Shown piece by piece: positions 1 through 31,384 of a stretch of 31,384 nucleotides of DNA (positions are counted from its first letter, which is position 1; each line of letters starts with the position of its first letter). The notes beneath the pieces are model-generated. The model saw only the letters and a program-made list of their open reading frames with translations, made no database searches and was not told the DNA's origin. The position numbers were made by a program, and so were the translations under genes. This DNA comes from a virus: positions 1 to 31,384 of IMG/VR virus record IMGVR_UViG_3300027754_000297. The stretch is one strand, 5' to 3'.

Positions 1-129
1 ATTATTTTGAACAAGTTAACGAATGCCCATTTTAATTGGTAAAAAACCTTTTTTACCGATTTTATGTAACTACTTGATTATCATAGGTAAAAAAGTGGTA
101 AAAAAGATAGGTAAAATAGACTAAACCAA
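1..129. repeat. Left copy of terminal overlap (circularity signal)
   Basis: Bases 1-129 match 31256-31384 at 128 of 129 positions. The only difference is T at 3 against G at 31258. The copy contains the last codons of the helicase gene (stop at 33-35) and the first iterons. A long near-exact end overlap is what a circular, or terminally redundant and permuted, phage genome leaves in an assembly. Confidence 0.95.
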
Positions 130-281
130 TAGAATAATAATAAAATACAAAATCTTACTATTTTACTTATATTATTATTTACTTTTTTTACTAAAGATAA
201 AAATATAATATAATATACTATAAATCAATAAGTTATACTGGTAAAAAAGTGGTAAAAAAGTGGTAAAAAACAGGTAAAAAA
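38..281. other. Candidate replication origin: phased A-tract iterons around an AT-rich core
   Basis: The 9-mer GGTAAAAAA occurs on the + strand at 38-46, 86-94, 97-105, 240-248, 251-259, 262-270 and 273-281. One inverted copy lies at 49-57 and a shorter GGTAAAA at 110-116. Successive copies in the two clusters are exactly 11 bp apart, about one helical turn, so the A-tracts are phased and should bend the DNA. Between the clusters, 117-239 is almost pure A/T and contains an imperfect inverted repeat (133-147 with 159-179), as expected for a DNA-unwinding element. Across the circle junction the array directly follows the primase and helicase genes. Iterons plus an AT-rich core next to replication genes is the standard theta-origin layout; the function here is inferred. 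It could instead be a packaging or regulatory site. Confidence 0.6.
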
Positions 282-290
282 CTTTATAAA

Positions 291-839
291 ATGAAGCCAG
301 AACAGATATACAGAGAAAAAATAAACAAAGTATTAATTAAATATTTTGATTTGGATGAGGAAGTTAAATCATTAAATGGAAAACGGATTGATTATATTTT
401 AAGATGCAAAAAAACAAATGCCATATTTGGATTAGAAGTTAAATCAGAAATGCATAAGCGCGGAATTGATGTAGCTAATTATTTAGATCAAGCAAAATGT
501 TATGCAAGTGAATTATGGAAAACTAAATTTACTGATTATCCTATTAATGTTTTAATATTTATAACGCCAGCAATTAGTAGTTTATTTATGCAAGTAGATA
601 AGAGCTATAAACCGATTATTCATAAAGGACATGAATACTATAAAAGTTTTCACCCAAAACTGTTTAAACACTCTAATATTAATTCTTGGATTAGTAAATC
701 TTATAATATAGGTGAAGTTAGGATTCATAGAGAGTACGGAAATAGTTTTGCATTTATATTTATGAATAAAATAATTTGGGAAACCTCAGATTTTGGAACT
801 ATATTTAACGAAGAAAATTATAATTTTTATATAAAATGA
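291..839 (+). CDS. PD-(D/E)XK nuclease-like protein
   Basis: 182 aa. The protein shows the PD-(D/E)XK nuclease core: an N-terminal helix with Glu4 and Glu9, Asp34 in RIDYIL, the E49-x-K51 pair in GLEVK, and a following helix with Gln67 and Tyr71 (QAKCY). These would bind metal and cleave DNA. The family includes restriction enzymes, Holliday-junction resolvases and recombination nucleases, and the exact role cannot be read from the sequence. The start follows the iteron array by 9 bp. The stop overlaps the next start (ATGA), and the third gene of this cluster is a cytosine methyltransferase, so a restriction or host-DNA-degrading role is possible. A target-recognition domain is not obvious at this length. 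Confidence 0.6.
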   Translation: MKPEQIYREKINKVLIKYFDLDEEVKSLNGKRIDYILRCKKTNAIFGLEVKSEMHKRGIDVANYLDQAKCYASELWKTKFTDYPINVLIFITPAISSLFMQVDKSYKPIIHKGHEYYKSFHPKLFKHSNINSWISKSYNIGEVRIHREYGNSFAFIFMNKIIWETSDFGTIFNEENYNFYIK

Positions 840-1030
840 TACCCAACGACAAGTTCAAAACCTCCGATGGTAGGACATTTAAGGTTATTAACCTAATTTG
901 GCAAGCTGGTATAATATCGGATATTGACTTCATTCAGATACATGAGGAGCCGGAGCCGACCGATTTAATTAGGAAGCCTTATAATTTAATACAAGAATTA
1001 GTAATTAATAAGAAAATAATATTGATATGA
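836..1030 (+). CDS. Small hypothetical protein between nuclease and methyltransferase
   Basis: 64 aa, not recognised. It has no membrane segment; it has a beta-rich N-terminal half (SDGRTFKVINLIW) and an acidic middle (HEEPEPTD). Both ends are ATGA overlaps, with the nuclease-like gene upstream and the methyltransferase downstream. Translation of the three genes is therefore probably coupled, and this is the main evidence that the gene is real. Confidence 0.6.
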   Translation: MIPNDKFKTSDGRTFKVINLIWQAGIISDIDFIQIHEEPEPTDLIRKPYNLIQELVINKKIILI

Positions 1031-1995
1031 ATGTAGTAAGTTTATTTAATGGAATGAATACTGGAAGACAAGCACTTGAAAATGTAGGTATTAAAGTAAA
1101 TAAATACTATTCAAGTGAAATAAAACCTTATGCAATAAAATTAACACAACATCATTTTCCTGATACTATCCAAGTTGGGGATGTTACTAAATGGAAAGAG
1201 TGGGATATTGACTGGAAAAGTATAGATTTAGTTTTGTCGGGTAGTCCTTGTCAGGATCTATCCGCCGCTGGAAAACGTGCTGGTATCAATGGAAAGAAAT
1301 CTAGTTTGTTTTTTGTCTTTGTTGAGATATTAGAACATATCAAATTGTTAAATCCTAATGTTTTATTCCTTCAAGAAAATGTAGGTTCAGCTTCAAAATT
1401 AGATGTTGGAATAATGTCGAGGGCACTGGGTGTTTACCCAGTACGCATCAATAGTTCCTTAGTTACTGCTCAACTGCGTGATAGATATTATTGGAGTAAT
1501 ATAAGAACTAAAGAAACTATGTTTGATTTAGTGACTGATATTCCACAACCAAAAGATAGAAAGATAATGTTTAAGGATATAATTACTGATGGTAGAGTTG
1601 AAAGGGTAAAAGCTAATGCACTACTTGAAGGAGATAATGAACAATTTATTAAAGATGAAATTAAACAAGACGTTTATTTAAAAAAAAGACTTGAAAATGG
1701 CAACCAAACACCTAATCTAGTTTACGTTGATACCGATAAACATTCTTGTTTAAATACAGGTAGTGGTAATTCAGGCAGTCAGGAAAGTTTAAAACATAGA
1801 AACGAAACAACCGGAATGATTACATTAATACATAAAGATGGACTAGTCAGAACTGTTAACCAAATCGAAATGGAACGATTACAAGGTTTTCCTGATGGAT
1901 ACACTAGCATATTATCAAAGGCACACGCTGGCAGTTTATTAGGTGATGGATGGACTTTACCTATTATTGAACATATTTTTTCTTATATCAAATAA
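1027..1995 (+). CDS. C5-cytosine-specific DNA methyltransferase
   Basis: 322 aa. It transfers a methyl group from S-adenosylmethionine to carbon 5 of cytosine in DNA. Visible motifs in order: motif I (VSLFNGMNTG, residues 4-13), motif IV with the catalytic cysteine (GSPCQ, Cys75), motif VI (ENV, 117-119), motif VIII (QLRDR, 149-153), a target-recognition stretch at about 160-270, motif IX (RLQGFPDGY, 284-292) and motif X (GDGWT, 306-310). All key residues are intact and the length is normal for a compact phage enzyme. It probably protects phage DNA from host restriction, or from the nuclease-like protein encoded just upstream. The recognised sequence cannot be predicted. Confidence 0.95.
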   Translation: MNVVSLFNGMNTGRQALENVGIKVNKYYSSEIKPYAIKLTQHHFPDTIQVGDVTKWKEWDIDWKSIDLVLSGSPCQDLSAAGKRAGINGKKSSLFFVFVEILEHIKLLNPNVLFLQENVGSASKLDVGIMSRALGVYPVRINSSLVTAQLRDRYYWSNIRTKETMFDLVTDIPQPKDRKIMFKDIITDGRVERVKANALLEGDNEQFIKDEIKQDVYLKKRLENGNQTPNLVYVDTDKHSCLNTGSGNSGSQESLKHRNETTGMITLIHKDGLVRTVNQIEMERLQGFPDGYTSILSKAHAGSLLGDGWTLPIIEHIFSYIK

Positions 1996-2012
1996 TTATA
2001 GTACTTTAGCGC

Positions 2013-2189
2013 ATGAAAAAAGAATGGGAGCGAAACATGAACTGGTTGATTAACGGGCAACAGCTTAACGATAAGTACAACGTAACACTTGAAGAAGCAA
2101 TAAATAATCTTGATGACTTACTTAGACGTTATTACAAAAACAAGCCAGGACAAGGAACTCAAACAGATTTGCCGCAAGATAGGGGGTAA
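2013..2189 (+). CDS. Small ORF overlapping the sigma-like gene
   Basis: 58 aa, from the ATG at 2013 to the TAA at 2187-2189. The product begins MKKEWERNMNWLING and has a polar, partly helical middle (TLEEAINNLDDLLRRYY). It fills the gap after the methyltransferase but overlaps the first 77 bp of the next gene in another frame. The amino-acid composition looks protein-like in its first two-thirds. No family is recognised, and a chance ORF is possible. Confidence 0.4.
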   Translation: MKKEWERNMNWLINGQQLNDKYNVTLEEAINNLDDLLRRYYKNKPGQGTQTDLPQDRG

Positions 2190-2586
2190 TTTAGCCGAGG
2201 ATCTATTCCAGGAGTTGATGGTTATTTTGTTAGAATATAATCCCGATAAGCTATTGTCAATATACAACAAAGGATATTATAAATGGTTCCTGGTTAAAAC
2301 ATTAACAAATCAATTTAATAGTAATAGTTCACCATTCGCTAAGAAGTATAGACCTAAGGAGATTGACTTTATTATAACCGATACTTACGATTATTCTATT
2401 GATGTTACTATTGATAAGATAAATAAGCAACTTGAGAAACTACATTGGTATGATCGAGAACTATTTAAGGCCTATATTGATTCAGGATCTTACAGAAAGC
2501 TAAGCAAACAAACAGACATACCCTTTAATTCAATATCAAGAACTATAAATCATGTTAAAGACTTTATTAGAGATAATATCAATTAG
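2113..2586 (+). CDS. Small RNA polymerase sigma-70-like factor
   Basis: 157 aa from the ATG at 2113; a TTG one codon earlier is less likely. The first half resembles sigma region 2, with helices including AEDLFQELMVILLE (about 28-41), which follows the D-x-x-Q-E pattern of ECF-type factors. The last 55 residues resemble region 4: a helix containing WYDRELF, then a helix-turn-helix (SYRKLSKQTDIPFNSISRTI). It probably binds host RNA polymerase and directs it to phage promoters, or acts as a region-4-like regulator. It lies just ahead of the packaging and virion genes, which suits control of late expression. The family is diverged and the assignment rests on the motif pattern. Confidence 0.6.
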   Translation: MTYLDVITKTSQDKELKQICRKIGGNLAEDLFQELMVILLEYNPDKLLSIYNKGYYKWFLVKTLTNQFNSNSSPFAKKYRPKEIDFIITDTYDYSIDVTIDKINKQLEKLHWYDRELFKAYIDSGSYRKLSKQTDIPFNSISRTINHVKDFIRDNIN

Positions 2587-2797
2587 CTGTATTGCCTTCT
2601 TTATAACAACAGTTAGCGGATGGATTAACATTATCAAACATCATACGGGATGGAATCGTATAAAGCCATTAGATTGCACGCCTTGTTTATCGTTTTGGAT
2701 TGCACTATCTTACTGCATAATCAATTCTCACGAAAATATATTTATAATAGTAGGCATTGCGCCCGTATTAGGTTGGTACCTCGAAAATAAATTATAA
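2552..2797 (+). CDS. Small membrane protein with CxxC motif
   Basis: 81 aa. Residues about 4-24 and 62-76 are hydrophobic and probably span the membrane; a third hydrophobic stretch lies around 46-58. A conserved-looking PLDCTPCLSFW segment carries a CxxC pair. It overlaps the sigma-like gene by 35 bp. The function is unknown; the layout would fit a small inner-membrane protein such as a superinfection or signalling factor, which is inference. Confidence 0.6.
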   Translation: MLKTLLEIISISCIAFFITTVSGWINIIKHHTGWNRIKPLDCTPCLSFWIALSYCIINSHENIFIIVGIAPVLGWYLENKL

Positions 2798-2889
2798 TGT
2801 GGAAACGGAGAATGTATTTTACATTAAAATATTCCTTGATTACTCTTGCACTCTATATAAGAACGGTATTAACTTTAATGATGGTTTGA
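2797..2889 (+). CDS. Possible 30-aa membrane peptide
   Basis: The ATG overlaps the last base of the previous stop codon (TAATG), and 30 codons follow to the TGA at 2887-2889. The product has a basic start (MWKRRMYF) and a hydrophobic body, so it could be a tiny membrane peptide. Nothing else supports it and it is short enough to be chance. The rest of the gap up to 2926 shows nothing clear. Confidence 0.25.
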   Translation: MWKRRMYFTLKYSLITLALYIRTVLTLMMV

Positions 2890-2926
2890 ATTTTAAATTT
2901 TGCTTTACCGAAATATCACTTAACTA

Positions 2927-3160
2927 ATGACTGAGCAACAACAACACATAATAGAACATTATCAACAAGTTTGGGATAATTTTAAACTAGCTGGTTATAT
3001 GAGCAACCTCGATATATACCAACTTAGGGAACTTGGCAAGGTACATCAGGAACTTTATAAAGAGCTGCCATTTCCAAACTTACATTGTAAGACTTGTATT
3101 ATTGATATGCTTAAGAATTTATTTAACTTACTTAAGATAAAACAAAATGCCGAAGCCTAG
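2927..3160 (+). CDS. Small hypothetical protein with CxxC motif
   Basis: 77 aa, mostly helical by composition, with one CKTC pair near residues 54-57 followed by a leucine-rich helix (DMLKNLFNLL). It overlaps the start of the next gene by 14 bp and sits just ahead of the packaging genes. I recognise this kind of short CxxC protein from Bacteroidota phages but can assign no function. Confidence 0.6.
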   Translation: MTEQQQHIIEHYQQVWDNFKLAGYMSNLDIYQLRELGKVHQELYKELPFPNLHCKTCIIDMLKNLFNLLKIKQNAEA

Positions 3161-3584
3161 AAAAGGAGAACATAAAGGAGACTATCTTATTAGGTGTATG
3201 GATGATGAGAAAATGAAAACTGATTATCCTGATAACATGCAGAGATACGCTGTTTGTCAATCAATATACACTAATGAAAAAATGGCAGTAGATAAGATTA
3301 GTTTTGATTTTGATGGCACTTTAAACACAAGTAAGGGTAAAGAGTTAGCAAAACAATTAAGTGAATCAGGAGCGCAATTATATATCATATCAGCTAGGGA
3401 TAATAAGTTAGGAATGTATGATGTAGCAGACCAGGTTAACATTCCACACTTTAGGATTTATGCTTTAGGTAGTAACCAAGTGAAAGTATTTAAAGTAAAA
3501 GATTTAGGAATTAAAACACATTACGATAATAATCCTGATGTTATTAAACAACTGCCAGGAGTTGGTAAACTATTTGAAATATGA
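3147..3584 (+). CDS. HAD-like phosphatase with an N-terminal phage head-type domain
   Basis: 145 aa in two parts. Residues 3-42 carry a pattern (P-x-x-G-E-x-K-x-x-Y-x-x-R-C ... YPDNMQRYAVC) that I associate with small domains in phage head or maturation proteins. Residues 50-145 form a minimal HAD fold: motif I FDFDGTL with nucleophile Asp54 and acid Asp56, motif II Ser82 (IISAR), a Lys near 115-117, and an acidic motif with Asp127 (HYDNN). All catalytic residues are present. A possible internal start at Met47 would give the HAD domain alone. The stop overlaps the terminase small-subunit start (ATGA). The substrate is unknown; nucleotides or a 5'/3' phosphate on nucleic acid are the usual possibilities. 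Confidence 0.7.
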   Translation: MPKPRKGEHKGDYLIRCMDDEKMKTDYPDNMQRYAVCQSIYTNEKMAVDKISFDFDGTLNTSKGKELAKQLSESGAQLYIISARDNKLGMYDVADQVNIPHFRIYALGSNQVKVFKVKDLGIKTHYDNNPDVIKQLPGVGKLFEI

Positions 3585-3979
3585 AGTCAGAAGAATTTAT
3601 AAATAACCTTCCTATTTGGGCAACTGAATATATTGAAGTATGTTTAAATCATACAAAAGAAGTAGTTAGCGGATCCGGTAAGTTAGTTCAACAACGTGAA
3701 AGGCATATTCCGACTATTGCTTTCTTTCTTAATATTTGGTTACCTATGAATAAAGGAGAGTCAATTCACAAGGACACTTATTATACATGGTTACTTTCAG
3801 ATGACTGCAAAAAATCCGACTCTATAAAAAAGGTAGATTCCTTATTTACTGCTCTTGCAACTGATATTGTAGCCAATGAAGGCAAAGGAATATTCTATGC
3901 TAAAAACAAACTAGGCATGACAGATAAGCAGCAAGTAGACGGATCAATGACTTTCAAAGCAGACTTCGGAACTGAGTAA
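3581..3979 (+). CDS. terS: Terminase small subunit
   Basis: 132 aa. The pattern fits Bacteroidota-phage small terminase subunits: a helix with IPTIAFFLNIWLPM, a TYYTWLL segment, a helical stretch that would mediate oligomerisation, and a conserved C-terminal KNKLGMTDKQQVDG end. The subunit would recognise phage DNA and recruit the motor. The coding sequence ends one base before the large-subunit ATG, and adjacency to that gene is the strongest support. The start overlaps the preceding stop (ATGA). Confidence 0.75.
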   Translation: MKSEEFINNLPIWATEYIEVCLNHTKEVVSGSGKLVQQRERHIPTIAFFLNIWLPMNKGESIHKDTYYTWLLSDDCKKSDSIKKVDSLFTALATDIVANEGKGIFYAKNKLGMTDKQQVDGSMTFKADFGTE

Positions 3980-5185
3980 ATGTTAACACTTTACAAGCCA
4001 CACGCCAAGCAAAGGGAGATACACAACGCCATTAATAACGGAGGACAAAAGTATTACGTTGTATCAATAGGGAGGCAGTTTGGAAAAACATTACTTGCAG
4101 AAAATCAATTATTATATTGGGCCATTAATTATTCAGGTTGCAAGATAGGCTGGATAAGTCCGGTATATTCACAATGTAAAAAAGTATATGGGGAGATTTA
4201 TAAAGCTATTGCAAACAGTCCTTACATTTCTGAATCCAATAAAAGCGATCTTATTATTACTTTCGCTAATGGATCGACAATACAATTTTTTTCTGCGGAA
4301 CGCTATGATAATATACGTGGTAATACTTTTAATTATCTTATATGCGATGAGTTCGCATTTATAAAAAAGGAAGCCTGGACAGAGGTGTTAAAAGCTACTG
4401 TATTAGTTAAGGGTAAAAAAGTATTAATCATTTCAACACCTAAGGGCAAAAATCATTTCTTTGATTTATTTAACCAAGCCAAAGAGAACGAAGCTTATTA
4501 TTCTATAGCTGGCACTTCATTCGACAATCCTAAAATTGATCCTTCAGAACTTGAAGATGCAAGGCGCAATCTACCCGAACACGTATTTAGGCAAGAGTAC
4601 CTTGCAGAGTTTTTAGATGGCGGATCAGCAGTATTTAAGAATGTAAACGACTGCATTAAGTTAGCTAATCCAACGCAAAACTGTTACGCTGGTGTTGACT
4701 TAGGCCGAGCGGATGACTATACGGTTCTTACAATACTTAACGAACGTAACGAAGTATTTTATTGTGAACGTTGGCGACATATGGAATGGAGCGCAATAAT
4801 TAACAACGTGGTTAAAGTCCTTAATCTTTATAAGCCTAAAACATTAATTGAAACCAACGGGGCGCAAGATGCTATTTTCGAGCAGATAAGAAACGCTGTT
4901 AACTATAACAAGAATCAGATTCAGGCTTTTGTTACTACTTCCAAAAGCAAACAATCAATTATAGAGGAGTTAATCGTTAACTTTGAAAACAAAGAAATAT
5001 CTATCCCTGATAATACAGACCTTATAGATGAGTTAAACTACTTTACCTATGAATACAATTTAAAGAGTAGGCAGATTCATTATAGCGCACCTTCGGGCCT
5101 ACATGATGACATGGTTATGAGCTTGGCTATTTGCTTGAAAGCTAAAAAGGAAATGTTGACAAGTGGGGTTTATTTAATTAGATAA
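3980..5185 (+). CDS. terL: Terminase large subunit (packaging ATPase and nuclease)
   Basis: 401 aa, the normal size for a compact TerL. The N-terminal ATPase has Walker A (GRQFGKT, 31-37), Walker B (YLICDE, 119-124, catalytic Glu124) and the coupling motif (STP, 152-154). The C-terminal RNase H-like nuclease shows Asp240 (GVDLG), Glu291 (IETNG) and Asp376 (HDDMVM), the three metal-binding acids. The enzyme docks on the portal, pumps DNA into the prohead and cuts the concatemer. The portal gene is about 11 kb away, after the tail and capsid genes, instead of immediately downstream as in most siphoviruses. Confidence 0.97.
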   Translation: MLTLYKPHAKQREIHNAINNGGQKYYVVSIGRQFGKTLLAENQLLYWAINYSGCKIGWISPVYSQCKKVYGEIYKAIANSPYISESNKSDLIITFANGSTIQFFSAERYDNIRGNTFNYLICDEFAFIKKEAWTEVLKATVLVKGKKVLIISTPKGKNHFFDLFNQAKENEAYYSIAGTSFDNPKIDPSELEDARRNLPEHVFRQEYLAEFLDGGSAVFKNVNDCIKLANPTQNCYAGVDLGRADDYTVLTILNERNEVFYCERWRHMEWSAIINNVVKVLNLYKPKTLIETNGAQDAIFEQIRNAVNYNKNQIQAFVTTSKSKQSIIEELIVNFENKEISIPDNTDLIDELNYFTYEYNLKSRQIHYSAPSGLHDDMVMSLAICLKAKKEMLTSGVYLIR

Positions 5186-5216
5186 AATCAATATTACAAA
5201 TTATATATTTATTAAT

Positions 5217-5822
5217 ATGAAGATTAATTTACCAGTTAGCTGGGAGGCTGTTAACCTTAAACAATTCGCAGCACTTCAAAGCAAATTACAACAAGAGGAT
5301 ACAGATGCAATAGAACGTTATATAGACATTATATCAATACTAAGCAATGAGAAACCTAGTTTGATTATGAAGATGCCTATTGATGATTTAAAAAAGGCAA
5401 TAGATTATATATCATTTATTAATGAGTTACCAAAAGAAACAAGGATTAAAAATATAATTGATATTAACGGTCAAACATACAGAGGTATAATTGACGTAAC
5501 TAAATTAACAGCAGGACAATACATTGACATTAAGACTTTTTGCAAAAATTCTGATCTTATATTTGAGAATCTTGCTAATATCATGGCTGTTATATATATT
5601 GAGGAGGGCGCGGAATATGAAGGCACGAAACACGCGAATCGTTCGCGGATATTCCAGGAGAAATTGAATATTGCAGACGTATACGGGTTTGCGCTTTTTT
5701 TTTCGAATCTATTAAACGATTTGACCTTGGATATTCTCGATTATACAATTCAGGAACAACAGAAACTGATAGTAACAATGAATCAAGCTTTGCTAGCCGA
5801 TGGGGATGGTTCGGGATATTAG
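5217..5822 (+). CDS. Tail assembly chaperone-like protein (short form)
   Basis: 201 aa. The opening (INLPVSWEAVNLKQFAALQ) and the helical, acidic body resemble the protein preceding tail genes in many Bacteroidota phages, treated as a tail-assembly chaperone by analogy with lambda gpG. A run of nine T at 5695-5703 contains a perfect slippery heptamer in the correct frame (T TTT TTT, 5696-5702). The -1 frame is open from there to 5971, so a longer 251-aa form (162 + 89 residues) is possible. The short form ends at TAG 5820-5822. The chaperone call rests on position, the slip site and general similarity. Confidence 0.55.
   Translation: MKINLPVSWEAVNLKQFAALQSKLQQEDTDAIERYIDIISILSNEKPSLIMKMPIDDLKKAIDYISFINELPKETRIKNIIDINGQTYRGIIDVTKLTAGQYIDIKTFCKNSDLIFENLANIMAVIYIEEGAEYEGTKHANRSRIFQEKLNIADVYGFALFFSNLLNDLTLDILDYTIQEQQKLIVTMNQALLADGDGSGY
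5695..5703 (+). promoter_or_regulatory. Candidate -1 ribosomal frameshift site (T9)
   Basis: The reading frame divides as GCG CTT TTT TTT TCG, so T-TTT-TTT at 5696-5702 fits the X-XXY-YYZ rule for tandem -1 slippage. After a slip the -1 frame runs without a stop through 5971 and joins the downstream reading frame that contains WGWFGILD and the 48 codons after 5825. Frame 0 downstream also looks like real protein, so both products may be made. A homopolymer-length sequencing error is the main alternative. Confidence 0.45.
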
Positions 5823-5824
5823 AC

Positions 5825-5971
5825 ATGTTGGCAAAAGGTGATGTGTTAAAGTTTGATGAGTTATTAAATAAGAATATAATTTGGTTCCTTAACATGGTTG
5901 CATATTTTAAAGATAAAGCAGAAGAAGAAAAAATACAGTTAGAAAATGCCAAAAGGAAAAATAGACTTTAA
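5825..5971 (+). CDS. Downstream ORF of tail chaperone (possible frameshift extension)
   Basis: 48 codons from the ATG at 5825, 2 bp after the TAG of the chaperone gene and in its -1 frame; it overlaps the next gene by 26 bp. The product is helical (KGDVLKFDELLNKN, then a charged lysine/glutamate end). The in-frame codons just upstream of the ATG encode RWGWFGILD, which reads like continuing protein. This favours expression as the C-terminal part of a frameshifted long chaperone over independent initiation. Coupled re-initiation at 5825 is also possible. It has the size and position of a lambda gpT-like extension. Confidence 0.5.
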   Translation: MLAKGDVLKFDELLNKNIIWFLNMVAYFKDKAEEEKIQLENAKRKNRL

Positions 5972-6503
5972 TAAGGTTGGGGATATTGTTTATGATTTTG
6001 CGGATAATCTATTAAAAGATTTACAAAAAAACTTAGACAAAAAGCAAGGTAAATTTAATAGTCCTATTAATGCAAGTGGTAATTTAAGGCAGTCCATTAA
6101 TTTTGAGCCTTTAAAAATTACTCAATTTGGCATAACGTTTCAATTAGTATTAGATGATTATTACATTTGGGTAGATCAAGGAAGGAAGCCAGGAAATAGA
6201 CCTCCTATAGATGCAATATTAAAATGGATATCAAACAAACCATTAAAGATTCAATCTAAGGTTGATTTAAGCAAGGTAAATAAGAAAGGGTTAACAGTTA
6301 AAAGAAGAGCCACAACAGCAGAAAAGATGACTATTGACGAAGAGCGAAGAAGGGCAGCGGAATTAATTGCAGATAAGATTGAACGCAAAGGAACTACCAA
6401 GACTAACTTTTATTCAGATGTGGTTAACGAATCTAGATTTATTAAATTTGCTAAGGAACTTTCCGAGGCATTCAAACAAGATATAATAATTTCACTAAAA
6501 TAA
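5946..6503 (+). CDS. HK97 gp10-like head-tail/tail-completion protein
   Basis: 185 aa. The segment DYYIWVDQGRKPGNRPP followed by AILKWI (about 75-101) is the hallmark of HK97-gp10-like proteins, which sit at the head-tail joint or tail terminator. The N-terminal helix and the following NASGNLRQSI region also fit. A basic middle (about 103-130) is likely flexible. It overlaps the chaperone extension and, by one base (ATGA type), the next gene. The exact position in the virion is inferred from family and order. Confidence 0.65.
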   Translation: MPKGKIDFNKVGDIVYDFADNLLKDLQKNLDKKQGKFNSPINASGNLRQSINFEPLKITQFGITFQLVLDDYYIWVDQGRKPGNRPPIDAILKWISNKPLKIQSKVDLSKVNKKGLTVKRRATTAEKMTIDEERRRAAELIADKIERKGTTKTNFYSDVVNESRFIKFAKELSEAFKQDIIISLK

Positions 6504-7726
6504 TGGCAATAACGATATTACAACAGCCTTTAGACTATTCACCGGTTTATAACGACATCAACTTTGTATGTAGTTCAACCAATGTGGCGCAACCTAACTT
6601 TAACTTTATCTTTGATGTTAAGATAAATGGAACGGTAGTTAGCAGGCATAGGATACCAGCAAGGCCCGATAATAACTATGGGTTGTTCAATGCAAAAAGG
6701 ATTGCAGAAAACTATTTGACGCAAAATTTTCCTTATAATCTTATAACTGTTAATGTATCTAGTAGTTTAATATTATTGCTAGTTGTTGAAGTTGGTGAGG
6801 AGTACGGGGCAACACCTACCATTTACCCAACGTTAAGTGCAAGCGGAAATAAATATCTTTGGATAGCTTCACTTGATGCGCCTGAATGGGTTGATTATAC
6901 AGTAACTAAGTATCGGTTGATGACTAGTCAACTAGCCATAAGCCAACTATTGACTAACAACGCAAACAATAAAATTAAACTTACTGAGAAAGCATATCTA
7001 AGTGCTTTGGTTGGTGAGACAAACGCTGTTCAAAATTTCCAAGTTAGGGCCTATGATTCAAGTAATAATTTGATAAAAAATACTTACATAACAAATCCAT
7101 TTGCCACAATTACGACAACAAATACAAGGTTGGTTAACGTTCCATCAGGGCCAAGTAATTTAAATCAAATCATTAACGCAAACTTAGATGCAAGTACACA
7201 ACATCAAGGGGATATTATACCGTCAAACTCTGCATGGTATGAGATAACAACACGCGGGACAAGTGCCTCTAGTTTACCAGTTGTTTACACAATAAATACC
7301 ACTTGCACCAAGTATGATTCAAAGAGAATATATTTCTTAAATAAGTTAGGGGCTTATGATGCTTTTACATTTGATTTGGTAAGCAGAGAAAACAACGCCA
7401 TTGAAAGAAAACAATATAGAAGAAATCTAGGGGCTTTTAGTGGAAGCAGTTATATTTATAGTGATTTACAACGTAGTAACATTATCTATGATACACAAGT
7501 AAAAGAAACGATGGTGTTAAATAGCAATTGGATAACAGAACTAGAATCTGCATGGCTTGAAGAGTTGCTAACCTCACCGATAACATACATGGAAACAACA
7601 GATGGGATCGAGGTTGTTAATGTTACTGATTCAAACTATGAGGTAAGAAAAATAGTTAACGACAAGTTGTTTAATTTGCAAATCACTATTGAAAAATCAT
7701 ATTTAAAAAATAGACAACGTGGTTAG
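6503..7726 (+). CDS. Putative tail structural protein (Bacteroidota-phage type)
   Basis: 407 aa, beta-rich with no transmembrane segment. The start (ITILQQPLDYSPVYNDI, then VCSSTNVAQPNFNFIFDV) is a signature I recognise from conserved structural proteins in Bacteroidota phage tail operons; their biochemical role is not established. It lies between the gp10-like gene and the large tail-tip-like gene, and the next start is inside its last codons. The context suggests part of the distal tail or an adhesion device. Confidence 0.6.
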   Translation: MAITILQQPLDYSPVYNDINFVCSSTNVAQPNFNFIFDVKINGTVVSRHRIPARPDNNYGLFNAKRIAENYLTQNFPYNLITVNVSSSLILLLVVEVGEEYGATPTIYPTLSASGNKYLWIASLDAPEWVDYTVTKYRLMTSQLAISQLLTNNANNKIKLTEKAYLSALVGETNAVQNFQVRAYDSSNNLIKNTYITNPFATITTTNTRLVNVPSGPSNLNQIINANLDASTQHQGDIIPSNSAWYEITTRGTSASSLPVVYTINTTCTKYDSKRIYFLNKLGAYDAFTFDLVSRENNAIERKQYRRNLGAFSGSSYIYSDLQRSNIIYDTQVKETMVLNSNWITELESAWLEELLTSPITYMETTDGIEVVNVTDSNYEVRKIVNDKLFNLQITIEKSYLKNRQRG

Positions 7727-10049
7727 TATCTTTGTAAATAATCAATCAATAGATTTATTAGAAAATGTAAGCATTCCAATTACTTACAGCATTGCGGATA
7801 TTAGGAATCCTGAACAGAGGCAAGGTACATTCACCAAGACTATTTCAATCCCTGGTACTAAGACAAATAATAAACTGTTTAGCCATATATTTAAAATATC
7901 AAAATTATCTATATCAACAGATTTTAACCCGGCATTAAAAGCCGATTGTTTGATATTAGAAGATTCAATTGAAATATTAAGAGGTAGTTTAAGATTGTTG
8001 GATATTAGCTATCAGGAAAATGGGGAGATAATATATAATTGCGTGGCATTCGGTGAAACTAGTGATTTGTTTTTTAGTATCAACAACGACAAGTTAACAG
8101 ATTTAGATTTGTCTGCTTATAACCATTTATGGACAAAAAATAGTGTTGAGAATTCCTGGAGTGCTACTCGTGGCATTGGGTATATTTACCCAATGATTGA
8201 CTACGGTACTAATGATGACTTGACATTGAGTAGATGGGCCATTAAGGATTTTTTTCCAGCAATTTATGTAAAACAATATTTAGATTCAATATTTTCAAAG
8301 GCTGGATTTACTTATACTTCTGCATTTTTTAACAGCGCATTTTTTAAAACGCTGATAGTTCCTTTTAATAAGCAAAATTTAAAATTATCGGCAGCAGATA
8401 TATTAAATAGGTCCGCATCTGTTAAGATGTTGGGAGCTACTACCTTAGATAGCACTACTTTGCAGTTTGCATCTAATGTAAGACAAGGCATAAGCCAACA
8501 AACATATAATAATTGGGGATGGAATGAAGAGGTAAGCGATCCTAACAATAACTTTATAAGTACGGGATTTACTGCTCCAGTTAACGGATGGTATAATCTT
8601 GATATTTTTTTCAATGCCAATTCTTGGAATGTTTTAACCTATCCAACGGGTACGAGTGCAACAAACGATAGGTATTATAATATGGCTATTGATGTCGTTA
8701 ATATTAATACGGGTTTAAAATTAGTTCAAAACTTTACAGTAAGAGAGCAAAGGATTTCAGATAGTTTAAATGTAATTAATCCATGCCAAAATAAAATATA
8801 CCTTGCAGCTGGCCATGTAATAAAAGTAAATTTGATAATTACTCAAACATTTACTTACACTACTAATATAGTTGGCGCTTCACCTGGAGCTTGCCGATTA
8901 GTAGTAGATTCAGCATCTTACTTTAGGGTAACGGCACAAGAGCAATTATCAGAAAATTCACCTATTCCGATTAAATCGGTTATTCCTGAGAATGTATTAT
9001 GTAAGGATTTTATAAGTGGCTTGATTAAAATGTTTAATCTTTACATAGAGCCTGATAAAGCCAACGCAAAGAATCTAATTATCAAAACAAGGGATACGTT
9101 TTATTCGGATGAAACTAATATTCTAGACTGGACCGATAAAGTTAATTACAACGTGCCTTGGAAAATAACGCCTTTGGGGGAGTTGGACTTTAAAAGGTTG
9201 ATCTTTAGATATAAAGATGACCAAGATAAATATAATAAACGTTATAGAAATAGTTATTTGGAGCCTTATGGCACTAAAAATGTAATTGTAGGTAACGACT
9301 TTTTGACAAATGACAAGATTGTTGAGCCATTATTTAGCGCCACGCCAAGTTATAGACCTGATTTAAAGTCTATAAGTAAACGAATTTATCCGATTATTGT
9401 CAGTGATACAGAGCAAACAACGGGAAGTAATATAAGAATATTGCAATATCCAGGCCCTAAGTTTACCGACTTATGGACTTTAACGAGTGATTCAGGCACG
9501 ACATATACTTTTAATAACTACCCTTATGCTGGCATGGTTAACGATGCGGACAATCCAACATACGATATAGCCTTTGATGTTCCAAAAGATATATATTGGA
9601 GCATGAACGCTAATAATTATACCAATAACAATCTTTATAATGCTTATTATTCTAAAATGATAAGTGAGATTGTAGATCAAGATAGCAAGCTAATTGAAGT
9701 TGAGGTTTTATTAACGGCCCAAGATTTATTTAATATCAATTTTGCAAAAAAGATATTTATTAATAACAACTATTATATTTTAAACAAAATAATAGACGCC
9801 GACAGAACACAAACCAATTTAACAAGGGTTGAGTTATTAAAGTTAAAAGCTGGGGTTTCTTTTACAGCGAGTACGGGAGTAACCAATAACTTTAACAATG
9901 TAGCATCAACAACGCCAAGGGTTGACGGAGGTTTAAATATAGTAGGTAGTAGTTTAAATGGAAGTCCCGCAATTATCGAGGGTGGCAAAAATGAAGTAAG
10001 AAGTATTAGCGCAACAAGTGAAATATTAATCGTAAACGGAGGTAATTAA
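7719..10049 (+). CDS. Large putative tail-tip/distal tail protein
   Basis: 776 aa, starting at a GTG that overlaps the end of the previous gene by 8 bp; no ATG upstream would keep the conserved N-terminus. Residues 2-55 (FVNNQSIDLLENVSIPITYSI ... TFTKTISIPGTKTNN) match a pattern common to large tail proteins of Bacteroidota phages and look like the N-terminal domain that docks on the tail tube. The rest is rich in beta strands, Asn, Thr and Tyr. The C-terminus turns Gly/Asn/Thr-rich (about 730-776), suggesting a flexible or collagen-poor tip. Likely role: tail tip and host contact ahead of the tape measure gene. The ends of this family are variable. Confidence 0.6.
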   Translation: MVSIFVNNQSIDLLENVSIPITYSIADIRNPEQRQGTFTKTISIPGTKTNNKLFSHIFKISKLSISTDFNPALKADCLILEDSIEILRGSLRLLDISYQENGEIIYNCVAFGETSDLFFSINNDKLTDLDLSAYNHLWTKNSVENSWSATRGIGYIYPMIDYGTNDDLTLSRWAIKDFFPAIYVKQYLDSIFSKAGFTYTSAFFNSAFFKTLIVPFNKQNLKLSAADILNRSASVKMLGATTLDSTTLQFASNVRQGISQQTYNNWGWNEEVSDPNNNFISTGFTAPVNGWYNLDIFFNANSWNVLTYPTGTSATNDRYYNMAIDVVNINTGLKLVQNFTVREQRISDSLNVINPCQNKIYLAAGHVIKVNLIITQTFTYTTNIVGASPGACRLVVDSASYFRVTAQEQLSENSPIPIKSVIPENVLCKDFISGLIKMFNLYIEPDKANAKNLIIKTRDTFYSDETNILDWTDKVNYNVPWKITPLGELDFKRLIFRYKDDQDKYNKRYRNSYLEPYGTKNVIVGNDFLTNDKIVEPLFSATPSYRPDLKSISKRIYPIIVSDTEQTTGSNIRILQYPGPKFTDLWTLTSDSGTTYTFNNYPYAGMVNDADNPTYDIAFDVPKDIYWSMNANNYTNNNLYNAYYSKMISEIVDQDSKLIEVEVLLTAQDLFNINFAKKIFINNNYYILNKIIDADRTQTNLTRVELLKLKAGVSFTASTGVTNNFNNVASTTPRVDGGLNIVGSSLNGSPAIIEGGKNEVRSISATSEILIVNGGN

Positions 10050-10667
10050 ATGAACATATTAGATAGCAGAATATTATTAAAGAGGTCAACAACAGCGGGC
10101 CAATTGCCAACAGTACCTGGAAGTTCAAGCCATACCGATGGAACTTGGATAGCAACAGATATTTATGAGGGTGAGGCTTTCTTAAATGTTACAGATGCAA
10201 GACTTTATACCAGGACTGGCAGTACTATAAAGGAAATAGGTTTGCAGAATAGTTTAGTGGGGACAGTTCAATATGCTACTAGAACATTAACAAGTGCTGA
10301 GATATTAGCTTTAGGAACTACGCCAATAACTTTAGTTGCTGCGCCTGGTGCTGGTAAGGCTATATTTGTTAAGAATGTATACAGTAGAATAAATTATAAT
10401 ACAACTACTTATAGTGATAATATTTTGTATTTAAATATTAATGGTGCTACTGATAATGTTGGTGAATTAAACGCTTTTTTAAAGTCAACAATTACTAAAT
10501 TTTCAAAATTTAATATTTTTAGTGATTTTTTACCTTCAGCAACTAGTACGGGTTTTCTTGAAAATTCAGCTTTAAAAATTAGCTCAAATACTAACCCAAC
10601 AGCAGGAAACAGCACAATTGATTTATTAGTTGAGTATCAAATTTTAGATTTTAATACTATATTTTAA
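10050..10667 (+). CDS. Putative small tail fibre / virion surface protein
   Basis: 205 aa. Residues 9-60 follow the fibre N-terminal pattern LKRSTTAGQLPT ... GEAFLNVTDARLYTRTG, found where tail fibres or decoration proteins start with a GE-x-x-x-N-x-x-D-x-x-L-Y module. The remainder (about 70-205) is beta-rich and resembles a C-terminal head domain. The ATG directly follows the previous stop, and the last base is shared with the tape measure start. The role is inferred. Confidence 0.5.
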   Translation: MNILDSRILLKRSTTAGQLPTVPGSSSHTDGTWIATDIYEGEAFLNVTDARLYTRTGSTIKEIGLQNSLVGTVQYATRTLTSAEILALGTTPITLVAAPGAGKAIFVKNVYSRINYNTTTYSDNILYLNINGATDNVGELNAFLKSTITKFSKFNIFSDFLPSATSTGFLENSALKISSNTNPTAGNSTIDLLVEYQILDFNTIF

Positions 10668-12433
10668 TGGCAGATAAGGTTGTAAGTTTAGAATTTAACG
10701 TTAAAACAGCTGGTGCGGTTACCGAGATTAACAAGGTAACGGAAGCTACCAAGGGGGCCACAACTGCATCAACTCAATATGAAAAGCAGTTAAACGATAT
10801 TAAGAAACAAACCGACGGTGGTGGATTTAAAGAGTTAACAAGGGCCTTAAAAGAATACCAAAACTTGGCATTGCAAGCGGGTGAGAATTCACCAATAGGA
10901 AGGCAAGCATTATCCGAGGCTGGAGAGCTTAAAGACCGGTTAATGGATCTTAAGACTGCCATTAAAACAACTGGACAAGATGGAAGAGCCTTGCAAGCAT
11001 CATTACAGCTTGGCGGTGGTATAGTAGCTGGATTTGGTGCTGTTCAGGGTGTTATGGCCTTAGTTGGTAGTGAATCGGAAGACTTACAAAAAACATTGGT
11101 TAAACTACAAGCTGTTCAAGCTACTTTGGCAAGTGTTGAGGAAATCAGGTCTGTATTAGAGAAAGAATCTGCGTTAAGAATAACTTTAGTAACCTTAGCT
11201 GAAAAGGCAAGGGCAGCGGCCACGGTAGTCGCTACTTATGCCACGTCTGCTAGCACTGTGGCAATGAAGGCTTTTAGGTTAGCTTTGATTGCCACTGGTA
11301 TCGGTGCCTTTGTGGTGGTGTTGGGATTTGTTGCAGAGAAAATGGGTTTGTTTGGCAATGCAACAGACGAAGCTAATGAAAAATTAGAACGCCAAAAAAA
11401 GATAAGGGAGGATTTAGATACACAAGTTGAAAATGATTTAAAGAAAGATTTAGATGTAAGAAAATCAAGACAAAACGGATTAAATGACATTAAGGCAGAG
11501 ATTGATATATTAAAGGCTAAAGGTGCAACAAATACCGAAATATTTTTAGCTGAAAAAAAATTAATCCAAGAACAGTTAAACAACTTAGCTTATGCCAAAG
11601 GTAATAGAGGTAAATTAAATGCTGAAGAATTAGAAGAACAAAGAAAACTTCAAGTTGATAAGTATATATTGAATCTTAAATATATTAAAGATACAGAAGA
11701 AGCAAATAAAACAGCAGCAGAGGCCGCAGAAGCAGAAAGAAACAGATTAAAACTAGAAGCAGATGCTAAAGCAAAACAAGAAGCCGAAGAAAAGTATAGA
11801 CTAGATGGTGAAAGAACACAACAAGAATATGAAACAAGGGCAGAAGCTTTATTTTTATTAAAAAAATTAGATGACCAAGAAAAAGCAGCAAGAGAAGAAA
11901 CAGAAAGATTAAAAATAGAAGCAGACGAAAAAGAACTGCAAAGGCAAAAAGAACTACAAACGGCAAAAGTAAATTTAGCTTTGCAAGGATTTGATTTAAT
12001 AAATCAGTTAGTAAATGATTTTGATAATAATTCTAAAGCATCACAAGAAAGGGCCTTCAAACTTAATAAAACTTTTCAATTAGCTCAGGCTACTATTGAA
12101 GGTTACAGAGGTGTATTAAAAGCTTATGCCGAGGCTCCCGTTGGTTTAAAAATTGCAAGTGCTGCCCTAGCTGCTGGAGTTGCCGCTGCTCAGATAGCTA
12201 AGATTAGTCAAACAAAATTTAACAGCGCACAATTCGATAAAAAAACAGATACAACGACAAACAATTTAAATAATACATTGCCAACAAATACAACAGCGCC
12301 AACGGTTGTGGGAAGTCAATCAACAATACTACAAAACAACCAACCAACAACAATAAAGGCAATAGTTGTAGAATCGGATATATCAATAGTACAGAAAAGG
12401 ATTAATTCAATAAGAGAAACTGCAAGAATATGA
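10667..12433 (+). CDS. Tail tape measure protein
   Basis: 588 aa. The domain order fits a tape measure: an N-terminal helical segment (VVSLEFNVKTAGAVTEINKV), Gly/Ala-rich hydrophobic stretches at about 113-134 and 203-226, then a long charged coiled coil (about 232-460, repeated EAERNRLKLEADAK-type heptads). It ends in an Ala-rich helix (IASAALAAGVAAAQIAKI) and a Thr/Asn tail. Such proteins set tail length and enter the host envelope. At roughly 0.15 nm per residue the tail would be around 85-90 nm, a rule-of-thumb estimate. The stop overlaps the protease start (ATGA). Confidence 0.75.
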   Translation: MADKVVSLEFNVKTAGAVTEINKVTEATKGATTASTQYEKQLNDIKKQTDGGGFKELTRALKEYQNLALQAGENSPIGRQALSEAGELKDRLMDLKTAIKTTGQDGRALQASLQLGGGIVAGFGAVQGVMALVGSESEDLQKTLVKLQAVQATLASVEEIRSVLEKESALRITLVTLAEKARAAATVVATYATSASTVAMKAFRLALIATGIGAFVVVLGFVAEKMGLFGNATDEANEKLERQKKIREDLDTQVENDLKKDLDVRKSRQNGLNDIKAEIDILKAKGATNTEIFLAEKKLIQEQLNNLAYAKGNRGKLNAEELEEQRKLQVDKYILNLKYIKDTEEANKTAAEAAEAERNRLKLEADAKAKQEAEEKYRLDGERTQQEYETRAEALFLLKKLDDQEKAAREETERLKIEADEKELQRQKELQTAKVNLALQGFDLINQLVNDFDNNSKASQERAFKLNKTFQLAQATIEGYRGVLKAYAEAPVGLKIASAALAAGVAAAQIAKISQTKFNSAQFDKKTDTTTNNLNNTLPTNTTAPTVVGSQSTILQNNQPTTIKAIVVESDISIVQKRINSIRETARI

Positions 12434-13008
12434 AACTACCTATTTATAATTTAGAAATAAACGAAGATGACCAAGAAACGGGTGTTAACTTTGTGGCCCT
12501 TGTGGACAGTCCAGCAATAGAGCGCAATTGGGTTGCGTTTAACAAGCAACAAACATTTATTGCAAATCAGGAAAAACAAATAGTATCAGGTCCTTTGATG
12601 GTTGCAGACTTACCGATATATAGACAAGATGCAATATTAGGTGAATATTACGCGGTGTTTACAAAAGATACTATTGAAAAGATAGTAAACAAGTTCTTTA
12701 AATCGGGTATGATACACAACGTTAACTTGATGCACGATTCTTCACAAGTGGTTAACGGTGCCTATATGATTGAATCTTATATTATCAATAGAGATAAAGG
12801 TATTAATCCTCCTATTGGATTTGAAGGCTTAACAGATGGCAGTTGGTTTGGAAGTTTTAAAGTAGAGAACGCAGATATTTGGAAACGAATTAAAGAGGGT
12901 GAGTTTAAAGGCTTTTCAATTGAAGGGGCTTTCGATCATTTATTCTATGTTGACAAGGAGCAAAAACAAATAAATGAAATAATTGATATAATTAAGGCTA
13001 TCGAGTAA
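12430..13008 (+). CDS. Prohead (head maturation) serine protease, XkdF/S78-like
   Basis: 192 aa. The sequence is typical of the Bacteroidota-phage branch of S78-type prohead proteases: ETGVNFVALVDSPAIERNW near the start, VSGPLMVADLPIYR and GEYYAVF in the middle, the VNLMHDSS block (His101 as candidate catalytic His), and FKGFSIEGAF near 156-165 carrying the likely serine. It would cleave scaffold and capsid N-termini during head maturation. It sits between the tape measure and the scaffold-like and capsid genes, as expected for a protease placed just ahead of its substrates. Confidence 0.85.
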   Translation: MKLPIYNLEINEDDQETGVNFVALVDSPAIERNWVAFNKQQTFIANQEKQIVSGPLMVADLPIYRQDAILGEYYAVFTKDTIEKIVNKFFKSGMIHNVNLMHDSSQVVNGAYMIESYIINRDKGINPPIGFEGLTDGSWFGSFKVENADIWKRIKEGEFKGFSIEGAFDHLFYVDKEQKQINEIIDIIKAIE

Positions 13009-13058
13009 AACGGTACATTTTGAATATTAATATATTTTTAATTAAAAACGTTATACAC

Positions 13059-13646
13059 ATGAACTTAAACGAAGCAATAGAGAAATTAAGCGGACTTGTA
13101 AGCAAGTTCAACGCTGAGCCAACAACCGAGCAAACATTTATTGATGCTAAGTTAGTAGATGGAACTATAGTAAGATACGAATCATTAGAGGTTGGATTAC
13201 CTTTAATGGTTATTGATGAGGCTGGTAATGAATTACCCGCTCCCGATGGTGAACATGAATTAGAGGATGGAACTATGCTAACTGTTGAAGGTGGTATTAT
13301 TACCGAAGTAGCTACTAAAACTGAAGAAGCGCCAGAAATGGAAATGCCAATTGAACAACCAATGGCAGCTGTTGAATCAGTAAGCAAGGAGGATTTCGAA
13401 ACATTGAAAACCGAAGTTGACAACCTTAAAACTAGATTTGAAGAGTTTACCAAAACAAATGAAACTTTAACGGCTGATAATGTGGCCCTAAAAGAAATAG
13501 TAAAAGAAACATTTTCAATAGTTGAGAAATTGGCTAAGGTACCTTCAGATAATCCAGTATCGGTTAGATCAAATAATCCTTTCAAAAAATCAATATCAAG
13601 AGAACAAGAATTAGAATCAATTATAAACAAATTTAAAAACAAATAA
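13059..13646 (+). CDS. Putative capsid scaffold protein
   Basis: 195 aa from the ATG at 13059; an in-frame TTG at 13020 adds 13 unlikely residues and is rejected. The first part (about 24-85) has beta-hairpin motifs (KLVDGTIVRYESLEVG, PAPDGEHELEDGTML). A Glu/Pro/Met-rich linker follows, then a coiled coil (about 105-155) and a basic C-terminus ending NKFKNK. A charged, coiled-coil protein between protease and major capsid gene is the normal place for a scaffold, which would be digested by the protease. No sequence family proves it. Confidence 0.65.
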   Translation: MNLNEAIEKLSGLVSKFNAEPTTEQTFIDAKLVDGTIVRYESLEVGLPLMVIDEAGNELPAPDGEHELEDGTMLTVEGGIITEVATKTEEAPEMEMPIEQPMAAVESVSKEDFETLKTEVDNLKTRFEEFTKTNETLTADNVALKEIVKETFSIVEKLAKVPSDNPVSVRSNNPFKKSISREQELESIINKFKNK

Positions 13647-13647
13647 T

Positions 13648-14799
13648 ATGGCATTTTCAGTAGGCACATTAGCTAATTATACGGATGAACAAAGATTTCC
13701 ATTAATTAGAAAAGCAGTTTTATCAGCTAAAACAGCTTCATTATTAACTTTACAAGCTGGCGTTAAATCGGCAGCTGCAATTAACATCTTAGAATCTGAC
13801 GCAGTTTTCCAAGCTGATGGTTGTGGATTTAATGCAAGTGGAACAACTGCTTTAACTCAAAGAGTTATTACAGTAGGTGCGATTAAAGTACAAGAGGCTT
13901 TATGTCCTAAAACTTTAGAAGCTAAATACATTCAAACACAACTTGCTCCAGGATCAATGTATGATTCTATTCCTTTTGAACAAATCTATGCAGAAGAGAA
14001 AGCAGCTCAAATTGCTAAGGCAGTAGAGGTTGCACTTTGGCAAGGTGATTTGGCTAGCGCAACAGCTAACCTTAATAAATTCGATGGACTTTTGAAAGTT
14101 ATTGATGGTGCTTATTCAGCAGCAAACGTTAACGCTCAAAAAATCAGCGGAACTGTTGCAACCACTTCAGGTTCTGCAACTGTAACCGGTACTTCTACCT
14201 TGTTTTCAAGTCAAGTTGTAGCTGGTGATAAATTGGTTATCGGTGCTAACACTTATACCGTATCTGTTGTAACTTCAAATACTGCAATCACTTTAACAGC
14301 TAACGCTGCTGCATCTGTTTCTTTAGTAGTTGCAAAAGTTGTTAAGGCTGCTTCAGATTTCTTTACTACTCCGGTTACTTCTATAACTACTTCAAATGTA
14401 GTTGCAATCATTGACGCTGTTTATAAAGCTATTCCGGTTGAAGTTTTAGACAAAGAGGATGCGTTTATTGCTTGTGGAACTGATGTTTTCAGATTATTCA
14501 CGATTGCTTTAAAAACTGCTAATCTTTATCACTACAATGCAGATGCTGTTAACTTTGAATTATTCATTCCAGGTACCAACATTAAACTAGTTGCATTGAA
14601 TGGCCTTAACGGAACTTCAAGAATAATTGCTGGAAGGAAATCAAATATGTTTATGGGTGTAGATTTAATGAATGAGGAAGAAAAATTTGAAATTTTCTTT
14701 GCAAAAGAAGCTGATGAGGTGAGGTTAATGTGCGCATTCAAACTTGGAACTCAGGTTGCTTTCCCTTCTCAAATTGCAAACTTTGAATTAACAGCTTAA
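13648..14799 (+). CDS. Major capsid protein (HK97-type) with an inserted beta domain
   Basis: 383 aa. The length, the Gly/Ala-rich body and the position directly after the scaffold-like gene fit an HK97-fold capsid protein. Residues 1-160 (with the SMYDSIPFEQIYAEEK helix region) and 233-383 would form the A and P domains. Residues about 166-229 (SGTVATTSGSATVTGTSTLF ... LTANAAASVS) are Ser/Thr/Gly-rich with alternating hydrophobics. They look like a separate beta domain inserted between two halves of the fold, probably exposed on the head surface. The C-terminal VAFPSQIANFELTA resembles the end of other Bacteroidota-phage capsid proteins. Confidence 0.85.
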   Translation: MAFSVGTLANYTDEQRFPLIRKAVLSAKTASLLTLQAGVKSAAAINILESDAVFQADGCGFNASGTTALTQRVITVGAIKVQEALCPKTLEAKYIQTQLAPGSMYDSIPFEQIYAEEKAAQIAKAVEVALWQGDLASATANLNKFDGLLKVIDGAYSAANVNAQKISGTVATTSGSATVTGTSTLFSSQVVAGDKLVIGANTYTVSVVTSNTAITLTANAAASVSLVVAKVVKAASDFFTTPVTSITTSNVVAIIDAVYKAIPVEVLDKEDAFIACGTDVFRLFTIALKTANLYHYNADAVNFELFIPGTNIKLVALNGLNGTSRIIAGRKSNMFMGVDLMNEEEKFEIFFAKEADEVRLMCAFKLGTQVAFPSQIANFELTA

Positions 14800-14808
14800 T
14801 ACTAACTT

Positions 14809-14833
14809 AAGAGGGGGCTAAATACCTCCTCTT
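14809..14833 (+). terminator. Hairpin after capsid gene
   Basis: Bases 14809-14817 pair with 14825-14833 (nine pairs, one G-U) around a 7-base loop, starting 10 bp after the capsid stop. It is not followed by a good T-run (TTTAT at most). It may therefore be a weak or read-through terminator, or an mRNA-stabilising hairpin that lets the capsid message accumulate above downstream genes. Confidence 0.5.
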
Positions 14834-14850
14834 TATAAAACTTATAAATT

Positions 14851-15372
14851 ATGGCATGTGCATTAACGGCTGGTAGGGCCTTAGATTGTCGTGATTCAGT
14901 TGGAGGTATTAAAAGACTTTTAATCACTGAATTAGCGAACAAAGCTACATTAACAACAACATCAGGAGCTATTTCCGCATTTACCTTAGCTACTGGAAAA
15001 CAGTTTTGGTCTTATGAACAAGTTAAAGAAACTTCAAACTTTTCTGAATCAATTTTAGCTTCGGTTGAAAATGGGACTTTAGCTTATGAAACTACTTTAA
15101 CAGCTATCTTTAACAAGGGAGAAACTGCTACAAGAAACCAAATTAGGCTTTTAGCTCAAAACAGATTGATGGTAATTGCAGAGGATAGAAACGGTAAATA
15201 TTGGTTGTTAGGTGAGGCAAACGGTGCTGAACTTACAGCTGGTAATTATAATTCTGGAACTGCAATGGGAGATCGTAACGGATATGAATTAACGCTAGTT
15301 GCAAAAGAAGTTGAGCCAATGAAAGAGGTTGCAAGCGGTTTAATTGCTGCTTTAACTGCACCAGCGGTTTAA
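14851..15372 (+). CDS. Putative major tail tube protein
   Basis: 173 aa, beta-rich. The N-terminus MACALTAGRALDCRDSVGGI is a signature I know from virion proteins following the capsid gene in Bacteroidota phages. The middle has alternating strands (FWSYEQVKETSNFSES) and the later NGKYWLLGEANGAEL segment is tail-tube-like. Its own hairpin/terminator pair (upstream at 14809, downstream at 15396) fits a highly expressed structural gene. A head decoration protein is the main alternative. Confidence 0.55.
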   Translation: MACALTAGRALDCRDSVGGIKRLLITELANKATLTTTSGAISAFTLATGKQFWSYEQVKETSNFSESILASVENGTLAYETTLTAIFNKGETATRNQIRLLAQNRLMVIAEDRNGKYWLLGEANGAELTAGNYNSGTAMGDRNGYELTLVAKEVEPMKEVASGLIAALTAPAV

Positions 15373-15395
15373 TTATTTTAATAATATTTTTAAAG

Positions 15396-15426
15396 CCATA
15401 ACATCTAATAGGTGTTATGGTTTTTT
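15396..15426 (+). terminator. Rho-independent terminator after tail tube gene
   Basis: A 10-bp stem (15396-15405 with 15411-15420, one G-U pair) around the loop TAATA is followed by six T. It lies 24 bp after the stop codon and just before a promoter-like sequence, dividing the virion operon. Confidence 0.85.
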
Positions 15427-15427
15427 G

Positions 15428-15457
15428 TTTGGTACAAAATACTTAATTTTATATTTA
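15428..15457 (+). promoter_or_regulatory. Candidate Bacteroidota-type promoter
   Basis: TTTG at 15428-15431, then 18 bp, then TATATTTA at 15450-15457, one base off the TAnnTTTG -7 consensus. It sits between a terminator and the next start codon (15474), where a promoter is expected. Confidence 0.5.
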
Positions 15458-15473
15458 TTAATAAAAACAAGTT

Positions 15474-15626
15474 ATGAAAATAAAGCCTGAATTTATTGGA
15501 GCGGTTATTTATAACCAAAATTTAGATTTAAATATTGAGGTTAAAGAATCTAATATAGAACTATTAAAGTCTTTAGGTATCAATTATATATTTGAAATTG
15601 AAGAGCAACAACCAAAGAAAAAATGA
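15474..15626 (+). CDS. Small connector-region protein, copy 1 of a paralogous pair
   Basis: 50 aa, short, with a basic C-terminus (PKKK). The opening MKIKPEFIG, the central N-I-E-L-L-K-S-L-G run and the YIFEI stretch line up with the product of the next gene, so the two look like duplicates. The stop overlaps the next start (ATGA). Small proteins of this sort occur between capsid and portal or connector genes in Bacteroidota phages. The function is unknown. Confidence 0.7.
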   Translation: MKIKPEFIGAVIYNQNLDLNIEVKESNIELLKSLGINYIFEIEEQQPKKK

Positions 15627-15802
15627 AGTTAAAAGCGGAATTTATCGGAAAAGATATGTTTAGCCAAGAGTTAAATAGAATCGTATTAATAAGTGAGGAA
15701 AATATACCATTATTTAAAGAACATGGTTATGATTTTCTTTTTGAATTAGCAATAAAACCTAAAAAAGCAAAAGTTGATAAAGCTGATAAAAAATCAAAGT
15801 AA
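15623..15802 (+). CDS. Small connector-region protein, copy 2 of a paralogous pair
   Basis: 59 aa. It begins MKLKAEFIGKDMFS, has a central ENIPLFKEHGYDFLFEL segment that aligns with the previous product, and ends in a lysine-rich tail. It overlaps the previous gene by 4 bp and the next by 29 bp. The function is unknown. The similarity to its neighbour and the coupled arrangement argue that the gene is real. Confidence 0.7.
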   Translation: MKLKAEFIGKDMFSQELNRIVLISEENIPLFKEHGYDFLFELAIKPKKAKVDKADKKSK

Positions 15803-16169
15803 TATAATAGTGTTAACTTTGACTGAGAAATGTACTTTAACTAATCCATTGTTTTTGTTTAGATTTATCAATGACGAATCTAAGGTTAGCTATACATTTA
15901 TTGCTGCTGACACTTCATTACATACGGACCGTTATAATAGGTTTACTATTACCGAAACTTTAACACCTACATTAACAGCATCACAAGTAAGCTTGCCGTT
16001 GCCTGGTTTTTATCACTATGAAATATACGAACAAACATCACCAACTAATTTAAATTACACTTTGTCAACGGGAATAGTTGAATATGGCAAGGTAAAAGTA
16101 ATAGGTACGGCAAGCACAACAACGGCTTACGACAACCAAACCAAAATAAATATAATATATAATGGCTAG
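15774..16169 (+). CDS. Hypothetical beta-rich virion-region protein
   Basis: 131 aa from a TTG at 15774, kept because the residues after it (IKLIKNQSNIIVLTLTEKC) match the usual start of this kind of Bacteroidota-phage protein; the next usable start would cut into the first strands. It is predicted all-beta with a Thr-rich C-terminal half. It lies between the small connector-region pair and the portal gene and overlaps the portal start by 8 bp. Probably structural, but the role is unknown. Confidence 0.55.
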   Translation: MIKLIKNQSNIIVLTLTEKCTLTNPLFLFRFINDESKVSYTFIAADTSLHTDRYNRFTITETLTPTLTASQVSLPLPGFYHYEIYEQTSPTNLNYTLSTGIVEYGKVKVIGTASTTTAYDNQTKINIIYNG

Positions 16170-17946
16170 TAATATACTTTACGTTAAATTAAACGCCTTT
16201 GAAATTCCTGAATTTAAGGAAAACAAGGGTAAAGAGTGGATAAGTTATGGAAACGATAATAACTTTCCTAACTTATTACTAGACATGTACGACAATGCGC
16301 CAAAACATAGGGCCATTGTAGATGGTAAGGCTGATTTAATTGCTGGTAAAGGTTGGAATATTAATAATAAAGCAGTTAGTGTTTTAAATGCTGCTAAATT
16401 AATTGAGTTTACTCAGACAATAAATCCAAGCGAAAGTTTATTTGAGTTAACAAAGAAAATATCTTTGGATCTTGAATTATTCGGTGGGTTTTATATTCAA
16501 GCCATTTGGAATAATTTAAGAACTGATTTTGATTTATACCATGTTGACTTTTCAAAGATAAGAACTAATAAAACACAAGATAAATTCTTCTTTAGTAACG
16601 ATTGGAAGGCTTATAATCAAAGTGCAGATAAAACGGGATTTAAAGAGATAGAAAAGTTTGATCCTGAAAATAAAACATCAGGTATTTTTTATTATAAAGC
16701 TTATAGGCCGAATCAAGGGGTTTATCCGTTGCCAGGTTATGTGGCAGCTTTAAAATATATTGAAATTGAGAAAGAAATTGCTAATTTTCACTTAAACAAT
16801 ATAAAAAATTCCTTCGTGGGCGGGACTCTTTTGAGTTTTAATAATGGTCAACCAACTTTAGAAGAACAAAAAGAAATAGAAAAACAAATTAAAAACAAAC
16901 ACACGGGAACTGATAACGCTGGCGGTGTGGTGTTGGTGTTTAGTGAGGGTAAAGACAAAGAGCCTAGTGTAATTCCACTTAGGACAAACGATTTTGATAA
17001 AGCATTTGAAGTATTAAACAAGACAGTTACCCAAGAGATATTCACCGGACATAGAATCACAAGCGGTCAATTATTCGGTATTGATGGTGAATCGGCATTT
17101 GCTAGGAATGTAATCCGCGATGCATCGGAGTTCTTTCAAAATACCTATGTAACACCAAAACAACAGACTTTAGAGGGCGTAATTAATGACTTTGCTAACT
17201 TATTAAATATTGATGGAAGGCTTAATATTATTCCATTGGAAATTATAGGTGTTGATTATTCAGAGGCATTAATTCAGGCGGTTATTCCAATAGAATTATT
17301 AAGAAAAAAAGTAGCTGAAAGGTTAGGTATTGATTTAAATGATACGCAAAAGTTCAGCAAAGAACTAACCGAAGAGGAAGCCTTAGAGGTATTTGCAAAA
17401 TATGGCGAATCGATGGAAGGATACGAAATAATACACGCGGAGGCTATCCCGACAAACTTTGCAACTATAACAATTACAACGCTTGATAAATCAATTATAG
17501 ATATTCTAAGCAATGATAATTTAATAAGCAATAAGAACATTGCCGAGGCCTTAAAAGTTGATGTAAAGACAATAGAAGAAGCCATAATTAAACTTACTGA
17601 TAATGGAATGATTCAAATTGTAGATAACGAAAGGAATCTAACAAAAAAAGGCGAAAGCATTAAAAAATTGGATTCACCCGTTGAGGAAATATTAGTTCGG
17701 TATGTTTACGATAAGAAGCCAGGAATATCAGGTGAAAAAATTATAGATACTACTAGAAAGTTTTGCAGAGATTTATTAGAGAATCCAAAACAATACAAAA
17801 GAACTGATATCGAAGCTATGAATAACGAATTAGGTACAAATGTTTGGCTTACCCGTGGCGGTTGGTATCATAACCCAAAGACCGGATTAACATCAACATC
17901 ATGCCGTCATATATGGCAACAAGTATTAATAAGACCTAAGAAATAA
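16162..17946 (+). CDS. Portal protein with C-terminal winged-helix and MuF-like domains
   Basis: 594 aa. Residues about 1-390 look like a portal: EWISYGNDNNFPNLLLDMYDNAPKHRAIVDGKADLIAGKGW, then TVTQEIFTGHRITSGQLFG near 288-306 and a helix-rich stretch to about 390. Two extra parts follow. Residues 438-500 read as a winged helix-turn-helix (ISNKNIAEALKVDVKTIEEAI). Residues 508-594 have RKFCRDLL, RGGWYHNP and a final CRHIW, the pattern at the C-terminus of Mu-F/SPP1-gp7-like head morphogenesis proteins. The portal forms the ring at one capsid vertex through which terminase loads DNA. Confidence 0.8.
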   Translation: MASNILYVKLNAFEIPEFKENKGKEWISYGNDNNFPNLLLDMYDNAPKHRAIVDGKADLIAGKGWNINNKAVSVLNAAKLIEFTQTINPSESLFELTKKISLDLELFGGFYIQAIWNNLRTDFDLYHVDFSKIRTNKTQDKFFFSNDWKAYNQSADKTGFKEIEKFDPENKTSGIFYYKAYRPNQGVYPLPGYVAALKYIEIEKEIANFHLNNIKNSFVGGTLLSFNNGQPTLEEQKEIEKQIKNKHTGTDNAGGVVLVFSEGKDKEPSVIPLRTNDFDKAFEVLNKTVTQEIFTGHRITSGQLFGIDGESAFARNVIRDASEFFQNTYVTPKQQTLEGVINDFANLLNIDGRLNIIPLEIIGVDYSEALIQAVIPIELLRKKVAERLGIDLNDTQKFSKELTEEEALEVFAKYGESMEGYEIIHAEAIPTNFATITITTLDKSIIDILSNDNLISNKNIAEALKVDVKTIEEAIIKLTDNGMIQIVDNERNLTKKGESIKKLDSPVEEILVRYVYDKKPGISGEKIIDTTRKFCRDLLENPKQYKRTDIEAMNNELGTNVWLTRGGWYHNPKTGLTSTSCRHIWQQVLIRPKK

Positions 17947-17949
17947 GTT

Positions 17950-18525
17950 ATGGCAGTTATATTTATATCGGAACAAGCTTTAAAAGATAATTCGATAATC
18001 AACGAAAACGTGGACATGAAAGTTTTGTTACCAACTATTAAGCTGGCACAGGAAAAATTCATGTTACCAATTTTAGGAACGGGTTTATATAATCAAATCA
18101 AAACACAAGTAAGCGCATCAACTGTATCAGTGCTTAACAAAACATTGCTTGATGATTACATACAGCCAGCTTTGATTTGGTGGATTATGGCCGAGGCTCC
18201 GATGCCATTGACTTATAAATTCATGAATAAATCGGTGGCCACAAGATCAAGTGAGAACGCGAATGCTGCTAGCCTTAATGATTTATTGAAATTAGAAGAA
18301 AGGTTTAAATATAACGCGGAATGGTATTCTCAAAGAATAACTAATTACTTATTGACTAATCACACGTCATATCCTTTATATCTTAGTCCTGGAAATACCA
18401 TTGACACTATTGTGCCTAAACGCACCATGTATTCAAGCGGAATGTATCTAGGAAGCACAATAGGTAAAAACTTACCTTTTAGCGACAGATTCCAAGGTAA
18501 TATTGATTCTCAATGTATAGACTAA
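17950..18525 (+). CDS. Head-tail connector-like protein (DUF6712-type)
   Basis: 191 aa, largely helical. The opening (FISEQALKDNSIINENVDMKVLLP) and IQPALIWWIMAEAPM segment match a conserved protein placed right after the portal in Bacteroidota phages and assumed to be an adaptor (gp6-like) under the portal. The start follows the portal stop by 3 bp. The assignment rests on the family pattern and gene order. Confidence 0.65.
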   Translation: MAVIFISEQALKDNSIINENVDMKVLLPTIKLAQEKFMLPILGTGLYNQIKTQVSASTVSVLNKTLLDDYIQPALIWWIMAEAPMPLTYKFMNKSVATRSSENANAASLNDLLKLEERFKYNAEWYSQRITNYLLTNHTSYPLYLSPGNTIDTIVPKRTMYSSGMYLGSTIGKNLPFSDRFQGNIDSQCID

Positions 18526-18650
18526 TGGCATACACAAAAAACGAAAACAAATTAAAAATATTCCTTCAAAAAATAGAAAATGAAAAGAACGTTAAATCAA
18601 ATAAACGAGCTATTGGAAGGAATAGCAACAGCGCACCAACAAATAAATAG
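18525..18650 (+). CDS. Possible small basic protein
   Basis: 41 codons from an ATG that shares one base with the preceding stop (TAATG) to the TAG at 18648-18650; it overlaps the next gene by 71 bp in another frame. The product is lysine/asparagine-rich (MAYTKNENKLKIFLQKIENE). Overlapping position and length make it uncertain. Confidence 0.35.
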   Translation: MAYTKNENKLKIFLQKIENEKNVKSNKRAIGRNSNSAPTNK

Positions 18651-19212
18651 TTACGGGATAGGGGATTTATACGACCTTGTGGCAAATGGGGCCGTAACTT
18701 ATCCTCTGATGTTTACTGTAATAAATCCAGGGCAGATACAAGGCAAACAAATGAGCCTTAATCTATCTTTGCTATTTATGGACTTGGTTCATAAAGATCA
18801 ACATAACGAACTTGAGGTGTTGAGCGATCAATTGCAAATCGGAACTGACGTAGTGGCCCAATTACGAGCGCCATTATACGAAGATTGGTTTATGGTTGGT
18901 GATTCTGTAAGTTTTGAGGACTTTACAGAACGGTTTAATGACGAAGTGGCTGGCTATAAGATTGATATTACATTAAATTTATCGGAGCAATTTAATCTTT
19001 GCGCCTTGCCAATAGTAGGCAGTCCATCAGGGCCAAGTGGGTGTTCACCAGCTTTGGTACAAAACAGCGATTTTAGCTATTTAGTTTATGTGGCTTCGGG
19101 AGGAACTTTAAATTTACCTGATACAACAATAAACTTTAATGTAGGTGGCAATATTACAAGTACAACGATTCCAACGCTTAAAAATTCAGTTATAAACGTA
19201 GTATGGCAATAG
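18580..19212 (+). CDS. Putative head-tail joining/tail completion protein
   Basis: 210 aa. The start (LNQINELLEGIATAHQQINS), GAVTYPLMFTVI and LSLLFMDLVHKD ... ELEVLSDQLQI segments are well conserved among Bacteroidota phages in this position, after the adaptor and before the fibres. The acidic mid-region and the mixed alpha/beta pattern fit a tail terminator or stopper. The last 60 residues are Gly/Asn/Thr-rich and may be a fibre-like extension; they overlap the next start by 10 bp. The exact function is inferred from order. Confidence 0.55.
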   Translation: MKRTLNQINELLEGIATAHQQINSYGIGDLYDLVANGAVTYPLMFTVINPGQIQGKQMSLNLSLLFMDLVHKDQHNELEVLSDQLQIGTDVVAQLRAPLYEDWFMVGDSVSFEDFTERFNDEVAGYKIDITLNLSEQFNLCALPIVGSPSGPSGCSPALVQNSDFSYLVYVASGGTLNLPDTTINFNVGGNITSTTIPTLKNSVINVVWQ

Positions 19213-20768
19213 ATATTAATATACCTTCACAAGTAGCGCAGACGATAACTAACGGTGTAACGGGTACGGCACCAAGTCAAGATGCTGTTTTTGATGCGTT
19301 GGCATTGAAGGAAAACATAGCAAACAAAGGGATTGCAAACGGTTATGTGCCATTAAATGCTTCAACAAAAGTAGATAGTACATACTTACCTAGTTATGTT
19401 GATGATGTTATTGAAGTGGCTAATTATGCTGCTTTGCCAAATCCTGGTGAAACTGGAAAAATATACATTACTTTAAATAATAATTTACTTTTTCGTTGGG
19501 GTGGTACTGTATACGTGCAAGTTGGTGGACAAGACCCAGTATGGGGAGGTATAGTTGGAACGCTAAGCAATCAAACAGACTTACAGAATGCTTTAAATGG
19601 CAAATATGATGATCCAACGGGTACTTCTTCTCAATATATAAAAGGAGATGGTACATTAGGTACTTCTGTTAGCGGAACAGTAACTAGTGTAGGGTTAACT
19701 ATGCCAAGTGCATTTACTGTTGCTAGTTCGCCAATAACTAGTAGTGGAACTATTGCAGTAACGGGAGCAGGTGTATCTTCTCAATATGTAAGAGGAGATG
19801 GTCAATTAGCTACATTACCTACATCAAGCGGAGGAGGTTCTTCATTAAGTTATTATCTTAATGGTAGCGTTTCACAAGGTACTTTTGGAGGTAATGCTTA
19901 TAAACAATTAAGCAAAACACCTGTAATAGGTGCTGGAACAGATTTTACTATTAATGCAAATGGATATATTGCAAGATTTATTACAGATGCAGGAGACCCT
20001 TCTTTTTTATCTATACCTAGTGGTAATTGGAATTTAGGGTTTTTCTTTCAAGCGAGTTCGGGAGGAGGTTCGCCTACATTTTATGTAAACGTATATAAAT
20101 ATAACGGAGGTTTTACTTTAATAGGAACTAACTCAACAGCACCCGAAGGTATTACAAACGGAACTTTAATTGATAGTTATTTTACATCTGTTACTATCCC
20201 AACAACAACGTTAAATTTAACGGATAGGTTGGCAATTGACATATACGTTGTACACAGTGGAAGGACAATCACTTTACATACAGAGGATAGTCATCTTTGC
20301 CAAGTTATTACTACATTTAGCACAGGATTAGCTGCATTAAATGGCTTAACAAATCAAGTTCAGTATTTAGCCACAGGCACAAGCGGAACGGATTTTGCGA
20401 TAAATAGCACAACAGATACGCATACGTTTAATATGCCTACCGCAAGTGCAACAAAAAGAGGTTTACTAAGTACAACAGATTGGAGTACATTTAATGGTAA
20501 ACAAGATTTACTTGTTAGCACAACCAACATTAAAAGTATTAACGGAAATAGTATTTTAGGTAGTGGTGATTTGGTGTTGGCTACAACTAAAATTAGGAGG
20601 CACGCGACTAATGGAACTTATGACTATTTAGGATTTGCACCAACTGGAACGGCAGAGAGTACGGCAACTTGGACATTAACACGATTAACATTAAGCAATA
20701 CGGGAACTAGCGCAGTAATGCATGCAACGGATAGTTGGAATAATAGAGTAACAGCAACTTATATATAA
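19203..20768 (+). CDS. Putative tail fibre / receptor-binding protein
   Basis: 521 aa, rich in Gly, Ser, Thr and Asn. The N-terminal 60 residues (INIPSQVAQTITNGVTGTAPSQDAVFDALALKE) are of the fibre-base type. Two copies of a short module, SSQYIKGDGTL (about 142-152) and SSQYVRGDGQL (about 193-203), repeat within a beta-rich shaft. A Gly/Ser linker (GGGSS) and a lectin-like middle precede a C-terminal stalk with KRGLLSTTDWSTFNGKQD. It would reach out from the tail tip and bind the host surface. The host receptor cannot be predicted. Confidence 0.65.
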   Translation: MAIDINIPSQVAQTITNGVTGTAPSQDAVFDALALKENIANKGIANGYVPLNASTKVDSTYLPSYVDDVIEVANYAALPNPGETGKIYITLNNNLLFRWGGTVYVQVGGQDPVWGGIVGTLSNQTDLQNALNGKYDDPTGTSSQYIKGDGTLGTSVSGTVTSVGLTMPSAFTVASSPITSSGTIAVTGAGVSSQYVRGDGQLATLPTSSGGGSSLSYYLNGSVSQGTFGGNAYKQLSKTPVIGAGTDFTINANGYIARFITDAGDPSFLSIPSGNWNLGFFFQASSGGGSPTFYVNVYKYNGGFTLIGTNSTAPEGITNGTLIDSYFTSVTIPTTTLNLTDRLAIDIYVVHSGRTITLHTEDSHLCQVITTFSTGLAALNGLTNQVQYLATGTSGTDFAINSTTDTHTFNMPTASATKRGLLSTTDWSTFNGKQDLLVSTTNIKSINGNSILGSGDLVLATTKIRRHATNGTYDYLGFAPTGTAESTATWTLTRLTLSNTGTSAVMHATDSWNNRVTATYI

Positions 20769-20776
20769 TAGAAATT

Positions 20777-20959
20777 ATGATAGATTATAAATACGCATTT
20801 GTTTGCAACGAGATTAATAATAATCTTTATGCCCTTGTTATGACTTGTTGGTATAATGAAGAAGATGGGACTCGTATAGATGTAAAATCGGACACACAAG
20901 TAAATTTAACCTTAGCTGAAGCCTTTACATTGGCGCAAGCATTCGCAAATCCTGAATAA
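20777..20959 (+). CDS. Small hypothetical protein between fibre genes
   Basis: 60 aa, mixed alpha/beta, with no recognised family. It includes ALVMTCWYNEEDGTRIDVKSD and a C-terminal helix (TLAEAFTLAQAF). It lies between two fibre-type genes, 8 bp after one and 2 bp before the other. The position suggests a fibre chaperone or accessory, which is only inference. Confidence 0.6.
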   Translation: MIDYKYAFVCNEINNNLYALVMTCWYNEEDGTRIDVKSDTQVNLTLAEAFTLAQAFANPE

Positions 20960-20961
20960 TT

Positions 20962-22524
20962 ATGGCAGTTGTATATCCTTTAGCCAATGGAAATTGGTCA
21001 ACAGTAGTAAATTGGTATAGTGGAGGTATTCCTTATGGGTCTTTACCGTTATCAACAGATGATGTGTTTACTAATGGAAAAACTTTAACTTTAGATATTG
21101 ACAATGTTACTGTTAATACATTATCTAATTATGCCGGAACTGGAATAGTAGCAAATGGAAGTTTAACAATTTCATCCAATAAAACTTTTACTTGTAATAA
21201 TATAACTGCAAATTTAAATACAGTTTTGTTTATTACATCAACAAGTAATACAATTAATTTAATTAGTACGACTATTAATGGATCAGCTGGAAATATAATT
21301 TATGTCGTAAGTATTAGCGGGACTTCAGGAACAGTTAATATAACATCAACAAATATTATTGGAAATGGTCAAAATGGAGGTGGTGGTGCTGTTGGAAATA
21401 GTGGAAGCGGAACAGTTAATATAACATCAACAATTACGAGTACTAATAATTATGCAATACAAAATATATCAAATGGAATAATTAATATAACTGGAAATAT
21501 AACATCTAGTTCTGTCGGCATACAAAGTGTTAATCAAAATGGTTCAGGTGGAATAATAAATATTACTGGGGCATTATTAGGAGGTTCATTTGCAACTGGT
21601 TCTTGTATATATAATACTTTAGGAACTGTAAATATTCTTTCTAATCAAACAATGACTGGAACAACTGGTATAGCTGTAACTTCAAATTCAGGAACTACAA
21701 ATTTCGGTACTGTTGGAACACCAATAACAATTACTGGTGCACCTTCTAGTGCAGCATCTAGTATGTATGCTTGTTACCATTTAGGCGGAGGCAATGTAAA
21801 TTTATATGGTAATATAGTTTTACAAAATTATTCATTCAGTATTTCATTAGGTTTGTTTAGATATGGGACAACAAGTGGAACAATGACTATTAATGGTAAT
21901 ATTACAGCTGGTACAGTTGCAAATACTATTGCTTTAAATATTGAAAATACGGGAACAGTTACGGTTAACGGTAACGTAACAGGTGGAAGTAATGCTACTA
22001 ATACACCTGCAATATATATAACACAAGCAGGCACTATTAATATTAATGGAACTACTACAAGTAATAGTTATCCTGCAATTTACTCAACTGTTACAACAGC
22101 TAAATTTAACCTATTAGGAAATGTTGTAAATGTAGGAAGTATGCCAGCGTATTTTGGAAGTTTTAATATTAAAATTTCTCCAACAGTTGCGCAACAATTT
22201 ACTTTTCAAGATACAAATAATGCTAATAGAATAATAGCAACATCGAACATAAGTCCTGGAGCTCCATCAGTTGGAAATGTTAGATTTGGAACTGTATATG
22301 GTTCAAGTTCAGAATTTACGGGTACTTTACGCGTACCGAATCCAAATACCGTATCCTTGGGAGTGTTAACCGATAATACAACGGGTACTATGTTAATGAC
22401 ACCAGCTGACTTTTGGGGTGTTGCATCAAGCGGATTAACAACAGTAGGAAGCATCGGAGAGCGATTAAAAACAGCATCAACGGTTCAATCAAATGGGGAT
22501 CAATTAGCATCTTATATTGTATAA
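20962..22524 (+). CDS. Putative tail spike with repeated beta-coil body
   Basis: 520 aa. The start (YPLANGNWSTVVNWYSGGIP and PLSTDDVFTNGKTLTLD) resembles the N-terminal domain of Bacteroidota extracellular and phage proteins with G8-like folds. Residues about 60-400 repeat short strands such as GTVNITSTNI and GNITSSSVGI, like the rungs of a right-handed beta helix, rich in Asn, Gly, Ser, Thr and Ile. A 25-bp exact direct repeat (21328-21352 and 21409-21433, spaced 81 bp or 27 codons) marks one duplicated rung. The end (FRFGTVYGSSSEFTGTLRV, PNPNTVSLGVLTDNTTGT, ASTVQSNGDQLASYIV) is a C-terminal pattern I recognise from fibres of this group. Likely role: host-surface adhesin or spike. Confidence 0.65.
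   Translation: MAVVYPLANGNWSTVVNWYSGGIPYGSLPLSTDDVFTNGKTLTLDIDNVTVNTLSNYAGTGIVANGSLTISSNKTFTCNNITANLNTVLFITSTSNTINLISTTINGSAGNIIYVVSISGTSGTVNITSTNIIGNGQNGGGGAVGNSGSGTVNITSTITSTNNYAIQNISNGIINITGNITSSSVGIQSVNQNGSGGIINITGALLGGSFATGSCIYNTLGTVNILSNQTMTGTTGIAVTSNSGTTNFGTVGTPITITGAPSSAASSMYACYHLGGGNVNLYGNIVLQNYSFSISLGLFRYGTTSGTMTINGNITAGTVANTIALNIENTGTVTVNGNVTGGSNATNTPAIYITQAGTININGTTTSNSYPAIYSTVTTAKFNLLGNVVNVGSMPAYFGSFNIKISPTVAQQFTFQDTNNANRIIATSNISPGAPSVGNVRFGTVYGSSSEFTGTLRVPNPNTVSLGVLTDNTTGTMLMTPADFWGVASSGLTTVGSIGERLKTASTVQSNGDQLASYIV
21328..21433 (+). repeat. 25-bp direct repeat pair inside spike gene
   Basis: The same 25 bases occur at 21328-21352 and 21409-21433. They encode the strand GTVNITST in the same frame, and the 81-bp spacing is a multiple of three, so loss or gain by recombination would keep the reading frame. 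Confidence 0.9.
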
Positions 22525-22525
22525 C

Positions 22526-22810
22526 ATGAATGATATATTAATAATATTAGCTACTGCTGGAAGTGGCGGTTTATTTGGCTGGTTTTTTACTAGAAAAAAA
22601 CAAAACGCAGAGGTTACCGGGGCCAATATTGACAACGACACTAAGGTGATAGAGCTATGGAAAGGATGGAGCGAACATTTGCAAGGAGAGATTGATCTAA
22701 TGAGCCGAAAATTAGAGCAGTTAACCAAGAGAATTGAAGAGCTGGAAACCGAAAATAAACAGCATTTGAAAACTATTGAAAAACTATTGAATAATGGACA
22801 ACATATCTAA
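22526..22810 (+). CDS. Small membrane-anchored coiled-coil protein (holin/spanin-like)
   Basis: 94 aa from the ATG at 22526; an in-frame TTG at 22517 adds three unlikely residues. One hydrophobic N-terminal segment (ILIILATAGSGGLFGWFF, about 4-21) is followed by a basic stretch (RKKQ), then a heptad-rich coiled coil (about 40-94). This single N-terminal anchor plus periplasmic or cytoplasmic coil resembles i-spanins and small lysis or accessory proteins. It sits directly before the endolysin gene, overlapping it by 17 bp. The lysis role is inferred from position. Confidence 0.5.
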   Translation: MNDILIILATAGSGGLFGWFFTRKKQNAEVTGANIDNDTKVIELWKGWSEHLQGEIDLMSRKLEQLTKRIEELETENKQHLKTIEKLLNNGQHI

Positions 22811-23216
22811 GCACATAACGTATATAGAGGCCACGCAATCACCAACAGCTGTAAAGTTAGGTATTAATAACAACCCTAACGAAGCGCAGTTAAAGGCTAT
22901 GAAATTAGTTGCAGAAAAATGTTTTGAGCCTTTGAGGATTTGGTATAATAAGCCTATAAAGATAAATAGTTTCTATCGAAGTGATTTATTAAATCGGGCC
23001 GTTAAAGGGGCAATCACAAGCCAACATAAGAAAGGTGAGGCAATAGACATTGACGCTGGTAGTAAGGAAGAGAATAAGAAGCTATTTGAGTATATTAAGG
23101 CTAATTTGGAATTCGATCAGCTTTTGTGGGAATATGGAAATTCTATTGGTCCAGATTGGGTACATGTATCATATAATAAAAATAAAAACAGAAAACAAGT
23201 ATTAATTATAAAGTAA
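22794..23216 (+). CDS. Endolysin, M15-family peptidase
   Basis: 140 aa. It is a zinc D-Ala-D-Ala carboxypeptidase-like enzyme that cuts peptide cross-links in the host wall. The core is complete: SQHKKGEAIDID gives the first His (78) and Asp (85), WEYG gives Glu113 as general base, and DWVHVSY gives the second His (124). There is no signal peptide, so export should depend on a holin. It is flanked by a membrane coiled-coil gene and, after a homing endonuclease, by a holin-like gene. The length suits a single-domain lysin. Confidence 0.88.
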   Translation: MDNISKHITYIEATQSPTAVKLGINNNPNEAQLKAMKLVAEKCFEPLRIWYNKPIKINSFYRSDLLNRAVKGAITSQHKKGEAIDIDAGSKEENKKLFEYIKANLEFDQLLWEYGNSIGPDWVHVSYNKNKNRKQVLIIK

Positions 23217-23251
23217 ATTTATTATATTTATGGTCGTAAAAAATTATAAAT

Positions 23252-23293
23252 ATGGAAAATTGAAAATTTATAAAAAATTATGAAAATCGTTAT
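23252..23293 (+). other. Severed 5' part of the homing endonuclease reading frame
   Basis: From the ATG at 23252 this frame reads MEN, then TGA (23261-23263), then KFIKNYENRY, directly continuous with the start of the HNH gene. NUMOD4 motifs normally carry Trp at the place of the TGA. A TGG-to-TGA change would therefore split the original gene. TGA acts as a normal stop in this genome (many ATGA overlaps). Confidence 0.6.
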
Positions 23294-23779
23294 ATGATTA
23301 GCGATTTAGGTAATATTAAAAGTTTAAAAAAACCTCACAGAAATTCAGAAAAAATTTTAAAGCCAGTAATTCAAACGGGCGGATATTGTGCAATTGATTT
23401 AGGTGATGGAAAAAAAATAAAAAGATTTTTAATTCATAGATTAGTTTTAGAAAATTTTATTGAAAATCCATTAAATAAAAAACAAGTTAATCATATTAAT
23501 GGAATAAAAAACGATAATAAATTAAATAATTTAGAATGGGTAACTGCAAGTGAAAATCAAAAACATTCTATATTAATTGGATTAAGAACTACCAAAGGAA
23601 TTAAAAATTCACAATGTAAAATTAAAGAAAGTGATGTTTTAAAAATATTAAATGATAATAGAAATTATAAAGAAATAGCATTAGAATATAAAATTTCAAT
23701 TTCAACAATATCTGATATTAAAAGAGGATATAGTTGGACACATATAACTAATTTACCAAATAAAAAAATCATAAAATGA
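23294..23779 (+). CDS. HNH homing endonuclease, N-terminally truncated
   Basis: 161 aa from the ATG at 23294. The NUMOD4 remnant (MISDLGNIKSLKK) is followed by the HNH core: IHRLVLENF with His48, VNHING with His67, and NDNKLNNLEWVT (73-84). Residues about 113-150 form a helix-turn-helix (DVLKILNDN ... ISISTISDIKRGYSW) of the DNA-binding type found in these enzymes. Compared with a complete copy it lacks the first 14 residues, cut off by an in-frame TGA at 23261-23263. It interrupts the lysis cluster, and its stop overlaps the next start (ATGA). Likely a free-standing selfish nuclease, now possibly weak or inactive. Confidence 0.8.
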   Translation: MISDLGNIKSLKKPHRNSEKILKPVIQTGGYCAIDLGDGKKIKRFLIHRLVLENFIENPLNKKQVNHINGIKNDNKLNNLEWVTASENQKHSILIGLRTTKGIKNSQCKIKESDVLKILNDNRNYKEIALEYKISISTISDIKRGYSWTHITNLPNKKIIK

Positions 23780-23982
23780 AAATAAAAGATAGATTTTTAG
23801 CACCTACGCCTAAGTTTTGGCGTAAAGTAAGAAATGTATTAATAGGTATCGGAACTGTATCGGGTGCTCTTATTGTAGCTCCAGGGTTACCCGTATTATT
23901 AGTTACCTTGGCTACTTATGGCGTAACAATAGGTACAATAGGTGCGACATTATCACAATTGACTGTTGAGGACAAAAAATAA
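23776..23982 (+). CDS. Putative holin
   Basis: 68 aa. A basic, aromatic N-terminus (MKIKDRFLAPTPKFWRKV) precedes two hydrophobic segments (about 20-36 and 39-59) joined by a turn with Gly and Pro, and a charged C-terminus (SQLTVEDKK). Two membrane segments at this size and a position beside the endolysin suggest a class II-type holin that forms holes in the inner membrane. Similar small proteins are common in Bacteroidota phages. A general membrane protein is the alternative. Confidence 0.55.
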   Translation: MKIKDRFLAPTPKFWRKVRNVLIGIGTVSGALIVAPGLPVLLVTLATYGVTIGTIGATLSQLTVEDKK

Positions 23983-23997
23983 TTAGATTCATTATCA

Positions 23998-24027
23998 GGT
24001 AGTTAGAGAAATTTAACTACTTTTTTT
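23998..24027 (+). terminator. Rho-independent terminator after lysis genes
   Basis: GTAGTTA at 23999-24005 pairs with TAACTAC at 24014-24020 around an 8-base loop, followed by seven T (24021-24027). It closes the late operon 16 bp after the last lysis gene. Confidence 0.85.
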
Positions 24028-24040
24028 ATGTTTTTATATA

Positions 24041-24071
24041 AATAAATTTGTTAGTATTAAATTTATTAGTA
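24041..24071 (+). repeat. 31-bp repeat, copy 1 (promoter block)
   Basis: These 31 bases are identical to 25105-25135 and cover the -33 box, the spacer and the first two bases of the -7 box. The match stops inside the -7 element. Confidence 0.95.
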
Positions 24072-24077
24072 CATTTG
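24047..24077 (+). promoter_or_regulatory. Early promoter 1, Bacteroidota consensus
   Basis: TTTG at 24047-24050, 19 bp, then TACATTTG at 24070-24077: a perfect -33/-7 Bacteroidota promoter. It lies directly after the terminator and before the first early ORF (24110), leaving a leader of about 25 bases. Bases 24041-24071 are repeated exactly at 25105-25135. Confidence 0.8.
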
Positions 24078-24109
24078 TATCAGAAACAAACACTAAAACA
24101 CTTACAGCC

Positions 24110-24232
24110 ATGAAAAAACTAGCAATCGCAAAAACAGTTAAGCCATCAAGACGCTGCCAAAACTTTACACATTGGAGTGAATATATCAAAGAAACAATAC
24201 AAACTTTAAAACTTAAACAACATGGAAAATAA
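24110..24232 (+). CDS. Small basic protein, first early gene
   Basis: 40 aa from the ATG at 24110 to the TAA at 24230-24232. It is strongly basic (MKKLAIAKTVKPSRRCQNFTHW) with a helical end. It is the first start codon after early promoter 1, overlaps the next gene by 11 bp, and is too short for family recognition. Its position suggests an early regulator or host-takeover peptide, which is inference only. Confidence 0.5.
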   Translation: MKKLAIAKTVKPSRRCQNFTHWSEYIKETIQTLKLKQHGK

Positions 24233-24434
24233 TACTGTAAAAACTTTATTACCTTTAATCAAAGGGAAAAGTTACATGGAAATAGATCTAATAGTTAGAG
24301 AATGGGCCAAGTCAAGAACTAATGAAGAAACAACAGATAAATTATTTAAATATGCTAGTTTAGCCGGAGTTTTAGAAGCTAATATTACAATGTTATTGGA
24401 TCATATTAATGAATTAGAAAAAAGCAAACTATGA
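24222..24434 (+). CDS. Hypothetical early protein
   Basis: 70 aa, helical by composition (MEIDLIVREWAKSRTNEETTDKLF, then a hydrophobic helix ending in LEKSKL). No family is recognised. The stop overlaps the DnaA-domain gene start (ATGA), so it is probably translated with it. Confidence 0.6.
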   Translation: MENNTVKTLLPLIKGKSYMEIDLIVREWAKSRTNEETTDKLFKYASLAGVLEANITMLLDHINELEKSKL

Positions 24435-24748
24435 ACTACTTTATAATACCAGGCGTCAATAAATATCAGTTAAACGCTGATTCGGTTTTTAAAGCCGTTG
24501 AAAAAATTACTGGTATAAGTAAGGAGGAATTGACAAGTAAGGCAAGGCATAGGCCAATAGTTGAGGGTAGGTATTTATTTTCTTATATTATTAAGAAAAA
24601 AACAAACCTTACTTTAAATCAAATTGGCAAATTATTAAATAAAGATCATTGCTCAATAATATTCTATAATAAACAAATGGATAATTACATTAAATCCGAT
24701 AAACATTTACTTAATATGTATAACAAAATAATTAATCTATTATGGTAA
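24431..24748 (+). CDS. Stand-alone DnaA domain IV-like DNA-binding protein
   Basis: 105 aa. Residues about 20-95 match DnaA domain IV: KITGISKEELTSKARHRPIVEGRYLFSYII, then LTLNQIGKLLNKDHCSIIF, where the conserved DH-x-S/T signature helix contacts DnaA boxes. There is no ATPase (domain III) and no domain I. Such proteins could bind DnaA boxes on phage or host DNA, compete with host DnaA, or regulate transcription. It is followed immediately by a Xre regulator and lies in the early operon. Confidence 0.75.
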   Translation: MNYFIIPGVNKYQLNADSVFKAVEKITGISKEELTSKARHRPIVEGRYLFSYIIKKKTNLTLNQIGKLLNKDHCSIIFYNKQMDNYIKSDKHLLNMYNKIINLLW

Positions 24749-24930
24749 CACTTGAACAAATCATGGCGGAAGCTATGAGATACAGAAAGAAAAAGCTAAT
24801 AAGTAAAAATTCAATAGCTGTTAAAATGGGAGTAAGTCCGCAAAGGATAACAGCATGGGAGAATGGAAAAAACAAACCAAGAGCAGATTATTTTTTGAAA
24901 TATTTATCATTAATAGGGTATAAGTTATGA
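24742..24930 (+). CDS. Xre-family helix-turn-helix regulator
   Basis: 62 aa, almost entirely one HTH domain: a first helix (EQIMAEAMRYRKKKLI), then NSIAVKMGVSPQRITAWENGKNKPRADYF with the recognition helix at SPQRITAWE. It is probably a small repressor or activator that binds an operator, possibly the nearby promoters at 24047 and 25111. There is no dimerisation or protease-sensing domain, so it is Cro-like in size. It overlaps its neighbours at both ends. Confidence 0.8.
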   Translation: MVTLEQIMAEAMRYRKKKLISKNSIAVKMGVSPQRITAWENGKNKPRADYFLKYLSLIGYKL

Positions 24931-25109
24931 AAATTATTATGAAAGAAGGTTATGAAATAACCGAAGAAATAGAAAATTTATATCGTCAATATAATTTTTA
25001 TTCTAGTTATATTGATAATTATGGACAAATGAAAGAAGCTGAACATAAAAATAATGAAATAATGATAAAATTAAAAGAATTAAATGTTTTAGAAATAAAT
25101 AATGAATAA
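24927..25109 (+). CDS. Hypothetical early protein
   Basis: 60 aa, Tyr- and Asn-rich with a helical end (MKEAEHKNNEIMIKLKELNVL). It begins at an ATGA overlap with the Xre gene and ends just at the start of the second promoter repeat. No family is recognised. Confidence 0.55.
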   Translation: MKIIMKEGYEITEEIENLYRQYNFYSSYIDNYGQMKEAEHKNNEIMIKLKELNVLEINNE

Positions 25110-25135
25110 ATTTGTTAGTATTAAATTTATTAGTA
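25105..25135 (+). repeat. 31-bp repeat, copy 2 (promoter block)
   Basis: These bases are an exact copy of 24041-24071, beginning inside the last codons and stop of the preceding gene. With the following TCTTTA it forms a second promoter. Confidence 0.95.
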
Positions 25136-25141
25136 TCTTTA
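25111..25141 (+). promoter_or_regulatory. Early promoter 2, near-consensus, possibly leaderless
   Basis: TTTG at 25111-25114, 19 bp, then TATCTTTA at 25134-25141 (one base off TAnnTTTG). The next ATG is at 25146-25148, so a start site about 6 bases after the -7 box would give an mRNA beginning at or next to the start codon. Confidence 0.7.
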
Positions 25142-25145
25142 CACT

Positions 25146-25334
25146 ATGGAAGACTTCGAAGACTACATGTACGCACAGATGCGCTGGCATGAAAAAAATA
25201 AAGCTTATGAGCTTAACCAAATTAGGTTACAAATTGAGGATAAAGAAAATGAGTTAGAATTTTTGCAGTCCGAAATTAACTACTTAAAAAATCAATACGA
25301 TGAAATAAACAGTACAAATCAATTTGATCTTTAA
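25146..25334 (+). CDS. Small coiled-coil protein
   Basis: 62 aa with an acidic start (MEDFEDYMYAQMRWHEKNKA) and a long charged coiled coil (about 24-55). It is the first gene after promoter 2, whose -7 box ends 4 bp before the ATG. If the message is leaderless, translation begins at its 5' end. No family is recognised. It precedes the ERF gene by 11 bp. Confidence 0.6.
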   Translation: MEDFEDYMYAQMRWHEKNKAYELNQIRLQIEDKENELEFLQSEINYLKNQYDEINSTNQFDL

Positions 25335-25345
25335 AATTAAAAATT

Positions 25346-25855
25346 ATGGAAACTCTCGTAAAAATTCAAAATGAATTAAAAGTTCCTAAAGGAAATGTAA
25401 ATAAATTTGGTAACTATAAATATAGATCTGCCGAAGATATTTTAGAAGCTGTTAAGCCTATTTTAAATAAGTATAACGCATTTTTAAGACTTTCTGATGA
25501 AATAGTATCAATAGGAAATAAAACATTCTTAAAAGCTACTGCAAAAATAAGCATAGGGGATAAGACCGAAGAGGTTTTGGGATTCGCTGAACTTTCAGAA
25601 CATAAGGGAATGAGTAGTGAACAGGCCACAGGAACAGCTAGTAGTTATGCTAGAAAATATGCTTTAAATGGTTTATTTCTAATAGATGAAACAGAAGCAG
25701 ATGCAGATGCAGATTCTCAAAAGCCACAATTAAGCAAGCCAACAGCAACAAAAGAAAATATCGACAAAGCTAAGAAAGGTAATTTTACACTATTACAAAT
25801 CAAACAACACTATACATTAACTAAAGAAATGGAGGCGTACTATGAATCTATTTAA
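25346..25855 (+). CDS. erf: ERF-family single-strand annealing protein
   Basis: 169 aa. The N-terminal half has the ERF pattern (VPKGNVNKFGNYKYRSAEDILEAVKPIL) and the central ATGTASSYARKYALNGLFLIDE block near 95-116, the family signature. It would anneal complementary strands during recombination and repair of phage DNA, working with the SSB-like protein and nucleases in the same operon. After about 117 the sequence becomes Asp/Ala- and Lys-rich, then has a short C-terminal helix. It overlaps the next gene by 14 bp. Confidence 0.9.
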   Translation: METLVKIQNELKVPKGNVNKFGNYKYRSAEDILEAVKPILNKYNAFLRLSDEIVSIGNKTFLKATAKISIGDKTEEVLGFAELSEHKGMSSEQATGTASSYARKYALNGLFLIDETEADADADSQKPQLSKPTATKENIDKAKKGNFTLLQIKQHYTLTKEMEAYYESI

Positions 25856-26318
25856 CATAAAATCGGAATATATCAATATAGCTGCACAATTAGCAGATGG
25901 TGAGTTAACACCTGAACTAGAAGAGGCTTTATTAATTAACGAGCAGAACTTTACTGAAAAAGCTATTAACTACGGGTATGTGATTAAAACTTTTGAAAGT
26001 GAGACCGATATACTAGAAAACGAAATAAAGCGTTTAAACGCGCTTAAAATAGCACGTACTAAGGCAATTGATAAATTAAAGGTTACAATATCAAATGCAA
26101 TGCAGTTATATCAGATCCTGGAGGTTAAGGCCCCTACTTTTAAAATGAATTTCCGAAAATCTGAATCAGTTGAGGTTAGTGATTTATTAGATCAAACCTA
26201 TATTGTTGAGAAAGTAAGTTATCAACCTGATAAGATAGCAATTAAAAACGCTATTAAAGAAGGCAAAACAGTTAATGGAGCAGCTTTAATTATAAACTAT
26301 AACTTACAAATAAAATGA
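25842..26318 (+). CDS. Gp157-family (siphovirus) protein
   Basis: 158 aa. The helical N-terminal half with ADGELTPELEEALLINEQNFTEKAINYGYVIKTFE, then KRLNALKIARTKAIDKLKVTISNAM, and the C-terminal VEVSDLLDQTYIV ... KIAIKNAIKEGKTVNGAALI matches the Sipho_Gp157 family. These proteins are linked with phage recombination or resistance to host abortive systems and their exact role is unsettled. Placement right after the ERF gene supports the recombination link. The stop overlaps the next start (ATGA). Confidence 0.8.
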   Translation: MNLFNIKSEYINIAAQLADGELTPELEEALLINEQNFTEKAINYGYVIKTFESETDILENEIKRLNALKIARTKAIDKLKVTISNAMQLYQILEVKAPTFKMNFRKSESVEVSDLLDQTYIVEKVSYQPDKIAIKNAIKEGKTVNGAALIINYNLQIK

Positions 26319-26512
26319 TACCACGCGATAAATCAATTGACATGATTATTGACTTTAAACAAGGTAATAAGCCAATTCAACAAGCCAAAGAAAGCGCGCT
26401 AATATGCGTTGATAATATTTTAAAAAATGAATCTTACATAACCGATTCATACCAAAAAACAAAATACATAAATTACTGGAACGAAGTAAAACAATTTATA
26501 GAAAAATTATGA
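26315..26512 (+). CDS. Conserved hypothetical early protein
   Basis: 65 aa. It contains AKESALICVDNIL and a C-terminal YINYWNEVKQFIEKL, a pair of motifs I have seen in short Bacteroidota-phage proteins of unknown role. Both ends are ATGA overlaps with neighbours, so it is part of the coupled early operon. Confidence 0.6.
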   Translation: MIPRDKSIDMIIDFKQGNKPIQQAKESALICVDNILKNESYITDSYQKTKYINYWNEVKQFIEKL

Positions 26513-26700
26513 AAACAATTAAACAATTATCTTACTTTTATTTATTCAGAGCAATAATTAAATTTGATAAATTCCTTGAAATATTTACCAAGGTTGAGAT
26601 CAACCATTTGGGTAGTTCAGGAATAAAACACACAATTTGCATCAAAGGAAATAAATTTTATCAATCCTGCCGTTGCGGTTCTAAATCAGGGAGGTGTTAA
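26509..26700 (+). CDS. Hypothetical protein with C-terminal cysteine cluster
   Basis: 63 aa. The N-terminal half is hydrophobic and aromatic (LSYFYLFRAIIKFDKFLEIF). The end is CRCGSKSGRC, a tight three-Cys cluster that could bind zinc or form a disulfide. No family is recognised. It ends immediately before the next ATG. Confidence 0.55.
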   Translation: MKTIKQLSYFYLFRAIIKFDKFLEIFTKVEINHLGSSGIKHTICIKGNKFYQSCRCGSKSGRC

Positions 26701-27006
26701 ATGAATCCAATTATCGAAATTAATATAATGGTTGCACTATTAAGGGCAGCAACAGAACAAAGCCGAATGATTAACGGCCATTTTAAGCAAAAGAAAAAAG
26801 AATCATTCAACAGAATGCAAGGAGCGTGTGAACATTGGTTAAAATTAATGGATATGAATGTTGGATCTAAAGAAGAATCAGAGTTTACCGATAATTTAAC
26901 CGATGCAATACACGAGGTCTGCGACTACCTGCGGAACGAAATGGATAAAGTAATAAAACAAAACAAAGAAAATGAAGGACAAGATAGTACAGCAAGTGAT
27001 AGCTAA
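26701..27006 (+). CDS. Hypothetical helical early protein
   Basis: 101 aa, mostly helical, with FNRMQGACEHWLKLMDMNV in the middle and an acidic-to-polar C-terminus (KENEGQDSTASDS). Not recognised. It overlaps the next gene by 35 bp. The pattern suggests a small structural or regulatory protein without a visible enzyme motif. Confidence 0.6.
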   Translation: MNPIIEINIMVALLRAATEQSRMINGHFKQKKKESFNRMQGACEHWLKLMDMNVGSKEESEFTDNLTDAIHEVCDYLRNEMDKVIKQNKENEGQDSTASDS

Positions 27007-27172
27007 GTTCGAACAACGTTCAGAAGTTGGGATTAGAAAGTATGGGACAACTTTACAAGAGAATAACAACGATGACTTTATAAATCATTTACAAGAGGAG
27101 CTAATGGACGCTATCCTTTATCTGGAAAAAATTAAATCAATTAAAAGAAGGGAGCAATTTTATGGATGTTAG
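26972..27172 (+). CDS. Small MazG-like/nucleotide-metabolism protein
   Basis: 66 aa. KFEQRSEVGIRKYGTTL followed by HLQEELMDAILYLEKI recalls the start of phage dNTP diphosphohydrolase-like or MazG-related proteins, where the EELMDA helix carries metal-binding acids. It is too short for a complete enzyme, so it may act with the following MazG-like gene, which it overlaps by 11 bp. Confidence 0.55.
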   Translation: MKDKIVQQVIAKFEQRSEVGIRKYGTTLQENNNDDFINHLQEELMDAILYLEKIKSIKRREQFYGC

Positions 27173-27740
27173 AAAACATGATATTAGATTAGAATTTAAT
27201 GAAAAACAACAAGCATGGCATCATGAATGGCACCAAAGAACCTATATGAAAGAACCTAATACTTTTGGATGGGAAACAATTTTTGAAAGATGTTGTGATT
27301 ATAAAGCTATGAATTTTGATTCATTTTTAAAATCTTTATTAAAACCACCTTATAAAATGGCAGATGTAAAAAATTTAGCTAAAAAATATGAAGAATTTGA
27401 AAAAGATTTAAATTATAGACAAAGTTCAATTAGTTATAATAAATATATCTTTAATATTCATCATTATATTTTAGAATGGGCAAAGGAACGAGGAATATTA
27501 ATTCCTGATAATGCCACAAAACAAATGTTAAAGCTAACAGAGGAAGTCGGGGAGCTAGCCGGAGCAATTGCAAAGAATAATAAAATAGATCAAATCGATG
27601 CAATAGGGGATATCCAAGTAGTTTTAATCATACTTTCAGAACAATTAGGTATAAACTATAAAGAAGCCTTAGAAAGTGCGTATAATGTGATTAAAGATCG
27701 TAAAGGAAAAACAGTTAACGGAATATTTATTAAAGACTAA
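27162..27740 (+). CDS. MazG-like NTP pyrophosphohydrolase with extra N-terminal domain
   Basis: 192 aa. The C-terminal half (about 104-192) is MazG-like: EEVGEL at 127-132, then IDAIGD at 145-150 with Asp146 and Asp150, the metal-binding acids. It would hydrolyse nucleoside triphosphates to monophosphates, shaping the pool or degrading alarmone-like signals. The first ~100 residues (AWHHEWHQRTY, GWETIFERCCDYKAM) are not part of MazG and are not recognised. The base composition of this half is more AT-rich than the second half. It may be a fusion with a substrate or partner domain. Confidence 0.8.
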   Translation: MDVRKHDIRLEFNEKQQAWHHEWHQRTYMKEPNTFGWETIFERCCDYKAMNFDSFLKSLLKPPYKMADVKNLAKKYEEFEKDLNYRQSSISYNKYIFNIHHYILEWAKERGILIPDNATKQMLKLTEEVGELAGAIAKNNKIDQIDAIGDIQVVLIILSEQLGINYKEALESAYNVIKDRKGKTVNGIFIKD

Positions 27741-27759
27741 ACAATTAAAAACTAAAACT

Positions 27760-28020
27760 ATGGAAACCAAATTAAACAGCGGAGCAATATTTAAGAACGA
27801 CAAAAAAGCTAAAGACACTCACCCGGATTATAGAGGTAAGGTAAATGTAGAAGGCAAAGAATTAGAAATATCTTTGTGGCTTAAAGAATCCAAATCAGGT
27901 GTTAAATATTTTAGCGCATCATTTCAAGAGCCTTGGGTTAAGCCAGCAATAATAAGCGATACAATGAGCAATAACATTGCAGCATCTATTGAGCAACCAT
28001 TTAACGATTTACCATTCTAG
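27760..28020 (+). CDS. Small SSB-like / DUF736-type protein
   Basis: 86 aa. The core (GAIFKNDKKAKDTHPDYRGKVNVEGKELEISLWLKESKSGVKYFS) resembles the short beta-rich DUF736 family. The C-terminal end is FNDLPF, like the acidic tip of bacterial single-stranded DNA-binding proteins (DD-x-PF type), which recruits partners. Together these suggest a minimal ssDNA-binding protein of the phage replication and recombination cluster. It stands near the ERF, VRR-NUC-like and primase genes. Binding has to be inferred. Confidence 0.6.
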   Translation: METKLNSGAIFKNDKKAKDTHPDYRGKVNVEGKELEISLWLKESKSGVKYFSASFQEPWVKPAIISDTMSNNIAASIEQPFNDLPF

Positions 28021-28021
28021 C

Positions 28022-28477
28022 ATGACGGCATTGCAGATATTAAATGAAATGGCATTCGAGAGATTGGCTGCCATTTCAACAATGCCAACGCATTGCATAC
28101 CAAAGCCTAAATTTACCGATAGCTCAGCAAACAACCTTACTAAGGCTATTATTAAGTACATTGAATTAATGGGTTACCAAGCAGAAAGGATTAGTAACAC
28201 TGGCCGTTATGTAGATAGTAAGAAAATGGTTAAGGACATTCAAGGTACAACCAAGCAAATCGGATCAGGTCAATACATACCAGGTACGGGAACTAAAGGA
28301 ACTGCCGACATAAGTAGTACTATCAAAGGAAAATCCGTTAAAATAGAGGTAAAATTTGGCAAGGATAGGCAGTCCGAGGCACAGAAAGACTATCAATCAA
28401 CTATTGAACGAAGTGGTGGTATTTATTACATAGCAAAAGATTTTGAAACATTTTATAACTTTTATCAAAAATTATAA
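28022..28477 (+). CDS. VRR-NUC/PD-(D/E)XK-like nuclease
   Basis: 151 aa from the ATG at 28022. An upstream in-frame ATG at 27977 would overlap the SSB-like gene and add a non-conserved leader, so it is rejected. The nuclease motif is clear: Asp96 in KGTADIS, E109-V-K111, Arg116, and the QKDY/Q-x-x-Y helix at 121-124, followed by GGIYYIAKDFETFYNFY. VRR-NUC enzymes resolve junctions or flaps. It would work with ERF and SSB-like proteins in recombination. Confidence 0.75.
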   Translation: MTALQILNEMAFERLAAISTMPTHCIPKPKFTDSSANNLTKAIIKYIELMGYQAERISNTGRYVDSKKMVKDIQGTTKQIGSGQYIPGTGTKGTADISSTIKGKSVKIEVKFGKDRQSEAQKDYQSTIERSGGIYYIAKDFETFYNFYQKL

Positions 28478-28479
28478 CC

Positions 28480-28704
28480 ATGAGACCCGAAGACAAAGCA
28501 AAGAAACTACATGACGAAGCCTATAAGATATTATATCTAGAAGGCAATTCACCATTGGTTAACAACCTTTCAAAGAATGTGGCAAGATCAACAGTAAATG
28601 AATTTATTAAGTATCATGAGCAAGAATGGGCCGGTAATTATGGCAGATGCCCTGGCCTTATCTATTGGGAAGAAGTTTTATATCACCTAGAGAATTTAGA
28701 GTAA
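28480..28704 (+). CDS. Hypothetical early protein
   Basis: 74 aa, helical and charged (MRPEDKAKKLHDEAYKILYLEG), with GRCPGLIYWEEVLYHLENLE at the end, resembling the YW-EV motif of other small proteins in this operon. The function is unknown. It precedes the intergenic region carrying the structured RNA. Confidence 0.55.
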   Translation: MRPEDKAKKLHDEAYKILYLEGNSPLVNNLSKNVARSTVNEFIKYHEQEWAGNYGRCPGLIYWEEVLYHLENLE

Positions 28705-28721
28705 AATATTTTTAATTATTG

Positions 28722-28751
28722 TTTGTTTTTAAATTTTTATTTATATATTTG
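28722..28751 (+). promoter_or_regulatory. Promoter of structured RNA / primase operon
   Basis: TTTG at 28722-28725, 18 bp, then TATATTTG at 28744-28751: a consensus -7 box and a good -33 box. The predicted start site, about 6-7 bases on, coincides with the first hairpin of the RNA. Confidence 0.75.
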
Positions 28752-28757
28752 TTGAGT

Positions 28758-28850
28758 AGTTACGCTCTCACAATATAGTAACTTAAAGATTTTAGCCTTA
28801 TTAAACGAGTGTAGATGTGAGAGCCTACATAAGTTTTTTAAGGCTTTTTT
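28758..28850 (+). ncRNA. Candidate structured RNA with kissing loops, ending in a terminator
   Basis: Hairpin 1: AGTTAC (28758-28763) pairs with GTAACT (28778-28783), enclosing a 14-base loop. Hairpin 2: AGCCTTA (28794-28800) pairs with TAAGGCT (28839-28845). Inside it AAAC (28803-28806) pairs with GTTT (28833-28836), and TGTAG (28810-28814) with CTACA (28825-28829), leaving a 10-base loop. Loop 1 bases 28764-28772 (GCTCTCACA) are perfectly complementary to loop 2 bases 28816-28824 (TGTGAGAGC), a nine-pair kissing interaction. A T-run (28845-28850) follows, so the element can act as a terminator. The promoter lies at 28722-28751 and the primase ATG is 12 bp beyond the T-run. No known RNA class is recognised. 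It could be a short independent RNA (about 93 nt) or an attenuator leader for the primase gene. Confidence 0.65.
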
Positions 28851-28862
28851 ATTCTATAAATT

Positions 28863-29750
28863 ATGGAAAAAATTTTATTTAATTATTATCCAGCGGATAT
28901 TAAAAAAACAAAGCCAATAGGAATAGTAAATTTAAAACAGCTAATAAATGCTATTGAAAATCCTAAACCTGAAATTAAACATATTTTTGAACAAATAAGA
29001 CTTGCAGAAATATTAGGAAATCAAAAGTTAAAATCAGATCTTAAAACTAAACTATATTATTTTACACCATGTATTATTATAGGTTCAGGAAATGAAAGGC
29101 AATACAAAAATATAATTAAATGGAATGGTGTTGTAATGCTAGATTTTGACCATTTACAGCCTGAATACTGCAAAGAATTTAAACAAGTTTTATTTGATAA
29201 ATATAAATGTATTATTGCTACTTGGTTAAGTGCTTCACAGCATGGTTTAAGAGTTTTAATAAAAATTCCTGAGGTTAAATCTGTTAATGAATTTAAACAA
29301 TATTGGGAAGCTATAAGAAAAGAATTTGATAAATATAATGGATTTGATAATGCAACTAAAAACTGTATCCTTCCGATGTTTATGAGTTATGATGAAGATA
29401 TTTTATATAGAAATGATTTTGAAACATGGAATAAAAAACATATTGAAATGATTAAACCTATTGTAAAACAGTACATTATACAAGATAAAAGCAATCATAT
29501 TGAATCAATTTGTAATTTTGCTATTAATAAAATAATTAGTAATGGCCATCCGCAACTTAGAGCAATAGCTTTTGCTTTAGGAGGTTACATTTCAGCTGGT
29601 TATATTGATGAGAACACAGCTAATAATATGATTAATAAAATGATTGAAGGTAATAATTACCTTTCTCAAAAACATGAAGTATATAAAAAAACAGCTAAAA
29701 CAATGATAAATAAAGGAATGTTAAACCCATTATATTTAAAAAATGAATAG
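28863..29750 (+). CDS. Primase, BT4734/VirE-N-like (archaeo-eukaryotic primase superfamily)
   Basis: 295 aa. Residues about 70-135 have the primase core: a substrate strand (CIIIGSGNERQ), the catalytic acids in VMLDFDH (Asp94, Asp96) and WLSASQHGLRVLIKIP (123-136), where the usual S-P-S-G-x-G-L is altered to S-A-S-Q-H-G-L. A further acid-containing block (FDNATKNCILPMFMSYDED) fits the family. It would make primers for replication at a nearby origin. The start lies 12 bp after a terminator-like RNA, and the stop overlaps the helicase start by 8 bp. Confidence 0.8.
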   Translation: MEKILFNYYPADIKKTKPIGIVNLKQLINAIENPKPEIKHIFEQIRLAEILGNQKLKSDLKTKLYYFTPCIIIGSGNERQYKNIIKWNGVVMLDFDHLQPEYCKEFKQVLFDKYKCIIATWLSASQHGLRVLIKIPEVKSVNEFKQYWEAIRKEFDKYNGFDNATKNCILPMFMSYDEDILYRNDFETWNKKHIEMIKPIVKQYIIQDKSNHIESICNFAINKIISNGHPQLRAIAFALGGYISAGYIDENTANNMINKMIEGNNYLSQKHEVYKKTAKTMINKGMLNPLYLKNE

Positions 29751-31290
29751 TAAATTTATTAAATTCGAAAAATCACCTTTACTAAATCCAGTTGACTATT
29801 ATAATTTTTTTGGTTCATTTATTGGAATATTTGAAGGTAATAAAAAGTTTTATGTAATTAATGAAAATGAGGTTTCTATTTTAACTGGAGATTCTGCCGA
29901 ATTAAAAAAGCCAGCATTTAAAAAATTAGATAATAATTTAATTGCAGTTTTAAAATCTAATCCTTTAGATATTGCAACTGGATCAGAAATAACAAAATTT
30001 ATGTTATTAACTGCTGTTAAATTTAAAGGTGATTATTTTGCTGCAATGTCTTATGTTTCATTTAATATAATGAAAAAAGATATACCATATATTAGAGTTG
30101 GTTCAGACTATTACAAACTAATAAATAAAACTGATAGATATGGTGCCAAAAATACTTTATTAAAACATTGGAAAAAGGATGAGATAAAAGAAGATCATAC
30201 AAAAGAACTGTTAAAATTGATTTATAAATTTGATGACTTCACGTTGTTACCTAATAACATTGATTTTATACCCGTAATAGATTCATGCTACAACCTTTAT
30301 AATAAATTTGCACATTCACCAAGTGATAATTTAGTTCATGAAAATGATATTCCTATATCTATTGGTTTAATGAATCATATTTTTGGAGACCAGGTAAACC
30401 TAGGTTTAAAATATATGAAGATTTTATATGAGCATCCAACTCAAATTTTGCCTATACTTTCACTTGTTAGTAATGAACGAGGAACTGGTAAAACCACATT
30501 CTTAAATTGGATTCATATGCTATTCGGTGAAAATTCTGTTTTAATTAATCCCCATGATCTTACAAGTTCATTTAATAGTATTTATGCAACCAAAAATATA
30601 ATTATGGTTGATGAAACTGTTATTGAAAAATTGGCATCAGTAGAAAAATTAAAATCAATTGCAACAGCTAAGAGTATTTCGGTATCACAAAAATTTGTTT
30701 CTGAATATTCAATTCCTTTTTTCGGTAAAGTAATTCTTTGCACAAATAAAGAAAAAGACTTTATGCGTATAGATGAGGAAGAGGTAAGATTTTGGATAAG
30801 AAAAATAAAGGCTATCGAGATTTTGAATACTAATATTGAAAATGATTTATTTATTGAGGTGCCAAAATTCCTTAAATTCCTTCTTCAGATGCCGTCTATT
30901 GACTTTTCATTGTCTAGGATGGTATTTACTATGGATGAGATAAAAACAGAGCATTTAGAGCATATTAAAAAAGAAAGTAGATCAGGACTTTATAAAGAAC
31001 TTGAAATATTAATAGAAGACTTTTTTAATTCAACCGGAAAAAATGAATTTTTAGCTACTGCAACAGATATTAAAAACGAATGGTTTAAAAATAATAATCA
31101 AATTGGAATATCTTATATAAGAAAAGTTTTAAAAGAAGAGTTTAAACTGCATCCTGAAAAGCTACAGAAATATTATTCATTCGGGGATATTACTATAAAA
31201 ATGGAAACTGGAACACCATTTAAATTTATTAATATCTATGAAAAAATACAAAACAATGATTTTGAACAAGTTAACGAATGCCCATTTTAA
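29743..31290 (+). CDS. Superfamily 3-type replicative helicase (DUF5906-like)
   Basis: 515 aa. Walker A is GTGKTT (247-252) in SNERGTGKTTF, Walker B is IIMVDE (286-291; Asp290, Glu291), and motif C is LCTNK (332-336), followed by an arginine-containing segment (EEEVRFW) that may supply the arginine finger. This is the SF3/primase-helicase arrangement of viral and plasmid initiators. The N-terminal 200 residues are not recognised; a C-terminal winged-helix-like part (about 420-490) could bind DNA. The gene ends directly beside the iteron array across the circle junction, which suggests that it opens the origin. The end copy of the terminal overlap has Tyr instead of Asp at residue 506. Confidence 0.85.
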   Translation: MNSKFIKFEKSPLLNPVDYYNFFGSFIGIFEGNKKFYVINENEVSILTGDSAELKKPAFKKLDNNLIAVLKSNPLDIATGSEITKFMLLTAVKFKGDYFAAMSYVSFNIMKKDIPYIRVGSDYYKLINKTDRYGAKNTLLKHWKKDEIKEDHTKELLKLIYKFDDFTLLPNNIDFIPVIDSCYNLYNKFAHSPSDNLVHENDIPISIGLMNHIFGDQVNLGLKYMKILYEHPTQILPILSLVSNERGTGKTTFLNWIHMLFGENSVLINPHDLTSSFNSIYATKNIIMVDETVIEKLASVEKLKSIATAKSISVSQKFVSEYSIPFFGKVILCTNKEKDFMRIDEEEVRFWIRKIKAIEILNTNIENDLFIEVPKFLKFLLQMPSIDFSLSRMVFTMDEIKTEHLEHIKKESRSGLYKELEILIEDFFNSTGKNEFLATATDIKNEWFKNNNQIGISYIRKVLKEEFKLHPEKLQKYYSFGDITIKMETGTPFKFINIYEKIQNNDFEQVNECPF

Positions 31291-31384
31291 TTGGTAAAAA
31301 ACCTTTTTTACCGATTTTATGTAACTACTTGATTATCATAGGTAAAAAAGTGGTAAAAAAGATAGGTAAAATAGACTAAACCAA
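31256..31384. repeat. Right copy of terminal overlap
   Basis: It matches 1-129 with a single substitution (31258 G against T at 3). It contains the last 12 codons of the helicase gene and the first part of the iteron region. Confidence 0.95.

Follow-up and report, generated by a model that had tools for sequence, protein, structure and literature searches.

Positions 28744-28850 of the virus sequence analysed here hold an element in which a Bacteroidota promoter precedes two hairpins, one at the 5' end and one of the terminator type, with loops that are complementary to each other. By comparative sequence analysis, the element represents a large, previously undescribed RNA family that is absent from Rfam. 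The predicted structure is robust, while the function that we propose, a promoter-plus-terminated-leader control module acting as an attenuator set by the kissing contact of the loops, has in our estimation about an even chance of being correct.

Location and Predicted Fold of the Element

The window, i.e., the whole stretch of DNA that was analysed, is IMG/VR virus record IMGVR_UViG_3300027754_000297, positions 1-31,384 (31,384 bases). Between a small ORF that ends at 28704 and a primase-like gene that starts at 28863, the parts follow one another in the order promoter, hairpin 1, linker, hairpin 2 and T-run. The features of the element and of the two genes behind it are as follows:

28722-28751, + strand: Bacteroidota-type promoter, recognised from sequence (-33-like TTTG at 28722-28725, 18 nt, -7 box TATATTTG at 28744-28751)
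28758-28783, + strand: hairpin 1, with the predicted 5' end of the RNA; predicted stem AGTTAC/GTAACT and 14-nt loop
28764-28771, + strand: kissing sequence 1, GCTCTCAC, which reaches 28772 in the window
28794-28845, + strand: hairpin 2, terminator-type; predicted stacked helices of 7, 4 and 6 bp with 2x2 loops between them
28817-28824, + strand: kissing sequence 2, GTGAGAGC, 2 nt past the upper stem and 0 nt from its 3' strand
28845-28850, + strand: T-run (U-tract), directly 3' of hairpin 2
28863-29750, + strand: primase-like gene with a BT4734-like/VirE N-terminal domain (PF08800, E = 1.6e-13), starting 12 nt after the T-run
29743-31290, + strand: DUF5906/primase-helicase gene (PF19263, E = 6.4e-17; PHROG DNA primase)

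All coordinates given in a preliminary description of this region were correct when re-read from the window sequence, and the element does occupy, as stated there, the sole gene-free stretch of the early region, being the only gap of more than 50 nt within the early gene run 24222-31290. Six bases separate TATATTTG from hairpin 1. The nine-base loop-loop pairing described earlier is exact in the window (28764-28772 with 28816-28824), but homologues keep a helix of 8 bp (GCUCUCAC/GUGAGAGC). Hairpin 2 has a predicted folding energy of -19.4 kcal/mol (z = -5.2), a value equalled by none of 200 shuffled sequences, and no competing fold was seen for the transcribed 93 nt of the window. A scan for sigma-70 promoters and terminators detected neither the promoter nor the terminator of the element, which is to be expected because the promoter is of the Bacteroidota type and hairpin 2 has a 10-nt loop as well as internal loops. 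Elsewhere in the window, a near-repeat, TAAATTTGTTAGTATTAAATTTATTAGTA followed by CATTTG or TCTTTA, is present at 24043-24077 and 25107-25133, upstream of early genes, and is perhaps a duplicated promoter.

Family Members and Distribution

A distant DNA search found a copy in Tenacibaculum phage Gundel_1 with 75% DNA identity over the element alone (E = 4e-15); it precedes an antirepressor gene and has an interrupted T-run. The layout recurred, with other loops, in weak matches to the Flavobacterium phages snusmum and hattifnatt, the loop pair there being GCTTCGAC/GTCGAAGC as against GCTCTCAC/GTGAGAGC in the window. When viral contigs were searched with the loop pair of the window, dozens of true homologues were recovered. 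They were recognised by a promoter at a distance of 4-7 nt upstream, by stems 1 and 2 that both differ in sequence and by a U-tract, and more than 20 different loop pairs occur in the family. Hairpin 1 of the window, used as an exact query, gave no matches, and a plasmid search gave chance matches only. None of the 4227 models of Rfam 15 (including pRNA, C4, 6S-Flavo and riboswitches) matched the window at the gathering threshold, nor did any match the 14 loci carrying homologues that were searched in the same way, and permissive searches returned only weak matches to unrelated families. Against Rfam 15, the earlier statement that the element matches no known RNA class therefore holds, and no description of it was found in the literature.

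The named carriers infect Flavobacteriia, namely Tenacibaculum (Gundel_1) and Flavobacterium sp. LMO6/LMO9 (snusmum6-1 and hattifnatt9-1), and snusmum and hattifnatt belong to a phage collection whose members are reported to be virulent (PMC7077304). The family is common in contigs from viral metagenomes. In 84,980 bacterial and archaeal genomes, two scans for exact patterns, made with the commonest loop type only, returned no matches, so this loop type must be rare, if not absent, among sequenced hosts and prophages. With the primase protein as bait, one relative was retrieved (L153), without a convincing element, and no convincing module was seen in phi18:1, lotta8-1 and FPSV-S1, which share the primase. 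As a separate observation, the helicase gene of a sequence titled Rhodobacteraceae phage (L325, OP947161.1, 9221-10489) is 76% identical in DNA to that of Flavobacterium phage snusmum, and the host assignment of OP947161.1 may be wrong.

Compensatory Changes in the Stems and the Kissing Helix

Since the first homologues had been found through their loops, three tests free of this bias were run. In the first, a covariance model without the loop-loop pairs was applied to 76 loci, nearly all of which had been fetched by helicase protein. In all 11 matches with E < 0.01, a loop complement of 7-8 nt lies where it would be expected, mostly with new loop letters, and some weaker matches have one as well. 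The second test used a DNA pattern in which the hairpin 1 stem and the promoter were fixed and the kissing stretch was left open. Among its 76 unique matches, an exact 8-nt complement of loop 1 is found 33-37 nt downstream in 63 of the 63 that bear a TAnnTTTG box and in none of the 13 that lack it; a second loop-blind pattern (AGTTAC stem) had the same outcome in all complete promoter-bearing matches.

The third test was of covariation in 57 diverse members (alignment A5). Double changes are present in 25 of 26 pairs, and 97.9% of pair cells are standard, while none of 500 shuffles was as good and slid partners pair in at most 48%. All five modelled pairs of stem 1 (100% paired) and all 13 of hairpin 2 have double changes among these 57 homologues, as do seven of the eight pairs of the kissing helix, with 85 double-change cells and no one-sided change. 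G-U intermediates are lacking in the kissing helix, and many G-U pairs are found in stem 2. After a MAFFT alignment had misplaced some stems, alignment A5 was built with the model stems but without the kissing pairs; the kissing counts are therefore not a product of fitting. The members of A5 were partly drawn from exact-complement lists, and these lists hold no complete promoter-bearing member without the complement. Because the pairing letters keep changing, and always together, the loop contact itself matters, and with two loops joined by covarying Watson-Crick pairs the element falls into the structural class of kissing-loop RNAs. Conserved compensatory changes in the helices and in the loop-loop pairing, which the preliminary description had proposed as a check, are thus present, and the evidence for a structured RNA with kissing loops is stronger than was stated there. 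The E-value of the Gundel_1 match, the outcome of the loop-blind pattern and the covariation exclude a chance origin.

The two 8-mers are also an inverted repeat in DNA and could, in principle, be an operator beside the promoter with no RNA involved. The covariation of both flanking stems refutes this reading, and the distance between the 8-mers differs by several bases among copies, a U-tract is present and the loop sequences change freely, leaving it a practically negligible probability.

Conserved Geometry across Copies

A TAnnTTTG box lies 4-7 nt before stem 1 in 122 unique homologues, with a gap of 5 or 6 nt in 111, and this near-fixed spacing supports the promoter that had been placed upstream of hairpin 1. 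The density of elements with the box was 104 in real sequence versus 3 in shuffled sequence. In these 122 copies the kissing 8-mer of loop 1 directly follows stem 1, usually with 6 nt from there to the 3' strand, and in nearly all of them hairpin 2 has two bases (the first nearly always A) and then a kissing 8-mer that abuts the 3' strand. A 2-nt linker across an 8-bp helix would resemble an H-type pseudoknot. The kissing duplexes have four or five G-C pairs of eight, with predicted energies of -9.8 to -12.6 kcal/mol. Hairpin 2 is followed by a T-run of at least five in 116 of the 122 copies, which supports the terminator predicted earlier.

Downstream Genes and Proposed Mechanism

Each of the 119 testable copies is followed on the same strand by an ORF of 40 aa or more. 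The median distance from the T-run to the ORF is 19 nt, the start codon is ATG in 117 cases, and only three of the 119 have a -7 box in between. By placement, the element therefore has the make-up of a terminated leader or attenuator, with a promoter, a leader, a terminator and a gene without its own promoter. The downstream proteins form roughly two dozen unrelated groups (blastp), many of them for replication or DNA metabolism, and include DUF6291 proteins, DEAD helicases, ParB-like proteins, methyltransferases, HNH nucleases, a CoiA-like nuclease, the antirepressor, the primase of the window and the products of small ORFs. Such diversity is expected for a portable control module.

Three readings had been offered for the element: an attenuator, a trans-acting phage RNA and a multimerising RNA. 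The leader or attenuator fits best among them, because a same-strand ORF comes immediately after every testable copy, usually without room for another promoter; this placement before a gene speaks for it, but control of termination by the kissing contact is a step that we infer. Sequence comparison supports the promoter spacing, both hairpins, the kissing helix, the U-tract and the tight placement before a gene. In the proposed mechanism, RNA polymerase would start near 28758, and the RNA of ~90 nt would fold into two hairpins joined by the 8-bp loop-loop helix. Hairpin 2 and the U-tract would end most transcripts, so that an RNA of ~90 nt is released, and the gene behind (here the primase and then the helicase) would be expressed by read-through, the frequency of which may be set by the state of the kissing contact. 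The identity of the loops probably matters as well, since copies within one phage have different loops and the loops change more rapidly than the stems. Against a leader, phage genomes are compact, and a small RNA with a gene of its own could likewise end shortly before the next gene; moreover, the downstream genes have no function in common, and the T-run of the Gundel_1 copy is interrupted. An antiterminator fold competing with the structure was not seen for the 93 nt of the window, which speaks against a classical two-state attenuator. The tight spacing could stem from genome compactness alone, yet the gene would still need transcription through the terminator.

The strongest alternative is that the phage makes a trans-acting small RNA, of which the kissed fold would be functional (e.g., by binding a host protein) while the downstream genes are expressed via leaky termination. 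Its own promoter and U-tract would suit such an RNA, as would the strict geometry of the 122 unique copies (an 8-bp kissing helix with 0-nt and 2-nt linkers) and the unrelated downstream genes, and with no other target for the loops in the phage genome its function would rest on shape. This account fits less well with the two or three diverged copies of some phages, each before a different gene, and with the same-strand gene start close behind every testable copy, and we consider it a serious but less probable candidate.

Other intergenic regions were noted in passing. A similar Bacteroidota promoter without a kissing module is found in the ~90-nt gap between the terminase large subunit and portal genes of L324 (20308-20398) and other Muminviruses. 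In several Flavobacteriia phages, gaps of ~250-300 nt after primase/helicase (VirE) or nuclease genes (L324 17449-17713, L327 10812-11110, L329 22070-22316 and L326 13500-13764) each contain a short phage-specific word (GGTTACC, GGAACA, GTGTAACC or GTGACCA) in many copies and are candidate replication origins with iterons.

Several Copies per Phage and Turnover of the Loops

Two copies are present in G020, with loops GCTCTCAC and CATCCTAC, and in each of G042 and G044; G033 and snusmum have three each, and the two copies of mumin6-1 are of the same kinds as in snusmum. In phages with more than one copy, the loop pairs always differ within one phage and each copy precedes a different gene. The kinds GTCGTCG and GTGGAACG have a different hairpin-1 geometry and are weaker evidence when taken alone, because the detector required loop complementarity. 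Candidate modules were also seen in phage 11b (8-bp contact) and elemoA (6-bp, only suggestive). A comparison of L003 with the mumin6-1 region of L324 showed that closely related Muminviruses differ in the helicase region with its type-A module and keep the two other modules; a mosaic exchange of modules and genes among them seems likely.

In a loop-blind sample, copies that differ by less than 6% elsewhere differ by 5-10% at the kissing positions, while the sampled positions of the hairpin-2 5' arm show no differences. Closely related copies differ in one to four kissing pairs with the 5' arm of hairpin 2 unchanged, and CATCTCAC and CGTCTGAC are found in otherwise identical RNAs. Loop identity thus looks as if it is diversifying, in about three events in two clusters, the pairs not being independent. 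The idea that the loops are antisense to another phage message is unsupported, as only three extra loop or complement 8-mer sites were found in the carrier genomes versus 7.7 expected.

Loop-specific recognition between RNAs was also considered, in which released copies would kiss matching nascent or free copies, giving dosage control or the exclusion of a co-infecting phage whose loops are the same, in a manner similar to plasmid countertranscripts. Both complementary loops are present on each RNA, the loops differ among the copies in one phage, and the changes between close copies fall in the kissing pairs, where they are of the Watson-Crick type only, with the 5' arm of hairpin 2 held constant. 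Pairing within one molecule should, however, outcompete pairing between molecules, the divergence signal amounts to the few independent events mentioned above, and the divergence of old copies could be drift, so that recognition of this kind is improbable. The kissing loops might likewise be an identity code under diversifying selection, with a loop pair particular to each module or each phage and released RNAs recognising only their own kind, a suggestion that we regard as doubtful. If true, it would mean sequence-specific dosage control or the exclusion of like phages at early genes; we know of no self-recognising terminator RNA system.

Comparison with Known Systems

The 6S leader of lambda pR'-tR' is similar in having a promoter, a short leader, a terminator and then a gene, with a short RNA released and read-through needed. 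It requires the Q protein bound at the DNA and has no kissing loops, whereas no antiterminator is known for the element. The HK022 put RNA likewise consists of two adjacent phage hairpins near an early promoter, but it acts in the read-through of later terminators, contains none itself and has no known kissing contact, while the element ends in a terminator, with the U-tract found in nearly all copies.

Complementary, covarying loops in an early phage RNA are also found in the phi29 pRNA. Those loops pair between molecules, and the pRNA has one copy per phage and is tied to the packaging ATPase, unlike the several copies with different loops that precede early genes here. Self-complementary loops could in principle link molecules, as in the multimerising packaging RNA suggested in the preliminary description. 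The genes behind the copies are early ones, often for replication, several copies with different loops occur per phage, the U-tract is directly before an ORF, terminase small and large subunits are annotated in carriers or relatives, and Rfam, pRNA included, gave no match; a packaging RNA is very improbable.

The C4 antisense RNA of phages P1/P7 (RF01695) is a short hairpin RNA before an antirepressor, as is the Gundel_1 copy. It pairs with separate target sites on the ant mRNA, while the loops of the element pair mutually, have no other target (fewer sites than expected, as given above) and have no Rfam match. The plasmid countertranscripts ColE1 RNAI/RNAII and CopA/CopT share the loop-loop contact and the divergence of loops into specificity types, but their partners come from opposite strands, whereas both loops of the element are on one RNA. 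Guanidine-II and purine riboswitches likewise have a contact between two hairpin loops upstream of a gene, but their loops or cores are conserved in sequence for the ligand, in contrast to the freely varying loop letters of the element, which has no match to them in Rfam.

Significance

The element defines a widespread, undescribed RNA family of Flavobacteriia phages, with a tertiary structure backed by compensatory loop-loop changes, and offers a clean natural system for the effect of a loop-loop contact on intrinsic termination. The isolated carriers snusmum6-1, hattifnatt9-1 and Gundel_1 make the family directly testable, and the turnover of its loops makes an RNA identity code in phages conceivable.
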